Shown piece after piece: positions 1-64,000 of a stretch of DNA of 64,000 nucleotides. The DNA is taken from the NCBI RefSeq assembly GCF_037081715.1, contig NZ_JAZDDH010000001.1, positions 1,364,001 through 1,428,000 of the forward strand, read 5' to 3'. The first letter of the stretch is position 1; every line of letters starts with the position of its first letter. This DNA comes from Halalkalicoccus sp. CG83 (GTDB lineage: Archaea > Halobacteriota > Halobacteria > Halobacteriales > Halalkalicoccaceae). The position numbers and the translations under genes were made by a program. Under the pieces are notes generated by a model, which made no database searches, was not told the origin of the DNA, and saw only the letters and a program-made list of their open reading frames with translations.

Positions 1-171
1 ATCGGCTCGATCTACGGCGCGATCGTCGGCGCGCTCGTCATCGGGCTCGCGACCAACGTCTCGCTGGTCTGGATCCCCTCCGACCTGAACCAGATCGCCG
101 CCTTCGGGCTGATGATCCTCGTTCTGATCTTCCGGCCCGACGGGCTGCTCGGGGGGGTGCGTACCGCATGA
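1..171 (+). CDS. livH: Branched-chain amino-acid ABC transporter permease LivH, C-terminal end (partial)
   Basis: The window opens inside a reading frame that runs to a TGA at 169-171. Its last 56 residues contain a hydrophobic helix and end with a phenylalanine-arginine-proline-aspartate-glycine stretch (FRPDGLLGG), the usual C-terminus of LivH/LivM permeases. The stop overlaps the ATG of livM (ATGA at 168-171), so the two permeases are translationally coupled. LivH and LivM together form the membrane channel of the high-affinity branched-chain amino-acid importer. Most of the gene lies to the left of the window. Confidence 0.85.
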   Translation: MGSIYGAIVGALVIGLATNVSLVWIPSDLNQIAAFGLMILVLIFRPDGLLGGVRTA

Positions 172-1493
172 GCGCCGCCGGAGGGGTCGTGAAGCGTCTC
201 CTCGCGACGGGCGACCGCCCGCGATGGCAGGCGGACCTCCTCCTCATCGCGAAGATCGTCCTCGTGATCTACGCCGTCTTCGTCGTCTTCGGACTCGTCC
301 TGGGACTGAGCGTCAACGGCGTCGTCAGCACGCTTCGGCGGGTGACCTACTTCGCCGCGGTGTACGCGCTGGTCACGCTGGCGCTCAACCTCCACTGGGG
401 GTATACGGGACTGTTCAACATCGGCGTCGCCGGCTTCATGGCCGTCGGGGTCTACTCGATGGCGATCCTGACCGCGGCGCCGGACGGCTCGCCCGCGGGG
501 CTCGGCCTCCCGTTGGGTGTCGGGATCGTCGGCGGCATGGTCGCCGCGGCGCTCGTCGGACTGGTCGCGGCGCTCCCGGCGCTTCGCCTGCGCGCGGACT
601 ACTTCGCCATCGTCACACTGGGGTTCTCGGAGATCGTCCGGCTGAGCCTTCTCTCGGCGTCGCTTCGGGAGTTCGAGATCGGCGGGCGCCTCCTCGGCAC
701 CGGCGGCGGCAGCGGCATCAACTTCACCGGCACCCAGTCGGTCGTCGACTGGCTGCTCTACACCGGCGGGAGTCGGCGCGCCGATCCGACGCCCGTGGGC
801 GAGCTGCTGTTCGGCCTGGGCGACCTGCTGGGCATCCAGTCGACCGTCGTCCGAAGCGGGCTCTACACCGTAGTGTTGCTCGTCTGCGTCGTCGGACTCT
901 ACGTGTTGCTCTCGCGGATCGCCTACTCGCCGTTCGGTCGCGTGCTCAAGGCGATCCGTGAGGACGAACTCGCCGCCCGCTCGCTCGGCAAACCGACCAA
1001 CCGCGTCAAGATCAAGGTGTTCATGCTCGGCTGTGCGCTGATGGGGCTCGCGGGCATCCTCTGGCAGGGCGGACGCGGGTTCGTCACCCCCGAGTCGTTC
1101 ATGCCGATTCTCACCTTCTACGTGTTCGTCGCGCTCATCATCGGCGGCTCGGGATCGAACACCGGGAGCGTCATCGGCGGATTCGTCTTCGCCGCCGCGC
1201 TCTGGGAGGGCCCGCCGTTCGTCCAGCGGATCATCCGGGCGAACGCCGACGTCCGCGCGCCGGCGACGATCTACGACGCGGTGATCGAACTCGCCGCGCT
1301 CGATCCCCTCCCGTTGATGGGCTACGTCGTCGGGAACGTCGACCAGCTACGGTTCATGATCGTCGGCCTCGTGTTGATCGTGTTGATGCTCTGGAAGCCC
1401 GACGGTCTGCTGGGCCACCGTACCGAGACCGCCGCGGCGATCGACCTCTCCCGGCCCTCGTCGCCGGCCGACGGAGGTGAGACCGATGAGTGA
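168..1493 (+). CDS. livM: Branched-chain amino-acid ABC transporter permease LivM
   Basis: A 441-residue integral membrane protein, the second permease of a Liv importer. After a hydrophilic N-terminus of about 22 residues it has repeated hydrophobic helices. The conserved LivM signature NLHWGYTGLFNIGVAGF sits near residues 73-90. A later stretch around residues 255-270 (SRIAYSPFGRVLKAIREDE) is the cytoplasmic loop that contacts the ATPases, and the C-terminus again ends in KPDGLLG. It is coupled by an ATGA overlap to livH upstream, and its end overlaps the start of livG by 8 nt. The substrate is inferred from the family; haloarchaeal Liv systems may also carry other amino acids or amides. 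Confidence 0.93.
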   Translation: MSAAGGVVKRLLATGDRPRWQADLLLIAKIVLVIYAVFVVFGLVLGLSVNGVVSTLRRVTYFAAVYALVTLALNLHWGYTGLFNIGVAGFMAVGVYSMAILTAAPDGSPAGLGLPLGVGIVGGMVAAALVGLVAALPALRLRADYFAIVTLGFSEIVRLSLLSASLREFEIGGRLLGTGGGSGINFTGTQSVVDWLLYTGGSRRADPTPVGELLFGLGDLLGIQSTVVRSGLYTVVLLVCVVGLYVLLSRIAYSPFGRVLKAIREDELAARSLGKPTNRVKIKVFMLGCALMGLAGILWQGGRGFVTPESFMPILTFYVFVALIIGGSGSNTGSVIGGFVFAAALWEGPPFVQRIIRANADVRAPATIYDAVIELAALDPLPLMGYVVGNVDQLRFMIVGLVLIVLMLWKPDGLLGHRTETAAAIDLSRPSSPADGGETDE

Positions 1494-2310
1494 GAGCGAG
1501 ACGAGGGACACCGACGGATCGACGACCGCCGCGAGCGAGGGCGGCGTTCACCTGCGCGTCGAGGATCTCCGCAAGCGTTTCGGCGGCATCGTCGCGGTCG
1601 ACGGGGCGAGCTTCGACGTCGAGCGCGGGTCGATCACGGGCCTGATCGGCCCGAACGGCGCCGGTAAGTCGACGACGTTCAACTGTATCACGGGCGTCCA
1701 CACGCCCGACTCCGGGCGGGTGACGTTCGACGGCGAGGAGATCTCCGGGCTCGGTCCCGCACGGATCGCGAACCGGGGACTGGTCCGGACGTTCCAGATC
1801 GCCCGCGGGCTCCCCGAGATGACCGTCCTCGAGAACATGATGCTCGCGCCGAAGGACCAGATCGGCGAGTCGATCCTGCGGTCGGTGATGCCCGGCACCC
1901 GAAGGCGGGTGGTCGACCAGGAGACCGAGCTCAGAGAGCGCGTCTGGGAGACGCTCGAACTGTTCGAGCTCGATCACCTGGCGGAGGAGTACGCGGGCAA
2001 CCTCTCGGGCGGCCAGCGAAAACTCCTCGAACTCGCGCGGGCGCTACTCACCGACCCCGAGATGCTGCTGCTCGACGAGCCGATGGCGGGGGTGAATCCG
2101 TCGCTCGAACGTACCCTGCTCGAACACGTCCACGCCCTGCGCGAACGGGGATACACCTTTCTCATCGTCGAACACGACATGGACGTCATCATGGAGAACT
2201 GCGACCGCGTGATCGTGATGCACCAGGGCAAGGTGCTCGCCGAGGGCGCCCCCGAGGTGATCCGCGAGAACGAGCGGGTGATCGACGCGTACCTCGGGGA
2301 GGCGATCTGA
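1486..2310 (+). CDS. livG: Branched-chain amino-acid ABC transporter ATPase LivG
   Basis: A 274-residue ABC ATPase. Walker A (GPNGAGKST) is at residues 55-63, the signature LSGGQ at 173-177 and Walker B (LLLDEP) at 194-199. The region after the signature (MAGVNPSLERTLLEHV) and the C-terminal HQGKVLAEGAPEVI stretch are typical of LivG. I chose the ATG at 1486 instead of the in-frame GTG at 1477. A strong ribosome site (ggaggtga, 1473-1480) lies 5 nt before the ATG, while the GTG is itself part of that site. The gene overlaps the livM stop and runs directly into livF. Confidence 0.93.
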   Translation: MSESETRDTDGSTTAASEGGVHLRVEDLRKRFGGIVAVDGASFDVERGSITGLIGPNGAGKSTTFNCITGVHTPDSGRVTFDGEEISGLGPARIANRGLVRTFQIARGLPEMTVLENMMLAPKDQIGESILRSVMPGTRRRVVDQETELRERVWETLELFELDHLAEEYAGNLSGGQRKLLELARALLTDPEMLLLDEPMAGVNPSLERTLLEHVHALRERGYTFLIVEHDMDVIMENCDRVIVMHQGKVLAEGAPEVIRENERVIDAYLGEAI

Positions 2311-3014
2311 TGGCGCTACTCGACGTCGAGTCCCTCGACGCGGGCTACGGCGACCTCCAGATCCTGGAGGACGTCGACCTCGAGGTGGCGAAGGGCGAGT
2401 ACGTGGCCATCGTCGGCCCCAACGGCGCGGGCAAGTCGACGGTCATGAAGTCCGTCTTCGGGCTGACGACGTACATGGGCGGGTCGATCCGCTTCGCGGA
2501 CGAGGAGATCAGCGGTCTCCGACCCGAGGAGATCATCACGCGGGGCGTCGGCTACGTCCCTCAGAACGAGAACGTCTTCCCCTCACTGACGGTCAAGGAG
2601 AACCTCGAGATGGGTGCTTACATCCTCGAGGACGTGCCGCAGGAGCGTCTGCGCGCCGTCTACGATCGGTTTCCGATCCTCAAGGAACGACGCACACAGA
2701 AGGCGGGGACGATGAGCGGCGGCCAACAGCAGATGCTCGCGATGGGCCGGGCGCTGATGCTCGATCCCGATCTGCTCCTGCTGGACGAGCCGAGCGCGGG
2801 GCTCGCGCCGGATCTCGTCGCCGACACCTTCGACCGCGTCGACGAGATCAACGCCGACGGGACCGCGGTGCTGATCGTCGAACAGAACGCGAAGGAGGCG
2901 CTGAGACGCTGTGATCGCGGCTACGTGCTCGTCCAGGGTCGGAACCGGTACGAGGACGACGGCGAGGCGCTGCTCGCGAACGAACAGGTCAGACGGGACT
3001 TCCTCGGCGGGTAG
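2310..3014 (+). CDS. livF: Branched-chain amino-acid ABC transporter ATPase LivF
   Basis: The second ATPase of the Liv importer, 234 residues, the usual LivF length. Walker A (GPNGAGKST) is at residues 36-44, the signature MSGGQQQ at 135-141 and Walker B with the LivF-typical LLLLDEPSAGLAP at about 155-167. The start ATG shares one base with the livG stop (TGATG at 2308-2312), so translation is coupled. It is the last gene of the plus-strand operon. Its stop lies only about 12 nt from the stop of the binding-protein gene on the other strand. Confidence 0.93.
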   Translation: MALLDVESLDAGYGDLQILEDVDLEVAKGEYVAIVGPNGAGKSTVMKSVFGLTTYMGGSIRFADEEISGLRPEEIITRGVGYVPQNENVFPSLTVKENLEMGAYILEDVPQERLRAVYDRFPILKERRTQKAGTMSGGQQQMLAMGRALMLDPDLLLLDEPSAGLAPDLVADTFDRVDEINADGTAVLIVEQNAKEALRRCDRGYVLVQGRNRYEDDGEALLANEQVRRDFLGG

Positions 3015-3026
3015 GACGGGCCGGGA

Positions 3027-4307
3027 TCAGCCCTCGGCCTCGAACTCGACCGTGTCGGTCGTCTCGATGCCCTCCTCGGAGAACTCGAAGATCTCGTAGG
3101 TGACCGCCTGCATGTCGCCGTTGTCGTCGAAGTCGACGGCGCTCGAGGCCCCCTGGTAGTTGACCTCCTCGCCGTCGGCGACCATTCCCATGGCCTCGCC
3201 GAGGTTGCTCGGACCGACCTCCTCGCCCTCGGGGTTCGCAACCGTACGGAGGTTGTCGCGGATCGCCGTCCCGTCGTTCTCGCCGGCGGCGACGTTCGCC
3301 AGCAGGAGCACCGCGGTGGCGTCGTACGCCTGTGCAGTGAACACGCCCGGCGCGCTGCCGTACTCCTCCTCGAAGAGGTTCGCGAAGTGATCCTGATCGG
3401 GTCCGGCCGCGAGCGGCGCCGTGCCGACGACGTTCTCCATCGGGTTGTCGACGTTGCCGGGCAGCGACGGCTCGCGCAGGCCGTCGGTCACCATGATCGT
3501 CTCTTCGCCGTCGAAGTCGGCGTAGTAGTCCCGGAAGATCTGCTCGCCGCTGGCCGGGTAGCCGATCACGATCATCCCGTCCGGATCGTCGCCGAGCGCG
3601 TCCTGTAGCAGCGACGTGTAGGAGGGCTGTTCGGCCTCGAAGGCGACCTCGGCCGTCACCGAGCCGCCGAGCTCCTCGAACGCGCTCACGAACGACTCCG
3701 AGAGCTGCTGGCCGTAGTCGTTGTTCAGGTGGAACGTCGCGGCGCTCGAGAAGTCGAAGTCCTCGGCGCCGACCTGCGCCATTACCTCGCCTTGGAGCGC
3801 GTCGCTCGGGGCCGTCCGGAAGAGGAAGTCGTCGTCGTCCATCTCGGTGATCTCCGGCGCGGTGCTCGCGGGGGAGCACATCACGACGCCGTTCGGCACC
3901 GCGACCTGCTGGGCGACCGGAATCGTGACGCTCGAGGCGGCGGCGCCGGTTATCGCGGGATAGCCGCCGTCGGCGAGCGCCTGCGCGGCGCTGAGGCCGG
4001 CCTCGGGATCCGTCTGCGAGTCCTCCTCCTGGAGATCGATGGTGAACGACACGTCGCTGTCCTCGAGCTGCGTGGCCGGCAGGACGGCGGCGTCCCGGAT
4101 CGGGCCGCCGAGATCGCCCAGATCGCCCGTTGTCGGCTGCAACACCCCGATCATCAGCTCTCGACCGTCGCCGGAGCCGTCACCGGAGCCGTTGTCGCTC
4201 GAGCCGCCGTTCGAGCCGCCGTCGCCGCCGAGACAGCCCGCCAGTCCGGCGACCCCCGCGACGCCGACGCTCTTGAGAACGGTTCGTCGATTGGTATGGG
4301 AGACCAT
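3027..4307 (-). CDS. Liv-type ABC transporter substrate-binding lipoprotein
   Basis: Periplasmic-type binding protein fold I (Peripla_BP_6/LivJ family), 426 residues. The N-terminus has a twin-arginine motif (NRRTVLK, residues 6-12) and a lipobox ending in Cys25 (GLAGC), so it is probably Tat-exported and lipid-anchored. An acidic Gly/Ser/Asp linker follows (residues 28-45). The mature part begins with LMIGVLQPTTGDLGDLGGP, the usual first strand of Liv binding proteins. I prefer the ATG at 4307 over that at 4316 because the box A TATAAATAT (4330-4338) lies about 27 nt upstream of 4307, giving a leaderless transcript. It faces livF tail to tail and is presumably the receptor for LivHMGF, although it is transcribed separately. 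Confidence 0.9.
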   Translation of the reverse strand: MVSHTNRRTVLKSVGVAGVAGLAGCLGGDGGSNGGSSDNGSGDGSGDGRELMIGVLQPTTGDLGDLGGPIRDAAVLPATQLEDSDVSFTIDLQEEDSQTDPEAGLSAAQALADGGYPAITGAAASSVTIPVAQQVAVPNGVVMCSPASTAPEITEMDDDDFLFRTAPSDALQGEVMAQVGAEDFDFSSAATFHLNNDYGQQLSESFVSAFEELGGSVTAEVAFEAEQPSYTSLLQDALGDDPDGMIVIGYPASGEQIFRDYYADFDGEETIMVTDGLREPSLPGNVDNPMENVVGTAPLAAGPDQDHFANLFEEEYGSAPGVFTAQAYDATAVLLLANVAAGENDGTAIRDNLRTVANPEGEEVGPSNLGEAMGMVADGEEVNYQGASSAVDFDDNGDMQAVTYEIFEFSEEGIETTDTVEFEAEG

Positions 4308-4329
4308 ATCGGTCATAACTCTCCGCTCG

Positions 4330-4338
4330 ATATAAATA
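4330..4338 (-). promoter_or_regulatory. Box A (TATA) of the Liv binding-protein gene
   Basis: TATAAATAT read on the plus strand (ATATTTATA on the minus strand) lies in an AT-rich block that stands out from the GC-rich surroundings. Its centre is about 27 nt before the ATG at 4307, the archaeal box A to start distance for leaderless mRNA. The opposite-facing symporter gene has its own TTTATT element at 4445-4450. Confidence 0.55.
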
Positions 4339-4475
4339 TTACCTGAAATAAATCAATTATCACATCCGTATTGGAACGTCGAGAGCGGCGAACGATCGGC
4401 GATCCCACCGCGTGTCACGCCATGCGGTTCCAAGCATCGATGCGTTTATTGGGGCGGTTACAGCAGTTCGTAGAC

Positions 4476-5822
4476 ATGCCACAGCGAGAACAGTGGGCCA
4501 CGCGTATCGGCTTCATCCTGGCGGCGGTGGGGAGCGCGGTCGGGCTAGGGAACATCTGGCGCTTTCCCTTCCAGGTGGGACAGGAGGGTGGAGCGGCGTT
4601 CCTCGTCGTCTATCTCCTGTTCGTTCTCGTGATCGGACTGCCCGCGATACTGGTCGAGTTCGTCATCGGTCGTCGGGCCGAGCGAAACCCGATCACCGCG
4701 TTCGAACGCCTCGGCTACGGACCCTGGAAGGTCGTCGGGGCGATCGGCGTGATGACCGGCTTCGTCATCCTGTCGTTCTACACGGTCGTCGCCGGCTGGG
4801 TGACCCGGTACTTCTTCGCGAGCTTCACCGGGTCGTACTTCGCCGATCCGGAGGCGTACTTCCTCGGAATCGCCTCCGGTCTCGACACGGTCGCGTTCCA
4901 CCTGCTGTTCGTGCTCCTCACGGCAGCGATCATCATCGGCGGCGTCCAGCGAGGGATCGAGCTGGCGGTGAAGGTGATGGTACCGGCGATCATCGTGCTG
5001 TTCCTGCTGCTCATCGCCTACGCGTTCACCCTCGAGGGGGCGGCGCAGGGGTACGCCTACTACCTCTCGCCCGAACCGGGGGCGATCGCGGAGAACTGGC
5101 GCTCCATCCTGCCGGCTGCGGCCGGACAGGCGCTGTTTACGCTCTCGCTCGGGATGGGCGTGATGATCACCTACGCGTCGTATCTCGGCGAGGACCGGAA
5201 CATGGGAGGGGATAGCGCATGGATCGTCGCCCTCGATACGGGGATCGCGATCATGGCCGGGTTGATCATCTTCCCCGTGCTGTTCACTATCGGCGCCGAA
5301 CCCGGCGAAGGCGGCGCCGGCGAGCTGTTCATCGGCGTCGGCGGCGCGATCGCGAACCTGCCGTTCAACCAGGTCGTCGGCGCGCTGTTCTTCGGAACGG
5401 TCGCCATCGCCGCGCTGTCGAGCGCGATCAGCATCATGGAGGTCATCGTCTCGTATCTGATCGACGGCTTCGAGATGGAGCGGACGAGCGCCACCGGGAT
5501 CGTCGCCGCCGCGATCTTCCTGCTTGGCGTGCCGACGGCGCTCGACCTCGCGGTCCTGGAGATCTACGACACGATCACGGCCGAACTGCTCCTGCCGCTC
5601 GGCATGTTCTTCCTGGTGCTGTTCACCGGCTGGTTCTACGATGAGGCACTCGACGAGATCAGCCGAGGGACCGCACGCGGCGCCGGCGGAACGCTGCCGA
5701 CGTTCTGGCTCTGGCACGTCCGTACGATTCTGCTGGTCCTCATCGGGATCATCCTCGTGGTCAGCATCCAGGGGCTCCCCGGGACGCTCGTAGAGATGGC
5801 CGGCCAGGTCGAACTCGTCTGA
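4476..5822 (+). CDS. Sodium-dependent neurotransmitter-symporter (NSS/SNF) family transporter
   Basis: An integral membrane secondary transporter of 448 residues with about 11-12 hydrophobic helices. The NSS signature of helix 1 (GSAVGLGNIWRFP, residues 19-31) holds the Na+ and substrate contacts, and residues 34-40 (VGQEGGA) continue the family pattern. Prokaryotic NSS proteins (for example LeuT and MhsT) couple Na+ entry to amino-acid uptake; the substrate here cannot be read from sequence. The open frame extends upstream to 4371, but I start at the ATG at 4476. Family N-termini begin with this REQWATRIGF stretch, and a TTTATT box lies 26-31 nt upstream. Confidence 0.9.
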   Translation: MPQREQWATRIGFILAAVGSAVGLGNIWRFPFQVGQEGGAAFLVVYLLFVLVIGLPAILVEFVIGRRAERNPITAFERLGYGPWKVVGAIGVMTGFVILSFYTVVAGWVTRYFFASFTGSYFADPEAYFLGIASGLDTVAFHLLFVLLTAAIIIGGVQRGIELAVKVMVPAIIVLFLLLIAYAFTLEGAAQGYAYYLSPEPGAIAENWRSILPAAAGQALFTLSLGMGVMITYASYLGEDRNMGGDSAWIVALDTGIAIMAGLIIFPVLFTIGAEPGEGGAGELFIGVGGAIANLPFNQVVGALFFGTVAIAALSSAISIMEVIVSYLIDGFEMERTSATGIVAAAIFLLGVPTALDLAVLEIYDTITAELLLPLGMFFLVLFTGWFYDEALDEISRGTARGAGGTLPTFWLWHVRTILLVLIGIILVVSIQGLPGTLVEMAGQVELV

Positions 5823-5861
5823 CATCCGCTCCGCCGGTGCCGTCGCTCTGGCGGTGCGGAA

Positions 5862-5869
5862 CCCTTTTG
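5862..5869 (+). promoter_or_regulatory. Box A ahead of the pcc operon
   Basis: The stretch CCTTTTGA has the T-rich form of haloarchaeal box A elements. A start site about 25-28 nt downstream would fall near 5892, at the ATG of the short upstream frame at 5894 and ahead of the pccB GTG at 5914. The pcc mRNA would then have a short leader instead of being leaderless for pccB. Confidence 0.45.
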
Positions 5870-5893
5870 ACGACGTCCGTAATGGAAGTGCAT

Positions 5894-5926
5894 ATGCTGA
5901 ATCGTGAGGGACGGTGGTCACCGTGA
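5894..5926 (+). CDS. Possible 10-codon leader ORF overlapping the pccB start
   Basis: ATG at 5894 opens a 10-residue frame ([10 protein letters not shown]) ending in TGA at 5924-5926, ten bases inside pccB and in another frame. An in-frame ATG at 5882 would give 14 residues. The predicted transcription start coincides with the ATG at 5894, so this frame could be read from a leaderless mRNA and influence pccB initiation. It may equally be chance; there is no coding-bias evidence at this length. Confidence 0.25.
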   Translation: MLNREGRWSP

Positions 5927-7470
5927 CCGGCGACGACATAGAGGAGCTACGTGAACTGAAGGCGGAGGCGGAGCTCGGCGGTGGGGAGGAGCGAATCGAG
6001 TCCCAGCACGAGAAGGGGAAGATGACCGCACGCGAGCGGATCGACTACTTCCTCGACGACGACACCTTCCACGAGTTCGACCAGCTTCGCACTCACCGAA
6101 ACCACAACTTCGGGATGGAGGAGCGAAAGATCCTCGGCGACGGCGTCGTGACGGGCTACGGCGAGGTCAACGGGCGAAAGACGTTCGTCTTCGCCCACGA
6201 CTTCACCGTCTTCGGCGGCTCGCTCGGGGAGGTGTTCGCCGAGAAGATCTGCAAGGTGATGGACACCGCGATAGAGGTCGGGGCGCCGATCGTCGGGCTC
6301 AACGACTCGGCAGGCGCGCGGATCCAGGAAGGGGTCGTCTCGCTCGCGGGCTTCACCGAGATCTTCCATAGAAATCAAAAAGCCAGCGGCGTCATCCCGC
6401 AGATCTCGGGGATCATGGGGCCGTGTGCCGGCGGGGCGGTCTACTCGCCCTCGATCACCGACTTCATCTTCATGGTGAAGGACACGAGCCACATGTACAT
6501 CACCGGCCCCGGGGTGATCGAGACGGTCACCGGCGAGAAGGTCACCCAGGAGGAACTCGGCGGGGCGCGTACCCACGCCCAGGACACCGGCGTCGCACAG
6601 TTCGCCGCCGAGTCGGAGAAGGCGGCGCTCGACGACATCAAGCGGCTGCTGTCGTATCTCCCCCAGAACAACGTCGAGGACCCCCCACGGGTCGAGCCGT
6701 GGGACGACCCCGAGCGCCGCGACGAGTCGCTCAACGACGTGGTTCCCGAGAGCCCGCAGAAGCCCTACGACATGGTCGAGGTGATCGACGGGATCACCGA
6801 CGAGGGCGCCTTCTTCGAGGTCGCCCCCGAGTTCGCGAAGAACATCGTCGTCGGCTTCTCGCGGCTCGACGGCCACTCCGTCGGGGTGGTCGCGAACCAG
6901 CCACGCGCCAACGCCGGGACGCTCACCGTCGACTCGAGCATGAAAGCATCGCGGTTCGTCCGCTTCTGTGACGCGTTCAACATTCCCATCCTGACGTTCG
7001 TCGACGTGCCCGGCTACATGCCCGGCACGGACCAGGAGCACCGCGGCATCATCCGCCACGGCGCGAAGCTGCTCTACGCCTACTCGGAGGCGACGGTGCC
7101 CTTGTTGACCGTCATTACGCGAAAGGCCTACGGCGGTGCCTACTGTGTGATGGCCTCGAAACACCTGGGGGCCGACGTCAACTACGCCTGGCCCACCAGC
7201 GAGATCGCCGTCATGGGCCCGGAGGGCGCCGTGAACATCCTCTACCGAAAGGAGCTCGAGGCCGCGGAGGACACCGATGCGCGCCGCCAGGAGCTCATCG
7301 ACGAGTACCGCGAGGAGTTCGCGAACCCGTATACGGTCGCGGATCGCGGGTTCGTCGACGACGTGATCGAACCGTCCGACACCCGTCCGCGGCTGATCGA
7401 CGACCTCGAGATGCTGCGCTCGAAGCGCGAGTCCCAGCCGGAGAAGAAACATGGAAACATCCCGCTTTGA
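5914..7470 (+). CDS. pccB: Propionyl-CoA (acyl-CoA) carboxylase carboxyltransferase (beta) subunit
   Basis: A 518-residue carboxyltransferase that moves the carboxyl group from biotin to propionyl-CoA (or acetyl-CoA), giving methylmalonyl-CoA (or malonyl-CoA). The N-terminal half holds the acyl-CoA site ([12 protein letters not shown] near residues 129-140, then [12 protein letters not shown]). The C-terminal half has the biotin-side motifs [13 protein letters not shown] and the oxyanion stretch [14 protein letters not shown] at 5914 is preceded by gtgaggg (5904-5910), a usable ribosome site. The gene overlaps pccX by 20 nt and is followed by pccA and birA. Propionyl-CoA preference is inferred from the family and the pccX neighbour. 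Confidence 0.92.
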
Positions 7471-7708
7471 TCTCGACGTCCCGGAGAGCGCGAGCGACGA
7501 AGAGGCCGCCGCGATCGCCGCGGCCGTCGGCTCACACCTTCGGGCACAGGAGGCGCTGGCGGCCGCGGGCGAGGAGCCGTCCTGGGAGGACGAGCGCTGG
7601 TCGTTCGCCGGCCGGATCAAGGCGACCCAGGGCCGCAGCGTGCGCGTCCCCGTTGGGACACCCACCGACGCCTGGACGGCGGCGGGGCGAACCGACAGAA
7701 TGAGGTAA
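7451..7708 (+). CDS. pccX: Small third subunit of acyl-CoA carboxylase (PccX-like)
   Basis: An 85-residue acidic protein between the two large carboxylase subunits. It starts inside pccB (20-nt overlap) and ends 21 nt before pccA. Residues 12-45 form a charged Ala-rich helix, and residues 46-80 ([21 protein letters not shown] onward) form a more conserved C-terminal part. In Haloferax mediterranei a small protein at this place, PccX, is needed for propionyl-CoA carboxylase activity; actinobacterial carboxylases carry an analogous epsilon subunit. The assignment rests on position, size and the C-terminal W-F-x-G-R pattern. Confidence 0.75.
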
Positions 7709-7729
7709 TCAACCCGGAGATAGTCAACA

Positions 7730-9553
7730 ATGTTCAGGAAAGTCCTAGTCGCGAACCGCGGGGAGATCGCGGTTCGAGTCATGCGTGCGTGTGAGGAACT
7801 GAACGTCGGCACCGTCGCCGTCTACAGCGAGGCTGACAAGGACGGCGGTCACGTCCGCTACGCCGACGAAGCATACAACGTCGGCCCCGCGAAGGCCAGC
7901 GACTCCTATCTCGATCACGAGGCGGTCATCGAGGCCGCGCGGAAGGCGGACGCCGACGCGATCCACCCCGGTTACGGCTTCCTCGCGGAGAACGCGGAGT
8001 TCGCCCGGAAGGTCGAGGAGACGGAGATCACCTGGATCGGTCCGAGTGGCGACGCCATGGAGCAACTCGGCGAGAAGACCAAGGCCCGCGCGGTCATGCA
8101 GTCCGCGGACACGCCGATCGTCCCCGGGACGACCGAGCCCGTCACCGAGCCCGAGGAGGTCACCGCGTTCGGCGACGAACACGGCTACCCGGTCGCGATC
8201 AAGGCAGAGGGCGGGGGTGGCGGTCGCGGAATGAAGATCGTCAACGGTCCCGACGAAGCCGAGGACCGGCTCCAGAGCGCCAAACGCGAGGGCGAGGCCT
8301 ACTTCGACAACGACTCCGTCTACCTGGAACGGTTCCTCGAGAACCCACGACACATCGAGGTACAGATCCTCGCCGACCACGCGGGCAACGTCCGCCACCT
8401 CGGCGAGCGCGACTGCTCGCTCCAGCGGCGCTACCAGAAGGTCATCGAGGAGGGCCCCTCCCCGGCGCTGACCGACGAGCTCCGCGAGAAGATCGGCGAG
8501 GCCGCCCGCCGGGGAGTCAGCGAGGCCGGATACACCAACGCCGGTACCGTCGAGTTCCTCGTCGAGGAGGACGCCGATCGCGAGGAGGGCGAACTGCTCG
8601 GACCCGAGACGAACTTCTACTTCCTCGAGGTGAACACCCGGATCCAGGTCGAACACACCGTCACCGAGGAGATCACGGGCATCGACATCGTGAAGTGGCA
8701 GATCCGGATCGCGGCCGGCGAGGAGATCGGCTTCGAACAGGACGACGTCGAGATCGACGGCCACGCCATGGAGTTCCGGATCAACGCCGAGAACGCCGCC
8801 AACGAGTTCGCCCCCTCGCCGGGCGGCCGGCTGGAGACCTACGACCCGCCGGGCGGGATCGGCGTCCGACTCGACGATGCGCTCCGACAGGGCGACGAGA
8901 TCGTCACCGACTACGACTCGATGATCGCGAAGCTGATCGTCCACGGGGGCGACCGCGACGAGTGTATCGCACGAAGCCTGCGCGCGCTCCGGGAGTACGG
9001 GATCGAGGGCGTCGTGACGGTGATCCCGTTCCACCGCCTGATGCTCACGAACGAGCGGTTCGTCGAGGGGAAACACACCACGAAGTACCTCGACGAGGAG
9101 ATGGACCGGAGTCGGATCGAGGAGGCGCAGAAGCAGTGGGGAAGCGAGACCGGCGCCGAAAGCGAGGAGGAAAGCGTCGTCCACCGCGAGTTCACCGTCG
9201 AGGTCAACGGCAAGCGCTTCGAGGTCGACCTCGAGGAACACGGCGTTGAGGCGGTCGGCGGCAGTGGCGGCGGTGGTGGCGGACAGAGACCCCAGCCGGC
9301 CGGCGGCTCCGATTCGGGCGAGTCAGCGGTCTCCACGGAGGGCGAACAGGTCACCACCGACATGCAGGGGACGATCCTCTCGGTGGAGGTGAGCGAGGGC
9401 GACGAAGTCGAGAGCGGCGACGTGCTCTGCGTGCTCGAGGCGATGAAGATGGAGAACGACGTCGTCGCCTCCGCGTCGGGCACGGTCGCCCAGGTGCTCA
9501 TCGAGGAGGGCGAGAGCGTCGACATGGGCGATACGCTGGTCGTCATCGAATGA
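7730..9553 (+). CDS. pccA: Acyl-CoA carboxylase biotin carboxylase/BCCP (alpha) subunit
   Basis: A 607-residue fusion of biotin carboxylase (residues 1 to about 450) and biotin carboxyl carrier domain (about 535-607). It carboxylates biotin with ATP and bicarbonate. Visible motifs are the N-terminal [16 protein letters not shown], the ATP-grasp glycine loop [23 protein letters not shown] of the catalytic site, and the biotin site EAMKMEND with Lys573. A flexible Gly/Ser/Pro/Gln linker (about 510-540) joins the domains. The stop shares bases with the birA start, which ties the apoprotein to its biotinylating enzyme. Confidence 0.94.
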
Positions 9554-10494
9554 GCGAGCGCGAGGGCGTCGACGAGGACACCCGCCGGGCCGTCCTCGAC
9601 GCGCTCGCGACCGGCCCGGCGACGGGACCGGAACTCGCCGAACGACTCGGCGTCTCGCGGGCCGCGGTCTGGAAGCGGATCGAGGCGCTACGCGATGCGG
9701 GTTTCGAGATCCGAGGCGACGACGGGTATCGAGTCACGAGCGTCCCGGCGTACGGCGCCGCGGCGGTCGAGTTCGGGCTCGAGGCGCCCTACCGGGTCGA
9801 GTACCACGACGCCCTCCCGAGCACGAACGCCCGCGCTCGTGAGCTGGCGAAGGCGGGGGAGGATCGCGTGGCCGTCCTCGCGGACGAACAGACCGGCGGG
9901 CGCGGCCGGCTCGATCGCGGGTGGAACTCGCCCAGTGGCGGGATCTACCTGAGCGTCGTCCTCCGGCCCGAGATCACGCCGAGGGAGGCGCCGCTTCTGA
10001 CGCTCGCGGCCGCCGTCGCGACGACCCGCGCGCTCCGCGAGGCGGGCGTCGACGCGGGGATCAAGTGGCCGAACGACGTGCTCTCGCGTGAGACGGGCGG
10101 AAAGCTCGTCGGAATCCTCACCGAGATGGAGGGCGAGGCGGATCGCGTCTCGTGGGTCGTCGTCGGCTTCGGCGTGAACGCGAACGTCGATCCCGCCGAC
10201 CTGCCCGAGGGCGCGACGAGCGTCCGCGCCGAGGCGGGCGACGTCGACCGTCGCGTGTTCGTCCAGCGGGTCCTCGAGGAGTTCGACGCGCTCCGGGGCG
10301 AACCGGACGCGATCCTCGACGCGTGGCGCGAACTCGCGATCACGCTCGGAGAACGGGTGCGCGTCGAGACGCCGACGGGAGAGGTCATCGGACGGGCGCT
10401 CGACGTCGAGGCGCCGGGACGGTTAGTGGTCGAGACCGACGAGGACGAGGTGCGGGTCCACGCCGGCGACTGCGAGCACCTCCGGCCGGTCTAA
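9550..10494 (+). CDS. birA: Biotin protein ligase BirA with N-terminal HTH
   Basis: A 314-residue two-domain protein. Residues 10-65 form a winged helix ([20 protein letters not shown]); the catalytic domain contains [11 protein letters not shown] (117-127), which binds biotinyl-AMP, and KWPNDV (172-177). It attaches biotin to Lys573 of PccA. The ATG overlaps the pccA stop (ATGA), so ligase and substrate are made together. The HTH suggests it may also act as a biotin-responsive regulator as in E. coli; I did not identify an operator. Confidence 0.92.
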
Positions 10495-10937
10495 TCCAGG
10501 TCCTCCTCGCGAACGCGGACGGTGAGCACCGGGACGGGCGACCCTCGAACGACCCGTTCGGCGACGCTCCCCAGGAGGAGGCGATCGATCCCGCCGCGGC
10601 CGTGGGTCCCCATCACGATCAGGTCACAGCCCTCCTCGGTCGCGAAATCGACGATCTCGCGAGCCGGACTTCCCTCGATCAGGTGTGTCCGGACGGGTAC
10701 CTCGTAGCTCTCGAGGAGCGCCCGAACGCGCTCGAGCGCCTCCTCGCCGTCCTGTCGGAGCATGTCGCTGACCCCCTCCCAGGAGGTCTCCATCGGCAGG
10801 CTGGCGAAGTTCGCGGTGTTGAGAACGTAGACCGAGTGGACCTCCGCGCCGTGAACGGCGGCGAGCTCCGCCGCCTGCTCGATCGCGCGCTCGACGCCCG
10901 CCGATCCGTCGGTCGGGACGAGAATGCGCTCGTACAT
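10491..10937 (-). CDS. Universal stress protein UspA family
   Basis: A 148-residue single-domain Usp. The N-terminal MYERILVPTDGS strand and the C-terminal ATP-binding pattern G-2x-G-9x-G-S (GTHGRGG...LLGS, residues 110-124) are intact, so it belongs to the nucleotide-binding class. I start at the ATG at 10937, the usual Usp N-terminus; a TTAA-type box lies about 28 nt upstream (near 10966). Its 3' end overlaps the birA stop by 4 nt in convergent orientation. Confidence 0.88.
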   Translation of the reverse strand: MYERILVPTDGSAGVERAIEQAAELAAVHGAEVHSVYVLNTANFASLPMETSWEGVSDMLRQDGEEALERVRALLESYEVPVRTHLIEGSPAREIVDFATEEGCDLIVMGTHGRGGIDRLLLGSVAERVVRGSPVPVLTVRVREEDLD

Positions 10938-10967
10938 CGTTCGTGTACGATGTTCACACACGTCGGC

Positions 10968-11996
10968 TTAACTGTTTTGCGCCGGGTGGATCACGTCGAG
11001 GACGTCCGCGACGCCCGCCCGGCGGACGACCGCCCGGATCGGATCCCGAACGCCCGCGAGGTTGTCCGAGTCGCCGTCGAGCACGAGCAGCCGTGCCTCG
11101 CGTCCTTCCTCGACGACGCCACAGTTCAGCCCGGCGAGTTCCGCGCCGGCGCGCGTCGCCATCGCCAGAACGCGATCGGCGGGCAGGTCGGTGAGCTTCG
11201 CCGCGAACTCCATCTCGCGGAACATCGAGGGGCCGTTGAGCATCACGTTGTCCGTGCCGAGCGCGACCCGCGTGCGTGAAGCGAGTTCCTCGATCGGCGG
11301 CAGTCCCACGCCGGTCGTGAGGTTCGCGCGCGGGCAGACGACGACGGGGATCCCCTCGCGCTCGACCCGGTCGAGGTGGTCGGGACCGGCGTTGACCATG
11401 TGGACCAGGAAGTCCGGCTGGAGCTCCAGTGCGGGCTCGATGTCGTCGGTTCGGTTCTCGCCGGCGTGGATGCCGAAGGGCTTTCCCGCCTCGCGGGCGG
11501 CCGCGCGTTCGCGCGAGAACTCCGCGTCGGCGGCGCCGCTCGCGCCGTAGCCGTCGCCCGCCTCGAGCGCCGCGAGTTCGTCGCGGCCGAGCGCGAACGC
11601 GTCGATCGGGAGATCGGCGGCGGCCTCGTAGAGCGCGCTCACGCCCTCCTCTCCGCCCTCGCGGAAGTCCATGAACGCGGTCGTTCCTCCCGAACGCATG
11701 AACCGGAGGGTTCGGCGGATGGCGGCGACCGACTCCTCGCGGTCGGCGCGTCGGAGCAGGCGGTGTTTCAGCCCGTCGGGCGGGGCGACGAGCTCCTCGA
11801 GCGAGAGCCCCCTCCCTGCCTCCTTCGCGATCGAGTCACCGACGTGGGTGTGGGCGTTGACGAACGCGGGCAGGACGATCCGATCGCTCTCCGCCTCGGT
11901 CTCCTCGACCGCGTCGATCCGTCCGTCCTCGCAGACGACGCGACCCTCGATCGGGGTGAACTCGGGACCCCGAAGGACGGTCCCCTCGACGATCAT
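10968..11996 (-). CDS. Amidohydrolase-superfamily protein (metal-dependent deaminase/hydrolase)
   Basis: A 342-residue protein. A small beta domain (residues 1-40) is followed by the metal-binding NAHTHVGD (His49 and His51 of the HxH pair). Later metal ligands are plausible in GIHAGEN and in LVHMVNAG, and the C-terminal Asp in ALGTDNVMLNG. This is the pattern of the cytosine/guanine/chlorohydrolase branch. The substrate is not determinable from sequence. The ATG at 11996 was preferred to the longer frame because family members begin with this MIVEGTVLRG strand and a box A lies about 27 nt upstream (ATTCAAATC, near 12023). Confidence 0.8.
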   Translation of the reverse strand: MIVEGTVLRGPEFTPIEGRVVCEDGRIDAVEETEAESDRIVLPAFVNAHTHVGDSIAKEAGRGLSLEELVAPPDGLKHRLLRRADREESVAAIRRTLRFMRSGGTTAFMDFREGGEEGVSALYEAAADLPIDAFALGRDELAALEAGDGYGASGAADAEFSRERAAAREAGKPFGIHAGENRTDDIEPALELQPDFLVHMVNAGPDHLDRVEREGIPVVVCPRANLTTGVGLPPIEELASRTRVALGTDNVMLNGPSMFREMEFAAKLTDLPADRVLAMATRAGAELAGLNCGVVEEGREARLLVLDGDSDNLAGVRDPIRAVVRRAGVADVLDVIHPAQNS

Positions 11997-12030
11997 AGCT
12001 GATGAAGGCGGTCCTCGGATTTGAATCCGG

Positions 12031-13272
12031 TCATTCTCGCTTCGCGTCCGTGCCGAAGCGATCGAGCGTGGTGTGCAGCCCACGGACAGCGTCGCTGATC
12101 AGCCTGCCGTCGGTGTCGAGCCCCAGTACGGCCTCGGCGGCGTGGCCCACTCGGTCGGTCGCCTCGGCGGGGGCGTACACCCCGAGTCGCCACTGGTTGA
12201 GCTGGACCCCCCGCAGCGTTCGGACGAGCGGCGACTGTTCCTCGAGGCGGCGGATCTCCCCGCCGACGATCACGCGGGTCGTCGACTCGGTCATGCTCGG
12301 GTACGCCGGCACGTCGAGGATCACGTCGTCGGGATCGACGCCCGCCCGGTCGGCGATTGCGGTCTCGTACTCCACCGTCTCCTCGTGGGAGAGCTCGAGC
12401 AGGTCGTCTGGAACGTCCCGGTACTCCGACCAGACGGCGCGTTTGAACAGCTCGCGACGGGCGAGCCGACCCGCGATCCGTTCGGTCGAGTCGGCAGTTC
12501 GGAGCGCCACGAGCAGGTCGTGGTCGTCCATCCGGCGGAGCCCCTCGGGCGTCGTCTCCCCGTTCGCGATCAGCCGTTCTGCCCCGCGCCGGAGCATCGA
12601 CTTGCCGATCCGCGCGACGTGGTGGCTGTAGACGGTCGGGTTCATCAGCGCGCGGGCGACGAGCAGGCTCTCCGCGGTCTGGACGTTCCCCTCGCCGAGG
12701 ACGAGTTCGCCGTCGACGAAGCGCAGTTCGCGAACCAGGCGTCCGGAGTCGATCGTGCCGTAGGGGACGCCGGTGTGGTGGGCGTCGCGCACCAGGTAGT
12801 CCATCCGGTCGACGTCGAGTTCGCCGGAGACGAGCCCGCCGTACTGGCCCTCGCCGCCGATGAGGCCGGAGACCCGGGCGGGCTCGAGGTCGTGCTCGCG
12901 GAGGACCTCGCCGACCGGTCCCTGCTCGACGAGGTCGTCGACGTCCTCGTGGTACTTGCCCGTGTGGCGTTCGATCACGCTCTCGACGTTGTGGCTGTAG
13001 GGGCCGTGGCCGACGTCGTGAAGGATGGCCGCCGCGTGGACCCGTTCTGCGGCCCGACCCTCGATTCCTAACTGGGAGAGCGCCTCGCAGGCGAGGTGAT
13101 AGACTCCCAGGGAGTGCTCGAAGCGAGTGTGGTTCGCGGAGGGGTAGACCAGCGAGACCGTTCCCAGCTGTTTGATGTGGCGCAACCGCTGGACCTCGGG
13201 GGTATCCAGCAGCGCCCGAGCGACGCCGTCGACCACGATGTGGTCGTGGACGCTGTCCTTGATCGTCTTCAT
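12031..13272 (-). CDS. HD-domain phosphohydrolase (dGTPase/SAMHD1-like)
   Basis: A 413-residue protein with the complete HD metal site: His53 (TRFEHSLGV), His85-Asp86 (AAILHDVGHGPYSH), and a downstream Asp in the stretch SGELDVDRMDYLVRDAHHTG. This order matches the dGTP triphosphohydrolase/SAMHD1 branch, which removes triphosphate from dNTPs or hydrolyses other phosphates. The start ATG at 13272 lies about 27 nt from a GTTTAA box A that falls at the end of the amidase gene, so it probably has its own promoter. The precise substrate is unknown. Confidence 0.85.
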   Translation of the reverse strand: MKTIKDSVHDHIVVDGVARALLDTPEVQRLRHIKQLGTVSLVYPSANHTRFEHSLGVYHLACEALSQLGIEGRAAERVHAAAILHDVGHGPYSHNVESVIERHTGKYHEDVDDLVEQGPVGEVLREHDLEPARVSGLIGGEGQYGGLVSGELDVDRMDYLVRDAHHTGVPYGTIDSGRLVRELRFVDGELVLGEGNVQTAESLLVARALMNPTVYSHHVARIGKSMLRRGAERLIANGETTPEGLRRMDDHDLLVALRTADSTERIAGRLARRELFKRAVWSEYRDVPDDLLELSHEETVEYETAIADRAGVDPDDVILDVPAYPSMTESTTRVIVGGEIRRLEEQSPLVRTLRGVQLNQWRLGVYAPAEATDRVGHAAEAVLGLDTDGRLISDAVRGLHTTLDRFGTDAKRE

Positions 13273-13296
13273 ACGCGAGGTTGGGCGCTCCGCGAG

Positions 13297-14607
13297 TTAA
13301 ACCGACGGGCCGTCGACGCCCGCGAGCGCCTCGGCGATCTCCTCGGCCCACGAGAGGAGGCGTTCGTCGCTCCCGAACCGCGAGACGCACTGCAGCCCGA
13401 GCGGAAGGCCGCCCTCCGTCGTGCTCGCCGGCAGCGCGACGGCTGGCAGCCCGCAGTGGGTCCACGGCAGGTTCATCACCGGATCGCCGGTGTCGTCGAT
13501 CCCCTCGGGGGCCGGGCCTGGAGCGCCCGGACAGATCCAGACGTCGAGTCCCTCCTCGTCCATCGTCCGCTCGACCTCCTCACGGAGTGCGCCCCGGCCC
13601 GTACGTGCCGCACAGAGCTCTCCGACGCCGACCGCGTGACCCTCGCGGATCAGCGCCGCGGTCGCCTCGGCGTAGTGCTCGCCGTACTCGTCGAAGAGCT
13701 CGCTGTGGGAGAGCGCGGTCTCGACGGCGACCAACCGGTCGTGGCGGTCGTTTACCGCTTCGACGTCGCCGAGGAGGTCGACCCGCCGCACGTCGTATCC
13801 GGCCCGTTCCAGACGCTCGACGTGGTTCTCGAACCCCTCGAGTCCCTCGTCGTCGGCCTGTTCGAGATAGGGGCCCTCGGGAACGCCCAGAACGGGAGCT
13901 TCGATCGTGGAGTCGGGTCGCCAGTGGTCGTAGAGCACCGACGCCGCGAGCCTCGCGCCGGCGACGTCCCGCGTGAAGCAGCCGACGTGGTCGACCGACG
14001 GCGCCACGGGGAGTACGCCGTCGATGGGGATCCGGCCGTAGGTCGGCTTCAGGCCGACGACGCCACAGAAGGCGGCGGGTCGGATCACCGAGCCGATCGT
14101 CTGTGAGCCGAGCGCGAGCGGACAGAGACCCGCGGCGACCGCCGCCGCCGAGCCGCTGCTCGACCCGCCCGGCGTGTGATCGGTGTCGTGGGGGTTTCGG
14201 GTCGGACCGGGCTCGAAGTAGGCGAACTCCGTCGTGACCGTCTTTCCGAGCACCAGTGCGCCGGCATTCCGAAGCGCGCGGACGGCGGCGGCCTCGGAAC
14301 CCGTCAGCGCCTCCGACGGGAGGTCCGAGCCGGCACGCGTGGGAAAGCCATCGACGTGGAAGATGTCCTTCACGCCGACCGGCACGCCGTAGAGCGGCGG
14401 CCTGGCCGCCGGGTCGTCGAAACAGGCCTCGAGCGCGCCGGCCTCGCGCTGGAGGCGGCCCCAGCGATCGGGCTCCTCGAGCAGCGCGTGGATCTCAGGC
14501 TCGATGTCCTCGGAGCGGGTACGGAGCGATTCGACGTACGGCGTCGGTCGTGTCTCGCCGGACCGCAACGACGCGGCGACGTCGGCGAGAGCCGTATCGG
14601 CAGGCAT
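13297..14607 (-). CDS. Amidase (amidase-signature family)
   Basis: A 436-residue hydrolase. The Ser-cisSer-Lys triad is recognisable: Lys80 in YGVPVGVKD, the glycine/serine loop GGSSSGSA (147-154), and the nucleophile Ser173 in GSQTIGSVIRPA. The family cleaves amides, and some members are GatA. At this length, with no GatB/GatC neighbours, a free amidase is more likely than the tRNA amidotransferase. It lies in a same-strand run with HD and AtoE genes but has gaps on both sides. Confidence 0.88.
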   Translation of the reverse strand: MPADTALADVAASLRSGETRPTPYVESLRTRSEDIEPEIHALLEEPDRWGRLQREAGALEACFDDPAARPPLYGVPVGVKDIFHVDGFPTRAGSDLPSEALTGSEAAAVRALRNAGALVLGKTVTTEFAYFEPGPTRNPHDTDHTPGGSSSGSAAAVAAGLCPLALGSQTIGSVIRPAAFCGVVGLKPTYGRIPIDGVLPVAPSVDHVGCFTRDVAGARLAASVLYDHWRPDSTIEAPVLGVPEGPYLEQADDEGLEGFENHVERLERAGYDVRRVDLLGDVEAVNDRHDRLVAVETALSHSELFDEYGEHYAEATAALIREGHAVGVGELCAARTGRGALREEVERTMDEEGLDVWICPGAPGPAPEGIDDTGDPVMNLPWTHCGLPAVALPASTTEGGLPLGLQCVSRFGSDERLLSWAEEIAEALAGVDGPSV

Positions 14608-14682
14608 CGAGGGGACGACGGATCGATCCCCCTTAACCGTTGGCTATCGCTAGCACGGTTCGACCGAAAGAGGGGATCGCGA

Positions 14683-16101
14683 TCAGTACGGCAGGAAGTA
14701 GAGCCCGAGCGTGAACACCGGGGTGAGCACGACCATGACGATCAGCGTATAGCCCAGGATGTCTCGCGCCCTGACCCGCGTGATGCCGAGAAGGGGGATC
14801 GCCCAGAACGGCTGGAACATGTTCGTCCACATGTCGCCGGTGCCGTAGGCGATGATCGCCTGGCCGGGTGCGACCCCGAGTTCGACGGCGGTCTCGCCGA
14901 CGATGCCGCCGATGATGCCCCACTCGCCGCCGCCGCTGGGGACGAAGAAGTTCATGATCCCCCCGAGGATCCACGCCAACACCGGGAACGTCGTCGGCGT
15001 CGCGATGTCGAGCAACGCCTCGGCCATCAGCTCCGAGAGTCCCGAGTTATCGATGATACCGAGAATGCCCGCGTAGAAGGGAAACTGCAGGATGATGCCC
15101 GCGGCGCTCTCGGTCGCGCCGCGAATCGCCTCAACGTAGGCCGTCGGCGTCCCGTAGAGGAACAGTCCGATCGCGATGAACAGGAAATTGAAGACGTTGA
15201 TGTCGAGCGCCTCGCCGACGCCGGCGGTCGCGAAGTGCTGGACGATGTAGACGAACATGCCGGCGCCGACGAGGTAGGAGACCAGCCGGCTGTCGTCGAG
15301 TCGATCGGCGGGCATCCGCTGGGCGGTCCCCCCGTCGGCCGCCCGCTCGTCGCCCCCGGTCTCGGCTCCGGCTCCGACCCCGCCTTCGCCCGCCTCGACC
15401 AGTCCGGGCGCGTACTCGTCGATGCCGACCGCGTGCTCCTCCTCGGGCGCGAGGAGGTACATCAGCGGCACCACCGTGAGGAACACCAGAAGCGCGATTC
15501 CGAAGGCGTAGACGGTGAAGACGCTCTCGGAGAGCGGGACGACGCCGATGACGTCCTCGAAGACGTGGCCCTCGGTCGCCGAGAGCAGCCCCGCGCTCGT
15601 CGACGGCCCGACGTGCCAGATCACCTGGCTGGTGTAGCCACAGGCACAGAGCAGCGGATAGTGAAACGTCATGCCGCGCTGGAGGCCGGCCCGGGCGACG
15701 AAGACCGCGAAGATCGCGCCGATGATCAGCCCGACCCCCCAGTGGAAGTAGCCGGCGACCATCGCGACCGCCGCGACGAGCGCGGCCGCCTGCGGTCCGC
15801 TGTCGGGGATCGACGCGACCCGGTTGAGCAGGCTGCTCACCTGCCTCGAATCGGCGACGACGTAGCCCGTGACGAGGATCAACACCATCTGCATCGCGAA
15901 CTCGAGCAGGACCCAGAATCCGTCGTACCAGTTGATGACGTTCTCGAGGGGGCCGTCGGGTGTGAGTGCGATCGCCACCACGTACGCGATGAGGGTGAGG
16001 ATGATCGCGAAGAGGAACGGGCTCGGCACCCATCGTTCCGACCAGTTGGCTACCGCCTGCCCCATCCGCTGTAACGATCCTTGTGACCCACTAGCAGACA
16101 T
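14683..16101 (-). CDS. Short-chain fatty-acid transporter, AtoE family
   Basis: A 472-residue polytopic membrane protein with about 12 hydrophobic helices. The N-terminal SERWVPSPFLFAIILTLI stretch, the GYFHWGVGLIIGAIFA segment and FFVPSGGGEWGIIGG near the C-terminus are characteristic of AtoE. An acidic hydrophilic loop of about 40 residues splits the protein in the middle (around residues 225-265). AtoE imports short-chain fatty acids such as acetoacetate or butyrate. Nearness to the acyl-CoA carboxylase fits organic-acid use. A CAAATAT box about 27 nt ahead of 16101 supports the start. Confidence 0.88.
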   Translation of the reverse strand: MSASGSQGSLQRMGQAVANWSERWVPSPFLFAIILTLIAYVVAIALTPDGPLENVINWYDGFWVLLEFAMQMVLILVTGYVVADSRQVSSLLNRVASIPDSGPQAAALVAAVAMVAGYFHWGVGLIIGAIFAVFVARAGLQRGMTFHYPLLCACGYTSQVIWHVGPSTSAGLLSATEGHVFEDVIGVVPLSESVFTVYAFGIALLVFLTVVPLMYLLAPEEEHAVGIDEYAPGLVEAGEGGVGAGAETGGDERAADGGTAQRMPADRLDDSRLVSYLVGAGMFVYIVQHFATAGVGEALDINVFNFLFIAIGLFLYGTPTAYVEAIRGATESAAGIILQFPFYAGILGIIDNSGLSELMAEALLDIATPTTFPVLAWILGGIMNFFVPSGGGEWGIIGGIVGETAVELGVAPGQAIIAYGTGDMWTNMFQPFWAIPLLGITRVRARDILGYTLIVMVVLTPVFTLGLYFLPY

Positions 16102-16213
16102 GTCCGAAAGGGAATCCGCCCTCCTACATATTTGTTCCGTTACTCGTTAGCTCGGCGTCGCTCGGAGGACCGGCCGATACAGTTCGAAAGCTCTGCCGAA
16201 CGACACCTATCAG

Positions 16214-16339
16214 ATGAGCAGTAATATCCCGGAGACACCGGTCGTCCACCTCAGCAGCCGCGTTCGTGTTCGTTTACTGACGTTCGGTCTCCCTACGGGC
16301 GATTCGATCACCCCGGACGTGTACGAGCTCGTCGAGTGA
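16214..16339 (+). CDS. Possible 41-residue ORF between AtoE and SDR genes
   Basis: ATG at 16214 opens a 41-residue frame ending with TGA at 16337-16339 in an otherwise unused gap of about 250 bases. The product is soluble, with a basic middle (SSRVRVRLL) and an acidic end (TPDVYELVE). I recognise no family and see no convincing box A or ribosome site. It could be a gene remnant. Confidence 0.25.
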   Translation: MSSNIPETPVVHLSSRVRVRLLTFGLPTGDSITPDVYELVE

Positions 16340-16348
16340 GGACTACTA

Positions 16349-17125
16349 CTAGTACCAGGCCGTTCCGCCGTCGACGTTGAGATCCTGGGCGGTGACGTGT
16401 CGCGCGTGCTCGCTCGCGAGAAACGTCGCCATCGCCGCGACGTCCTCGGGCTCGACGAGCTCGCCGAGCGCGGCGTCGTCGGTGAACACGCGCCGTTTCG
16501 CCTCCTCGAAGCTCACGCCGAGCGACTCGGCCTGCGCCTCGATCACCCGATCGATCCGCGGTCCGCTGGTCGCGCCCGGACAGATCGCGTTCACCGTGAC
16601 GTCGTCCTCGCCGAGTTCGAACGCCAGAGTTCGGGTCAGGCCGATCACCGCCGTCTTCGACGCCGTGTACGGAGTGCGGCCCTCGAGAGGGCGCTTCCCG
16701 CTGATCGAGGAGACGTTGATCACGCTCGCACGGTCGCTCTCGCGAAGGTGCGATACGGCGTGTTTCGCCGTCAGGAACATGCCGGTGACGTTGACTCGCA
16801 TGGTCCGCTCCCACTCCTCGAGCGAGACCTCCTCGACCGGCGCCGTCGGCCCCGCGATGCCGGCGTTGTTGACCAGACAGTCGAGGCCGCCGAACTCGTC
16901 GACGGTGCGATCGATCGCCTCGCGGACCGACGACTCGTCGGTGACGTCGCCCCTGACCGGGAGCGCCCGTTCGGGGTCGTCGATCAGCTCCGCGGTCCCC
17001 TCGATCCCGTCGCTTCTGGCGACCAGCGCGACGTTCGCCCCCGACTCGGCGAACGCGAGCGCGATCTCGCGGCCGATTCCCCCGCTGGCGCCGGTGACGA
17101 GCGCCGTCCGTCCGTCCAGATCCAT
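16349..17125 (-). CDS. Short-chain dehydrogenase/reductase (SDR)
   Basis: A classical 258-residue SDR: cofactor loop TGASGGIG (11-18), NNAG (86-89), catalytic Ser140 and YTASK (Tyr153, Lys157), and the PG motif after strand 6 (NAICPGA). It oxidises or reduces an unknown alcohol/ketone with NAD(P). The start at 17125 gives the standard N-terminus MDLDGRTALVTGAS; the longer frame to 17323 adds 66 low-complexity residues. A GTTTATG box A lies about 27 nt upstream, consistent with a leaderless message. It resembles 3-oxoacyl-ACP reductase/glucose dehydrogenase types. Confidence 0.88.
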   Translation of the reverse strand: MDLDGRTALVTGASGGIGREIALAFAESGANVALVARSDGIEGTAELIDDPERALPVRGDVTDESSVREAIDRTVDEFGGLDCLVNNAGIAGPTAPVEEVSLEEWERTMRVNVTGMFLTAKHAVSHLRESDRASVINVSSISGKRPLEGRTPYTASKTAVIGLTRTLAFELGEDDVTVNAICPGATSGPRIDRVIEAQAESLGVSFEEAKRRVFTDDAALGELVEPEDVAAMATFLASEHARHVTAQDLNVDGGTAWY

Positions 17126-17158
17126 GTGGGTATGACCGGCGGGTAGCGGCATAAACGC

Positions 17159-17175
17159 TGTCGGTGATTCCGACA
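17159..17175. repeat. Short inverted repeat just upstream of the SDR box A
   Basis: TGTCGG and CCGACA are perfect inverted 6-bp half sites with a 5-nt spacer. They sit directly upstream of the SDR box A (about 17148-17156), where an archaeal activator or repressor site could lie. It is short enough to be chance. Confidence 0.3.
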
Positions 17176-17245
17176 CGACCTCCGCAGCCACCTGGTATCG
17201 GCGCCGGCGCGGTTCGCATGCCGTCGTGTGAATCGATCCACTGGC

Positions 17246-17278
17246 GTCTCTCCCACTACGACCGATACTGGGAGAGAC
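17246..17278 (-). terminator. 10-bp stem hairpin downstream of the small membrane-protein gene
   Basis: GTCTCTCCCA (17246-17255) and TGGGAGAGAC (17269-17278) are perfect inverse complements with a 13-nt loop, in a gene-free gap. It lies about 55 nt past the stop of the minus-strand small membrane protein and upstream of the SDR gene. It may terminate the first, or form an RNA structure. There is no long T-tract, so a protein-binding site is also possible. Confidence 0.4.
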
Positions 17279-17333
17279 AGGATCGAACACGGAGATCGGT
17301 ACAGTGTCGATCAACGGGTCCATTCGATCCGCT

Positions 17334-17525
17334 TCAACGGCTGTAGAGAACGTACGAAGCGATGAGAAACGTGAAAACGGTTCCCAGGACGGACCCGATA
17401 ACGGTGTCCCATCCCAGATGGGCGAAGAGAAACAGTCCGACCATCGCGCCGATGAAACAACCGATTATGAAGAAAATCCCTAACTGCCACTCCTCGATGA
17501 ATTCTATGGCGGTCTCGTTTGCCAT
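17334..17525 (-). CDS. Small membrane protein, two helices
   Basis: A 63-residue product starting MANETAIEFIEEW, followed by two hydrophobic segments (about 14-35 and 40-60) joined by a short GW-containing turn. I recognise no family. The ATG at 17525 was chosen over the longer frame because it gives a compact amphipathic N-terminus. The gene lies in a locally AT-richer block together with broken genes. Confidence 0.5.
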   Translation of the reverse strand: MANETAIEFIEEWQLGIFFIIGCFIGAMVGLFLFAHLGWDTVIGSVLGTVFTFLIASYVLYSR

Positions 17526-17672
17526 ATATCGAAATACGACGGCAGAAACCAAAAAGTAGAGTACGTTTGACGGATGAATCTGCTAGCAATGGGTTTACGC
17601 TGCTCCCGGAACGCGGGCGTTTTGCCAACCTCATGAACAACGCGGTCCCTTGCCGCAGAAAGGAACGGCGAA

Positions 17673-18107
17673 TTACTCACCGGGCGGTTCGATACCACCG
17701 AGCTGCTGGAGCAGGCCAAGCGAGTCATCGATGATCCAGTCTTCCCGCACCTTCCGTCCTCGAAACGGACGACCACCATTCCAGTCCCCTCAACTCGTTT
17801 TCCGGTGGGTTCGATACCCACGAGTTCCCCTCGGTGGGTGCCACGCCACGGGTATCTGACCGCGACCGTATCGTCCTCGGTGACGATCCGGTCGGCGGTC
17901 ACCTCTAGGTCGGGGAAGGTCTTCCGGAACCCATGACCGTACGACTTGTGACCTTCCTGACCGTGAACTTCCTCGGAGGGAGGCATCGTGAAGCACAGAG
18001 TCGTCGCCATACCGTTCATCGACGGAGGAGCGATCACCTTCGTTCCGGATCCGCTCGATATCCTCCCGAACGATCGCCTCGAGTTGCTGCGTAGTGGCGA
18101 CTTCCAT
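17673..18107 (-). pseudogene. SnoaL-like/ester-cyclase family gene broken by two frameshifts
   Basis: From the ATG at 18107 the frame reads VATTQQLEAIVREDIERI and continues to LHDA near 17985. It then must shift to the frame reading PPSEEVHGQEGHKSYGHG...TFPDLEVTADRIV, down to RFEDGR near 17745. A second shift restores VREDWIIDDSLGLLQQLGG and a TAA at 17673. The first change looks like an extra base (gatgcctccctcc) and the second like a missing one. The reconstructed product is a SnoaL-like polyketide-cyclase/NTF2-fold protein of about 145 residues. Both changes could be real mutations or sequencing errors. Confidence 0.75.
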
Positions 18108-18128
18108 ACTGTTCTTCATGTTGTTTAT

Positions 18129-18138
18129 GATATATAAT
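18129..18138 (-). promoter_or_regulatory. Box A of the broken SnoaL-like gene
   Basis: The AT-rich block gatatataat lies 24-30 nt before the ATG at 18107 on the minus strand, the expected box A spacing. The promoter therefore appears intact although the reading frame is not. Confidence 0.45.
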
Positions 18139-18236
18139 GCAATAACGATGTACTGACGCATGCTAACAGGGTAGAGATACGTTGAGACGAGACGGGTCGT
18201 CAAAGCCCGTCGTGATCCAGGTCGAATGTCCGCGGT

Positions 18237-18509
18237 TCACCTTTCTGGACGTGAGTCAGGGTTCAAGGCGCGACGTTGGGTCTGCAGGTAATCGATCCCG
18301 AAGTAAAGCAACACCAGTGGGGCGAGTAGTTCGAACAGTAGTCCGCCACGAAGCGTCGACCCGACGAACGTTAGTCGGACGATCCAGAAGAGGCCGAGCG
18401 CCACGGCCAGCAGCGCAATCGCGAGGCGCACGAGCACGCCGACCATCCCGGGATCGCCTTTCGGTCGGTCCGCGCCATCCTCTCTCTCGTTTCCGTCACC
18501 CTCCGGCAT
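18237..18509 (-). CDS. Small membrane protein, two helices
   Basis: A 90-residue product with a charged N-terminal 22 residues ([18 protein letters not shown]), hydrophobic segments at about 23-45 and 55-73, and a basic tail. No family is recognised. It could be a small integral membrane protein of the kind common in haloarchaea. Confidence 0.5.
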
Positions 18510-18553
18510 GTAACGTACGCTCGCCGGCGTCGTCTAAGTCGCTTCGCTCCCGC

Positions 18554-18823
18554 CTAGGACTCGATCTTCTCGACGATCTCGCGGGCCTGCTCCTTCGCCT
18601 TCTCCTCGCCGACGTTCTTCCGGCCCAACACCGACGTGACCTCCCAGTCGTCGCTTCCCTCCTTCTTCCCGGTTCGGACCTCGCTGCCCTCCGAGACGGA
18701 CTCGGCGAGCTCCTTCGCTCAGTCGGGGGTTCGGATCTCGTCGTAGCGATCGGGATCGCGAAACCGCCCGTGGACGTACCCGTCCTCGGTCTCCACCGCC
18801 TCGACGTCGGGTACGTCGGCCAT
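18554..18823 (-). pseudogene. Conserved small haloarchaeal gene interrupted by an in-frame TGA
   Basis: The frame from ATG 18823 encodes 34 residues ending RYDEIRTPD and meets TGA at 18719-18721. The same frame then stays open for 54 more codons ([19 protein letters not shown] ... EKIES) to TAG at 18554. The composition is uniform across the stop, and the downstream half has the charged helical look of a protein C-terminus. The simplest reading is a TGG(Trp) to TGA change in an 89-residue protein. Function unknown. Confidence 0.7.
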
Positions 18824-18943
18824 GCTCACGCCAGGTCGTGGACTGCCGCCGGTCGTCGTCCACGCCCCCGAGCGTCGACCGGGACGATCGCTACGCGGAT
18901 CCGAGGGCGAGCGCTTAAGGCCGATCCCCCGCCTACCCCGCGT

Positions 18944-19930
18944 ATGGTGACGTTTCTCTCCGGGGGGACCGGAACGCCGAAGCTCCTCTCGGGGGCCGAC
19001 GCCGTCTTCGAGCCGGCGGAGACGACCGTCGTCGGCAACACCGGCGACGACGTCGAACTCGGCGGGCTGCTGGTCTGTCCGGACCTCGACACCGTGCTGT
19101 TCGAACGCGGCGGGGTCCTCGACCGGGAGACGTGGTGGGGGATCGACGGCGACACCCACGAGACCAACGAGTACCTCCTCGAACTGGCGAGTGCTGCCGG
19201 TCTCGAGACGGGGCCGCGCTACCTTCCCGACGCCTGTCAGACCGACGGACGGGAGATCGCCCGCTGGCGGCGGTTCTCGGGGATCGCGGAGTTCATGACG
19301 ATCGGCGACCGCGACCGCGCGGTCCACCTCACCCGGACCGGGTTGCTCGACGAGGGGCGCTCGCTCACCGAGGTCACCCGAACGCTCGCCGATGCGTTCG
19401 GGCTCGCCATCGACCTCGTGCCGATGAGCGACGACCCGCTCGCAACGATGATCCACACCGATCGGGGGGAGATGCACTTCCAGGAGTTCTGGGTCGCCCA
19501 TCGCGGCGAGCCCGCGATCGAACGCGTCGAGTTCCGCGGCGAAGCGCGGGCGACGGAGGCCGTACTGACCGCTCTCGAAGACCCGGTCGTGATCGGCCCC
19601 TCGAACCCGATCACGAGCGTCGGGCCGATCCGTGCGGTCAGGGGGGTCGAGGAACGACTCGCCCGGGTGCCGGTGGTCGTCGTCTCGCCGTTCGTCGAGG
19701 ACCGCGTCTTCTCGGGCCCCGCGGGCGATCTGATGGCCGCTTCGGGCTACGAGCCCTCGACCGCCGGCGTCGCCGAATGCTATCCGTTCGCCGACGCGTT
19801 CGTGCTCGACGACGGCGACGGGACGACGCTCGATCGCCCCGTCGTCCGGACCGACACCGCGATGGACTCGCGAGAGGACGCCGAACGCGTCGCCCGTGCG
19901 GTCGAGGAGGCGCTGGGGGGGATCGACTGA
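18944..19930 (+). CDS. cofD: 2-phospho-L-lactate transferase CofD (coenzyme F420 biosynthesis)
   Basis: A 328-residue enzyme that joins 2-phospholactate (or phosphoenolpyruvate), activated with GTP, to the deazaflavin Fo to give F420-0. N-terminal [15 protein letters not shown] and the NTGDD motif (about residues 32-36) are the CofD nucleotide-binding signatures; [12 protein letters not shown] occurs later as in the family. The open frame runs far upstream (18182), but the ATG at 18944 matches family N-termini and lies about 27 nt from a CTTAAG box A. It leads a four-gene coupled operon. Confidence 0.92.
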
Positions 19931-20673
19931 TGTTCGAGCCACGACTCGCGCTCGCGAGCCTGAGCGGCCGATCGGACGCCGCGTGGGCGAGCGCGGCGAG
20001 CGAGCACGCCGGCGCGGCCTTTCTCGGCGGAATCGCCCTCGACGAGCCGTCTCGGGAGGCCGCCCGCGCGCTCGTCGCCCGCGACCGCGACGAGTTCCTG
20101 CCGGCGGACCCGATCGCGTTCGTCGACGACCAGCTCTCGGCGCTGTCGGAGACGCCGATCAGAGCGGGATTTAACCTTCGGTCGAGTTCGCCCGAACCGA
20201 TCGCGACGGCTGCGGCGGTCTGTCGCGCGCACGGCGCGATCTGCGAGATCAACGCCCACTGTCGCCAGGAAGAGCTGTGTGCGGTCGGCTGCGGGGAGAC
20301 GCTCCTTCGGGAGAGCGACCGGCTCCGCGAGTACGTCTGCGCGGCCGACGCCGAGGGCGCGACGGTGAGCGTGAAGGTCCGTGCGGAGGTCGACGGGGTG
20401 AATCTCGCCGAGACCGCCCGACTGGTCGAGCGGGCGGGTGCGGACGCGATCCACGTCGACGCGATGGATTCGGAGGAGGTGATCCGAACGGTGACGGACG
20501 CCGCCGATCTGTTCGTGATCGCGAACAACGAGGTTCGCGACGCCGCGAGCGTCCGGGAGTACCTCGCGTACGGCGCGGACGCGGTGAGCGTCGGCCGACC
20601 CAGCGACGACCCCCGGGTGCTCGCACGGATACGGGAGGTCCTCGACCGGCTCTCCCGGGAGGCCCACGCGTGA
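19930..20673 (+). CDS. tRNA-dihydrouridine-synthase-like protein (MJ0144 type)
   Basis: A 247-residue TIM-barrel protein of the DUS-like group found next to cofD in haloarchaea. EINAHC (about residues 98-103) corresponds to the INxxC active-site strand of DUS enzymes, and IHVDAMDS, VIANNEVRDAASVREYL and GADAVSVGRPS match the flavin phosphate-binding end of the barrel. It is shorter than true tRNA DUS and lacks the C-terminal tRNA-binding domain, so tRNA reduction is doubtful. The start overlaps the cofD stop (TGATG), and it is coupled to the next gene by GTGA. Confidence 0.75.
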   Translation: MFEPRLALASLSGRSDAAWASAASEHAGAAFLGGIALDEPSREAARALVARDRDEFLPADPIAFVDDQLSALSETPIRAGFNLRSSSPEPIATAAAVCRAHGAICEINAHCRQEELCAVGCGETLLRESDRLREYVCAADAEGATVSVKVRAEVDGVNLAETARLVERAGADAIHVDAMDSEEVIRTVTDAADLFVIANNEVRDAASVREYLAYGADAVSVGRPSDDPRVLARIREVLDRLSREAHA

Positions 20674-21539
20674 ACGCGAACACGAGCGCGCGGACACGAA
20701 CGGCGGCACAGAACGCCGAACTCGCGCTGCTGCTCGAGGTCGCGGGGACGCCCAAGCCGGGCAACGTCGACCGACGGCGCGATCTGTCCGACCTGCGCTT
20801 CGAGCAGTTCCTCGCGGGCGCCGTCGGTGCGGGCGAGGGGTTGCGGGACGCGGAAGCCGGCGATCCCATCGGCGAGGCGTTCGAACGGGCGGTCGGGGGG
20901 ATGGCCGCCGGCCACGGTCAGAACACCCAGTTCGGCGCGCTTCTCCTGCTCGTGCCGCTCGTCCGCGCCGCGATCGAAGACGGGGGGACGCTCTCGCCCG
21001 AGGGCGTACGACGGGTCGTCGAGGCGACTACCGTCGAGGACGCCGCCGCGTTCTACCGGGCGTTCGAGTACTGCGAGGTGTTCGTCGACGACCCGCCCGA
21101 GGACGCCGCCGACCTCGACGTTCGGCGCGGGAGCGAAGCCGTCCCCGCCCTCGAACGCCGCGGGCTGACGCTCCTCGACGTGATGCGCCTGAGCGAGGCC
21201 GAGGACGACGTCGCCCGCGAGTGGACGGGCGGCTTCGAGCGCTCGTTCCGGGCCGCGGAACTGATCACTGAGTCCGAGGGGCCGCTCTCGGATCGCGGCG
21301 CACGGGCGTTTCTCGACCTGCTCGCGGAGCGACCCGACACGCTCGTCGCGAAGAAACACGGGGAGAGGGTCGCCGAGGGGGCGATGGAGCGGGCGAAACG
21401 GACACGCGACGCGGGCGATCCAGACGCGATCGAGGCGCTCGCCGAGGCGTTCGTCGAGGAGGGGATCAATCCGGGAACGACCGCCGACATCGTCGCCGCG
21501 GGGCTGTTCGTCGCGCTCGAACGGGGAGTCGAGCCGTGA
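20670..21539 (+). CDS. CitG/MdcB-like triphosphoribosyl-dephospho-CoA synthase family protein
   Basis: A 289-residue protein of the CitG family. The EVAGTPKPGNVDRRRD stretch near residues 24-39 matches the ATP-site motif (TPKPGLVDR) of CitG/MdcB. CitG makes the prosthetic-group precursor of citrate lyase, but no citrate- or malonate-lyase genes are present here. In methanogens this family includes the methanofuran-pathway enzyme MfnF, so another ATP-dependent cofactor step is more likely. The GTG start at 20670 overlaps the previous stop and has a cccggga ribosome-like stretch upstream. Confidence 0.75.
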   Translation: MNANTSARTRTAAQNAELALLLEVAGTPKPGNVDRRRDLSDLRFEQFLAGAVGAGEGLRDAEAGDPIGEAFERAVGGMAAGHGQNTQFGALLLLVPLVRAAIEDGGTLSPEGVRRVVEATTVEDAAAFYRAFEYCEVFVDDPPEDAADLDVRRGSEAVPALERRGLTLLDVMRLSEAEDDVAREWTGGFERSFRAAELITESEGPLSDRGARAFLDLLAERPDTLVAKKHGERVAEGAMERAKRTRDAGDPDAIEALAEAFVEEGINPGTTADIVAAGLFVALERGVEP

Positions 21540-22126
21540 GCGACGGCTGGCCGGTCGAGCTACGCGGCGCCACCGAGTCGGTCGTCGCAACGCTCGGGCC
21601 GAACGACCGGTGGAACCTCGCGGCGCTCGGGCTGTTCGCCGGCGAGCCGGTGACCTCGCGGACGTGGGGAAACACCCGGACGCGGCGGAATCTCCACCGG
21701 CGAGGTGGGGGGTACGTCCAGTTCACCCGGGATCCGATGGAGTTCGTCGAGGCGGCGCTGGGAGTCTACGAGCGCGACGACCCCGTCCTTCCTTCCGCGG
21801 ACGCCTGGGTCCGCGTCGAGGTCGAGCGGGTCGACGCCGGCGAGGACGGCGGCACCCGCTGGGAGGAGTGGGCGCACACGCCGGTCGAGACGGGGATCGA
21901 ACGGCGCGTCGTCCCGACGACCAACCGCGGCTACAACGCCGTCATCGAGGCGACGGTCGCGGCCTCGCGGCTCGGCGTCGCAGCTTACGATACCGCCGAG
22001 CTCGAGGAACGCCTCGTCTACTTCGAGGGCGTGGTCGAGCGCTGTGGCGCCGCACGCGAGCGCGAGGCGATGGCGCGCCTCCGCGAACTGTCGGACTGGG
22101 ACGGGCGGGACGAACGGCCCGACTGA
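21536..22126 (+). CDS. DUF447 family protein (flavin split-barrel type)
   Basis: A 196-residue protein of the DUF447 group, which has a flavin-reductase-like split-barrel fold. Visible family features are WNLAALG near residue 27, SRTWGNTRTRRNL at about 41-53, and a Thr-Asn-Arg-Gly-Tyr-Asn segment near residue 132. DUF447 genes accompany methanofuran/methanopterin cofactor genes in methanogens and methylotrophs; here the gene closes the cofD operon. It starts with GTG overlapping the previous stop (GTGA at 21536-21539). Confidence 0.7.
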   Translation: MSDGWPVELRGATESVVATLGPNDRWNLAALGLFAGEPVTSRTWGNTRTRRNLHRRGGGYVQFTRDPMEFVEAALGVYERDDPVLPSADAWVRVEVERVDAGEDGGTRWEEWAHTPVETGIERRVVPTTNRGYNAVIEATVAASRLGVAAYDTAELEERLVYFEGVVERCGAAREREAMARLRELSDWDGRDERPD

Positions 22127-22192
22127 GGCGACCGAAACGACCGAAACGCTCGAAACGAATCCTTTTAGGCCGCCACCCCAGTAGAGCCCGCC

Positions 22193-22384
22193 ATGGCGAT
22201 CAAACCGGCCTACGTCAAGAAGACGGGGACGCTCCTCATCGAGCGTTACCCCGAGGCGTTCAACGACGACTTCGATCACAACAAACGAAGCGTCCGCGAA
22301 CTGACCAACATCGAGTCCAAGGGCGTCCGAAACCGGATCGCGGGCTACGTCACCCGGAAACAGGAACAGGCCGCCCAGGCGTAG
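22193..22384 (+). CDS. rps17e: 30S ribosomal protein S17e
   Basis: A 63-residue basic protein starting MAIKPAYVKKTGTLLIERYP, the archaeal S17e N-terminus, with NKRSVRELTNIESKGVRNRI in the middle. It is a structural protein of the small ribosomal subunit. A CCTTTTAGG box A at about 22160-22168 lies 27-30 nt before the ATG. The spacer upstream holds a short run of gaaacg/cgaaac repeats of no clear function. Confidence 0.95.
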   Translation: MAIKPAYVKKTGTLLIERYPEAFNDDFDHNKRSVRELTNIESKGVRNRIAGYVTRKQEQAAQA

Positions 22385-22390
22385 CGCGGC

Positions 22391-22412
22391 AGCTTTTGCG
22401 GGTTTTCTCCCG
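22391..22412 (+). terminator. Double T-tract terminator after S17e
   Basis: Two runs of four T (in agcttttgcgg and ggttttctcc) follow the S17e stop within 25 nt. Oligo-T runs are sufficient for archaeal RNA polymerase termination. No strong hairpin precedes them. Confidence 0.5.
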
Positions 22413-22453
22413 ATCCAAACGGTTTTGAACCGGGCCGACCCTACCCTGCGCTA

Positions 22454-23488
22454 ATGACTCACACCGTTGGCGTGCTCGGCGCGACCGGCGCCGTCGGACA
22501 GCGACTCATCCAGCTTCTCGATCCTCACCCCGAGTTCGAGATCGCGTGTCTCACCGCGAGCCCCGAGAGCGCGGGCCGGCCCTACCGCGACGCGGCCAAG
22601 TGGCGGATCAGCACACCGATCCCCGAGGACGTGGCGGAGATCACGGTCGCGGAGACCGATCCCGAGGCGGTGCCCGACGACGTCGACATGCTCTTCTCCT
22701 CGCTTCCCTCCTCGGTCGGCGAGCGCGTCGAGCCCGACTTCGCGGAGGCGGGCTACGTCGTCTCCTCGAACTCCTCGAACCAGCGCATGGCGCCCGACGT
22801 CCCGCTCGTGATCCCCGAGGTGAACGCCGACCACCTCGCTATGCTCGAGGTCCAGCGCGACGAGCGCGGCTGGGACGGCGCGCTCGTGAAGAACCCCAAC
22901 TGCTCGACGATCACGATGGTCCCCACGCTCGCGGCGCTCGATACGTTCGGACTTTCGAGAGTGCACGTCGCCACCCTCCAGGCCGTCTCGGGGGCGGGCT
23001 ACTCCGGCGTCACGTCGATGGAGATCATCGACAACGCCGTCCCGCACATCGGCGGCGAGGAGGAGAAGATGGAGTCCGAGTCCCGAAAGCTGCTGGGGGC
23101 CTTCGACGGCGCCGAACTCTCGCTGCACGACGCGACGGTCTCGGCGTCCTGTAACCGCATCCCCACGCTCGACGGCCACCTCGAGAACGTCTGGGCCGAG
23201 ACCGAGGAGGAGGCGAGCGCGGAGGACGCGATCGAGGCGATGGAGACCTACGACTCGATCGATCTGCCCTCCTCGCCGGACCCCCTCATCCACGTCTTCG
23301 AGGAGCCGGAACGACCCCAGCCCCGGCTGGACCGTGAGCGCGAGAACGGCATGCAGATCTGTGCCGGCGGCGTCCGCGAGAGCGAGACCGGGCTCCAGTA
23401 CAACTGTCTCGCGCACAACACGCTTCGGGGCGCGGCGGGCGCGAGCGTGCTGAACGGCGAGCTGCTCGCCGAGCAGGGCTACATCTAG
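22454..23488 (+). CDS. asd: Aspartate-semialdehyde dehydrogenase
   Basis: A 344-residue NADP-dependent enzyme converting beta-aspartyl phosphate to aspartate semialdehyde for threonine, methionine and lysine synthesis. The N-terminal GVLGATGAVGQRLI (6-19) binds NADP; NPNCST has the catalytic Cys150; the SNSSNQRM segment near 105 and the C-terminal HNTLRGAAGAS are those of the archaeal/fungal ASADH type. A GGTTTTGAA box A about 27 nt upstream suggests a leaderless mRNA. Its last bases overlap the broken PIN gene on the other strand. Confidence 0.94.
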   Translation: MTHTVGVLGATGAVGQRLIQLLDPHPEFEIACLTASPESAGRPYRDAAKWRISTPIPEDVAEITVAETDPEAVPDDVDMLFSSLPSSVGERVEPDFAEAGYVVSSNSSNQRMAPDVPLVIPEVNADHLAMLEVQRDERGWDGALVKNPNCSTITMVPTLAALDTFGLSRVHVATLQAVSGAGYSGVTSMEIIDNAVPHIGGEEEKMESESRKLLGAFDGAELSLHDATVSASCNRIPTLDGHLENVWAETEEEASAEDAIEAMETYDSIDLPSSPDPLIHVFEEPERPQPRLDRERENGMQICAGGVRESETGLQYNCLAHNTLRGAAGASVLNGELLAEQGYI

Positions 23489-23885
23489 TAGAACTCGACT
23501 GCGACGCCGTCGAACCGCTCGAAGTCCCCGGTATGCCTCGTCACCACCGTCGCGCCGAGCGACCGTGCCACGCCGGCGATCAGTACGTCCCCCGCGAGCG
23601 AGTCGATGCCGCCGTGGTTCACGTCGGGATCGTCGTATGGCGTCGCCTCGAGCGCCCCGGCGTGGTACGCGTGCCCGACGGTAACCGGGACGATCCGGAG
23701 CCAGCCGTAGTTCGCCGTCAGATCGGCTCGCGACGGGGTGCCAATGAGGTATTCCCGACCGCGAGTTCCTTCATACAGACCGTCGAGGTGACGAACTCCT
23801 CGTCCCCGGAGTTGGCGAGGTAGCTCGCGACCGCCTCCCGACCTCGTTCGTAGCCGATCAGAAACGTGGTGTCGAGAAGTCTCAC
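23485..23885 (-). pseudogene. PIN-domain (VapC-like) toxin gene with a frameshift
   Basis: GTG at 23885 begins RLLDTTFLIGYERGREAV, the first PIN strand with its acidic Asp, and continues to STVCMKELAVG near 23757. The frame then needs one extra base: the next frame reads EYLIGTPSRADLTANYGW and, further on, GGIDSLAGDVLIAGVA and VVTRHTGDFERF with the remaining acidic PIN residues, to TAG at 23485. Total length (401 nt) is one short of a multiple of three. It was probably a PIN ribonuclease toxin of about 133 residues. The GTG overlaps the stop of the remnant upstream. Confidence 0.75.
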
Positions 23886-24016
23886 TCTTCGGTCTCGTTG
23901 GTCATGGCGTTGAGCGCGCGTCGCTGACGTACCGCCAGCCCCTCGTTCGTTGCCGTACGGTGGACTGAAACGATCTCCTCGAGACGTTCACCCTCCCCTT
24001 CCCAGAGCGAACACAA
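23882..24016 (-). pseudogene. Possible antitoxin remnant upstream of the broken PIN gene
   Basis: A frame of up to 44 residues (TTG at 24016) ends in TGA overlapping the PIN GTG as GTGA, the coupling usual between antitoxin and toxin. The product is charged and helical (GERLEEIVSVHRTATNEG ... MTNETEE). There is no DNA-binding N-terminus, because the preceding gene ends only 12 nt before. It may be the tail of a truncated antitoxin. I recognise no family. Confidence 0.35.
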
Positions 24017-24027
24017 TCCGCTGTCGG

Positions 24028-24987
24028 CTACAGCACCTGGTTCTCTAGATCCGTCTCGCCAGCGTCGAGGCGCTCGACGTTCTCCGCGACGATGTCGGCG
24101 AGCCTGACGTAGTATCGGGGCGTGTGGCCGGCGTTGTGCGGCGTGATCTGGACGTTGTCGAAGCCCCACAGCGGGTGGTCCTCGGGGAGGGGCTCGGGGT
24201 CGGTGACGTCGAGCGCGGCCCCGCGAAGTTTGTTGCGCCGGATCGCGTCCACGAGCGCCTCCGTCTCGACGACGGGGCCGCGCGCGATATTTACCAAGAG
24301 AGCGTCCTCGGGCAGCGTCACGAGCTCCTCCTCGCCGATCAGCCCCTCGGTGGTGTCCGTGAGCGGGCAGGCGAGCACCAGGACGTCCGTGCGCGAGAAC
24401 GCCTCGTGGAGGTCCTCGGAATCGAAGCCGATCACCTCGTCGGTCGGCCCGCCCTTCTCGGGGGTGTAGCGAACCCCGACGGTGTCGACGCCGAACCCCT
24501 CCAACCGATCGACGATCGACTCGCCGATCGCGCCCAGACCGACCACGGTGACGGTCGAGCCCATGAACTCGTCGGTCTGATAGTGGCGCCACTCGCGGTC
24601 GCGCTGGCGGTCCCGCCCCTCGAAGAAGTCCCGGTAGAAGGCGAGGATCGAGCCGAGCACCTGTTCGGCGATGTTCGGACCGTGGACGCCCGCGGCGTTC
24701 GTCACCGCTACGCCGGCGTCCTCGAGGGCGTCCATCGGCAGGTGGCCCGTCCCCGCGTACGCACACGCGAACAGTTCGAGCGTCTCGGCCTGGGAGAGCA
24801 GTTCCTCGTCGATGTCCATCCCGACGGCGACGGGCGCCTCGCGGATCAGCTCCCGTTCGTCCTCCGGCGTCGTCGCCACCCGGACCTCGTGGTCGGGCAG
24901 TCGATCGCGGATCTCGGCCGCGAGGTCGGCGACGGGCATGCCGTGGGTTCCGCGGCGAAGCACCAGCACGTCGAACGGGTCGGTCAT
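24028..24987 (-). CDS. D-isomer-specific 2-hydroxyacid dehydrogenase
   Basis: A 319-residue NAD(P)-dependent enzyme that interconverts 2-hydroxy and 2-oxo acids. The nucleotide loop VVGLGAIGES lies near the middle. The catalytic Arg is in LVNIARGPVVE, the Glu in DVTDPEPLPEDHPLW and the His in ITPHNAGHTP. The ATG at 24987 gives the expected N-terminus (MTDPFDVLVL); the longer frame to 25062 adds Arg-rich residues. The substrate (glycerate, lactate or phosphoglycerate-like) is not resolved; there is no ACT domain, so it is not SerA of the long type. Confidence 0.88.
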   Translation of the reverse strand: MTDPFDVLVLRRGTHGMPVADLAAEIRDRLPDHEVRVATTPEDERELIREAPVAVGMDIDEELLSQAETLELFACAYAGTGHLPMDALEDAGVAVTNAAGVHGPNIAEQVLGSILAFYRDFFEGRDRQRDREWRHYQTDEFMGSTVTVVGLGAIGESIVDRLEGFGVDTVGVRYTPEKGGPTDEVIGFDSEDLHEAFSRTDVLVLACPLTDTTEGLIGEEELVTLPEDALLVNIARGPVVETEALVDAIRRNKLRGAALDVTDPEPLPEDHPLWGFDNVQITPHNAGHTPRYYVRLADIVAENVERLDAGETDLENQVL

Positions 24988-25165
24988 GCCGGATCCCTCT
25001 CGCCGACGGAAAGTCATACTGTCGGTCGTCCCCGAGCGATCCCTGCGGGTTCGGCGGTTCATCCGAGCCCCGATCGTCCGACTGGCCCGTTCTCGGCCCC
25101 GTGATCCCGACGCTCCACCCGGGTTGCTTCAGGGGTTTTAAGACCGTACGAGCGAGGTTCGGTGT

Positions 25166-26536
25166 ATGGAGCGCGTTGACGTTGCGATCGTCGGTGGCGG
25201 CCCCGCCGGAATGGCGGCCGCCGAGGCGGCCGCTCGGCGGGACGCGAGCGTCGTCGCCGTCGAGAAGGGGGTCCCACGGGCGGATCGCACGGAACTGGGG
25301 CCGGACTCGACGGACGCCGCCGGGATGCTCGATTACTGGGTCGATCTCATGGGCATCCCATTCGAGGAGATCCCCGACGAGGTCGTCCTCCGGGAGCTCG
25401 ACCGTACGGAGTTCGTCGGCCCCACCGAGCGCTGTACGATGTACTCGACCGGGATCGACTCCTCCTACCCCGGTTTCGGCTTCACCTTCGACCGGCCCCG
25501 AATGGACGACTGGCTGCGCGAGCGCGCCGAGGACGCCGGCGCCGAGTACCGCGTCGGAAGCGGGGTCAAGCGCGTCGAGAGCGATCTCTCCTCGGGCCAC
25601 CGCCACACCCTCACGCTCGGCGACGGCTCGGAGATCGAGGCCGAACACCTGATCCTCGCGGACGGCCCGCAGCGAAACGTCACGATCCCGACGCTCGATC
25701 AGTTCGTCCCCGCCGGGCGATCGATGAGTGACGTCCTCGGAACCCACGCGAACCACATCGCCTACCAGGAGCACCGTCGGATCCCCGAGGAGGTCTTCGA
25801 CGAGAGCGCGCTGAAGTTCTGGTGGGGGTACATCCCCGGGAAGACGGCCTACCCGTGGGTCTTCCCCAACGACGGAAACGTCGCCCGGGTCGGGCTGACG
25901 ATGCCGATCGGGATGGACCTCGCGGACGTCGAGAACCCCGAGGACTACCCGCTTTTGGACCCGGACGACGAGCAGCTCCCCTCGGGGGCGATCTACCTCC
26001 GACGCCTGCTCGAACGCGAGTACGGCGACCGCTACGACGTCGAGGAGGACTTCCCGCTCGTCTCCGATCGCGGGAAGCGCGGCGGTACCGAGGCGTACCC
26101 CATCTCCTCGACACGGCCGATCGACTCGCCGACGAGAGCCGGGATCGCCGTCGCGGGCGGCGCGATGGGCACCACCTCGGCGTTCCACGAGGGGGGCTAC
26201 CACGTCGCGGTACGTTCGGGGAGGATCGCCGGCCGGCTCGCGGCGATCGGCGACCTCGAGACGTACAACGACACCTGGAAGGGCGTCATCGGCGAGGAGA
26301 TAACGCGAAACGTCGCCATGGCGAGGATGGTCGAGGACTACACCCCCGCCGACTGGGACCGCACCTTCCGGACCGCCCGCAGGATGCTCGCGGAAGCACA
26401 GGGGCTCGAGATGCTGGACCGCAGGTTCAGCGCCGGGATCGACGCCACGCGGCTGCTGTTCGCCTATCGAAAGGCGCGCTTCGCGTTTCGCGGCGACCGG
26501 TACGTTCAGTTCCGCGAATCGGAGTACGTGCTGTAG
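25166..26536 (+). CDS. Geranylgeranyl-reductase-family FAD oxidoreductase
   Basis: A 456-residue flavoprotein. The N-terminal VDVAIVGGGPAGMAAAEAA binds FAD; the middle has WWGYIPGKTAYPWVFPNDG, and near the C-terminus GIAVAGGAMGTTSAFHEGG binds the ribityl chain. This is the digeranylgeranylglycerophospholipid reductase group that saturates archaeal lipid side chains, but haloarchaea have several paralogues, some possibly acting on quinones or carotenoids. A GTTTTAAG box A lies about 28 nt ahead of the ATG. Confidence 0.8.
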   Translation: MERVDVAIVGGGPAGMAAAEAAARRDASVVAVEKGVPRADRTELGPDSTDAAGMLDYWVDLMGIPFEEIPDEVVLRELDRTEFVGPTERCTMYSTGIDSSYPGFGFTFDRPRMDDWLRERAEDAGAEYRVGSGVKRVESDLSSGHRHTLTLGDGSEIEAEHLILADGPQRNVTIPTLDQFVPAGRSMSDVLGTHANHIAYQEHRRIPEEVFDESALKFWWGYIPGKTAYPWVFPNDGNVARVGLTMPIGMDLADVENPEDYPLLDPDDEQLPSGAIYLRRLLEREYGDRYDVEEDFPLVSDRGKRGGTEAYPISSTRPIDSPTRAGIAVAGGAMGTTSAFHEGGYHVAVRSGRIAGRLAAIGDLETYNDTWKGVIGEEITRNVAMARMVEDYTPADWDRTFRTARRMLAEAQGLEMLDRRFSAGIDATRLLFAYRKARFAFRGDRYVQFRESEYVL

Positions 26537-26598
26537 TCCGTCGGCTCGCTTCTGTATGGCGCCCCCGACCCGCCGAATTCCGATCGCCGTCGCCCCGG

Positions 26599-27885
26599 TT
26601 ACGCGTCGTCCGGCCGCGGCGTCGGAAACGCCCGATGGGCGCGCGGTGGAAGGAGGTAGTTGCCCCGACGACGGACGGTGAGGTACTGGAGGATGCCGTT
26701 GTTGGCGATCCGGCCGACGCCGCTCTCCTCGGCGACGTCCGCGCCGGTCATCGCCTCGCGGACGCGGACGAACTCCTCGATCTCGCGCTGGAGCGTGAGG
26801 AACTGGAGTCCGGGGCGGTCGTCGTCGGTCGTGTTGAAGTCCCGTCGCAGGAGGAGCGGTTCGCCGTCCTCGCGGGCGCGGGCGGCCTTCTGGGCGTGAC
26901 CGACGACGCCACGACTGCGGGCGTCATCGATCGTCGACGCGATCCGCTCGTCGGTGAGCGCGTTCGATTCCTCGAGCTTCTCGCCGTACTCGCCGACCAG
27001 GTCTTCGTTCGCGTGTTCGTGACTGAACAGCTTCGCGACGCGCTGGAACTGCGAGTCCTGCTCATACCACTGGCGGAGGTCGATCGCAAGCGTCGAGACG
27101 TGCTGGGTCGTCCCGCCGGCGAACGGGCCCTCGTCGATCGTCACGCGGTCCTCGGTCGCCTGGCTCTCCTGGAAGCCCGAGCGAAAGCCCATGAAGAAGG
27201 GTGCCTCCTCGTGGATCGGTTCGGAGTCGGGGACGCCCTCGACGTCCTGGTGCTCGGCGGGGAGGCCCGCGCCGACGAAGCCGGTGTGGCGCTCGCGCTC
27301 TGCAACGAGATCGGCGATCGTCGTCCCGACGGGCTCGCCGTTGACCTCCTCGACCTCGCCGAACAGCGCCTCCTCGGCCGCGAGGACGGGCTCGGGGTGG
27401 TCGCTCGCGAGGTGGATCAGGAGGTCGCCGGCCTCGAACTCCGGCTGCTCGAACTCCGTGAGGGCGGACGGTTCGGGCAGGTCGACACCCGCGGGTCCCT
27501 CGCCGAACCGGTCGAAATAGGCGGGGGTGTAGCCGACGGTGAACAGCAGGCCGTCGTGGCTCCGCTCGTAGGCGCGTTCGAGCGTTCGAAGCGCCGCCTC
27601 GAAGCGCTCCCGGTCGTCGTCGGTCGGATCGTTCGCGAGGGTCAGCGAAAGCAGGACGTGGTGTCTCGAGGGGACGATGTTCTCGTTCTCGTCGCCCGAG
27701 AGCACCGCGTTCCAGGCGTGCTGGCGCTCGGGGTGCGCGTCCGGGTCGTCGGTTCCCGACGGGATCTCAGCGCGCTCCTCCTCGCCGAGGTCGAGGCAGG
27801 AGGCGAGCGCGCTCGTGCCGCCGGCGGCGACCAGCGCCTTGAGATACTCGCGCCGCGGGAGGGCGTCGCGGTCGGGGAGCGTCAT
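26599..27885 (-). CDS. Secreted DyP-fold protein (diverged dye-decolorising peroxidase)
   Basis: A 428-residue protein. Near the N-terminus a twin-arginine-like PRREYLKALVAAGG precedes a lipobox-like SALASC (Cys29), so export by Tat is likely. The C-terminal third matches DyP peroxidases: a heme-side His in GVVGHAQKAARA, the LLLRRDFNTT turn, GLQFLTLQREIEEFV, and NYLLPP near the end. The DyP hallmark GxxDG (catalytic Asp) appears as GFRSG, with Ser in place of Asp. It may be a heme protein without classic peroxidase activity. The ORF order and length suit the family. Confidence 0.65.
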   Translation of the reverse strand: MTLPDRDALPRREYLKALVAAGGTSALASCLDLGEEERAEIPSGTDDPDAHPERQHAWNAVLSGDENENIVPSRHHVLLSLTLANDPTDDDRERFEAALRTLERAYERSHDGLLFTVGYTPAYFDRFGEGPAGVDLPEPSALTEFEQPEFEAGDLLIHLASDHPEPVLAAEEALFGEVEEVNGEPVGTTIADLVAERERHTGFVGAGLPAEHQDVEGVPDSEPIHEEAPFFMGFRSGFQESQATEDRVTIDEGPFAGGTTQHVSTLAIDLRQWYEQDSQFQRVAKLFSHEHANEDLVGEYGEKLEESNALTDERIASTIDDARSRGVVGHAQKAARAREDGEPLLLRRDFNTTDDDRPGLQFLTLQREIEEFVRVREAMTGADVAEESGVGRIANNGILQYLTVRRRGNYLLPPRAHRAFPTPRPDDA

Positions 27886-28317
27886 CGGATTCGAGTAGGG
27901 GCCACGCGAGGAAGTACCTGTTCTCCGCGGTCGCCGCGCCGGCCGCGAGCGTACGGCCGGGTCGGGACGCAGGGCTTAATCAGTCCGCGAGCGTAGCGTC
28001 GGGTGCGCACCTCAAGTCCCCGCCCGAGCATTCCCGTCAGGGAGCGATGACCGCGCGGAGAACCCGGGTGTGCGACATGCGGTCCGTCCGTGACCGTCAC
28101 GCGGAACGACCGCGAACGGAACCGCCCGGCACGAGGGTTTCCCGGCCGACGCGGCACGCCGCCACGGGATGAGGCCGGTCGTTAGTGTTCCGGGCGACAT
28201 CTTCGACGCTGTGAGATGGGGAGCGACCGCTCTCGACGCCGCGACGACACGCCGAACGATTCGGGTTCGGGCCGTCGAACGGACTATATGTGAGAGGGTC
28301 CTATTGGCGCCGTAGAG
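27886..28317. other. Gene-free stretch of about 430 bases
   Basis: No convincing ORF on either strand; the open frames have Arg-rich, low-complexity translations. A GGCTTAATC element near 27972-27980 resembles a plus-strand box A. It would start RNA near 28003 and could drive a small non-coding RNA, but I could not fold one convincingly. The right end contains ACTATATG (about 28282-28289), the box A of the next small gene. Confidence 0.4.
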
Positions 28318-28482
28318 ATGCTCGAACGACTCTCAGGGCTCTCGGACGACGTCCGCGAGGTCGTCCAGGAGTTCTTCCGCGACAACGGCATGCTCGGCTC
28401 CATCGTCGCCTTCGCGCTCGTTTTCGGTGCCGTCATGACCGCGGTGGTGATGGTCGTCCTCATCGCCGGTCTGCTGGCGTAG
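28318..28482 (+). CDS. Small single-helix membrane protein (54 residues)
   Basis: The frame starting MLERLSGLSDDVREVVQEFF has a charged amphipathic N-terminal helix, then one long hydrophobic helix (about residues 28-53) running to the stop. A box A (ACTATATG) lies about 30 nt upstream. Such one-helix proteins are widespread in haloarchaea; the function is unknown. Confidence 0.6.
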   Translation: MLERLSGLSDDVREVVQEFFRDNGMLGSIVAFALVFGAVMTAVVMVVLIAGLLA

Positions 28483-28532
28483 CGCCGGCGATCGATGGAA
28501 ACGACTTTTCGAGCCACGGCCGAAGCGCTCCC

Positions 28533-29873
28533 ATGAACGTCCAGCCAGTCGCCGATCTCACTCCCGAACGACGCCGCGCGCTGTTCGAGCGCGACGCCGG
28601 CATCGACACGGTTCGGAGCGACGTCCGCGGGATCGTCGAACGCGTCCGCGAGGAGGGCGACGTCGCCGTCCGGGAGTTCTCCCAGGAGTTCGACGGCGTC
28701 GACGTCGGAAACCTCGAGATCACGGACGAGGCCGAACGCGCCTACGAGGCGATCGACGGCGACCTCCGCGAGGCGATCGACACCGCCGCCGCCAACGTCC
28801 GGGAGTTCCACGAACGCCAGCGTCCCGAGGACTGGCGCGCGGCGTTCGACGAGGGCCGCGAACTCGGACGGCGCTTTCGTCCGCTCGATCGCGTCGGCGT
28901 CTACGTCCCCGGCGGCGCTGCGGCCTACCCCTCGAGCGCGCTGATGGGCGTGATCCCGGCGAAGGTAGCGGGCGTCGAGGACGTCCGCGTCGCGACCCCG
29001 CCAGCGAAGGAGATCAACCCCGCCACGCTGGCGGCGATCCACGCCGCGGGCGCCGACGAGGTCTACAGCGTCGGCGGCGCACAGGCGATCGCCGCGCTCG
29101 CCTACGGCACCGAGTCGATTCCGCCCGTCCGGAAGGTCGTCGGCCCCGGCAACCGGTGGGTGACCGCCGCGAAGGCCGAGGTCCGGGGCGACTGCGAGAT
29201 CGACTTCCTCGCCGGACCGAGCGAGGTGCTCGTGCTCGCCGACGGGACAGCTAGTCCAGAATTCGTCGCGAGCGACCTGCTCGCGCAGGCCGAACACGAC
29301 CCGAACGCATCGGCCGTGGCCGTCAGTGACGACCGCGAGACGGCCGAGGCGATCGTGAGCGAACTCGAGCGCCGCGTCGGGGAGCGAGAACGGGCCGAGA
29401 CGATCCGCGAGGCGCTCGCAAGCGACGCGAGCGGCGTACTCCTCGCGCGCTCGATGAGCGAGGCGATCCTCTTCGCCGAGGAGTACGCCGCGGAACACCT
29501 CTCGATCCAGGCCGACGACGACGAGACGATCCTGGAGCGGATCAGTAGTGCAGGAAGCGTCTTCCTCGGGCCCCACACCCCCGTCGCCGCGGGCGACTAC
29601 GCCAGCGGGACGAACCACGTGCTTCCGACCAACGGTCTCGCGAAGGTCACCGGCGGACTCTCGGTCGAACAGTTCCTCCGCGCGACGACGGTCCAGCGGC
29701 TCTCGTCCGAGGGACTCGACGACCTCGCGGACACCGTCGACACGCTCTCGCGGGCGGAGGGACTCGAGGCCCACGCCGAGAGCGTCACCGTCCGGCTTCG
29801 AGAGCGACCGGAACACGAGAGCGAAGGCGAAAGCGAAGGACGCGACGACCGCGAGCGCCTGCCCGAGGACTGA
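28533..29873 (+). CDS. hisD: Histidinol dehydrogenase
   Basis: A 446-residue enzyme catalysing the last two steps of histidine synthesis, L-histidinol to L-histidine with two NAD+. Recognised stretches are GVYVPGGAAAYPSSALM, SVGGAQAIAALAYGT, VVGPGNRWVTAAK, DFLAGPSEVLVLAD and the Zn/catalytic LLAQAEHDP and YAAEHLSIQ. Its start at 28533 is preceded by a CTTTTCG box A about 27 nt upstream, giving a leaderless transcript. The Glu-rich C-terminal tail (residues 427-446) is an extension of no known role. No other his genes are nearby. Confidence 0.94.
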   Translation: MNVQPVADLTPERRRALFERDAGIDTVRSDVRGIVERVREEGDVAVREFSQEFDGVDVGNLEITDEAERAYEAIDGDLREAIDTAAANVREFHERQRPEDWRAAFDEGRELGRRFRPLDRVGVYVPGGAAAYPSSALMGVIPAKVAGVEDVRVATPPAKEINPATLAAIHAAGADEVYSVGGAQAIAALAYGTESIPPVRKVVGPGNRWVTAAKAEVRGDCEIDFLAGPSEVLVLADGTASPEFVASDLLAQAEHDPNASAVAVSDDRETAEAIVSELERRVGERERAETIREALASDASGVLLARSMSEAILFAEEYAAEHLSIQADDDETILERISSAGSVFLGPHTPVAAGDYASGTNHVLPTNGLAKVTGGLSVEQFLRATTVQRLSSEGLDDLADTVDTLSRAEGLEAHAESVTVRLRERPEHESEGESEGRDDRERLPED

Positions 29874-29913
29874 GACGACACCCTTTCAGCGACGGCGGCA
29901 CGTCCTTCGACCG

Positions 29914-30909
29914 ATGAGCGACGTCGAGAGAAGCGAGGAGGGAGTCGTCGACCGAGCGGCACGGTGGGTCCTGTTCGACGGCTCGCGCTGGGCCGTCGCG
30001 GCCGCGTCACTCGTCCCGGTCGCGATCGTCCTCGGGTGGATGGCGGGGACGAGATTCCTGGTCGTGACCAACACCGGGCCGCTCCAGTTCCTGTTCAGCG
30101 CGTTCGTGGGCGGGAACTTCACCCTCATTACGGTCGTCCTCTCGGTCAACCAGCTCGTGCTCTCACGCCAGCTCGAGGCCCCCGGCGAGGTCCGCTCACA
30201 GATCGAGGACGTCCACGAGTACCGTGACGAGGTCGAGTCCTCTGCCCCGCGGGACGTCGCCCCCGTCTTCCCGCCGGAGTTCTTCCTGCTGTTGCTCGAG
30301 ACCGCGCGACGTCGGGTCCAGGATCTCGGCGGCCTGATCGTCGGTAACGCTCCCAACGGGTTGCGCGGGGACGTCGACGAACTCGTCGAGACGGTGACCA
30401 CGCGGATCGACCGGACCCACGAGCTCTACGAGCAGTCGGACACCGGCATTCTCGAGATCCTGATAGCGGCGCTGGACACGAACTACGCGGGACAGATCCG
30501 CGACGCACGGAGGATCAAACGCGACTATCGGGGGTCGCTTCCCGACCACGCGGAGGAGGGCCTGGACGAGCTCATCCACACCTTAGAGCACATCGACGTC
30601 GCGCGCCAGTACCTCAAGACGCTCTACATCCAGAACGAGCTCGCGCGCTTCTCGCGGATGCTGCTCTACGTCGGCGTGCCGGCGATGTTCGTCGCGGTCT
30701 GTGTCCTTGCCGCGTTCACGACCGAGCCCAACCTCAGGGGGCCGGATCCGATCTTCCGTGCCGTCGTCGTGGGGGCGACCGTGATCGGATTGATGCCGCT
30801 CTCGGTGCTGTTCGCGTTCGTCCTCCGGGTCGCGACGATCTCCCAGCAGACGATCGCGATCACGCCGTTCACGACGAGCCAGCAGGAGTCAGACGACCGT
30901 TCCGGCTGA
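29914..30909 (+). CDS. Four-helix membrane protein, paralogue of the one at 42075
   Basis: A 331-residue protein with two N-terminal hydrophobic helices (about 30-52 and 60-90), a long hydrophilic helical domain (about 95-245), and two C-terminal helices. It shares several segments in order with the protein at 42075-43157: VLSVNQLVLSRQLEAPGE against VTISQLVISQENGPLGE, YLKTLYIQNELARFSRMLLY against HVKTLYFEWSLIDLSQMILY, and RVATISQQTIAITPF against RVATIAKRTLAMGPL. The family is unnamed to me. The start at 29914 fits a CCTTTCAG box A 25-30 nt upstream. Confidence 0.7.
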   Translation: MSDVERSEEGVVDRAARWVLFDGSRWAVAAASLVPVAIVLGWMAGTRFLVVTNTGPLQFLFSAFVGGNFTLITVVLSVNQLVLSRQLEAPGEVRSQIEDVHEYRDEVESSAPRDVAPVFPPEFFLLLLETARRRVQDLGGLIVGNAPNGLRGDVDELVETVTTRIDRTHELYEQSDTGILEILIAALDTNYAGQIRDARRIKRDYRGSLPDHAEEGLDELIHTLEHIDVARQYLKTLYIQNELARFSRMLLYVGVPAMFVAVCVLAAFTTEPNLRGPDPIFRAVVVGATVIGLMPLSVLFAFVLRVATISQQTIAITPFTTSQQESDDRSG

Positions 30910-30984
30910 ACGACGGGCACTTCGACGGGGCCACGAGAGTCGGTGTGAGCAAACGTTTTGTACGACCGAATGAACAATGATATC

Positions 30985-31350
30985 ATGGGTGACGACAGGG
31001 ACGGACTGCTCATCCTCAGTACGATCCTTCTGTTGGCGATCGTCCTTCCCCTCCTGATCCTCGAAGCCCCCTGGCTGCTCGCGCTCGCGATGGTGCTGCT
31101 CGCGGGCTACTGGTGGCAGACGGGAGAGAACCCGGTGACGGCGACCGTCGAGGCCGTTCGGAACGAGCGGGAGTCGACTCCCCCCGGCGCGTCACGGGAG
31201 AATGCCGGCGACGACCCGGTAGCCGCCCTCCGGGAGCGCTACGCTCGGGGCCAGATCGACGAGGAGGAGTTCGAACGCCGGCTCGACCGACTGCTCGCGA
31301 CCGAGCCCGATGAACTGCACCGCGAGCGCGAACGGACGTACGAGCGGTAG
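30985..31350 (+). CDS. Small membrane protein with C-terminal SHOCT domain
   Basis: A protein of about 121 residues: two adjacent hydrophobic helices (about 8-45) followed by a linker and a SHOCT-like end (DDPVAALRERYARGQIDEEEFERRL). SHOCT domains are short oligomerisation modules at C-termini. ATG at 30970 and a TTG at 30958 are also in frame. I prefer 30985 because the TTTTGTA box A (about 30955-30961) is then 27 nt away. Confidence 0.7.
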   Translation: MGDDRDGLLILSTILLLAIVLPLLILEAPWLLALAMVLLAGYWWQTGENPVTATVEAVRNERESTPPGASRENAGDDPVAALRERYARGQIDEEEFERRLDRLLATEPDELHRERERTYER

Positions 31351-31397
31351 TGTGTGTGAGCGTCACAGTTAACCGCCTCGGGGATAGACGATAGCGT

Positions 31398-31760
31398 ATG
31401 AGCACCGAGACTGCCGCCGGCGCGAACCCGGAGATCCAGGTCTCCCCGACGGCCGCGGAACAGGCGTTGGACCTCCTGGAGGGCGAGGGCCTCGACACCG
31501 ATCTCGCCGGTCTGCGGCTGTTCGTTCAGCAGGGCGGCTGTGCCGGCCTCTCGTACGGGATGCGCTTCGACGACGAACCGGAGGAGGACGACACCGTCTA
31601 CGAACACCACGGACTGCGCGTGTTCGTCGACCCCGCGAGCATGAACTACATCGAGGGGAGCCAGCTCGACTACGAGTCCGGCCTGCAGGGCGCGGGCTTC
31701 CACGTCGAGAACCCAAACGTCGTCAGCGAGTGTGGCTGCGGCGAGTCGTTCCGCACCTAA
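31398..31760 (+). CDS. A-type iron-sulfur carrier (IscA/ErpA family)
   Basis: A 120-residue HesB/IscA protein with the three conserved cysteines: Cys48 in QGGCAGLSYGM, and Cys112 and Cys114 in SECGCGESF. These bind iron or a [2Fe-2S]/[4Fe-4S] cluster for delivery to apoproteins. A CAGTTAACC box A about 28 nt upstream supports the ATG. It is a single gene; no isc or suf partners are adjacent. Confidence 0.92.
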   Translation: MSTETAAGANPEIQVSPTAAEQALDLLEGEGLDTDLAGLRLFVQQGGCAGLSYGMRFDDEPEEDDTVYEHHGLRVFVDPASMNYIEGSQLDYESGLQGAGFHVENPNVVSECGCGESFRT

Positions 31761-31829
31761 CGAAAGCCCTCGCTCGGCGCTGGCACGCCTCGCTCGCCCT
31801 TTTCATTTCCGGCCAGGTACCGCCCAGTC

Positions 31830-31851
31830 GCGGCGCGTGATCACGCGCCGC
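31830..31851. repeat. 22-bp perfect palindrome after the Fe-S carrier gene
   Basis: The 11-bp arms gcggcgcgtga and tcacgcgccgc form a palindrome with no spacer. It lies in the 186-nt gap between two convergent genes, after an oligo-T run (31799-31806). It may be a bidirectional terminator element or a protein-binding site; without a loop it is more like a site for a dimeric protein. Confidence 0.45.
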
Positions 31852-31877
31852 TCCCGGGGACGCCAGCCTTTCCCCGT

Positions 31878-31906
31878 TCGCTTCGCGGCCGTCGGCCGCG
31901 AAGCGA
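31878..31906. terminator. 13-bp stem, 3-nt loop hairpin between convergent genes
   Basis: tcgcttcgcggcc and ggccgcgaagcga pair perfectly around the loop gtc. It sits about 40 nt beyond the stop of the minus-strand acetyltransferase, between it and the Fe-S carrier gene. The position suggests a terminator or mRNA 3'-end structure for either gene. Confidence 0.5.
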
Positions 31907-31946
31907 GGCCACCGCCTCGCACCGAACCGCCGTCGGCCACCGGTCG

Positions 31947-32753
31947 CTATCGGTTCGCTTCGAACCACTCGGTCGCGAAGTCAACCAGTTCACGCTGATC
32001 GATCAGCTTCGCCGTCGCCGCACCGACTCGTCCCTCGACGACGCCGACCTGCTCCTCGAAGGCCGTCCCGATCTTAGGGAAGTCCTCCGTGCTCGTCTCG
32101 ATGTCCTCGTATTCGAGGCGGACACGCTCGCCGCTCCGGACCACTGGAGCGCTGCTCGTGACCGTCTCTTTCGGTATCTCCGCCCGGTGTTCGGCCAGGT
32201 GAAGCGACGTGTTGGCGTCGTGGCCGACGCCCAGTAAGAGGATCTCTCCACCCCGCTCGTAGATCCGGGCGAGCGGCGATCCCTCGCCGAGCCCGTAGTC
32301 GAAGTCGTGATCGGCCACGATCGCCTCGGCCTCACTACCCCACGCCGCAAAGGAGACCTCGGGGTGGCGGCTCCGAATCACGTCGGGATAGTTTCGGAAA
32401 CACTCCGGGACTGCTCCTACGCCCCGCGTCGGCGTGACCGCGGGCCAGTAGACTGGCATCCCTTCCCGTATCGTCCCGATCCACTCGTCGGGAACCGGCG
32501 GGTCGGACCAGCTCGATGGCTCCGTGTACTGACCGGTATGGGTCGGCATCACCAGCGTCCCCGAGTCGGTTACGACCTCACGGAGCGCGTCACAGACCGC
32601 CTGCGGGCCGCCACAGGTCCATCCCAGCGCGTTTAGCGACGCGTGAACGAGCACCATCTCGCCGTCCTTGATACCGAGGTCCCGGAGATCATCGACAAGC
32701 GATGGTACCGTGTTCGGTTCGTTGATCCGCTCGATAGCCCGTTCCTCGCTCAT
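31947..32753 (-). CDS. Aminoglycoside N(3)-acetyltransferase-like protein (AAC(3)/YokD family)
   Basis: A 268-residue acetyl-CoA-dependent transferase of the AAC(3) fold. MVLVHASLNALGWTCGGPQ near residue 33, GTLVMPTHTGQYT, and RHPEVSFAAWG with its catalytic His, then LLLGVGHDANTSLHLAEH, are the family motifs. In bacteria members acetylate aminoglycosides; in archaea the native substrate is unknown and resistance should not be assumed. The start at ATG 32753 trims eight residues from the longest frame. Confidence 0.85.
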   Translation of the reverse strand: MSEERAIERINEPNTVPSLVDDLRDLGIKDGEMVLVHASLNALGWTCGGPQAVCDALREVVTDSGTLVMPTHTGQYTEPSSWSDPPVPDEWIGTIREGMPVYWPAVTPTRGVGAVPECFRNYPDVIRSRHPEVSFAAWGSEAEAIVADHDFDYGLGEGSPLARIYERGGEILLLGVGHDANTSLHLAEHRAEIPKETVTSSAPVVRSGERVRLEYEDIETSTEDFPKIGTAFEEQVGVVEGRVGAATAKLIDQRELVDFATEWFEANR

Positions 32754-32824
32754 GGCCGCGGCTCGTGGGGTCAACACTTCAACCTACTCCGAAACGCAGA
32801 ACGGACCGCCACCCGAGTTCGCTC

Positions 32825-33025
32825 TCAGTCCTGGACCTGGAAGGCGACCTCGAGGGTCGCCTGATACTCGGGCTCGTCGACGTTCTTCAGCTCGACGCCG
32901 AACTCGTCGACCTCCGCCCAGTAGACGTTCTCGAGCGTGTTCTGGGCGCGCTCGATCGCGTTGTCGGCGGCGTCGTCGAAACTCTCGGTGCTCGTCCCGA
33001 TCAGCGTGACCTTCTTGAATACCAT
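32825..33025 (-). CDS. Dodecin (flavin-binding dodecamer)
   Basis: A 66-residue protein of the dodecin family: MVFKKVTLIGTSTESFDDA, an amphipathic helix, then VYWAEVDEFGVEL, which carries the aromatic (Trp) that stacks on flavin, and a last strand. Haloarchaeal dodecins bind riboflavin in a hollow dodecamer and act in flavin storage and photoprotection. A box A (AACTAAGG) about 27 nt upstream supports the start. Confidence 0.93.
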   Translation of the reverse strand: MVFKKVTLIGTSTESFDDAADNAIERAQNTLENVYWAEVDEFGVELKNVDEPEYQATLEVAFQVQD

Positions 33026-33158
33026 AAGCAGGTAGAGGGTTCTACTGCACTCCCCTTAGTTCTGTGGCAACCGGTGCCGGCAGGTGACTTCTCGCCTGCC
33101 GGCGGACCGACGGCGACCATTCCGGGAATCGGATCGCTCGAACGAGGACGGAACTGCT

Positions 33159-33755
33159 CTACTGGGGAACCGCCTCGGTGCTCGCGGCGTCCGCACGGTG
33201 GGCCCGCAGGTGGTAGCCGAAGACGACCCAGGCGAGACCGTAGAGCAGCATCGGACCGGCCCACGGGCTGTCAACCCCTCCCATCACGTAGCCGGTGAAG
33301 GCGATCGTGAACGGGAGGCCGACGGGTAGCGCGGCGACCAGGAGCCACGCACCGGGCCGGGGGACCGCTAGTTCGTCGTTGCGCAGCATCGAGACGCCGA
33401 GGACGAGCGCCCCGATCATCGCGACGAGCAGTCCGAGCAGGAACCCGAGGAATACGATCTCGAAGGCGTAGTTAGCGATGGGGAACGAGAGGGCCGCGAC
33501 GATCCAGCCGACGGCCATGAGCCCGAACCCTGCCTTTGCGAGGGTGTCGAACCAGTGGCGTTCGCTCAGATGAAGCGCGGGGAGGCCCGCCACGAGGAGG
33601 AGCATCGCCGCCGCGAGGAACGGCGCAGCCACCGTCGACTGCTCGACGCTCAGGACGCTGTGCATCGCGACTCCCGAGAGCGCCAGCAATCCGCCGCCGA
33701 GCAGCGCGCTGACCGTGCTGATCCGCATCCACCGTTCGTCGCTCACACCCGCCAT
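33159..33755 (-). CDS. Polytopic membrane protein of unknown function
   Basis: A 198-residue product with six or so hydrophobic segments, short loops and a charged C-terminus (LRAHRADAASTEAVPQ). The motif FGYHL follows the last helix. No family recognised. The start at 33755 (MAGVSDERWMRI) was chosen for its box A (GTAGTTAC) about 27 nt upstream. Confidence 0.65.
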   Translation of the reverse strand: MAGVSDERWMRISTVSALLGGGLLALSGVAMHSVLSVEQSTVAAPFLAAAMLLLVAGLPALHLSERHWFDTLAKAGFGLMAVGWIVAALSFPIANYAFEIVFLGFLLGLLVAMIGALVLGVSMLRNDELAVPRPGAWLLVAALPVGLPFTIAFTGYVMGGVDSPWAGPMLLYGLAWVVFGYHLRAHRADAASTEAVPQ

Positions 33756-33904
33756 CCGATTTCGTTGGTACCGAACCATTGTAACTACTCGACTCTCGCT
33801 GGATCGACGGCGCCGACTCCGCTAGAATCGCTTCTATACTGGATTTTAACCGTATTAACCGTTCCGGGGTGGATGATAGCACGACGTCGTAGCTCGGAGG
33901 CGAC

Positions 33905-34762
33905 TCACCGATCCTCACGGGAGCGTCCGAAGCGGTGGCGGAGCCTGCCGTTCAGCCGCGGCGCCGTGACGAGTTCGCGCCAGCGGTCGGCAGTGCGGAT
34001 CCCGATCAGGTAGCTGACGGTTCCGAGCACCGTCCCCGCGACGACGTCGGTCGCCCAGTGGATGCCGAGGTACATCGTTGCCGTCACGACGCTGACGCCG
34101 AGGACGCTCGCCATGACGAGCCATCGAGGATAGGCTTCGCGGGTGTGCCACGCGAACAGCATCGCGGTCACCGAGAGCGAGGTGTGGAGCGACGGGAAGA
34201 CGTTCGTGTTCGTGTTGACCGCGCTGGTGAGCAGCCGGGACTGGGGGTAGACGTTGTACATCAGCTGTTCGGCGACGTCGAGGTTACGCGGACCGTAGGC
34301 GATGAAGAGCAGGTAACAGACCAGCCCGAGCCCGTAGTTCGCTGCGTAGGCGATCGCGAGCTCGTGGAGCCGACGCTGATCGCTGAGCGCGAGATACGCG
34401 AGCAGCGGGAAGACCAGCAGGAAGACGTAGCCGTAGACGTAGATGGACGAGAAATACAGCGTTAGTGCGGGGGTCTCGAACGCCTGGAAGGTGGCGACGA
34501 AGTCGCCCTCGATGCGGTAGATGGCGGCCGTTATCTCGAAACCGATGAGCCACGAGAGCTGCTGGGCCGCCCGGCGGGTGAGGCTGTTGAGCACGAGGAC
34601 CGCGGCGAGCAGCGCGAGCGCCGGGGCGGCGAGGCGCAACCGGGGACGGAGCTCGTTTCTGAGTTCGCGCAGCGCCCGGCGGTCGAGACAGACGACCGAA
34701 CCGGCGACGAGCAGGACGCTCACGACCACGATCACCGTCGCGAGTACGAGGAGGAGACTCAT
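33905..34762 (-). CDS. PAP2-family membrane phosphatase/phosphotransferase
   Basis: A 285-residue membrane enzyme with about six helices. Two of the phosphatidic-acid-phosphatase motifs are visible: FPSLHTS (near residue 188, catalytic His) and YLGIHWATDVVAG (near 229). The arrangement is that of the PAP2_3 group related to inositol-phosphorylceramide synthase. It probably acts on a lipid phosphate at the membrane surface. It starts 9 nt after the stop of the binding-protein gene on the same strand, so the two may be co-transcribed. Confidence 0.82.
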   Translation of the reverse strand: MSLLLVLATVIVVVSVLLVAGSVVCLDRRALRELRNELRPRLRLAAPALALLAAVLVLNSLTRRAAQQLSWLIGFEITAAIYRIEGDFVATFQAFETPALTLYFSSIYVYGYVFLLVFPLLAYLALSDQRRLHELAIAYAANYGLGLVCYLLFIAYGPRNLDVAEQLMYNVYPQSRLLTSAVNTNTNVFPSLHTSLSVTAMLFAWHTREAYPRWLVMASVLGVSVVTATMYLGIHWATDVVAGTVLGTVSYLIGIRTADRWRELVTAPRLNGRLRHRFGRSREDR

Positions 34763-34771
34763 GTCATGCTC

Positions 34772-36553
34772 TCACTGCTGTGCTACGAGCTCGTTCTCCT
34801 CGTTGTACGTGTAGCCCGCCTCGCGAAACAGCTCGTAGGCGGTCTCCTCGTCGATCGTGGCGGTGCCGCTCTGACCGGCGAACCCCTGTTCGCTGCTGGG
34901 TCGCCAGCCGTTCTCTACCGCTGAGCGCGGACCCAGCGGGGAGAGCGCCGGGGTCGCGAAACCGTCGAAGACCTCCGTGCGGAGGTACTCTCGATCGATG
35001 AGGCGTCCGACCGCCAGTCGGAACCGGGGGTTGCTGAGCGGCGCGTTCCGGGCGTTGAACCCGACGTGGTAGTGCGCGCTCGTGCTCTCGACCCGCAGCG
35101 AGACGTTCGACGCCTGGTCGGCCCGCGGGATCTCGGTCGCCGTCAGGCCGGCGGTGGTCGCGTCGAGGTTGCCGGTCTGCACCAGTTCGATCAGGTTCGC
35201 CTGCGAGGGCGAGTAGAGGAACAGGATCCGTTCGTAGGACGGGCCGCCGGCGAACGGCGACAGCACGTCGGCGACCTCCTCGCGCATCAGGAAGTGGTCG
35301 TCGAACCGTTCGAGTTCGAGGCGCTCGTCGACGACGGCGTCGGCGTACCGGAGCGCTCCGGAGCCGACCGGCTCGGGGTTGTCCCAGATCAGCGCCTCGG
35401 TCACGTTGTTCCGGTCGACGCCGGTGATCGAGGTGAGCTCCGTCTGCTGCTCCCAGACGTGCATGGGGACGATCGGGACGGTCAGCGCCCGTAGGCCGAC
35501 CTCCTCCCGGGAGGCGACGAGGCTGATCTCGACCTCGCGATTGCCGGTGACCTCGACGCTCTCTACGAGCGAACTCCGACTTCGGAACCGAGGGGCCGGG
35601 ATGACCGGATCGTCGTCGGTCATCGTCGTGTCCGCGAGGAAGCGATAGGTGAACGCGACGTCCGCCGCGGTGAGCGCCTCGCCGTCGTGCCACGTCAGGC
35701 CGTCCCGGAGGTGCAGCCTGATCGTCGGTCCCGAGTCGTCCCACTGCCAGTCCCGGGCCAACCACGGCTCGATCGAACCCTCGATCGGCTGTCCGAGCGG
35801 ATCGTACAGCAGACCGGTGATGATGCCGCGGTGGCGAAACTCGACTGCGAAGGGGTTCCGGTTCCGGGTGACTCGGCGGTCGGTGATACCCATGTACAGC
35901 GTATTGGCCTCGCGAACTCCGTCGCGGCTCGCCTCCTCGTGGGCCTCTAGCGAGAGGTAGCCGAGCGGTCGTTCGAGCGATCGGTATGCCCACCCCGAGT
36001 AGCGATCCTCGCGGATCGCCCGGGGCTCGTCGGGGTAGGCGACGACCGAGAGCGGAAGCTCCTCGAGCAACACCCGGCGGAGCTCCTCGAGAAGCGCGAT
36101 ACGGTCGCTCGCGTAACGCTGTTCGGTGAGCAGTTCGTCGACCTCCGAGACGTTCGCGTAGCCGAACGGGTTCTGCCAGCCCTCCTCCTCGATGAACCGC
36201 GAGTGGAGGAAGCCGTAGAGGTAGTCGGGATCGAAGAAGCCAGGGTGTTGACCGACGTACAGATCGAAGTCGTGGTTGATCAGGACGTCCCTGAGAAGCT
36301 GTTCGGTCGTCACCGGCTGAACGCTGGCGTCGATCCCCGCCCGCTCCAGGTTCTCCGAGAGATGTCGGGCGATCCGGACGGGGATGCCGTCCTCGTCGGT
36401 GGGGACCGTCTTCAACGCCAGCGACACCTGTTCGGGGGTATCGCGGTCGACTGACGCCTGGAACTGACCGAGACAGCCGGCATTGCCGGCGGCTACTCCG
36501 GCGGCACCGGCGATAAACGTCCGGCGGTCGATCGGTCCCCCTACTGCCGTCAC
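34772..36553 (-). CDS. ABC-transporter substrate-binding protein (peptide/nickel type), apparently circularly permuted
   Basis: A 593-residue Tat lipoprotein: DRRTFIAG (Arg10-Arg11) and lipobox GNAGC (Cys27); GTG start with a GTTGATA box A about 30 nt upstream. The parts of the SBP_bac_5 fold come in reversed order. Residues about 41-190 match what is normally the C-terminal part (ENLERAGIDASVQPVTTEQL, HDFDLYVGQHPGFFDPDYLY, LLEELPLSVVAYPDE). Residues about 215-593 match the normal N-terminal part (GLLYDPL, ARDWQWDDSGPTIRLHLRDG, WHDGEALTAADVAFTY) and end at the hinge AYELFREAGYTY. No permease or ATPase is adjacent; a PAP2 gene follows. Confidence 0.8.
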   Translation of the reverse strand: MTAVGGPIDRRTFIAGAAGVAAGNAGCLGQFQASVDRDTPEQVSLALKTVPTDEDGIPVRIARHLSENLERAGIDASVQPVTTEQLLRDVLINHDFDLYVGQHPGFFDPDYLYGFLHSRFIEEEGWQNPFGYANVSEVDELLTEQRYASDRIALLEELRRVLLEELPLSVVAYPDEPRAIREDRYSGWAYRSLERPLGYLSLEAHEEASRDGVREANTLYMGITDRRVTRNRNPFAVEFRHRGIITGLLYDPLGQPIEGSIEPWLARDWQWDDSGPTIRLHLRDGLTWHDGEALTAADVAFTYRFLADTTMTDDDPVIPAPRFRSRSSLVESVEVTGNREVEISLVASREEVGLRALTVPIVPMHVWEQQTELTSITGVDRNNVTEALIWDNPEPVGSGALRYADAVVDERLELERFDDHFLMREEVADVLSPFAGGPSYERILFLYSPSQANLIELVQTGNLDATTAGLTATEIPRADQASNVSLRVESTSAHYHVGFNARNAPLSNPRFRLAVGRLIDREYLRTEVFDGFATPALSPLGPRSAVENGWRPSSEQGFAGQSGTATIDEETAYELFREAGYTYNEENELVAQQ

Positions 36554-36606
36554 AATAGCGATACGTACTCAGCAGAGCCGTATCAACTTTCCGTCAGCGT
36601 CCGTCG

Positions 36607-36915
36607 TCAGGCGAGCGTCGGCGGCGCACGGACGACGTCGTACTCGTCGTCGTCGACGGAGATGATCGCCCACTCGTAGTCGGGTTCCAGTCGCGTAAGC
36701 TGGCGTTCGAGCGTCTCCGCGGTCTCGACGTATGTCACGAAACAACGAAGCGCCCCCGACTCGGGCGTCTCCTCCGGTTCGCCCACCGCACTGACGTGGA
36801 CTACCTTCCACTCGCGTTCGGCGCGGAACTCGGGACCGTCGCCGGAGACGGTGTAGCCGAGGTCGTTGAAGATCGACCGGGCCTGCTCGACGGGAGGTGT
36901 GCTAACAGTACCCAT
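36607..36915 (-). CDS. Conserved haloarchaeal protein of unknown function
   Basis: A 102-residue soluble acidic protein. It begins MGTVSTPPVEQARSIFNDLG, then has a strand-rich middle (FRAEREWKVVHVSAV) and a C-terminal stretch (YEWAIISVDDDEYDVV). I recognise no motif. The ATG at 36915 fits the TTTATTG box A at about 36940-36946 (leaderless); an in-frame ATG at 36927 is too close to that box. Confidence 0.6.
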   Translation of the reverse strand: MGTVSTPPVEQARSIFNDLGYTVSGDGPEFRAEREWKVVHVSAVGEPEETPESGALRCFVTYVETAETLERQLTRLEPDYEWAIISVDDDEYDVVRAPPTLA

Positions 36916-36958
36916 CCGAGTGAGCATACGACGTCTCGGACAATAAAGCTTCGTGCGG

Positions 36959-37195
36959 TCACTCGTGGGCCGCGTCCCACTCGGTAGGCTTGCGCTGGTT
37001 CGGACAGTCGTTGCAGACGACGCGGCCCATCGGGTCCATCGCGATGTCGAGTCCGTCGCAGTTGCCACAGACGTACCCCCAGCGGTTCTGGCGCTTCTCG
37101 CTGCGATAGGCGACGTAAAAGGGAGCCTCGGATCCGCGCTCGGCCTCGTCGCGAGCGACGTACAGCGTCCCCTCCGGGGTCGAGATCGTCTCCAT
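36959..37195 (-). CDS. Small zinc-ribbon protein
   Basis: A 78-residue product with two CxxC pairs, GYVCGNCDG and VVCNDCPN, likely to bind one zinc. It starts METISTPEGTLYVARDE and ends KPTEWDAAHE. It resembles a small haloarchaeal family I believe is called DUF5816, but this is from memory. The ATG at 37195 was preferred to 37222. It may act as a protein- or nucleic-acid-binding module. Confidence 0.6.
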   Translation of the reverse strand: METISTPEGTLYVARDEAERGSEAPFYVAYRSEKRQNRWGYVCGNCDGLDIAMDPMGRVVCNDCPNQRKPTEWDAAHE

Positions 37196-37276
37196 ACGTC
37201 CGACGAGGGACGCCGTCGGCATGAGGATTTCCCGTCCGCTGACGAACGCGTACCGGTTCTTATCCGGTTAGTAACA

Positions 37277-37295
37277 ATGTATGTTCAAGATACAT
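37277..37295. promoter_or_regulatory. Inverted repeat at the promoter of the deacetylase gene
   Basis: ATGTAT (37277-37282) and ATACAT (37290-37295) are perfect inverted half sites separated by 7 nt. They end 8 nt before the ATG at 37303 and overlap the expected box A position (about 37276). This is where a repressor would block the transcription machinery. Confidence 0.4.
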
Positions 37296-37302
37296 TTTTC
37301 AT

Positions 37303-38391
37303 ATGAAACGAGAGGAGCGGTCGAGACGGGCCGTACTCGGGATTGGCGCCGCGGCGCTCGCGGGTCTCGCCGGCTGTACCGCCGGGAACAGTGCCGAGGA
37401 GACGCTCGGCGACCGGGAGAAGAACGAGCCCGAAGACGCGACGGCGGACGGCGAAACGACCGATGACGGGACGACGGAGGACGACGAGGACGAGGTCGTC
37501 GAGCCGCCGGAGGGCGGTGCCGTCGTCTTCGTCTACGACGACGGGCCGCTGGAGGACTACACGCAGGCGTTTCCCGTCCACCAGGAGTTCGACGCGCCCG
37601 CGACGACGGGCATCGTCTCCGAGTGGATCGGCCGCGAGGACTACATGGACGCCGGCTGCATGGACGTCGAACATCTAGAAGCGCTGGTCGACGCCGGCTG
37701 GGAGATCGCCTCTCACACGGTCGAACACACCGCGGTGGGCAGTTTCGAGCTCGTCGAGAGCGCCGCCCCGGAGGACGGCTCCGTCTACCCGGAGGAGATC
37801 CGCCACGGCTACCACCGGGGGAAGGAACTCGAGATCACCGACGACGATCGAACGGTCCGCCGAACCGTCGTCGACTACGGAAGCGACGGCGTCGGCCGGT
37901 ACATCGAGTTGGACGAGCCGCTCGGCGAGTCGTTCGCCGCGGGCGAGACCGTCGTTCGGTACCCCGCAGACCAGATGCACGCGTCGCTGGGAGAGTCGAA
38001 ACGCGAACTCGAGCGACTGGGTTTCGAGGTCGATACGCTACTCGCCCCCTACGACAACTTCGACGAGTACTCGATGGAGTTCGTCGGAGAGTACTACGAC
38101 GGCGTCGCGAACGCGAAACACGGATCGCGGATCAACGACCGGGGGGAGTTCGACCCCTACCGCACCTGTCGGGACTACTTCATCGAGTTCACCAGTCGCG
38201 AGTCGGTACGACGGGACCTCGACGAGATCGCCGAGCGCGGCGCGCTGGGCGTCTTCGGCGCACACGCGTTCAAAGAGGAGGTCTCGAGGGAACGCATCCG
38301 GGAGACGCTCGAGTGGATCGACGAGCGGGACATCGAGGTGATGACGCTTCGCGAGGCGATCGCGCGCTTCGGCGACCGGCATCGGTCGTGA
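37303..38391 (+). CDS. Polysaccharide deacetylase-like lipoprotein (NodB homology)
   Basis: A 362-residue exported protein: SRRAVLGIG twin-arginine motif (Arg8-Arg9) and lipobox GLAGC (Cys25), then an acidic linker (30-70). The deacetylase core has VFVYDDGPLEDY (Asp79, Asp80) and the metal motif SHTVEH (137-142); the last part contains TLLAPYDNFDEYS and FGAHAFKEE. An extra module of about 75 residues (about 155-230) with a beta-rich look (ITDDDRTVRRTVVDYGSDG) is inserted after the SHxxxH motif. It probably removes N-acetyl or similar groups from surface glycans. The TATA region carries an inverted repeat. Confidence 0.78.
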   Translation: MKREERSRRAVLGIGAAALAGLAGCTAGNSAEETLGDREKNEPEDATADGETTDDGTTEDDEDEVVEPPEGGAVVFVYDDGPLEDYTQAFPVHQEFDAPATTGIVSEWIGREDYMDAGCMDVEHLEALVDAGWEIASHTVEHTAVGSFELVESAAPEDGSVYPEEIRHGYHRGKELEITDDDRTVRRTVVDYGSDGVGRYIELDEPLGESFAAGETVVRYPADQMHASLGESKRELERLGFEVDTLLAPYDNFDEYSMEFVGEYYDGVANAKHGSRINDRGEFDPYRTCRDYFIEFTSRESVRRDLDEIAERGALGVFGAHAFKEEVSRERIRETLEWIDERDIEVMTLREAIARFGDRHRS

Positions 38392-38534
38392 GACGATCGA
38401 CGTCTCCGATCCGGGACTACAGCCGCGAGGCGACCGTCCGGCGTGCCGTTTCTCCGCGTCCGGACGCGATCCGCCTCGTGGAGCCGCTGGTCGAATGAAA
38501 AGGTTGACCCCGTTGCGCGATCCACGCTCTCGTG

Positions 38535-38936
38535 ATGAGTCGCGTCGTCGTGCCGGTCCGCTACCCTCTCTCCAACCACTCGAAGCGGACGCTCTCGAAA
38601 GCGCTCGACGTCGCCGAGGAAGACGGCGCGGATCTGACGATCCTCCACGTGAACCTCTATCAGAACGGCCACCCGATCACACGGGTAGATCTCAAGCAAG
38701 CGGTCGAATCGGAGTTCGGACGGCTTCCCTGGGTGCGGTACGTGGTCCGATCGGGGTTCATCGTCGAGGAGACGATCCTCGACGAGATCGCGGCCGAGGA
38801 CGCGGACGTCGTCGTGATCGGGACGAAGCAGTCCTCGCGGTGGCGGCGCCTGATCAGCCGGCTGATCCGCGATCCCGACGTCGAGTCCTTCCTTCGACAC
38901 CGCCTCGACTGCACCGTGATCACCGTCGATCGCTGA
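38535..38936 (+). CDS. UspA-like stress protein without the ATP motif
   Basis: A 133-residue Usp-fold protein starting MSRVVVPVRYPLSNHSKRTL and containing DLTILHVNLYQNG. The C-terminal part (VVVIGTKQSSRWRRLISRL) has the strand but lacks the G-2x-G-9x-G-S pattern seen in the other Usp at 10.5 kb, so it probably does not bind ATP. The ATG at 38535 follows an in-frame GTG at 38532. Its end overlaps the MscS gene by 17 nt tail to tail. Confidence 0.72.
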   Translation: MSRVVVPVRYPLSNHSKRTLSKALDVAEEDGADLTILHVNLYQNGHPITRVDLKQAVESEFGRLPWVRYVVRSGFIVEETILDEIAAEDADVVVIGTKQSSRWRRLISRLIRDPDVESFLRHRLDCTVITVDR

Positions 38937-39870
38937 GATCCGGTCCGGCGCCGTCACGAGGTCCGTTGGTGACGTGGGCCTCTCCGCTGGTCTCGTCGAA
39001 GACGTGGTGCATGTGGGGATAGGGGATCTCCACGTCCGCGTCCGCGAGTTCCTCCCAGATTCGTCGCTGGATCTCCGAGCGGATCGGCGCGTCGTAGTAG
39101 GGGGTTCTGAGCCAGTATCGGAGCCGGAGCAGGATCCCGTGATCGGCGTATCTGACGATGTTGCAGGTGGGTCGGGCCGGATAGCGGGCGCTCCCGATGC
39201 GAATGGTCGGCCCGCCGCTGATCACGCCGTCGACCGCCCGGGCCGATCGGACCATGATCCGGCGGGCCTCCGCGAGGTCGCCCTCATAGCTGACGGTCAT
39301 GTCGAGCGACCGCCGGGTTCGCTCGTCCTCGGCTGAGTAGTTGATCACGTCACGCTCGCGGATGGTGGCGTTGGGGACGACGAGCAGGGTGTTGTCCTCG
39401 CTGAGGACCTTCGTATACCGGAGCGTGATGTCCTCGATGAATCCACGGAGTCCGGTGTCGGTCGCGTCGACGATCTCGATCATATCGCCGATCTCGTAGG
39501 GCTGATCGGCGAGCACGAACAGCCCGCTGACGTAGTTGCCGACGATCGGCGCGAGGATGATACCCACTGCCGCCGAGAGCACCGTCACCGAGAGCAGGAT
39601 GTTGCCCGCTCCGATCCCCATCACGCCCGCGGCGACGGCGATCGCCACGAGCATGATCGAGAGTCGGATCATCCGGAGGATCGTCCGGGTGAGGCTCTGG
39701 CGCTCGAAGCGCTGGGCGACGGGGCGTCCGAGCATCCGGACGGCCACACGCGAACAGTACCAACCGACGAAGAGCACGGCGAGCGCGATCACCGATCGTC
39801 CCGCGGTCGTCCTGAGGAGCCAGTTCACGACGCCCTGGAGCAACGACACCACCTCCGCCTCCACCTGCAT
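38920..39870 (-). CDS. Mechanosensitive ion channel of the MscS family
   Basis: A 316-residue channel with three N-terminal membrane helices. The pore-lining third helix and following beta domain read SAAVGIILAPIVGNYVSGLF then PYEIGDMIEI; the C-terminal alpha/beta domain follows. It opens on membrane stretch, releasing solutes in hypo-osmotic shock, which is relevant to a halophile. The open frame extends to 40746, but that upstream part runs antisense to the PAC2 gene; the ATG at 39870 fits the family. Confidence 0.88.
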   Translation of the reverse strand: MQVEAEVVSLLQGVVNWLLRTTAGRSVIALAVLFVGWYCSRVAVRMLGRPVAQRFERQSLTRTILRMIRLSIMLVAIAVAAGVMGIGAGNILLSVTVLSAAVGIILAPIVGNYVSGLFVLADQPYEIGDMIEIVDATDTGLRGFIEDITLRYTKVLSEDNTLLVVPNATIRERDVINYSAEDERTRRSLDMTVSYEGDLAEARRIMVRSARAVDGVISGGPTIRIGSARYPARPTCNIVRYADHGILLRLRYWLRTPYYDAPIRSEIQRRIWEELADADVEIPYPHMHHVFDETSGEAHVTNGPRDGAGPDLSDRR

Positions 39871-39948
39871 GTGAGATGCCTCCGTGCGGCCCGGGAAAAG
39901 GGTTGTCGTCCGCCAACGGCTAAGGGCCCACCCGACGTAGCTCGGGCC

Positions 39949-40692
39949 ATGTCCGCCGACAGCCACGACGACCCCGCGTTTCACATCACCCACGAGGCCG
40001 AGACGGGAGAGAGCCTGCTGGTCGGCCTCTCCGCGTTCGGGCTGGCGGGTCTCACCGCCGTCGATTACCTCACCGACCAGCTTGAACTCGAGCCGACGGG
40101 ACACATCACCGCCGAGGCGCTGCCGTCGATCACCCCGTTCTCGGACGGCCGCCCGCGCCACCACACTCGACTCTACTCGCGACCCGACCTCGACGTGACG
40201 GTGCTGGTGGGCGAGCTCTTCGTCCCGGTCCAGGCCGCGGGCCCGTTCAGCCGGGCGATCCTCGAGTGGACCGAGCACAACGCCGTCGGCGAGGTCACCG
40301 TTCTCTCGGGAATTCCGGTCGCCCACGGACCGAACGACCACAGGCCGTTCTACATCGCCACCGAGGACTACTACGACGACCGGCTGGCGGACACGGAGTT
40401 CACCCCGATGGGGATGGGGTTTCTCGACGGCGTCAACGCCAGCCTCGTCGAGTCGGGCATGGACACCGACCTCGGCGTCGGCGTGTTCGTCACGCCCGTT
40501 CACGCACAGATCCCCGACGTCGACGCCGCCCTCCGACTGCTCGCGATCGTCGAGGAGATCTACGGGCTCGGCGTCGACACCGAACCCCTCGAACAGTTCG
40601 CGAGCGAGGTACGCCAGCACTACGCCCAGCTCTCGGAACGCGTCGCCGCCGCCGAGGAGTACGAACGCCCCGATGATCGGATGTTCATGTAA
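39949..40692 (+). CDS. PAC2-family protein (proteasome assembly chaperone-like)
   Basis: A 247-residue protein of the archaeal PAC2/COG2047 type. VGLSAFGLAGLTAVDYLTDQ near residue 25 and TVLSGIPVAHGP in the middle match the family; a C-terminal coiled region (QHYAQLSERVAAAEEYERP) follows. Archaeal homologues bind proteasome precursors in some species, but the function here is inferred. ATG at 39949, 78 nt into the longest frame, fits the alignment start. Confidence 0.75.
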   Translation: MSADSHDDPAFHITHEAETGESLLVGLSAFGLAGLTAVDYLTDQLELEPTGHITAEALPSITPFSDGRPRHHTRLYSRPDLDVTVLVGELFVPVQAAGPFSRAILEWTEHNAVGEVTVLSGIPVAHGPNDHRPFYIATEDYYDDRLADTEFTPMGMGFLDGVNASLVESGMDTDLGVGVFVTPVHAQIPDVDAALRLLAIVEEIYGLGVDTEPLEQFASEVRQHYAQLSERVAAAEEYERPDDRMFM

Positions 40693-40760
40693 CTGGGTTT
40701 CGGAATTCAGTGCTACTCGCGATCCGATAACTAATTCATCCCGCACGTGTTCGATCCGGC

Positions 40761-41813
40761 ATGGTCGACGACGATCTGCGGTCGACGCTCGAGCGCGTCG
40801 GCGAGCAGTTCAACCTCGGAGAGTACGAGATCGACGCCTACCTCACGGTGCTTGAACACGGCCAGCTCACCGCGAGCGAGATCGCCGATCGTACCGACAT
40901 CCCTCAGCCGCGGGTCTACGACACGGTGCGCAGCCTCTCGGATCGTGGGCTGGTCGAGCTCCGCGAGACCCGTCCGATGCGGATCATCGCGGTCGACCCC
41001 GACGAGGCGTTCTCGATGGTCCGGAGCTCGCTCACGGAGATGGTCGACGAGCTCGAGGCGCGCTACACCGCTCCGGCCCGGGACACGGAGGCCGTCTCGC
41101 TCGTGAAGTCGCGCTCGACGATCCTGCGTCACCTCTCGGACGTGATCGAGGCCGCCGAGTACGAGCTCATCCTCTCGCTCACCCCCGAACTGCTCAAGCG
41201 TTTCGACGAGGAGCTCCGCGGGGCGATCGACCGCGGGATCAGCATCGAGCTGCTGGTCACGCCAGCCGCCGAGGCCCCCTCGCCCGAGACGTTCGACTAC
41301 GGCGCGGTCTCGACGGTCGCGAAGGCCCGCCGCGGGATCACGACGCCGATCGTCGCCGTCGGCGACGGCGAGTACTCGGTCTACGCTACCCAGGACGCCA
41401 TCCGGGACGACCGGGATCGCTACGGCGTGATCTTCCATCGCTCGGCGCTCGGCTTCCTGGTGTCGGGGTTCTTCGGTACCGTGCTCTGGACGACCGCCGA
41501 ACCCCTGGCGGCGAACGGCGAGGGACGGCCCTTCCCTCGACGGTACGCCTCGATCCGCCGGTGTGTAAAGGACGTCTACGAGCTCGGCGGCGAGTTCTTC
41601 GCCACCGTCGAGGGTCGGGACGTCGAGACCGGCGAGGCACTCGTCCTCAGCGGGCGGGTCGCGACCGTGGAGCTCGAGGATACCGAGGAGGTCGCCGCGA
41701 TGGTTCTCGACACTGGCGAGGGCGAGGTGACCGTTGGCGGACGGGTGGCGGCCCTCGAGCAGATCGAGGCCCACGAGATCCAAATCGACCGCGACGAACC
41801 GCCCGCTCGCTGA
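40761..41813 (+). CDS. TrmB-family transcriptional regulator
   Basis: A 350-residue regulator: N-terminal winged helix ([20 protein letters not shown], then [13 protein letters not shown]), a coiled linker and a C-terminal phospholipase-D-like sugar-sensing domain. TrmB proteins repress or activate sugar uptake and glycolytic/gluconeogenic genes. Nearby candidates for control are the sugar ABC operon at 45.8 kb and the aldo/keto reductase. A box A (ATAACTAATT) about 28 nt upstream supports the start. I did not find its binding motif with confidence. Confidence 0.9.
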
Positions 41814-41871
41814 CCGCCGTTCGTCGCGCAGGCCGTGGCTACTTCAGCGTGGAGCACCGAAACGAACGACG

Positions 41872-42078
41872 ATGAACGAGGAGGTACGGCAATGGGAGTA
41901 CGAGACGCTCAGGCCGCCGCGGGAGGCGACGAAGAAGGAGGCGAGCGATCCGAAGACGGAGCTGAACGCGCTGGGCGAGGAGGGCTGGGAGCTCGTGGAG
42001 ACGATCGAGTACACCGGCGGCGGCACGAAGTACCTGGTGTTCAAGCGTCCGGTCGACGCCGAGGGTGAGGCGACGTGA
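41872..42078 (+). CDS. DUF4177-type small protein
   Basis: A 68-residue product: WEYETLRPPREATKKE, then LNALGEEGWELVETIEY and GTKYLVFKRP. The W-E-Y/E-x-L and GEEGWELV pattern is the DUF4177 signature. Its stop overlaps the GTG of the following membrane protein (GTGA at 42075-42078), so the two are translationally coupled and may work together. Function unknown. Confidence 0.78.
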   Translation: MNEEVRQWEYETLRPPREATKKEASDPKTELNALGEEGWELVETIEYTGGGTKYLVFKRPVDAEGEAT

Positions 42079-43157
42079 GCGCGGACCTCGACACCGGCCC
42101 GGACGTCGATGCCGAGGCGGACGGCGAGACCGAGATCGACGCCGACGCCGACGCCGACATCGGCACCGCCAACACGATGGGCGGGCGCTCGAACGAGAGC
42201 CGGATCAAGCTCTGGGCGACCCTCAACGGGAATCGACTCCTCCTCACCGGCCTGTTGGCGCTCGGCTTCTTCGTCGGGTTCGTCGTGGTCGGCGAGCTGT
42301 TCGTTCCGAGCTTCGAGTCGACGATCCGATCCGACAGCATGCTCAACTACATGTTCTCGACGATGATCAGCGCGATCATCACCGGGACGACGCTGGTCGT
42401 CACGATCAGCCAGCTCGTGATCTCCCAGGAGAACGGCCCGCTCGGCGAACAGCGCGAGCGCATGAGCAACACGATGGACTTTCGCGAGTACACCGAGGAG
42501 ATGATCGGCTCGCCGAGTCCCCCCGATCCGTCGACGTTCCTCTCCGAGATCGTCGGTACGAGCGAGCGACAGGCGAGACGACTCCGTGATGCGATCGAGG
42601 ACAAAGAGAACGAGCAGCTCAGAGCGGAGGTCGACGAGTTCACCGAGAGCATCATCAACAACGCAGAGGAAGTGCGGGAGGAGCTCGACGGGGAGAGCTT
42701 CGGCACCTTCGGCGTGCTCTCGGCCGGGCTCAACTTCAACTACGCGATCAAGATCTTCCACGTCGAGCGGATCGCCAACGACTACCCCGAGGACCTCACC
42801 GACGAGGACATGGCGATCCTCGACGAGCTGAAGGCGTCGCTGTCGATGTTCGGCCCGGCGCGCGAACACGTAAAGACGCTGTACTTCGAGTGGTCGTTGA
42901 TCGACCTCTCGCAGATGATCCTCTACGCGTCGGTGCCCGCGTTGCTCGTCGCCGGGATCATGCTCGGCTTCTTCAGCGGGTTCTCCCTCCCGAACTCGAC
43001 GTTCGGGATCAGCAACACGATACTGGTCGTCGGCATGGCGTTCACGATCACGCTGGTGCCGTTCCTGCTACTCATCAGCTACATCGCGCGAGTGGCGACC
43101 ATCGCGAAACGCACCCTCGCAATGGGCCCGCTCGTGCTCAGGGAGTCCCAGCGCTAA
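42075..43157 (+). CDS. Four-helix membrane protein, paralogue of the one at 29914
   Basis: A 360-residue product with an acidic N-terminus rich in Asp/Ala (DADADADIG near 25-33), two N-terminal helices, a hydrophilic helical domain and two C-terminal helices. Shared segments with the 29914 gene are given there. The GTG start overlaps the DUF4177 stop. A glycine/methionine-free Asp-Ala repeat near the N-terminus is typical of halophile tails. Function unknown; coupling to DUF4177 is the only clue. Confidence 0.7.
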   Translation: MSADLDTGPDVDAEADGETEIDADADADIGTANTMGGRSNESRIKLWATLNGNRLLLTGLLALGFFVGFVVVGELFVPSFESTIRSDSMLNYMFSTMISAIITGTTLVVTISQLVISQENGPLGEQRERMSNTMDFREYTEEMIGSPSPPDPSTFLSEIVGTSERQARRLRDAIEDKENEQLRAEVDEFTESIINNAEEVREELDGESFGTFGVLSAGLNFNYAIKIFHVERIANDYPEDLTDEDMAILDELKASLSMFGPAREHVKTLYFEWSLIDLSQMILYASVPALLVAGIMLGFFSGFSLPNSTFGISNTILVVGMAFTITLVPFLLLISYIARVATIAKRTLAMGPLVLRESQR

Positions 43158-43262
43158 CCGGGACGTCCCCGTCGTGTCTCGGATTCGCGGTTCGGGGGAG
43201 ACGGTCGCGGCGCTCGAACGGAGCGAGGCCCGTGAGACTCGAGACGGCAAGCGAGCCGTCGA

Positions 43263-44069
43263 TTACTCGGGGAACGTGTAGAGGCGACCACACTCCTCGC
43301 ACGCGAGCACGTCGCGTGGTGGGCGGCTCCCCGCTCGTCCGCCGCCACAGCACATCGCCTCGCTCGTCTCGTGCACCGGGGCGTCACAGACGGGACACTC
43401 CTCGAGGAACATCCGGAGGAGTCCGGCGGCGAGAGCTGCCTCCTGCCGTGAGAGCGTCGTCTCCGAGAGCGCTCGCACCGCCGCCGTCTCCGCGACCGCG
43501 ACGGGGCGAGTGAGCCACGACTTCGTCATCGGGTCGCCGGTTCCGTCCGAGAGTACGAAGTGCGTTCGTTCGCGTCCCTCCACGGTCTCGGCGGCGCTCG
43601 CGGCTGCGGAGGCATCGCGCGCGGCTGCCGCGAGCTCTTCGTCCGAGCGCTCGCGGAGCGTTCGCATCTCCTCGCGCCACCGCTCGCGGAACCGTTTCTC
43701 GAGGGTCAGTCGCTCCCCGTTGGCCGCGACGACGTCCGCCTCGATCAGCGCGCCGAGCAGCGCCTCGGGATCGACGTCGTCGGTCGCGAGCGAGTCGGAC
43801 TCCCGTGGACCGACTCGCTCCGCGTGGAAGGGATTCCACGACGACGGCAGCCGTTCGACCAGTTTCGGGGCGAAGCGTGGCGTGTAGGGGACGGCGTACC
43901 CCCGCAGCAGGATCGCCCCTGACCCACCGAGTGCGAGGCCGAACGCCACGAGGGGCGAGAAGAGCGCGACCGTGATGGTCGCGAGTCCGACGAGCACGAC
44001 GTTCACGACGGTGCAGGGCCAACAGCGGTTCTCGCCGGTGTACTCCGGCCGTCGGATCGTCTTCAGCAT
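43263..44069 (-). CDS. Membrane protein with C-terminal zinc-binding cysteines
   Basis: A 268-residue product. It begins with a charged segment containing a CxxC (RCWPC, 16-20), followed by two hydrophobic helices (about 21-57), a long soluble region with charged helices, then a C-terminal Cys cluster (CPVC, MCCGG, ACEEC) that could hold one or two zinc ions. No family is recognised. The AUG at 44069 is the only start giving the N-terminal helices. It may be a membrane-anchored protease- or redox-like factor; I cannot say more. Confidence 0.6.
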   Translation of the reverse strand: MLKTIRRPEYTGENRCWPCTVVNVVLVGLATITVALFSPLVAFGLALGGSGAILLRGYAVPYTPRFAPKLVERLPSSWNPFHAERVGPRESDSLATDDVDPEALLGALIEADVVAANGERLTLEKRFRERWREEMRTLRERSDEELAAAARDASAAASAAETVEGRERTHFVLSDGTGDPMTKSWLTRPVAVAETAAVRALSETTLSRQEAALAAGLLRMFLEECPVCDAPVHETSEAMCCGGGRAGSRPPRDVLACEECGRLYTFPE

Positions 44070-44364
44070 TCTGACTGTAGCTATCGGACCGACCGGCTTG
44101 AAGCTTCCCTCGGCGATCCGCCCGAGCGAGAGCGCCTGCGCGGCACGGTGACCCGTTCCTCCGGGCTGGTCGGCGTCCGCATGGTGACGACGTTCAAGCG
44201 TAGCAACTCGGTCAGTTCCGGAACGTGTGCCGGCCTACCGGCTGGCGAACGAGGGACCGGCCGTCGCTGGTCGAAGGAGGCGGTCATCCATCGGCTCCGG
44301 TGTCGAAGCGTCAGCCAACCGCGGATGTCGTTACCCTTTTCGTGCTGGTGAAAGGAGAACAGAT
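44070..44364. other. 295-base intergenic region between divergent genes
   Basis: No gene is recognised. The right edge contains the aldo/keto reductase promoter: ACCCTTTTCG (44334-44343) and a ribosome site aaaggaga (44351-44358). The left edge holds the region ahead of the minus-strand membrane protein. The rest has no notable repeats. Confidence 0.4.
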
Positions 44365-45357
44365 ATGACTGACACGGAGATGGAGTACACGAACCTCGGC
44401 GAGACGGGGCTCGAGGTCTCCCGGTTCTGTCTGGGCTGTATGAACTTCGGCACCGAGCAGCCCTGGATGATCCACGACGAGGAGAAGAGCCGGGAGGTCA
44501 TCGACCGTGCGCTCGATCTCGGGGTCAACTTCCTCGACACCGCGAACGTCTACTCCCGCGGCGAGAGCGAGGAGATCGTCGGCCGCGCGATCGAGGATCG
44601 CGACCGCTCGGAGCTCGTCCTCGCGACGAAGGTGTACGGCCCGATGGGCGACGGGCCGAACCAGGGCGGGCTCTCGCGAAAGCACATCATCGACCAGTGC
44701 CGGGCGAGCCTCGACCGACTCGGAACGGACTACATCGACCTCTATCAGATCCACCGCTGGGACGACGAGACGCCGATCGAGGAGACGCTCTCGGCGCTCT
44801 CGTATCTCGTCGAGGAGGGGCTCGTGCGATACATCGGCGCCTCGACCATGATGGGCTGGCAGTTCGCGAAGGCGCTCTACGAGAGCGACCTCAACGGCTA
44901 CGAGCGGTTCGTCTCCATGCAGCCCGAGTACAACCTCGTCGATCGCCACGAGGAGGAGAACGTTCTTCCCGTGTGTGCCGATCAGGGGATCGGCGTCGTT
45001 CCGTGGAGCCCGCTCGGTGGGGGCTTCCTGACGGGCAAGTACGAACGCGACGAGGAGCCGGAGGACGGCCGGGCGGCCGACGACGAGCACACCCAGGAAC
45101 GATTCACCGAGGAGAACTGGGCGGTGCTCGACGTCGTTCGCGAGCTCGCCGAGGAGAAGGACGCCAGCCCTGCGCAGGTGAGCCTCGCGTGGCTCCTCGA
45201 CAAAAGGGTCGTCGACTCGCCGATCATCGGGCCGCGCTCGCTCGACCACCTCGAGGAGAACGTCGCCGCGCTCGAGGTCTCGCTCTCCGACGACGAGATG
45301 GCGCGCCTCGAGGAGCCGAAGTCGCCGACGTGGTCACGGGCGACGGGCGACCTGTAG
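44365..45357 (+). CDS. Aldo/keto reductase
   Basis: A 330-residue NADPH-dependent TIM-barrel oxidoreductase. The catalytic residues are visible: Asp in NFLDTANVYSRGESE (with Tyr), Lys in LATKVYGPMG, and His in DLYQIHRWDDETP. The cofactor end reads PLGGGFLTGKY and IIGPRSLDHLEEN. It belongs to the group with voltage-channel beta-subunit and general-stress GSP69-type homologues. The ATG at 44365 has both a ribosome site (aaaggaga, 7 nt away) and a box A. Confidence 0.9.
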   Translation: MTDTEMEYTNLGETGLEVSRFCLGCMNFGTEQPWMIHDEEKSREVIDRALDLGVNFLDTANVYSRGESEEIVGRAIEDRDRSELVLATKVYGPMGDGPNQGGLSRKHIIDQCRASLDRLGTDYIDLYQIHRWDDETPIEETLSALSYLVEEGLVRYIGASTMMGWQFAKALYESDLNGYERFVSMQPEYNLVDRHEEENVLPVCADQGIGVVPWSPLGGGFLTGKYERDEEPEDGRAADDEHTQERFTEENWAVLDVVRELAEEKDASPAQVSLAWLLDKRVVDSPIIGPRSLDHLEENVAALEVSLSDDEMARLEEPKSPTWSRATGDL

Positions 45358-45855
45358 CGGCCACGGCGCTTTCACGACGGTCCCTCTCGATCGCCGTTCG
45401 GGATGCACCGGGGCCTCTGGACTCGTCGCCGATCGATGGCGTTTCGACTCCTTCATTCGAGACCCCTCCCGTCCGTTCGACGTCGCGTTCGGCCCCCACC
45501 GATCCGGTCCAGTGCGACGCTTCCTGTTGGGTTCGCCCTGCTCGACGCCGTCGGCTCGTGTGGACTGACGGTTCCACCCTACCTGGAACGGGACGAACGA
45601 GGATCAGCGATGGTAGTTCGCCCTCCCGTCGAGCGCGGATGGGTCGCGAGTGCGAAGCGCGGTTTACAACAGGAGTAGTCCACCGTCCAAAATTATTATA
45701 TATCGCGCTTCCATCGCCTACGGTGTGAATGAGGATACCAGACTCATGAACGAGAGGAGAGGGGTTTACAAATCGCCGTCGGGCGGTGACCCGGGAGGGG
45801 AACTGTACCCAACAAATAAGTATGTGAGATCCAACATTCATCAGGAGAGCTAAAC
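45358..45855. other. 498-base gene-free region upstream of the sugar ABC operon
   Basis: No convincing gene. A TATATA-like block (attattatatatcg, about 45692-45705) and a second AT-rich block (acaaataagta) lie upstream of the operon. GTTCCA...TGGAAC inverted half sites (7-nt spacer) lie near 45569-45587. A short frame (MNERRGVYKSPSG..., 45747 onward) runs through the leader. The size suggests a long regulatory region or a small transcript starting near 45727. Confidence 0.4.
45812..45822 (+). promoter_or_regulatory. Likely box A of the sugar ABC operon
   Basis: The AT-rich element acaaataagta is about 38 nt before the ATG at 45856. A start site 25-28 nt downstream (near 45843) leaves a short leader with the ribosome site aggagagc (45842-45849). 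This would be a leadered transcript, unlike most in the window. Confidence 0.4.
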
Positions 45856-47307
45856 ATGACCAATGATGGCAGGGAGGGTGGGATCTCCCGGCGAACGTTC
45901 GTAAAGGCGGCCGGGGCCGGCGGGGTCACGGCCGGGGCGGTCGGGCTCGCCGGGTGTCTGGGAAGCGCTGATCAAGACAGCGTCATCATACACGCCGACG
46001 CGGAGTTCCAGGACTTCAAAGATCAGTTCTTGGAAGCGCTCTACGAGGCCGGCCTCGACGAGAGCATCTCGTACGAGGTCCGTCCGGCTCCCAACAACAC
46101 CGAACAACGCCGACAGGAGATCCAGTCGGCGCTCGAGGCCGAGCGGGCGCCGCCGGACATCTTCATGATGGACTCGGGGTGGACGATCCCGTTCATCCTG
46201 CGAGAACAGACGGTGAACCTGCAGGAGCACCTCTCGAACGACGTGCTCGACCGCATCCAGAACACCTACCTGCAGATGTCGGTCGAGACCGCGAGTCACC
46301 CCGATACCGGGAACCTGAATGCCCTGCCGCTGTTTCCCGACTTCCCGGTGATGCTCTACCGGAAGGACCTCGTCGAGGAGGCGGGCTACGACACCAGCGG
46401 CTGGGCGACCGAACCGATGACGTGGGAGCAGTTCTCCCAGGTCGTCGCGGACGCCCAGGAGCAGGCCGGCCTCGAGTACGGCTTCACGACGCAGGCTGCG
46501 TCCTACGAGGGGCTCTCGTGTTGTACGTTCAACGAGACGATGTCCGGCTGGGGCGGCGCGTACTTCAACGGCCTCGACAACCTCTTCGACGCCGGCGGTC
46601 GCGAGGTCACCGTCGAGGGAGAGCACGTGTTAGACGCGATCCGGATGATGCGAGCGTTCATGTACGGTGAGGAGGACGAACACGCCCTCGAGGGCTACGA
46701 GCAGATCGCGCCGACCACGATCGTCCAGTGGGTCGAGGACACCTCTCTCGGTCCGTTTCAGAACGGTAACGCCGTCGCCCACCGCAACTGGCCGTTCGCC
46801 ATCGCCGCGACCGCCACCGAAGAAGCCTTCGGCGAGGCCATCGGCACCATGCCGATGCCGTACGGCGTCCCCCCGGAGGAGTCCGAGTACGAGGGGCTCG
46901 GCGGATCGAAGCATGCCCTCGGGGGGTGGCATTTCGCGATCAACCCGGGCACCAATCGGCTCGATGAGTGCGTCCAGCTCCTCGAGGCGTTCTCCGCGGA
47001 GAACGTCCAGCTCACCCTGTTCGATGTGGGATCGTGGTTCCCGATGAACCTCGACCTCCTCGATTCCGACGTGGTCCAGGAGACCGAGCCGCTAGGCCGG
47101 TACACAGACACGCTCAAGTTCGTCGGGAGTCGTGCGGTACCGCGGCCGGTGAGCGACGTCTGGACCGAGCAGTCGGCCCACATCTACATCGAGGTGCACA
47201 ACGCCTACACCCAGTCGAAATCGCCGGAGCAGGCGATGGCGGATCTACACGAACGGCTGAGAGACAGCGAACAGGCCGTAGAGGAACAGGAGAACAATGT
47301 CAACTGA
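45856..47307 (+). CDS. Sugar ABC transporter substrate-binding lipoprotein
   Basis: A 483-residue family-1 solute-binding protein (MalE/ThuE type). A twin-arginine SRRTFVKAAG (Arg12-Arg13) and lipobox GLAGC (Cys34) predict Tat export and lipid anchoring. The mature part begins SVIIHADAEFQDFKDQF; PPDIFMMDSGWTIPF and LNALPLFPDFPVMLYRKDL are typical of the trehalose/maltose binders. Its end overlaps the first permease gene by 11 nt. The sugar is unknown. A ribosome site precedes the ATG. Confidence 0.88.
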   Translation: MTNDGREGGISRRTFVKAAGAGGVTAGAVGLAGCLGSADQDSVIIHADAEFQDFKDQFLEALYEAGLDESISYEVRPAPNNTEQRRQEIQSALEAERAPPDIFMMDSGWTIPFILREQTVNLQEHLSNDVLDRIQNTYLQMSVETASHPDTGNLNALPLFPDFPVMLYRKDLVEEAGYDTSGWATEPMTWEQFSQVVADAQEQAGLEYGFTTQAASYEGLSCCTFNETMSGWGGAYFNGLDNLFDAGGREVTVEGEHVLDAIRMMRAFMYGEEDEHALEGYEQIAPTTIVQWVEDTSLGPFQNGNAVAHRNWPFAIAATATEEAFGEAIGTMPMPYGVPPEESEYEGLGGSKHALGGWHFAINPGTNRLDECVQLLEAFSAENVQLTLFDVGSWFPMNLDLLDSDVVQETEPLGRYTDTLKFVGSRAVPRPVSDVWTEQSAHIYIEVHNAYTQSKSPEQAMADLHERLRDSEQAVEEQENNVN

Positions 47308-48325
47308 CACCGGAACACAGACGGACTCGGGAGCCGGGAGACAGCGTAGCATCCTCACACCCGCGACCAACTGGATCGAGAACCTGAGCGAGTCGGCCTA
47401 CGCCTACCTGCTGTTGACGCCGGCTTTCGCGCTGCTCACGCTCGTGGCGTTCTGGCCGCTGGTCGCGACGTTCCGACTGTCGTTGCTCGCGGACCAGACG
47501 AAAGGGGCGGCCGCGCTTGGCGGCTTCGTCGGCCTCGAGAACTACCTCAACGTCCTCACGGGCGACATCAGGCTGGCACGACAGTTCTTCGACATGGAAC
47601 TCGTCGGCGGGTTCCCGTTCATCCAACTCGGGACGCCGTTCTTCCAGCAGGCGCTGTTCGTGACGCTCGCGTTCGCCCTGCTCAACGTGCTCTTTACGAC
47701 GTTGATCGGGTTCGGACAGGCGCTGATCCTCGATCAGGACTTCCGCGGCCGACGCTGGGTCCGGGTCGCGATCATCATCCCGTGGGCGGTGCCGATCGTC
47801 ATCCAGGGGATGATCTTCTTCCTGTTCTTCCAGCCGACCGTCGGGTTCGGCAGCGGCGTGATGCAGTCGCTCGGCCTGTTCAGCGCCAACCCGCTCGCGA
47901 GCAGCCAGGACTCGTTCTTCATCGTCCTGATCGCCGACATCTGGAAGACGTCGGCGTTCATGGCGCTGCTCATCCTCGCGGGACTCCAGAGCGTCGATCG
48001 CAGCCTCTACGACGTCGCGAGGGTGTCGGGAGCGTCGCCCTGGCAGCGCTTCAAGATGATCACGTTACCGCTGGTGTTGCCCGCGCTGTTGGTCGCGATG
48101 CTGTTCCGGACGATGGAGGCGATGCGCATCTACGGACTGATCGAATCGACCGCGGGCTGTACGACCGTCCCCTCGATGACCTGTCTGGTGATCGAGGGAC
48201 TGTTCGGCGGAACGCGGATCTACGGAACGGCCGCGGCCGTCGCGTTCATCACGGCGGCGATCATCGGGTTGTTGATCTCGGTGTACATCGTCAAGTTCCG
48301 CGACAACGAAGGAGGGCTCTACTGA
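47297..48325 (+). CDS. Sugar ABC transporter permease (MalF type)
   Basis: A 342-residue binding-protein-dependent permease with an Asp/Ser/Thr-rich N-terminus then about six helices. The EAA loop contacting the ATPase is visible late in the protein: SLYDVARVSGASPWQRFKMITLP. It overlaps the binding-protein stop by 11 nt and its TGA overlaps the next permease start (TGATG). It forms a heterodimer with the MalG-type permease. Confidence 0.92.
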   Translation: MSTDTGTQTDSGAGRQRSILTPATNWIENLSESAYAYLLLTPAFALLTLVAFWPLVATFRLSLLADQTKGAAALGGFVGLENYLNVLTGDIRLARQFFDMELVGGFPFIQLGTPFFQQALFVTLAFALLNVLFTTLIGFGQALILDQDFRGRRWVRVAIIIPWAVPIVIQGMIFFLFFQPTVGFGSGVMQSLGLFSANPLASSQDSFFIVLIADIWKTSAFMALLILAGLQSVDRSLYDVARVSGASPWQRFKMITLPLVLPALLVAMLFRTMEAMRIYGLIESTAGCTTVPSMTCLVIEGLFGGTRIYGTAAAVAFITAAIIGLLISVYIVKFRDNEGGLY

Positions 48326-49290
48326 TGGCAGCAGAAACCGAAACTCAAACCCAGACCACGGAGACACGGCAGGAGGAACCGGAGCTGGACCGCGGCCCGC
48401 TCGAGCGGTGGGTTTCGGACTCGATCGACAACCCCGAACGCACCTATCGGGCGCTGTTCTACACCGCCATGATCGTCATGCTCGTTACGACGCTGTTCCC
48501 GTTCTACTGGCTGTTGATGGTCGCGCTCACGCCCGAAGGCCAGATCCAGGACATCATTCTCACGCCGAACGGCTTCAACCCCGGCGCGTTCATCGAGGTG
48601 TTCCAGGTGCTGCCGTTCCACCGCTTCATGTTCAACAGCTTCGTGATCGCGACGGTCGCGACGGTCTTCGTGCTGGTCATCGCGAGCCTGGCGGGCTACG
48701 TCTTCGGTCGCCTGCAGTTCCCCGGGAAGGCCCCGCTCATGCTGCTGGTGTTGATCGTCTCGTTCTTCCCACCGGCGGCCTTCTTCATCCCGCTCAACGA
48801 CCTGTTCAACAGCAGGATTCCGATCATCGCACCGCTCCTGAGCAACGGAACCCTCTACAACACGCCGCCAGCGCTGATCATTCCGCTGAGTGCGTTGTTC
48901 ATGCCGCTCGCGATATTCATCCTCACCACGTTCTACTCGCAGATCCCCGACGGGCTCGAGGACGCCGCCCGGGTCGAGGGGACCACCCGTCTCGGCGCGC
49001 TGTTCCGGGTGATCATCCCGCTGTCGGCGCCGGGCGTCGCGACCGCGGGCGTCCTCACGTTCATCGGCGTCTACAACGAGTTCTTCTTCTCGTTTCTGAT
49101 GACCGACGGCCAGCCCCAGAACTGGGCGCCGATCCTCGAGGGGCTTCTCGGCTACCAGACGCAGTACCAGACGATGTACAACCTGATGGCCGCCGCCTCG
49201 ATCCTCGGGGTGTTGCCGGTCGCGATTCTGGTCGTCATCGCACAGGAGAAGATCGTCAGCGGGCTCACCGCGGGAGCACTCAAGGAGTAA
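48325..49290 (+). CDS. Sugar ABC transporter permease (MalG type)
   Basis: A 321-residue permease starting at ATG 48325 (coupled, TGATG), despite a longer open frame from 47782 inside the other permease. After a Gln/Thr-rich N-terminus it has six helices; the EAA loop reads GLEDAARVEGTTRLGALFRV followed by IPLSAPG. With the preceding gene it makes the translocation channel. Confidence 0.92.
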   Translation: MAAETETQTQTTETRQEEPELDRGPLERWVSDSIDNPERTYRALFYTAMIVMLVTTLFPFYWLLMVALTPEGQIQDIILTPNGFNPGAFIEVFQVLPFHRFMFNSFVIATVATVFVLVIASLAGYVFGRLQFPGKAPLMLLVLIVSFFPPAAFFIPLNDLFNSRIPIIAPLLSNGTLYNTPPALIIPLSALFMPLAIFILTTFYSQIPDGLEDAARVEGTTRLGALFRVIIPLSAPGVATAGVLTFIGVYNEFFFSFLMTDGQPQNWAPILEGLLGYQTQYQTMYNLMAAASILGVLPVAILVVIAQEKIVSGLTAGALKE

Positions 49291-49296
49291 CCTACA

Positions 49297-50496
49297 ATGG
49301 CACGAGTAACACTCGAACACGTAACGAAACGGTACGAGGACGTAACGGCAGTCGACGACATGAACATGGAGATCGAGGACGGCGAGTTCGTCACCTTCGT
49401 CGGTCCCTCCGGCTGCGGGAAGTCGACCACGATGGAGACCATCGCCGGGCTGACCAAGCCCACCGAGGGTCAGATCTACATCGGCGAGCGAGAGGTGACG
49501 AACCTCCCGCCCAAAGACAGGGGGATCGCGATGGTCTTCCAGAACATCGCGCTGTTCCCCCACATGGACGTCTACGAGAACATCAGCTTCGGCCTCCGGC
49601 TCCGGAAGTACGACCAGGAGGAGATCGACCGGCGGGTCGAGGAGGCTTCGGATATCGTCCAGCTCGAAGGGATGTTGAACCGGATGCCCGACGAGATGTC
49701 GGGCGGCCAGCGCCAGCGCGTCGCGATCGCCCGCGCGCTCGTTCGGGAGCCTGAGGTGTTCCTGATGGACGAGCCGCTCGCGAACCTCGACGCGAAGCTC
49801 CGGGTGCACATGCGCACCGAGCTCCAACGGCTGCATCGCCGCCTCGACACCACGATCATCTACGTCACCCACGACCAGGCCGAGGCGATGACGATGTCCA
49901 CGCGGATCGCGGTGATCAACGCGGGCCGGCTCCAGCAGATCGCTCCGCCGCTCGAGTGTTACAACGAGCCCGCGAACCTCTTCGTCGCGGGGTTCATCGG
50001 CTCGCCGGGGATGAACTTCGTCGAGGCAACCGTCTCCGACGACAGTCTCGAGACGGAGAACTTCTCGATCGAGTTCGATCCCGCGGGAAGCGGACTCTCG
50101 TCCGGGGATACCGTCATCGTCGGAGTCCGCCCGGAGGACGTCTACCTCGAACGGACAGCCGGTAGCGTCAGCCACCAGAGCGACCCGATCGACGCCAGGA
50201 CGGACGTGCTCGAGCCGATGGGCAACGAGATCTTCGTCTATCTCGTCACCGGCGACGAAGCCGAGACCGATACCCAACTAGACGTCGAGGGGGAGGTCAC
50301 CACGGACGATCAGTTGTTGATGAGCGTCGACCCCGACACCGATATCGGCCCCGACGAGGACGTTCAGGTAATCCTCGACCGTTCAAGTATTCATCTGTTC
50401 GATCCCGATACCGACGAGGCACTGCGCCACGGGATCGTCGAACCCGCGGCTGCCGACTCAGGAGCCGCCGAACGCGGCGTGGGCGACACCGACTGA
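49297..50496 (+). CDS. Sugar ABC transporter ATPase (MsmX/MalK/UgpC type)
   Basis: A 399-residue ATPase. Walker A GPSGCGKST (36-44), signature SGGQRQR (135-141), Walker B FLMDEPLANLDAK (155-167) and H-loop YVTHDQAEAM. A C-terminal OB-fold (TOBE-like) domain (about 240-370) is typical of MalK-type ATPases, which have regulatory roles. A hairpin terminator follows the stop, so the operon probably ends here. Confidence 0.93.
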   Translation: MARVTLEHVTKRYEDVTAVDDMNMEIEDGEFVTFVGPSGCGKSTTMETIAGLTKPTEGQIYIGEREVTNLPPKDRGIAMVFQNIALFPHMDVYENISFGLRLRKYDQEEIDRRVEEASDIVQLEGMLNRMPDEMSGGQRQRVAIARALVREPEVFLMDEPLANLDAKLRVHMRTELQRLHRRLDTTIIYVTHDQAEAMTMSTRIAVINAGRLQQIAPPLECYNEPANLFVAGFIGSPGMNFVEATVSDDSLETENFSIEFDPAGSGLSSGDTVIVGVRPEDVYLERTAGSVSHQSDPIDARTDVLEPMGNEIFVYLVTGDEAETDTQLDVEGEVTTDDQLLMSVDPDTDIGPDEDVQVILDRSSIHLFDPDTDEALRHGIVEPAAADSGAAERGVGDTD

Positions 50497-50518
50497 CGGG
50501 TTATCCCGTAAATAATTA

Positions 50519-50535
50519 TACCGCCGCCGGCGGTA
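50519..50535 (+). terminator. Hairpin after the sugar ABC operon
   Basis: TACCGCC and GGCGGTA pair around the loop gcc, beginning 22 nt after the ATPase stop; the region just before is AT-rich (taaataattata). It probably marks the end of the ABC operon or the mRNA 3' end. Confidence 0.4.
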
Positions 50536-50618
50536 ACAAGGGGTGAGACGCGGGGCTCAACCGTTCGAACGAGCATCAAACGAAAAGGTAATCCCCGGAG
50601 TTTCGCTTAGTGAGTCCA

Positions 50619-51704
50619 ATGAACGATCCTCGGGACGTCGCTGTGGGAATAATCGGTCTTGGAAACATCGGACGGTATCACGCCGATCGTCTCCGCAACC
50701 ACGGCGCCGAGATCGTCGGCGGCATGGACGTCCTACCCGAGGCACGCGAGCGGTTCGAACGCGACTACGGCGTCGCCACCTACGACGACCACACCGATCT
50801 CTACGACGTGGTCGACGCCGTCGTGGTCACGACGCCGAACAAGTTCCACGAGGAGTACGCCGTCGCCGCCCTCAAGGCGGGTCTCGACGTGCTCCTCGAG
50901 AAGCCGCTCGCCCACACCGTCGAGAGCGCCGAGCGGATCGCCGAGGTCGCCCGCGAGTCCGAGGGGTTCTGTATGGTCGGCTTCCACAACCGGTATCTCG
51001 CACCGATCGAGGTACTGACCGACCAGCGCGATCGGGGCCGGTTCGGTAACCTCACCCACATCGACGCGAACTACGTGCGACGGCGAGGCATCCCCGGTCG
51101 TGGTTCGTGGTTCACCTCGAAGGAGATCGCCGGCGGCGGCGCGCTCATCGACATCGGCGTCCACGCGCTCGACCTCGCACTCTACCTGCTCGACTTCCCC
51201 GAGATCGACGAGGTCACCGGAACGGCCCGTTCGGAGTTCGGCACTCGTGAGGACTACACCTACCTCCAGATGTGGGGCGACGACGCCGGTCACGAGCGCT
51301 TCGACGTCGAGGACTCGGTCAACGCGTTCATCCGGTGTGCGAACGGAGAGACGATCTCGCTCGACGTTGCGTGGGCGGCGAACCGACCGAGCAACAACGA
51401 GTTCGTCCTCCGCGGGACCGACGCCGGCGCGCATCTCGATCGCTCGAACGGCGAGATGACGTTCTACGAGAGCAGTCCCGACGGGGCGGCTCACTTCAGC
51501 GATACGCAGGTCGAAACCCGCGAGCGCGACGCCCATGCCGCCGAACAGGAGACGTTCCTGCGGGCCGTCGCGTCGGGCGAGCGGCCCGACCGAAACACCG
51601 TCGAACAGGGACTGGTCGTCCAGCGGGTGATGGACGCCATCTACCGCTCCAGCGAGACCGGACAGGCGATCCGCCTCGACGAACGGACCATGCCGGCGGA
51701 GTGA
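50619..51704 (+). CDS. Gfo/Idh/MocA-family NAD(P)-dependent sugar dehydrogenase
   Basis: A 361-residue oxidoreductase. Rossmann loop GLGNIG (13-18), the conserved LLEKPLAHT (Lys of the EKP motif) and FHNRYLAPIE segment, and a catalytic-type HALDLALYLL-containing stretch. The family oxidises sugars, sugar acids or inositol. The ATG at 50619 was preferred to an in-frame GTG at 50610. Its place next to the ABC operon and isomerase points to sugar or polyol catabolism. Confidence 0.88.
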   Translation: MNDPRDVAVGIIGLGNIGRYHADRLRNHGAEIVGGMDVLPEARERFERDYGVATYDDHTDLYDVVDAVVVTTPNKFHEEYAVAALKAGLDVLLEKPLAHTVESAERIAEVARESEGFCMVGFHNRYLAPIEVLTDQRDRGRFGNLTHIDANYVRRRGIPGRGSWFTSKEIAGGGALIDIGVHALDLALYLLDFPEIDEVTGTARSEFGTREDYTYLQMWGDDAGHERFDVEDSVNAFIRCANGETISLDVAWAANRPSNNEFVLRGTDAGAHLDRSNGEMTFYESSPDGAAHFSDTQVETRERDAHAAEQETFLRAVASGERPDRNTVEQGLVVQRVMDAIYRSSETGQAIRLDERTMPAE

Positions 51705-51749
51705 CGACGACCACCGCCATTTATTCACATCGCCATCGTGGCTCCGGCC

Positions 51750-52727
51750 ATGGACATCGGCGTACTCACCGTTCCGCTGGGCGACCGATCGATCGAGGAG
51801 GCGTTCTCGTATCTCGACGGGATCGGCGTCGACGCCGTCGAGCTCGGCGCCGGCGGCTACCCCGGCAGGGACACGGACCACTTCGACCGCGAGGCGTATC
51901 TCGACGACGAGGACCGCCAACGGGAGCTATACGACCTGCTCGAGGAGTACGACCTGCGGATCAGCGCGCTCGCCTCGCACAACAACCCGATCCACCCCGA
52001 CGATGAGCGCGCGAGCGAGGCCGACCGCGAACTCCGCGAGACGATCGAGCTGGCCGACCAGCTCGGCGTCGACGCGGTCACCTGTTTCTCGGGACTTCCC
52101 GCCGGCGGGCCCGAGGACGAGACGCCAAACTGGATCACCGCGCCGTGGCCGACCGAGCACGCCGACGCCCACGAGTACCAGTGGGAGGAGGTCGCGATCC
52201 CCTACTGGGAGGAGCTCGCGGGACACGCCGCGGATCACGGCGTGAACGTCGCCATCGAGATGCACCCGAACATGCTCGTCTACGAGCCCCACGGGATGGT
52301 CAGGCTGCGCGAGGCGACCAACGAACGCATCGGCGCGAACTTCGACCCCTCGCACCTCTACTGGCAGGACATCTCCATCCCCGACGCGATCCGCTATCTC
52401 GGCGAGCGCGACGCGATCCACCACTTCCACGCGAAGGACACGAAGGTCTACGACGCTCAGGCACGCGAGAAGGGCGTCCTCGACACCACGGCCTACACCG
52501 ACGAGCCGAACCGCTCGTGGATCTTCCGTTCGATCGGGTACGGTCACGGCGAGGAGCACTGGAAGGACGTCGTGAGCACGCTCCGAATGGTCGACTATGA
52601 CGGCGCGCTCAGCATCGAACACGAGGACTCGCTGACGAGCGCGACCGAGGGCCTCGAGAAGGCCGTCGACGTGCTCGACCGTGCAGTGTTCCGGACGACG
52701 CCCGGCGAGGCGTTCTGGGCGGAATAG
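51750..52727 (+). CDS. Sugar phosphate isomerase/epimerase (xylose-isomerase-like TIM barrel)
   Basis: A 325-residue AP-endonuclease-2/xylose-isomerase fold protein. It begins MDIGVLTVPLGDRSIEE; metal ligands are plausible in VAIEMHPNM (Glu), ANFDPSHLYW (Asp, His) and IHHFHAKDTK (His), then LSIEHED near the end. A TTTATT box A (51720-51725) about 27 nt upstream of ATG 51750 indicates a leaderless transcript separate from the gene before. Related enzymes isomerise keto-sugars or dehydrate inositol derivatives. Confidence 0.88.
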   Translation: MDIGVLTVPLGDRSIEEAFSYLDGIGVDAVELGAGGYPGRDTDHFDREAYLDDEDRQRELYDLLEEYDLRISALASHNNPIHPDDERASEADRELRETIELADQLGVDAVTCFSGLPAGGPEDETPNWITAPWPTEHADAHEYQWEEVAIPYWEELAGHAADHGVNVAIEMHPNMLVYEPHGMVRLREATNERIGANFDPSHLYWQDISIPDAIRYLGERDAIHHFHAKDTKVYDAQAREKGVLDTTAYTDEPNRSWIFRSIGYGHGEEHWKDVVSTLRMVDYDGALSIEHEDSLTSATEGLEKAVDVLDRAVFRTTPGEAFWAE

Positions 52728-52733
52728 GGCCGC

Positions 52734-53879
52734 CTACGGCTCCAAGACGACCTTCACGCAGTCGTCCTCCTTGTCGTTGAACGTCTCGTACAGCTCCGGT
52801 CCGTCCTCGAGCGAGCCCCGATGGGTAATGATCTCGGCGGGATCGATCTCGCCGTTCTCGATCGTCTCGAGCAGCGGGTCCAGGTAGGCCTGGACGTGGG
52901 TCTGGCCGGTGTTCACGCTCAGGGCCTTGTTCATCAGCGGGCCCATCGGCATGTCGTCCATCCCGTCGATGTAGACTCCCGGGATCGAGAGCGTCCCGCC
53001 CTTGCGACAGGACTTGACCGCCTCCTGGAGCACGTACGGGCGATCCGGCTCGTCGGGGACGCTATCGACGCACGTGTGGTGGGCCTCCGAGCCGACGGCG
53101 TCGATACACCGGTCCGGTCCGCGCCCGTCGGTGGCGTCCATCAGCCAGTCGTAGACGTCGTCCTCCGAGTAGTCGATCACCTCGGTGTCGGCGTGGCCCT
53201 CGGCCATCTCGAGGCGTTCGGGAATCCGGTCGATGGCGATCACGCGGTCGGCGCCCATCATCCAGGCGCTCTGGACGGCGAACTGGCCGACGGGACCGCA
53301 GCCCCAGACCGCGACGGTGTCGTTCTCCTCGATCTCCGCGTTCTCGGCGGCCATGTAGCCCGTCGGGAAGATGTCCGAGAGGAAGAGAACCTCCTCGTCC
53401 GAGAGGTCGGAGTCGATCTTGATCGGTCCGACGTCGGCGTGGGGTACCCGTAGATATTCGGCCTGCCCGCCGTCGTACCCGCCCAGGGTGTGCGAGAAGC
53501 CGAACAGGCCGGCCGGCGAGTGACCCATCGCCTCCGCGGCCATCTCGGCGTTCGGATTGGTCTCGTCGCACAGCGAGTACAGGTCGTTCTCGCAGAACCA
53601 GCACTCGCCACAGCTGATCGTGAACGGGACGACGACGCGGTCGCCCTCCCGTAGGTTCTCGACCTCCTCGCCGACCTCGACGACCTCGCCCATCGGCTCG
53701 TGGCCCAGGATGTCACCCTCCTCCATGCCCGGCATGAAGTCGTTGTAGAGGTGTAGATCCGAGCCACAGATGGCGGTGGCCGTGACCTCGATGATCGCGT
53801 CGGTCGGTTCCTGGATCTCGGGCTTGGGAACGTCGTCGACACGGACGTCCCCCTCGCCGTGCCAGCGAAGCGCTTTCAT
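52734..53879 (-). CDS. Zinc-dependent alcohol/polyol dehydrogenase
   Basis: A 381-residue medium-chain dehydrogenase. Catalytic zinc ligands in [13 protein letters not shown] and [10 protein letters not shown]; four structural cysteines in [15 protein letters not shown]; the NAD(P) loop [13 protein letters not shown]. The long C-terminal part with GIDxx and [16 protein letters not shown]-like features resembles the threonine- or formaldehyde-dehydrogenase-like subgroup. Its last bases lie 6 nt from the isomerase stop (convergent). ATG 53879 is divergent from the next gene. Probable role: sugar or polyol oxidation with its neighbours. Confidence 0.87.
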
Positions 53880-53987
53880 TGCGGTCGCACGATCGGCCGT
53901 CGGACTGGATAAGGGCGCGGCTTGTTCTCGCAACGATCGAGCGCCTGGACGGAAACCCCTAACTACATCTGTGGTGAACGGCCCCGC

Positions 53988-55088
53988 ATGGCACTCGACG
54001 TAGGCGTACTCGGCTACCGGTTCATGGGCAAGGCCCACGCGAACGCGATGGCGCGACTCCCGATGTTCTTCCCCGACGCACCCGAGGTCCACCGAGACAT
54101 CCTCGTCGGACGCGACGAGGAGGCGCTCTCGGAGGCCGCCGATCGACTGGGATTCGCCCGGACGACCACCGATTGGGAGGAGGCGATCGAGGAGGTCGAC
54201 GTCTTCTACAACCTCGGGCCGAACTTCGTCCACGCCGAACCCTCGATCGCGGCGCTCGAGGCGGGCGTCCCGGTCTTCTGCGAGAAGCCGCTCGCGCCCA
54301 CGCTCTCGGAGGCCGAGGAGATGACCGAGGCCTCCCGCGAGGCCGACGTCCCGGCGGGCTGTGCGTTCAACTACCGGTTCGTTCCCGCGATCCGGTACGC
54401 CAGGAACCTGATCGAGAGCGGAGAGCTCGGCGAGATCCACCACGTCCGCGGGCGGTACCTCCAGGACTGGCTGGTCGACCCCGAGGCGCCGTGGGCCTGG
54501 CGTCTGGACGAGGAGATGGCCGGCTCGGGCGCGCTCGGCGACCTCGGTGCACACACGATCGACCTCACGCGCTACCTCGTCGGCGAGATCTCGGCGGTGT
54601 CGGGCCATCTGAAGACGTTCGTCGACGAACGGCCCGTCGAGGACGGCGAGGAGACGCGCGAGGTGACCGTCGACGACGCCTACACCGCCCAGGCCGAGTT
54701 CGAGAACGGCGCCGTCGGGAGCTTCGAGGCATCGCGGTTCGCGAACGGCCACAAGAACGACCACACCATCGAGATCGAGGGATCGAAGGGGAGCCTGAAG
54801 TTCTCGCTCGAGCGGCTGAACGAACTCGAGTATCTGGAGGAGGGCTCGCGGGGCTTCGAGACGATCCTCGTCACCGACGCCGACGATCCCTACGTCGATC
54901 ACTGGTGGCCGCCGGGACACGTCCTCGGCTGGGAACACACGTTCGTCCACGAGAACTACGAGTTCCTCTCGGCGGTCGAGGAGGGCGGCGAGTTCGAACC
55001 GAGTTTCGAGGACGGACTGTCGGCCCAGCACGTTATCGACGCGATCCAGACGAGCGACGAGCGCGGCGAGTGGATCGACGTCGAGTAG
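53988..55088 (+). CDS. Second Gfo/Idh/MocA-family dehydrogenase
   Basis: A 366-residue oxidoreductase that is clearly different from the first. Rossmann start [18 protein letters not shown] motif [16 protein letters not shown], and [19 protein letters not shown]; a catalytic-type [14 protein letters not shown] follows. C-terminal [18 protein letters not shown] is a frequent feature of this subgroup. A CCCTAAC box A about 28 nt upstream. With the isomerase and zinc dehydrogenase it fits stepwise oxidation of a sugar. Confidence 0.88.
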
Positions 55089-55094
55089 TCCGGG

Positions 55095-55988
55095 TCAGTC
55101 GTCGTCGAGGAACCCGGTCAGAAGCTCGTTCACCCGGTCGGGCTCGTCGGCCTGCACCCAGTGGCTCGCCTCGGGGAGGCGTTCGACCCGGAGGTCGGGT
55201 ACCCACCGTTCGAGACCCTCGGTGAGCCGTGGCGAGAGCGCCCGATCCCGCATTCCCCAGATCAGCAACGTCGGCCGGTCGATCCGTCCCTCGCGGGCGT
55301 AGTCAGGGAGGCTCCGGCCGGGGAGCAGCGATCGAAGCTGGCCGCGAAACGCCGCCCGGTAGTAGTTGATCATCGAGGTCATCGCCCCCGGGCGTGTACA
55401 CGCACGCTTGTACCGGTCGATCGCCTCCTCGTCGAACGCCTCGGGGTTCTCGGGGTCCTCGCGCAGGAGCCCCTCGACGGCGCGGTCGTCGAACGCCCGG
55501 AAGAGCGCCTCCGGAACCCAGGGTAGCTGGAAGAACAGGGCGTACCACGATCGTCTCGCCTGGTCCGACTGACGCGAGAGGAGCTCCCGGCGGTAAGCGG
55601 CCGGATGCGGGGCGTTCAGAACGCAGAGCCGATCGACGCTGCCGGGGTGGCGCGCGGCGACCTCCCACGCGATCGCCCCGCCCCAGTCGTGACCGACGAC
55701 CGAGGCGCGCTCCTCGTCGCAGGTCTCGATCAGCCCCACGACGTCCCCGACGAGTTCTCTCATCCGGTAGGCCTCGACGCCGTGGGGTTTCTCCGACGTG
55801 TTGTATCCCCGCATGTCGGGAACGACGACGCGGTAGCCGGCGTCGACGAGCGCGGGGATCTGCTTGCGCCAGGCGTACCAGTGTTCGGGAAAGCCGTGCA
55901 GCAGGACGACGAGCGGTCCCTCGCCGGCCTCGACGTAGTGCAGCCGCACCCCGTTGACGATCGTCTCCTCGTGGGACCAATCGGCCAT
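55095..55988 (-). CDS. Alpha/beta-fold hydrolase (epoxide hydrolase/dehalogenase-like)
   Basis: A 297-residue enzyme. Oxyanion motif HGFPEHWYAWR, nucleophile elbow VVGHDWGGAIAWE (Asp as nucleophile), lid region, and catalytic His in LPEASHWVQADEPD. Asp nucleophile with HGxP and the Tyr-rich lid are those of epoxide hydrolases or haloalkane/fluoroacetate dehalogenases. ATG 55988 fits the family N-terminus, after a 29-residue artefact in the longest frame. Its stop is 6 nt from that of the second dehydrogenase (convergent). Confidence 0.87.
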   Translation of the reverse strand: MADWSHEETIVNGVRLHYVEAGEGPLVVLLHGFPEHWYAWRKQIPALVDAGYRVVVPDMRGYNTSEKPHGVEAYRMRELVGDVVGLIETCDEERASVVGHDWGGAIAWEVAARHPGSVDRLCVLNAPHPAAYRRELLSRQSDQARRSWYALFFQLPWVPEALFRAFDDRAVEGLLREDPENPEAFDEEAIDRYKRACTRPGAMTSMINYYRAAFRGQLRSLLPGRSLPDYAREGRIDRPTLLIWGMRDRALSPRLTEGLERWVPDLRVERLPEASHWVQADEPDRVNELLTGFLDDD

Positions 55989-56211
55989 GACCGAGCCTGT
56001 GGACGGCGAGCGGTTAGTCCTTCCCCTGGCAGCCTCTAGCCGTAGACGCATCCACCGCCCCGGCTCACCCCACATGGAGAGCGCCAGCTCGGCGCGAACG
56101 GCACCATGGAGAGCAGACGCCCGCCGTCCCTGAGGGGACCGACCACGGGATGACGCCGATCACGCACGCGAGAGCGAGGTCGCGGACGGTACCGACTCCG
56201 ATCGTCCGGTC

Positions 56212-57063
56212 TCAGAACGACAGGCCGCCGTCGTCGGTGATGATGGCGTCGAGCAGCCGAACTGGCGTCGCGTCGTATCTCGGGTTTTTCAGGTCGAATC
56301 CATCGGCGGGTTCGAGCATCACCTCGCTCGGCGAGCGGTAGTCGTTCTCGAAGACGAACCCCTCGTCGATGATCTTCGCGCCCGATCCCGTCACGCGCAT
56401 CGGAACGTCCAGGTCGGCCGCGGTCGCCGCGATCGGGTACGTTCCGACGCGGTTGTAGAGGGTCTCGCCGACGAGACAGTCCATGCCGATCAGGACGCTA
56501 TCGCACTCCGAGAGGTAGTGGCCGGCAGCGCTGTCGACGATCAGCGTCGTCTCGACGCCGTCGATCTCCGCGAGCGCACGCGCGGTCTTCCGTCCGGCAA
56601 GTCGAGGTCGGGCCTCGGTGACGTACACCGAGATCTCGGCTCCCGACCCGGCGGCGTGTTCGATCGCCGAGAGCACCGTCGAGGAGTAGTCGTGAGTCAG
56701 CAGCGTCGTCCCGTCGTCGAGGTTGGCCGCGGCGTGTTCGGCGGCCTGCTGTTTTCCCGTCTCGACGCGGTCGACGACGCGGTCGATCGCGTCGAGCAGC
56801 AGTGATTTCGCGGTTTCGACGTCCTCTGGATCCGCCTCGGTGACCGACCGGACGATGTCCCGTTGGACGTTGAACAGCGAGGCGTGGGAGGCGTTGGCCC
56901 TTCGGAGGACGGAGCTGTTTCGCTCGACGTCACGGGTGAACTCCTCGACCGTCGCGTACTCGCGATTCACCAGTTCCCTCATCGCACGGGCGGACTTGAC
57001 GGCGACGATCGAGGAGCTGTGGGTCTGCATTTCCTCGATCTCCGCGACCGTCTCGTCGATCAT
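56212..57063 (-). CDS. eIF-2B alpha/beta/delta-like protein
   Basis: A 283-residue protein of the eIF2B/methylthioribose-1-phosphate isomerase superfamily. Features include HSSSIVAVKSARAMRELV near the start, LTHDYSSTVLSAI in the middle, and LIGMDCLVGETLYNRVGTYPIAATAA, the family's Asp-containing signature. The Cys that MTNA and ribose-1,5-bisphosphate isomerases use is not seen in the SYSS-type segment, so it is more like the regulatory eIF2B group than the sugar isomerases. Function not established in haloarchaea. Confidence 0.78.
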   Translation of the reverse strand: MIDETVAEIEEMQTHSSSIVAVKSARAMRELVNREYATVEEFTRDVERNSSVLRRANASHASLFNVQRDIVRSVTEADPEDVETAKSLLLDAIDRVVDRVETGKQQAAEHAAANLDDGTTLLTHDYSSTVLSAIEHAAGSGAEISVYVTEARPRLAGRKTARALAEIDGVETTLIVDSAAGHYLSECDSVLIGMDCLVGETLYNRVGTYPIAATAADLDVPMRVTGSGAKIIDEGFVFENDYRSPSEVMLEPADGFDLKNPRYDATPVRLLDAIITDDGGLSF

Positions 57064-57143
57064 ACCTGACGGTCGGATCCTCGCGGCAAAGAGCTTCCGG
57101 GGTCGTCGTCAACGGTAAGGCTCGGTGACGCCTACCGAGGTGC

Positions 57144-57530
57144 ATGGTCGCCGTCACCTATCACTGTCCCCGCTGTGGCACGATCGCCGAGCTCGAGCGA
57201 GACGCCTACCTCGCCGATAAGTCGGTCACGCCCTATCCCCTCGAGGGCTGGCAGTACGCGGCGCCCGACGAGGACTACGAGAGCGTCGACGGCGTTCGGT
57301 TCGTCTGTGGGGAGGGGGCGTCCGTCTCGTTCCGCCGTCCGCCCTCAGAGGAGGACGAACCGTCACGAACGGACGTCGGCTGCGGCGAACCGTTCTACCT
57401 CAACTTCGTCCGGTTCGAGGCCGGCGAGGAGGTCGATCCCGACGCCCCCCAGGAGTACGTCGAGATCGGCACAGGGATCGGCCCGCGGGGGCCGCGGGGA
57501 CCGAGGGGACCGAGCGGCCCGGGACGGTAG
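57144..57530 (+). CDS. Small CxxC protein with a collagen-like C-terminal tail
   Basis: A 128-residue acidic product. The N-terminal HCPRCGTIAEL (Cys8, Cys11), a later VCGEG and GCGEP could form one zinc site. The last 16 residues are five Gly-Pro-Arg/Ser/Gly-type triplets (GPR GPR GPR GPS GPG R), a collagen-like tail, preceded by GIG. No known family is recognised. It shares a short divergent promoter gap (about 80 nt) with the eIF2B-like gene. Confidence 0.6.
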   Translation: MVAVTYHCPRCGTIAELERDAYLADKSVTPYPLEGWQYAAPDEDYESVDGVRFVCGEGASVSFRRPPSEEDEPSRTDVGCGEPFYLNFVRFEAGEEVDPDAPQEYVEIGTGIGPRGPRGPRGPSGPGR

Positions 57531-57577
57531 CCGAGAAGGGGGAACGACCAAACGGCTCGCCGGTCAACGGACGGCCG

Positions 57578-57778
57578 ATGGACGACGAGATGCTCGACGA
57601 CCAACGCGAACTCGTATCGCTGCTCGAATCCGCCGGCTGGGACGTCACCGACGCCGAGCTGACCGTCTACGAGAGTCCGTGGGAGGACGACGACTCGCCG
57701 GAGGCCTCGATCACGCTCAGCGCGAGAAAGCGCTACCCCGAGGACGAGGACGGCGGAAGTCCGTACCGCGTGAAGTGA
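57578..57778 (+). CDS. Small acidic protein of unknown function
   Basis: A 66-residue product: DDEMLDDQRELVSLLESAGW, DVTDAELTVYESPWEDDD and a C-terminal SARKRYPEDEDG. The alternating helix-strand look suggests a small alpha/beta fold. It lies 47 nt after the CxxC gene and may share its transcript. In-frame ATGs occur at 57578 and 57590. Confidence 0.55.
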   Translation: MDDEMLDDQRELVSLLESAGWDVTDAELTVYESPWEDDDSPEASITLSARKRYPEDEDGGSPYRVK

Positions 57779-57805
57779 CCCTCGCGCCGGGGAAATCGAG
57801 CCGAA

Positions 57806-59266
57806 CTACCCCTTGATGTTACAGACGGGGAACGTGCGCGCGACCTTATCGCCGATGCCGAGCGCGTCGCTCACCCGCACTACCTCGTCGACGTCCTTGT
57901 AGACGCCCGGTGCCTCCTCGGCGACCGTCGCACCGCTCTGGGCCTTCACGTAGATGTGCTGCTGGTCGCGCAGGTCGTCCTGAACGTCACCACCCCAGAA
58001 CTCGTTCTTCGCCTGCGTCCGGCTCATCACCCGGCCCGCGCCGTGGGCGGTCGAGCCGAACGTCTCCTCGAGCGAGCGCTCGCCGCCCCGGAGCACGTAG
58101 CTGCCCGCGCCCATGCTCCCGGGGATGATGACCGGCTGACCCACGTCGCGATAGGTCTCGGGGACCTCCTCGCGACCCGCGGGGAACGCCCTCGTGGCAC
58201 CCTTCCGGTGGACGTAGAGCTCGCGCTCCTCCCCTTCTACGTCGTGAACCTCCTTCTTCGCGATGTTGTGCGCGACGTCGTAGAGCAGCTCCATCTCCAT
58301 CTCCTCCCAGTCGCGTCCGAACGTCCGCTCGAACACCTCCCGTGTTCGATGCATCACCAGCTGGCGGTTGGTCCACGCGAAGTTGATCGCCGCACACATC
58401 GCGCCGTAGTACTCCTCGGCCAGTTCGGACCCGGCGGGCGCCGCCGCGAGCTCCCGATCGGGGAGCTCCGCCAGCAGGTCGCCGTGCTCCTGCTCGATCC
58501 GCCGGAGGTAGTCGGTACAGACCTGGTGGCCGAGCCCCCGCGAGCCCGTGTGGATGAGCACGACGATCCGGTCCTCCTCCAGTCCGTAGGCGTCGGCGAC
58601 GTCCTCACGGAAGACGTCGGTGACCCGCTGGACCTCGAGGAAGTGGTTACCCGATCCCAACGACCCGATCTGGTTCTTTCCCCGATCCTTCGCCTTCTGA
58701 CTCACCGCCGAGAGGTCGCCGTCGCGGCGGACGCCCTCATCCTCGCAGTGGGCCAGATCCTCGGGGACGGCGTAACCCTCCTCGAGAGCCCACTCCATCC
58801 CTCGGTCGAGGATCGCCTCGATTGTGTCGATGCCGGCCTCGACGACGCCGCCGCCGCCCAGTCCCGAGGGGATGTTCGAGAACAGTGCGTCAACGAGCTC
58901 CTCCTCGCGACCGTTGAGATCGTCGTACGTGAGGTTCGTCCGCATCATCCTGACGCCGCAGTTGATGTCGTAGCCGACGCCGCCGGGCGAGATACAGCCC
59001 TCCTCGGTGTCGAGGGCGGCGACGCCGCCGACGGGAAAGCCGTAGCCCTGGTGGCCGTCGGGCATACAGAGGGCGTGGTCCGTCACGCCCGGCAGGTGGG
59101 CGGTGTTCTTCAACTGCTGGATGGTCTTGTCGTCGCTGATCTCGTCGAGCAGCGCCTCGCTCGCGAGCACGCGAGCCGGCGCCTGCATTCCCCCCTCCTG
59201 TGGGATTTCCCAGACGAACTCGCGGACCTTCTCGAGGGTGACTTCGCCGGCGTCGTAGGTGGTCAT
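57806..59266 (-). CDS. rtcB: tRNA-splicing ligase RtcB
   Basis: A 486-residue 3'-phosphate RNA ligase that joins tRNA exon halves after intron removal and uses GTP and Mn2+. All active-site stretches are present: GVGYDINCGVR (Cys103), GSLGSGNHFLEVQ (His), LIHTGSRGLGHQV (His), LYDVAHNIAKKE (His) and STAHGAGRVMSR (the guanylylated His). The length is that of an intein-free enzyme. A box A (CGTATT) about 27 nt upstream supports ATG 59266. Archease, its activator, is at 62217-62642. Confidence 0.95.
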   Translation of the reverse strand: MTTYDAGEVTLEKVREFVWEIPQEGGMQAPARVLASEALLDEISDDKTIQQLKNTAHLPGVTDHALCMPDGHQGYGFPVGGVAALDTEEGCISPGGVGYDINCGVRMMRTNLTYDDLNGREEELVDALFSNIPSGLGGGGVVEAGIDTIEAILDRGMEWALEEGYAVPEDLAHCEDEGVRRDGDLSAVSQKAKDRGKNQIGSLGSGNHFLEVQRVTDVFREDVADAYGLEEDRIVVLIHTGSRGLGHQVCTDYLRRIEQEHGDLLAELPDRELAAAPAGSELAEEYYGAMCAAINFAWTNRQLVMHRTREVFERTFGRDWEEMEMELLYDVAHNIAKKEVHDVEGEERELYVHRKGATRAFPAGREEVPETYRDVGQPVIIPGSMGAGSYVLRGGERSLEETFGSTAHGAGRVMSRTQAKNEFWGGDVQDDLRDQQHIYVKAQSGATVAEEAPGVYKDVDEVVRVSDALGIGDKVARTFPVCNIKG

Positions 59267-59312
59267 GTTCGATGGTCGTCGACGCGGGAGGGAATACGTT
59301 TCGACGGGCGGC

Positions 59313-60132
59313 TCAGTCGGCGGCCGTCGGCGTCGACGTCCGCCAGCGTTCGAGCGTGTTCATCACTGGCGACGCCGTGACGCCGTGGACGACGACCGAG
59401 AGGACGACGGTGAAGCCGACGGTCGCCCAGACGACGTCCGCGCCCGGAAACGTCGCCTGGTTCAGCCCGTAGGCGAGGTAGTAGAACGAGCCGATCCCGC
59501 GAATGCCGAAGAAGGCGACCGTCCCTCGCTCGTACCAGTCTAGCCCGAAGCCGAGCAGGCCGACGATCCCGGCGAGCGGCCGGACGACGAAGACGAGCAC
59601 GAGCGCGACGACGATCGCCTCAACGGTGAGCGGCGCGAGCAGTCCGCCGACGATCGCCCCGCCGAACAGTACCAACAGTACCGTCATGAACAGCCGTTCG
59701 ATCTGGTCTGGCGAGCACCGGGTCGGTCGGCGCGACCACCGCCCCGAGGAGCATGGCGGCGGCCGGCACCAGCCCGATCGCCCACCAGCCCAGCAGCGCC
59801 GCGGCGGCGATCGTGAACGGCATCGAGATCGCGAGCAGCCGCCACGTCGACGTCCACCCCGAGAGGCTCGGCGGACGGTCGAGCTTCAACCCGGCGCCCA
59901 TCAACGCGACGACCACCCCGAGTTCGGTCAGCCGTTCGACGAGGACTCCGTACTCGAGCGGGTCGACGACCGGCAGGCCGTTGGGAACCGAGAAGACGGT
60001 CATCCCGAAGCCGACGTAGAGGATCGGAAACGAGATCGCACGGCCCGCGAGTAGCCGCGGTAGCACGGCCGCGCCGAACACGACGAGGCCGAGGACCGCG
60101 AGACCAGCGTCGTAGAGCTCAACCGTGGTCGT
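59313..60132 (-). pseudogene. Na+/H+ antiporter (CPA1) copy with internal deletion and frame break
   Basis: The left part in one frame reads ELYDAGLAVLGL ... LPRLLAGRAISFPILYVGFG ... GAVVAPTDPVLA. The right part in another frame reads VLLVLFGGAIVGGLLAPLTVEAI ... FGIRGIGSFYYLAYGLNQ to the stop at 59313. Compared with the intact antiporter at 60964, roughly 150 residues between APTDPVLA and MAVIMVLFGG are missing, and the two halves are out of frame. The start may also be lost: ACG stands where ATG is expected (60130-60132). A tandem-duplicated antiporter copy, now inactive. Confidence 0.8.
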
Positions 60133-60287
60133 TTCTATAGCCGAGACGTGACGTTGCGGAGACGGTTCGACGTCGCTTCCCGACGGTGAGCGATTTCGGT
60201 CGCCGTGGCTGGCGGTGTCGATCGCTCATCGTCACTTCGGTCCGCCCCGGACAGCCCTGACTGCTACGAAAGCGAGGCGTCCACCGG

Positions 60288-60872
60288 CTACTCGTTCGGT
60301 TGCGGCTCGACGTCCGGCGAGAGCCGCCGGGTCTCGATCGTCCCCGCGACGAGTTCGCCGTATTCCCTCGCGGTGAGGTCGTCGCGGTTGTATCCCTCGG
60401 CGATAGGGGTCTCGATCTCGGCGGCGCCGAACGTCGTCGAGTCGGGATCGAGGACCGTGATCTCGGCGGCCTCGCCCTCGAAACCCGCCTCGAGAAGCGA
60501 CGCGTACGCGCCCGCTATCGGACCCAGGTTGTCGAGGACGCCCGCGTCGCGCCGGCCCTGCTCTACGTACTCGACGGTCAGCACCTCGAGTTCCTCCTCG
60601 ACGGATTCGATCACGAGGCCGTGCTCCTCGAGTTCCTCCTCGAACGCCTCCGGGTCGGGCACGTCGACCCCCTCGAACGCGAGGATTCCCTCCTCCAGGA
60701 CGTCGGTCCGCTCGGTCACGGGGAGCTCCGGGACGCGCTCCGAGAGAGGCTCCTCGTCGGAGGGGGGAAGCTCCTCACCGATCTCCTCGGTACAGCCGGC
60801 CAGCGCCACCGCTCCGGCGAGACCGACGCCGCCGCGCCGTAGCAGTCGCCTGCGCGTCACGGACCCATCCAT
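60288..60872 (-). CDS. Tat lipoprotein of unknown function
   Basis: A 194-residue product: TRRRLLRRGGVG with twin arginines, a hydrophobic stretch and lipobox LAGC (Cys27), then a Glu/Pro-rich linker (30-60). The rest is acidic with a likely helix (EEELEEHGLVIESVEEEL) and a strand-rich end. No family recognised. It lies between the broken and the intact antiporter, transcribed away from the latter. Confidence 0.65.
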   Translation of the reverse strand: MDGSVTRRRLLRRGGVGLAGAVALAGCTEEIGEELPPSDEEPLSERVPELPVTERTDVLEEGILAFEGVDVPDPEAFEEELEEHGLVIESVEEELEVLTVEYVEQGRRDAGVLDNLGPIAGAYASLLEAGFEGEAAEITVLDPDSTTFGAAEIETPIAEGYNRDDLTAREYGELVAGTIETRRLSPDVEPQPNE

Positions 60873-60963
60873 TCGTATCGACCGCTCCGGGTTCGGACGT
60901 CAAGTCGGTTGGTCTTGCACACGCCGGTCGAGCCCTTTTGATCCAGGGAGAACAATCGACGCC

Positions 60964-62220
60964 GTGGCTCTCGAACTCTACGACGTCGGTCTGGTCGCCA
61001 TCGGTCTCGTTCTTCTAGGTGTCGCCATTCTCCCACGTCTGGTCGGGGACAAACCGATCTCGATGCCGATCTTCTTCGTCGGTTTCGGGTTCCTGCTCTT
61101 CTCGATGCCGTTCACCTTTCCCGCGCCGGATCCGCTCGAACAGGGCGAGACGACCGAGCGGCTGGCCGAACTCGGGGTGATCATCGCACTGATGTCCGTC
61201 GGGCTGAAGTTGGATCGATTCCCCGGGCTTCGTGCCTGGGCGTCGACGTGGCGATTGCTCGCGATCACCATGCCGCTCTCGATCGCGGGGGCCGCGCTGC
61301 TGGGCTGGGGGCTCGTCGGACTCCTCGTCCCGGCTGCGGTGCTGCTGGGCGCAGTGATCGCGCCGACCGACCCCGTGCTCGCGAGCGAGGTCCAGGTCGA
61401 GGAGCCCGGCGCCGGCAACGAGTCGGAGCCCCACGAGGAGATGGAGGGCGGCGAGGACGAGGTCCGATTCGCGCTCTCCTCCGAGGCGGGACTGAACGAC
61501 GGGCTCGCGTTTCCCTTCACCTACCTCGCGATCGCGCTGGCGCTGGTCGGGTTGGCACCCGAGAACTGGCTGGGGGAGTGGCTGCTGATCGACGTCGTCT
61601 ATCGGATCGTGGCGGGCGTCGCCATCGGCGCCGTCGTCGGCTGGCTCCTCGCGAAGGTGATCTTCGCCGCGATCCCCGACACGCCGATCGCACAGTCGGT
61701 CCAGGGGATCGAGGCGATCGCGGGAACGCTCGCCATCTACGGATTGACCGAGCTCGCGGGCGGCTACGGCTTCATCGCGGTCTTCGTCGCCGCGACGGCG
61801 ATCCGCCACTACGAGCGCACCCACGACTACAACGAGGCGCTCCACCAGATGGCCGAACTCGCGGAACAGACGGTGATGGCCGTGATCATGGTGCTGTTCG
61901 GCGGGGCGATCGTCGGCGGGCTGCTCGAACCGCTCACCGTTGAGGCGATCGGCGCCGTGATCGGAATCGTCTTCATCGTCCGGCCGCTCGCCGGGATCAT
62001 CGGCCTGCTCGGGTTCGATCGCTCGTGGACCGAGCGGGGCGTGATCTCCTTCTTCGGCATCCGCGGGATCGGCACGTTCTACTACCTCGCCTACGGCCTG
62101 AACGAGGCGGCGTTCGCCGACGCCGACCTGATCTGGGCGCTCGCGGGAGCGGTCGTCCTCGTCTCGATCGTCGTCCACGGGATCACTGCGACGCCGGTCA
62201 TCTCGCGGATCCTGGATTAG
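60964..62220 (+). CDS. Na+/H+ antiporter, CPA1 (NhaP-like) family
   Basis: A 418-residue cation/proton antiporter with about 12 hydrophobic helices. The ion-translocation motif is VIAPTDPVLASEV, the central SSEAGLNDGLAFPF carries the Asp-containing helix 6-like signature, and FFGIRGIGTFYYLAYGL the conserved Arg. An acidic insert (EEPGAGNESEPHEEMEGGED) splits the N-terminal half. GTG at 60964 with a CTTTTGA box A about 27 nt upstream. It expels Na+ in exchange for H+, central for halophile cytoplasm. Confidence 0.88.
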   Translation: MALELYDVGLVAIGLVLLGVAILPRLVGDKPISMPIFFVGFGFLLFSMPFTFPAPDPLEQGETTERLAELGVIIALMSVGLKLDRFPGLRAWASTWRLLAITMPLSIAGAALLGWGLVGLLVPAAVLLGAVIAPTDPVLASEVQVEEPGAGNESEPHEEMEGGEDEVRFALSSEAGLNDGLAFPFTYLAIALALVGLAPENWLGEWLLIDVVYRIVAGVAIGAVVGWLLAKVIFAAIPDTPIAQSVQGIEAIAGTLAIYGLTELAGGYGFIAVFVAATAIRHYERTHDYNEALHQMAELAEQTVMAVIMVLFGGAIVGGLLEPLTVEAIGAVIGIVFIVRPLAGIIGLLGFDRSWTERGVISFFGIRGIGTFYYLAYGLNEAAFADADLIWALAGAVVLVSIVVHGITATPVISRILD

Positions 62221-62642
62221 ACGTCGAGGACGACGTAGGCGTACCACTCGTCCTCGCGCTCCTCGATGCGCATCTCGGAGTAGGTGACCGCCTTCACCTC
62301 GCGGGCCTCGACCCGGTCGAGGGGGACCCCGCGAACGCTCCCCGAGAGCGTCCACCCCGCCCCGTCCGAACCCCCCTCGATGGCCTCGACGCGGTTCTCG
62401 ACCGGGAGGACGCTCCGGACGTCGCGCTCGTAGATCAGTTCGTCGAGGTAGTCGAACAACAGCGCCTCGCGGCTCTCGGCGTCGACGTCGATCGAGAACC
62501 GTTCGCCGGAGTCGGGGATCGCGTCACACTGGGCGGCCGCCAGTCCGTCGGCGGCGGCCGAGAAGACGGCCTCGAGGGTCGGGCCGCGGGCCTCGACGGC
62601 CACGTCCGCCGTGTGATCGCGGAGCTCGAAATCGGCGCCCAT
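62217..62642 (-). CDS. Archease (RtcB partner)
   Basis: A 141-residue protein: MGADFELRDHTADVAVEARG with the metal Asp, LLFDYLDELIYERD, and the C-terminal AYVVLDV with the second Asp near its end. Archease activates RtcB, promoting guanylylation and turnover. It is convergent with, and overlaps by 4 nt, the antiporter gene. The RtcB gene lies about 3 kb away on the same strand, with the antiporter pair and a lipoprotein gene in between. Start at 62642 fits the family N-terminus. Confidence 0.9.
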   Translation of the reverse strand: MGADFELRDHTADVAVEARGPTLEAVFSAAADGLAAAQCDAIPDSGERFSIDVDAESREALLFDYLDELIYERDVRSVLPVENRVEAIEGGSDGAGWTLSGSVRGVPLDRVEAREVKAVTYSEMRIEEREDEWYAYVVLDV

Positions 62643-62950
62643 CGCTCGTCCCGCAGTCCATCGGGTACGGGAATAGGCGTGTCGGTTCGATCGTCCCCGA
62701 TTCCGTGGCCGTCGATCGGCGGTTCGCTCGCCGCACACCTTAGCTATCGGGCTCCCGCTTGATGAGCTTATATGGGGTTAGACGGTGGGTGGATCGAACG
62801 GCGTGCAGATCGAACGGAGCAGCGACGTCCGCACGAACCACTGGGCGGCCGTCGCGGACACGGTGGCGTCGGTGTACGGGTCGAAACTCTGAGTACATCG
62901 AACGACGAACGGGCGGTGGTATTATTACGACGTGCCCCCTACTAGTGGCA
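62643..62950. other. 308-base gene-poor region with two box A elements
   Basis: TTATATGG (about 62767-62774) could drive a small frame from GTG near 62802 (MQIERSSDVRTNHWAAV..., 29 residues ending TGA near 62891), or an untranslated RNA. GTATTATTA (about 62917-62925) is the probable box A of the acetyltransferase gene. Nothing else stands out. Confidence 0.35.
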
Positions 62951-63427
62951 GTGAGTGTCAACGTCGATCTACAGGTCGTCGGACCCGGCGACGACGCCTA
63001 CCTCGAGGAGGCGTGGCGGCTGAAGGAGGACATTCGAATCCGCGAGGACGTCCTCAAGCAGCGCCGCGGCTTCTTCACCGACGCCTATCGGAGATCGACC
63101 GTCCACGTCCTGCTCGTCGAGGACGACCTCGCCGGCTTCGCGGCCGTCAGACGCGACGGTTACATCCTCTTTCTCGCCGTCGGCTCCGAGTACCGCGGTC
63201 AGGGGTTCGGCGAGCGCCTCGTCGAGGCCGTCGCGGACGAACACGACACCGTGACGTGTCACGCCCGTACGACCAACGAGGACGCCCTGGCGTTCTACGA
63301 ACACCTCGGCTTCGATATCGATCGACGCATCGACAGCTACTACGAGGACGCCGGCGATTCCTTCTATCTCAAACGCGGCGACCGGGAGGGGATCGGCGAA
63401 CGCCTCTCGGAGTTCCTCCACCGCTGA
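62951..63427 (+). CDS. GNAT-family N-acetyltransferase
   Basis: A 158-residue acetyl-CoA transferase. Features are EDDLAGFAAVRRDGYILFLAVGSEYRGQGFGERLVEAV with the acetyl-CoA pyrophosphate loop (R/Q-x-x-G-x-G/A), and TNEDALAFYEHLGFDIDRR. A GTG start at 62951 fits the family N-terminus; the open frame to 62759 is an upstream artefact. Substrate unknown; resembles RimI-like or general small-molecule acetylases. Confidence 0.85.
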   Translation: MSVNVDLQVVGPGDDAYLEEAWRLKEDIRIREDVLKQRRGFFTDAYRRSTVHVLLVEDDLAGFAAVRRDGYILFLAVGSEYRGQGFGERLVEAVADEHDTVTCHARTTNEDALAFYEHLGFDIDRRIDSYYEDAGDSFYLKRGDREGIGERLSEFLHR

Positions 63428-63477
63428 GCGTCCGCATCGCCACCCCTATATCGACGGTGCGCGAAGGGGGGTGACGA

Positions 63478-64000
63478 ATGGAGGATCGAACGCGCGCGTA
63501 CCTGCGGGGGCGGTTTCGCGATCACTACCGCCGGAGCGACGTCTCCCTGCCGCCGGCCGCCGACGAGCGCGAGTGGGGCTACATCCCCTGGACCGCGAGC
63601 CCGGGGACGACGATGGTCAGACATCGCTCCCTGCTGGATCTCGGCGAGATCGACGACTTCCTCGAGCGCGAGCGCCCCCGACACGTTTACTTCTCCGCCG
63701 GCCGGTACGACGATCCGAGCGCGAACTCGATGAAGGAGAAGGGCTGGCGCGGCTCGGACTTGATCTTCGACCTCGACGCCGACCACCTCCCCGGCGTGGT
63801 GCCCGGCGAGGACACCTATCGGGAGATGCTCGAAGCCTGTAAGGACGCGCTGTTCCGGCTGCTCTCCTTTCTCGACGACGACTTCGGTTTCTCCGACCTG
63901 ACGATCGTCTTCTCGGGGGGGCGGGGCTATCACGTCCACGTTCGCGATCTCGGCGTCCAGAAGCTCGAGAGCGAGGGGCGGCGCGAGATCGTCGACTACG
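63478..64000 (+). CDS. priS: DNA primase small subunit PriS (N-terminal part)
   Basis: The first 174 residues of the archaeal/eukaryotic-type primase catalytic subunit, cut by the window end. [13 protein letters not shown] (Asp98, Asp100) supplies two of the metal-binding acidic residues and [15 protein letters not shown] the nucleotide-binding stretch. It makes RNA or DNA primers with PriL in replication. The ATG at 63478 is preceded by gaaggggggtg, a ribosome-like site. Confidence 0.93.

Follow-up and report, generated by a model that had tools for sequence, protein, structure and literature searches.

Within the window, a stretch of 64,000 nucleotides from Halalkalicoccus sp. CG83, we focused on an operon that begins with the F420 gene cofD and continues with genes for a Dus-like protein, a CitG-family protein and a DUF447 protein (Table 1). 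Direct reading of the sequence confirmed that all four genes are real and correctly placed, and that they are coupled through the TGATG, GTGA and GTGA junctions described in the initial annotation.

Table 1. Genes of the cofD operon, the junctions that couple them, and the downstream neighbour.
Feature	Position in window	Strand	Start; support
cofD, 2-phospho-L-lactate transferase of F420 synthesis, 328 aa	18944..19930	+	ATG; TIGR01819, PF01933
Dus-like TIM-barrel protein, 247 aa	19930..20673	+	ATG; PF01207
CitG-family protein, archaeal / H4MPT-island type, 289 aa	20670..21539	+	GTG; PF01874
DUF447 protein, predicted FMN-binding split-barrel fold, 196 aa	21536..22126	+	GTG; PF04289 + PF20766
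TGATG stop/start coupling, cofD / Dus-like	19928..19932	+	sequence
GTGA coupling, Dus-like / CitG-family	20670..20673	+	sequence
GTGA coupling, CitG-family / DUF447	21536..21539	+	sequence
rps17e, outside the operon, uncoupled	22193..22384	+	PF00833

Of the 80 best named haloarchaeal loci (446 were found), 68 carried the genes in the order and on the strand cofD-dus-citG-DUF447, and in 56 of these 68 the citG stop and the DUF447 start overlapped as GTGA or ATGA. Because both the order and the overlap recur so often, the operon represents more than chance. Only cofD and dus were found at 8 of the 80 loci, and the citG-DUF447 pair is missing at this locus in Halarchaeum. A synteny survey, as proposed with the initial annotation, found that the pair persists outside close relatives: citG and DUF447 are adjacent in 98 of the 111 genomes of the phylum having both. 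We conclude that the pair is an ancient unit. cofD adjoins citG or dus in two further families (L114 and L127), and it is not adjacent in most of the methanogen loci read.

In profile searches CofD scored over its equivalog cut-off (TIGR01819, 370.7 against 257.45 bits, E = 4.5e-111). The Dus-like protein exceeded its Pfam cut-off (PF01207, 46.1 against 20.4 bits) and scored 112.3 bits against TIGR00736, the MJ0144 family, which has an equivalog cut-off of 218.7. TIGR03277 (methanogenesis marker 9) was not among the profile matches of the Dus-like protein, and this domain was present in all three Dus-like orthologues that we examined in other families of this phylum. We conclude that the Dus-like protein is the orthologue of the N-terminal part of a 380-aa methanogen protein that joins a Dus-like part to the marker-9 domain. 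The methanogen protein has the orthologous position upstream of citG-DUF447, whereas the haloarchaeal one lacks the marker-9 domain and is retained where citG-DUF447 has been lost.

The CitG-family protein belongs to PF01874 (225.4 bits, gathering score 27), the Pfam family of the CitG and MdcB triphosphoribosyl-dephospho-CoA synthases, but it scores far under their equivalogs: 24.4 bits for TIGR03125 (cut-off 272.3), 27.5 for TIGR03132 (282.35) and 29.5 for NF002315 (280). Its predicted model matched 3h9p (Z 26.0, 224 residues, rmsd 2.2); matches of the same model to ADP-ribosylhydrolases (Z < 4) were too weak for use. Core residues common to E. coli CitG are K29-P30-G31, N85, G89, D223 and P268-G269..A272-D273, and the structure alignment contained the window protein and 37 of 68 CitG sequences. 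E. coli CitG sits on a very long branch in a tree of 28 rows, 7 of them haloarchaeal; two long branches meet in this tree, so we used only the haloarchaeal clade. The genomic partners also differ from those of CitG and MdcB. In the window and an annotated Natrinema locus, the neighbours are cofD, dus, DUF447, rps17e and asd, with no citrate lyase or malonate decarboxylase genes beside the CitG-family gene.

Both DUF447 domains scored over their cut-offs (PF04289, 77 against 24 bits; PF20766, 61.3 against 24.8). The predicted model of the protein (pLDDT 92) best matched the FMN-bound structure 2iml (Z 22.4, 179 residues, rmsd 2.2) and also matched FMN-bound 2nr4 (Z 22.3, 177 residues, rmsd 2.1). 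The structure alignment contained the window protein and 34 of 68 DUF447 sequences. From the model, we conclude that DUF447 has the FMN-type split-barrel fold of these FMN-bound relatives.

The initial annotation had linked the CitG family to a methanofuran-pathway enzyme and DUF447 to methanofuran/methanopterin genes. In 14 control genomes, DUF447 and MptG were found only in M. jannaschii, H. volcanii, S. acidocaldarius and M. acetivorans; CitG was found in these four and in E. coli; and MfnB (PF04476), a methanofuran enzyme, was confined to the two methanogens. The window genome, Haloferax volcanii and S. acidocaldarius all have CitG and DUF447 but no MfnB, and we therefore reject membership in the methanofuran pathway. 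The methanopterin half of the association is borne out by co-distribution with MptG and by bacterial H4MPT islands. MptG, CitG-family and DUF447 genes co-occur likewise in the MptG branch of tetrahydromethanopterin biosynthesis in methanogens and methylotrophic bacteria. In the bacterial islands, citG and DUF447 lie with mptG, mch, mtdB, fhc and a gene for a DHPS-like protein, and no F420 gene is listed in the islands carrying citG, DUF447 and mptG. The Azospirillum orders, mch-rimK-citG-fae and folB-like-kinase-flavoprotein-DUF6513-DUF447, parallel the orders given in PMC3615186, which are orf5-orf7 (after mch) and orf19-orf20-afpA-orf21-orf22. By position, orf7 would be citG and orf22 would be DUF447. 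The two genes are mutually adjacent in most archaea, whereas they are separate in the islands. In the open-licence literature, we found no publication connecting CitG or DUF447 with methanopterin.

DUF447, CitG and MptG (TIGR00144) were present in 19 of the 22 haloarchaeal genomes searched and absent from the other three (G008, G049 and G104, hereafter the loser genomes). Mer, the F420-dependent methylene-H4MPT reductase, scored 276-332 bits in the same 19 genomes, had no match in G008 or G049, and reached only a paralogue-level 133 bits in G104. CofD and Mch were found in all 22, and Mch in all 119 genomes, the three losers included. Mer was tested in the 22 genomes, and CitG and MptG in a class sample of 194, where CitG was present in 191 and the three CitG-less genomes were three of the four lacking MptG. 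In G218, an assembly of 70 contigs, CitG was present and MptG unmatched. The loser genomes retain cofD and the Dus-like gene, but after dus, where relatives have citG-DUF447 ahead of the next genes, the pair is absent; the loci read dus-rps17e, with a gene of ~1.1 kb between them in one. rps17e marks the site of the missing pair in these genomes, and the operon there is otherwise conserved. A search of ~1.22 Mb of the 2.09-Mb contig of G049 found dus and no match to cofE, mer, mptG, citG or DUF447; cofE may lie in the remainder of the contig. We conclude that citG, DUF447, mptG and mer were lost jointly in at least two independent events, of which only two are secure. The assignment of citG and DUF447 to an H4MPT-type module is well supported. 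Viral contigs were also searched, and nothing was found.

The mptG and mer genes lie elsewhere in the window genome and did not feature in the initial annotation. MptG (G000:C1:1116516-1117466) scored over the cut-off of subfamily TIGR00144 (150.1 against 113.5 bits) and under that of the RFAP-synthase equivalog NF040726 (170.5 against 328 bits). It groups on the MptG1 side of a tree of 61 sequences, drawn from a subset of loci rather than from all 119 genomes; a second clade, with 15 rows of MptG from some methanogens, contains no haloarchaeal sequences. The haloarchaeal MptG neighbours (a KaiC-like ATPase, transcription factor S and two proteins with no Pfam match) gave no lead. Mer (G000:C2:436040-436990) passed NF002619, the methylene-H4MPT reductase equivalog, with 474.2 against 276 bits. 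In contrast, it fell below the TIGR03555 equivalog cut-off (316.4 against 348.7 bits), and haloarchaeal Mer is curated as a folate enzyme in PMC8305020 and PMC4500146, where haloarchaea are held to use folate, not methanopterin. cofE directly adjoins mer in 17 of 19 haloarchaeal genomes. Haloarchaea further differ from known tetrahydromethanopterin producers in their diverged MptG, in keeping folate, according to the literature, and in having no full-length match to the H4MPT-type DHPS-like TIGR00284 among the 22 genomes (at most 26 bits, in six; no match in the window genome). With TIGR00284 missing at full length, the evidence does not support a full H4MPT pathway in these archaea. The idea that the genes make a carrier required by Mch also failed, because Mch is kept in all three loser genomes and thus needs no product of the lost genes there.

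Taken together, we somewhat favor placing citG and DUF447 in a methanopterin-type, RFAP-derived pterin pathway, kept beside folate and serving Mer. We infer that haloarchaea contain such a pterin and that it is used by Mer. The four genes are then best read not as one F420-modification pathway but as an operon joining two cofactor modules. CofD makes F420-0, and the citG-DUF447 pair, with mptG elsewhere in the genome, would belong to the branch of methanopterin-type pterin synthesis that runs through RFAP. The haloarchaeal product would be an RFAP-derived, H4MPT-like pterin coexisting with folate, and Mer, as its main user, would reduce the methylene form with F420H2. As F420 and the pterin would be two cofactors of one enzyme, the operon would serve Mer alone, which fits the coupling of cofD to citG-DUF447 and that of cofE to mer.

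To our knowledge, the late methanopterin steps of ribosyl transfer and ring opening lack assigned enzymes. By analogy with the known reaction of CitG on dephospho-CoA, the CitG-family protein is a candidate ribosyltransferase that may attach an alpha-linked ribosyl phosphate at the 5'-hydroxyl of the ribityl group, and DUF447 may act as an FMN-dependent reductase and open the ribofuranosyl ring of the RFAP moiety. We consider the fuller scheme somewhat less likely than not: two pterin systems, folate and an undescribed RFAP-derived tetrahydropterin as a dedicated carrier of the methyl branch for F420-dependent Mer, with CitG and DUF447 catalyzing these two steps and the folate annotation of Mer being wrong. 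Against the pterin reading stand the independence of Mch, the missing TIGR00284, the diverged MptG, the Mer score under TIGR03555, G218, the small number of secure losses (two), the testing of Mer in 22 genomes rather than 194, and the folate curation in PMC8305020 and PMC4500146.

An alternative is that genes of a methanogen ancestor were repurposed: the product of MptG, CitG and DUF447 would be a compound derived from RFAP or ribose with no role as a one-carbon carrier, and Mer would work on folate. The missing TIGR00284 and MfnB, the independence of Mch from the three genes, and the assignment of both Mer and Mch to folate in PMC8305020 and PMC4500146 agree with this. We nevertheless consider it unlikely, because it does not account for the exact match between the genomes without mer and those without mptG, citG and DUF447, or for the cofE-mer and cofD-citG linkages.

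The co-loss could also be coincidental, with small or anaerobic genomes shedding dispensable genes that share no pathway. The three loser genomes measure just 2.1-2.4 Mb, and no more than two of the losses are secure; however, G116 (1.9 Mb) retains citG, DUF447, mptG and mer, and G190 (2.2 Mb) retains CitG and MptG, so small size alone does not explain the loss. In addition, the same families co-occur across Archaea and bacterial islands, and cofD, dus and mch, tested alike, were not lost in the three genomes. We regard coincidence as quite improbable.

The initial annotation had proposed a possible role for the three accessory genes in building or attaching an F420-dependent or related cofactor that is undescribed in Halobacteria. 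An undescribed cofactor is a serious possibility. Modification of F420 is very improbable, even with the coupling to cofD in haloarchaea and the placement of cofD beside citG or dus in families L114 and L127: the bacterial islands have citG and DUF447 without CofD, S. acidocaldarius has no CofD match though both are present, the three loser genomes lack the pair yet keep cofD and the Dus-like gene, and in most methanogen loci read cofD is not adjacent. Finally, an ordinary CitG or MdcB making the citrate lyase or malonate decarboxylase prosthetic group is scarcely credible: Pfam membership and the shared core residues speak for it, but it is already contradicted by the equivalog scores, the lack of lyase genes alongside, DUF447 as the usual partner and the very long E. 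coli branch.

Beside an F420 gene, nearly all haloarchaea thus keep two genes of the type found in the pathway for the one-carbon carrier methanopterin, and the lineages lacking both have also lost Mer. In the pterin reading, the F420 gene shares an operon with CitG and DUF447 because both cofactors would serve Mer. Haloferax volcanii is genetically tractable and grows without methanogenesis, and the unassigned late methanopterin steps are open to simple deletion study in this organism. Its mptG is HVO_2628, its mer is HVO_1937, and its citG and DUF447 genes adjoin cofD (HVO_2479). Published curation (PMC4500146 and PMC8305020) cites haloarchaeal Mer to illustrate mis-annotation, with methanopterin held to be absent. 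Because mer disappears together with three methanopterin-type genes, this assumption becomes directly testable in Haloferax volcanii.

Reading of the sequence bore out the positions and overlaps of the four genes described in the initial annotation. In profile searches, the cofD of the window was a clear equivalog, the second gene was Dus-like with a score under the MJ0144-family cut-off, the third was a Pfam CitG member far under all CitG/MdcB equivalog cut-offs, and the fourth contained both DUF447 domains. Among the named haloarchaeal loci (the best 80 of 446), 68 had the order cofD-dus-citG-DUF447, four had cofD-dus-rps17e-asd without the citG-DUF447 pair, and eight showed only cofD-dus within the flank. 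The citG/DUF447 overlap was GTGA or ATGA in 56 of the 68 four-gene loci. The gene content of the operon is ordinary for haloarchaea, with CitG in 191 of the 194 genomes of the class sample.

Across the 119 genomes of the phylum set, DUF447 was present in 114, CitG in 113, the MptG (RFAP synthase) family and CofD in 115 each, and Mch in all. citG and DUF447 were at most 520 bases apart in 98 of the 111 genomes having both, so for this pair the synteny, which the initial annotation proposed to survey for all four families, extends beyond close relatives. The 13 exceptions were 12 genomes of family f11 and G023. Most f11 genomes, which may be ANME-1-like, retain CitG, DUF447 and MptG with citG and DUF447 not adjacent (G005, G014, G030 and others); the Mer profile was unmatched in 14 of 15, with a weak match in G005. 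cofD was near the pair in haloarchaea and at loci L114 and L127, and a few kilobases away at L115-L117; in the other 19 of 24 non-haloarchaeal loci, where up to 20 kb around the pair was read, cofD was not found. We conclude that the operon is two modules, not one.

The Dus-like gene is also old, and many methanogens carry a counterpart of 380 aa with a methanogenesis-marker-9 domain upstream of citG. The marker-9 domain was not found in the haloarchaeal Dus-like protein, which descends from the marker-9 protein minus that domain. In haloarchaea this gene is separable: it is missing from the cofD-citG-DUF447 cluster of G017, whereas the three genomes that lost the pair (G008, G049 and G104) keep it.

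Coordinates of the haloarchaeal Dus-like gene and of the gene compared with it
Feature	Sequence	Position
Dus-like gene	window	19930-20673
Gene compared	L112	9304-10446

The initial annotation had suggested that the three accessory genes may build or attach an F420-dependent or related cofactor. DUF447 and MptG matched the same four of 14 control genomes (Methanocaldococcus jannaschii, Haloferax volcanii, Sulfolobus acidocaldarius and Methanosarcina acetivorans), and CofD exceeded its cut-off in three of these. However, no CofD match was found in S. acidocaldarius, which has DUF447, CitG and MptG, and no F420 gene is listed in the annotation of a bacterial island carrying the pair, that of Azospirillum oryzae; thus the pair does not follow F420. 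Nor does it follow methanofuran, the other proposed link, since MfnB matched only the two methanogens among the controls. CitG matched the four genomes and Escherichia coli, where citrate lyase genes adjoin citG.

The association with methanopterin genes, claimed initially for DUF447, found support in the controls shared with MptG and in bacterial islands with mptG. The annotated A. oryzae plasmid carries a single island that includes mptG, mtdB, fae and fhc; within it, citG lies beside mch, and DUF447 beside a DUF6513 gene of DHPS-like type. Cupriavidus oxalaticus and Paraburkholderia phymatum have the same genes in their islands, as detected by tblastn. The stretch read in A. lipoferum holds DUF447, mptG and mch and ends before the place of citG; that of A. 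argentinense holds citG with mch and mptG. The island order matches that listed for Methylosinus trichosporium (mch-orf5-orf7-fae and orf19-orf20-afpA-orf21-orf22; PMC3615186), so that by position citG would be orf7 and DUF447 orf22.

DUF447, CitG and MptG were all present in 19 of the 22 haloarchaea of the phylum set, and none of the three was found in G008, G049 or G104. Mch, predicted to vanish with them, was present in all 22. Mer, the F420-dependent methylene-H4MPT reductase, was tested after Mch in the same genomes and scored 276-332 bits in the 19. The profile search gave no Mer match in G008 or G049, and the best match in G104 (133 bits) was at the level of a paralogue (143 bits) that its congeners G025 and G074 carry beside true Mer (314 and 310 bits). 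Matching sets of three among 22 have a probability of 1 in 1540 if genomes are independent, which they are not, as G008 and G049 share a genus. In the genus of G104, all other sampled members retain the genes, and we therefore count two secure losses. In the class sample (n = 194), CitG was missing in exactly these three genomes, and MptG in these and G218. G218 (70 contigs) is the only haloarchaeon of the 194 with CitG and no MptG match, either an assembly gap or a real exception.

At the locus, G008 and G049 have dus-rps17e with a 40-base gap. In G104, dus is followed by the gene that stands between DUF447 and rps17e in congeners, which we take to be deoxyhypusine synthase, and next by rps17e; neither citG nor DUF447 left a significant trace. 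Halarchaeum rubridurum, H. acidiphilum, H. nitratireducens and one MAG (L187, L227, L232, L234) also lack the pair at cofD-dus-rps17e, probably a third loss, seen at the cofD locus only. Small genomes alone do not account for the loss, since CitG, DUF447, MptG and Mer are all kept in G116 (1.9 Mb), as are CitG and MptG in G190 (2.2 Mb).

Haloarchaeal MptG is diverged in score, a point against a methanopterin-type pathway in these organisms, although in a family tree of 61 sequences it falls on the MptG1 side. A second, distant clade (15 rows, 100/100 support) comprises methanogens of families f9, f16, f18 and f21-f24 (L067-L070, L100-L110), and at L067-L070 its gene lies a few kilobases from citG-DUF447. 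G046, G076, G086 and G106 matched this clade only, and in these genomes it may thus stand in for the usual RFAP synthase.

The best structural matches of the DUF447 model (mean pLDDT 92) were archaeal relatives with bound FMN, aligned along almost the entire protein (2iml, Z 22.4; 2nr4, Z 22.3); flavin reductases came next. A 2026 paper (PMC13140500) suggests DUF447 proteins in the cannulae of Pyrodictiaceae, at odds with the family's FMN-bound structures. For the CitG model (91.5), the one strong match was 3h9p, an Archaeoglobus fulgidus structure (Z 26.0). K29-P30-G31, N85, G89, D223 and P268-G269..A272-D273 are common to the window CitG, E. coli CitG and the bacterial-island proteins. The CitG reaction forms an alpha ribosyl linkage from ATP, and the ring-opened ribityl chain of methanopterin bears a ribosyl phosphate in alpha linkage. 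From this likeness, we propose that CitG may perform ribosyl transfer and DUF447 an FMN-dependent ring opening.

Mer uses F420, as known from the methanogen enzyme. mer stood directly beside cofE in 17 of 19 haloarchaeal genomes, with CofE identified by NCBIfam in the four neighbours scanned. Given the coupling of cofD with the citG-DUF447 pair and of cofE with mer in haloarchaea, the operon would supply both cofactors of one reductase, Mer.

Other findings also speak against this reading. Haloarchaea showed weak matches only to the H4MPT-type DHPS-like protein, so a methanopterin-type pterin would need another enzyme for joining to RFAP, perhaps folate DHPS. According to published curation, haloarchaea use folate and lack methanopterin-specific enzymes (PMC8305020, PMC4500146). 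We found no open-access paper that connects either CitG or DUF447 with methanopterin, or that links haloarchaeal mer with mptG. New here are the identity of the citG-DUF447 pair and the joint loss of four genes, mer among them, which reopens an annotation held to be settled and makes it testable.

Follow-up and report, generated by a model that had tools for sequence, protein, structure and literature searches.

A circularly permuted SBP_bac_5-type Tat lipoprotein encoded with a PAP2-family membrane enzyme in haloarchaea

The substrate-binding proteins (SBPs) AppA (1xoc), DppA, and OppA are members of a family of exported receptors described by the Pfam profile SBP_bac_5 (PF00496), in which the canonical order is N-terminal lobe, hinge, and C-terminal lobe. 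Proteins with SBP-like folds have also been described as partners of membrane enzymes in mycobacteria. LpqW (Rv1166; 2grv) is an SBP-fold lipoprotein with a role in membrane glycolipid synthesis, where it channels PIM4 to lipomannan/LAM (PMC3229680). The orphan SBP-like lipoproteins LpqZ and FecB interact with AftA and AftB, respectively, and are likewise receptors repurposed to serve membrane enzymes that build the envelope (PMC12802301). Both circular permutation and orphan SBPs are events of kinds already known.

Here we describe a gene in which these two kinds of event meet. It lies in a 64-kb stretch of DNA from Halalkalicoccus sp. CG83, referred to as the window, and profile comparisons identify its 593-residue product as a circularly permuted member of the SBP_bac_5 (DppA/OppA) family. 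The features of the locus, with coordinates in the window, are as follows.

34772 to 36553, minus strand (36553→34772): permuted SBP_bac_5-type Tat lipoprotein gene, 593 aa, GTG start
36473 to 36553, minus strand: Tat signal peptide and lipobox, residues 1-27, RR at 10-11, Cys27
35939 to 36430, minus strand: segment of the C-terminal lobe in its new position (residues 42-205), on canonical columns 332-480
35906 to 35938, minus strand: poorly conserved linker between the former C-terminus and the former N-terminus, residues 206-216
34790 to 35905, minus strand: N-terminal part of canonical SBPs (residues 217-588), on canonical columns 8-329, containing the WHDGE motif
34805 to 34840, minus strand: hinge motif AYELFREAGYTY, residues 572-583, located from the sequence and the family alignment
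33905 to 34762, minus strand (34762→33905): PAP2_3-family membrane phosphatase/phosphotransferase gene, 285 aa, PF14378 E 4.7e-15

Compared with AppA, DppA, and OppA, the protein belongs to the same sequence family and matches both parts of the profile, as members of SBP_bac_5 (cluster C) do, but the parts are swapped, with the cut directly behind the hinge EAGY, so that the hinge motif ends the protein here and sits in the middle of canonical SBPs. It also differs in that its lipid anchor stands ahead of the former C-terminal part and in that no ABC genes lie alongside. The best stretch of the Pfam match (E 3.9e-49) pairs residues 261-587 with profile positions 2-284 of 368, and the protein's own N-terminal segment corresponds to positions 298-361, which is the remaining end of the profile. 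When aligned with canonical SBPs by hhalign, residues 217-588 fall on columns 8-329 (E 3.9e-57) and residues 42-205 on columns 332-480 (99.1% probability, E 1.4e-18), whereas 20 column-shuffled controls gave probabilities of at most 1.4%. The two aligned pieces abut on the canonical columns (329/332) and almost no column is lost. The linker region (residues 205-216) has a mean conservation of 0.16 in the family alignment, while family motifs such as WHDG are retained.

A search with the N-terminal part alone as a single sequence gave no significant SBP match, the best SBP being LpqW with an E of 1, and proof of the permutation therefore needs profiles. A profile of this segment from 19 sequences, compared with all solved structures, had AppA 1xoc residues 361-497 as its top match (E 5.6e-7), and nearly all remaining matches at E <= 10 were SBP_5 proteins at the same C-terminal place. 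LpqW was among the top structures (E 2.4e-5) and was matched at its own residues 407-482, late in the chain, which is the canonical order and unlike that of the permuted SBP. All 19 of the family's N-terminal segments match Pfam SBP_bac_5. An AlphaFold2 model built from two sequences only (the permuted SBP and the relative L055) had a pLDDT of 35.

The signal peptide combines a twin arginine with a hydrophobic stretch and the cysteine of a lipobox, the feature set of haloarchaeal Tat lipoproteins. The Pfam TAT_signal match is weak; R10R11 and G26C27 are conserved in 100% of 62 non-redundant members of the family. An earlier note on this DNA, made from the sequence alone, had described a natural circular permutation in a Tat lipoprotein with no ABC partner genes nearby. 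The permutation was confirmed by the Pfam profile positions, the structure-profile matches, and the hhalign comparison with its shuffled controls, the lipoprotein assignment was borne out by the conserved signal residues, and no Opp/Dpp-type permease or other Opp/Dpp-type ABC gene was found beside the gene at this locus. The same note had proposed a search for homologues of the same order, and these were found in abundance. Full-length homologues in swapped order (E <= 1e-60) are encoded in 170 of 293 Halobacteriales genomes, representing 60 of 87 genera, and every match in the phylum-wide sample has the same swapped order. The permutation is thus not unique to Halalkalicoccus sp. CG83 and is no local oddity, the permuted family being old and widespread in haloarchaea. 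Scans of viral contigs for relatives returned one single 31-residue match, which was not used, and otherwise none. In G280 (C1:179948-181839, minus strand) the permuted SBP appears to be in pieces across reading frames, and a PAP2 match remains in that genome.

The gene directly downstream encodes a PAP2_3-family (PF14378) membrane protein, and its start lies 9 bp past the SBP stop codon. This pairing is conserved. The PAP2 gene lies directly downstream on the same strand in 75 of 79 fetched SBP copies, some of which were fetched twice, or in 46 of the 49 distinct copies; the distance from SBP stop to PAP2 start ranges from -4 to 131 bp and overlaps are frequent. The 171 genomes (of 293) in which the PAP2 gene was detected represent 60 of 87 genera, and the SBP and PAP2 genome lists differ only in three genomes: G020, which has the SBP without PAP2 and is 76% complete, and G016 and G280, where PAP2 is present and the SBP is weaker or frame-broken. 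The SBP copies without an adjoining PAP2 gene are L068, L070/L037, and L103. In six genomes with two copies, an SBP or PAP2 protein and its closest relative in the respective tree are mainly of the same cassette type, and the pairwise distances of the two proteins over all pairs correlate with r 0.83, a value to which shared species history contributes. Tandem or duplicated cassettes therefore largely keep their own SBP-PAP2 pairing. No constant neighbor gene other than PAP2 was found among the loci compared.

The partner protein has all of the PAP2 superfamily motifs (catalytic Arg, Ser-x-His, and His-x3-Asp), and the residues R159, S191, H193, H235, and D239 are kept in 47-48 of 48 copies. 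It shares the GPR, PSLH, and HxxxD motifs with PAP2_3 proteins, PgpB, undecaprenyl-diphosphate phosphatase, and AUR1, but is only weakly similar to characterized members: PgpB and undecaprenyl-PP phosphatase models score it far below their cut-offs, and its matches in the PDB have E values of 0.13-0.5. The distribution of hydropathy and charge, if a seventh helix is taken to begin at the PSLH motif, places all three motifs on the outer face, and from this we infer that the catalytic site is outside the cell membrane. Lipids are the normal substrates of PAP2 enzymes.

Permuted SBPs are not restricted to this cassette. A second and more distant set with the same order and cut occurs in haloarchaea and Alphaproteobacteria (such as Nitratireductor, Ketogulonicigenium, Roseomonas, and Maritalea). 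Those encoded in ABC operons are about 23-27% identical to the 593-residue protein. Examples include proteins from Halalkalicoccus (L061), Halomarina (L062), Natrinema (L063), Nitratireductor (L059/L120), Ketogulonicigenium (L060), and Roseomonas (L121), among others. They differ from the PAP2-linked protein in being encoded with permeases and ATPase(s), often near peptidases or hydantoinases, and Opp-type permeases and ATPases were present at 12 of 12 loci examined. In contrast, none of 44 loci of the PAP2-linked family examined lies in an Opp/ABC operon; an ABC gene occurs somewhere in the flank at seven of the 44 and adjoins the cassette at none. Since same-cut permuted SBPs sit in ordinary Opp-type operons, permutation alone does not end the association with transport, and it was rejected as a sufficient explanation for the loss of transport. 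In view of the same 12 loci, the suggestion in the earlier note that the permuted order could change how a ligand enters or could signify sensing is not supported. For the PAP2-linked family, a loss of the transport role is probable.

A tree of rotated sequences neither rejects (AU p = 0.41) nor proves that the permuted proteins all go back to one event. In the best tree two canonical haloarchaeal SBPs stand beside the PAP2-linked family with weak support (58.6/77), which would fit a separate permutation giving rise to that family, but one origin is not rejected. Canonical-order haloarchaeal SBPs include L016, L019, and L002, the last from the same genome as the permuted SBP. In L016 and L019 the two parts are separated by ~120 additional residues; these two proteins, which cluster weakly with the PAP2-linked family in the tree, are possible unpermuted sisters of it. 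The permuted SBPs L059, L060, L120, and L121 are located on plasmids of Alphaproteobacteria inside Opp-type ABC operons. L060, L120, and L121 look like a conserved bacterial clade because they share ~55% identity and adjoin peptidase or hydantoinase genes.

Our preferred reading of these comparisons, to which we give about even chances, is that the orphan permuted SBP has left ABC transport and been repurposed as the outside partner of a PAP2 lipid-(pyro)phosphate phosphatase or phosphotransferase. The lipoprotein would be anchored on the outer face of the membrane, the same side as the predicted PAP2 catalytic motifs. Its presumed two-lobed SBP fold could bind a head group, a glycan, or the PAP2 enzyme itself, and the SBP might then present substrate to PAP2 or gate it. 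Such a module may serve to process lipid-linked sugars or the head groups of phospholipids. In canonical SBPs the lipid anchor usually precedes the first lobe, whereas the permutation places it ahead of the C-terminal-lobe segment, and the protein could thereby face the membrane the other way up. This shift probably preceded the change of partner because the ABC-linked permuted relatives share it. Three features expected of an orphan partner are present: the gene is outside any ABC operon, the product is a lipoprotein, and the link to a membrane enzyme is constant. The mycobacterial proteins are analogous, with differences. The associated enzyme of LpqW is PimE, a mannosyltransferase, as opposed to PAP2, and LpqZ and FecB are ProX-like and FecB-like SBPs rather than SBP_bac_5 proteins, with arabinosyltransferases as partners. 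Several findings count against the model of an enzyme partner. The three SBP copies without an adjoining PAP2 gene indicate that the SBP can exist without PAP2 in cis, the likeness of the PAP2 protein to characterized lipid phosphatases is weak, and linkage to a glycosyltransferase, described below, is found at a minority of loci and is absent from the window.

The shared operons and joint duplication would also fit a scavenging pair, in which PAP2 dephosphorylates an outside solute or lipid head group and the SBP carries the product to an ABC permease encoded at a distance. The fold family consists of solute receptors, motifs such as WHDG are kept, the permuted relatives serve ABC transporters, and Opp-type permeases are encoded elsewhere in the genome. 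However, the three strongest permease pairs in that genome each adjoin their own canonical SBP, at none of the 44 loci is the gene part of an ABC operon, and PAP2 enzymes usually act on lipids. We regard the scavenging pair as unlikely, although it is the best of the alternatives.

A ligand sensor, as the earlier note had suggested, would bind an outside ligand and regulate PAP2 or another membrane protein. Orphan SBPs are capable of sensing and a tight link to one membrane enzyme suits regulation, but that constant partner is an enzyme and nothing else accompanies the gene constantly at the loci compared. The constant PAP2 partner, which the earlier note had missed, suggests a part in the chemistry of lipids or the envelope and not in sensing, and a sensor role is considerably less probable than scavenging. 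That the N-terminal segment is an unrelated domain attached to an SBP truncated at its C-terminus would agree with the single-sequence search, but is already contradicted at the level of sequence by the E values of 5.6e-7 against solved structures and 1.4e-18 against canonical SBPs, near-zero shuffled controls, two exactly complementary alignments, and the 19/19 Pfam matches, and it is hardly credible.

The partnership of the permuted SBP with PAP2, if correct, would be a case independent of the mycobacteria in which receptors have been turned into enzyme partners. If the chemistry of the module concerns lipid-linked sugars or head groups, the module becomes a candidate for those steps of archaeal envelope synthesis that take place outside and about which little is known. 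Annotation as 'ABC transporter substrate-binding protein' masks both the rearrangement and the probable loss of the transport role in the PAP2-linked family. Permuted and canonical SBPs together also form a natural experiment on the position of the lipid anchor needed for ABC docking. No description of permuted or circularly permuted SBP_bac_5 proteins was found in the open-access literature searched, the coverage of which is incomplete, and nothing relevant came up there on the permuted-SBP/PAP2 cassette or on PAP2 or orphan SBPs in haloarchaea. Circular permutation within the DppA/OppA family is common and yet seems to have gone undescribed in the open literature that was searched. More tentatively, and with somewhat less confidence than the partner role itself, we suggest that a permutation that occurred once and spread through haloarchaea and Alphaproteobacteria gave rise in haloarchaea to an undescribed SBP-PAP2 envelope module, possibly for lipid-carried sugars.

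Neighboring genes at loci of the PAP2-linked family give a hint of chemistry on lipid-carried sugars or the envelope. Within ~5 kb, 10 of 44 loci, the window not among them, encode an orthologous PMT_2-type membrane glycosyltransferase, and an arylsulfotransferase is encoded in the neighborhood of eight of the 44. The glycosyltransferase is present in 1-2 copies per genome checked, most of these genomes having been picked because of the linkage. In eight genomes checked, which were chosen for the linkage, it is the best copy that lies close to the permuted SBP. Among the three SBP copies without PAP2, L068 and L070 adjoin genes for a PMT_2 glycosyltransferase and an arylsulfotransferase, together with a YdjM-family membrane protein.

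Several other genes were observed in the window. A divergent polysaccharide deacetylase gene (37303-38391, plus strand) with its own lipobox-like start is located close upstream of the permuted SBP gene. An aminoglycoside 3-N-acetyltransferase family protein (PF02522, E 1.6e-91) is encoded at 31947-32777 on the minus strand, in this case in a haloarchaeon. Rfam and tRNA scans of the 64-kb window were empty. A sugar-type ABC system comprising SBP_bac_8, permeases, and a MalK-like ATPase occupies 45856-50496 on the plus strand and is followed by a Gfo/Idh/MocA oxidoreductase and a xylose-isomerase-like TIM barrel protein; a TrmB regulator gene is nearby (40761-41813, plus strand). These ABC genes (45.8-50.5 kb) were rejected as partners of the permuted SBP because they make up a sugar system of the MalK type that has an SBP_bac_8 of its own, and together with TrmB they are an ordinary cluster for sugar uptake and breakdown.
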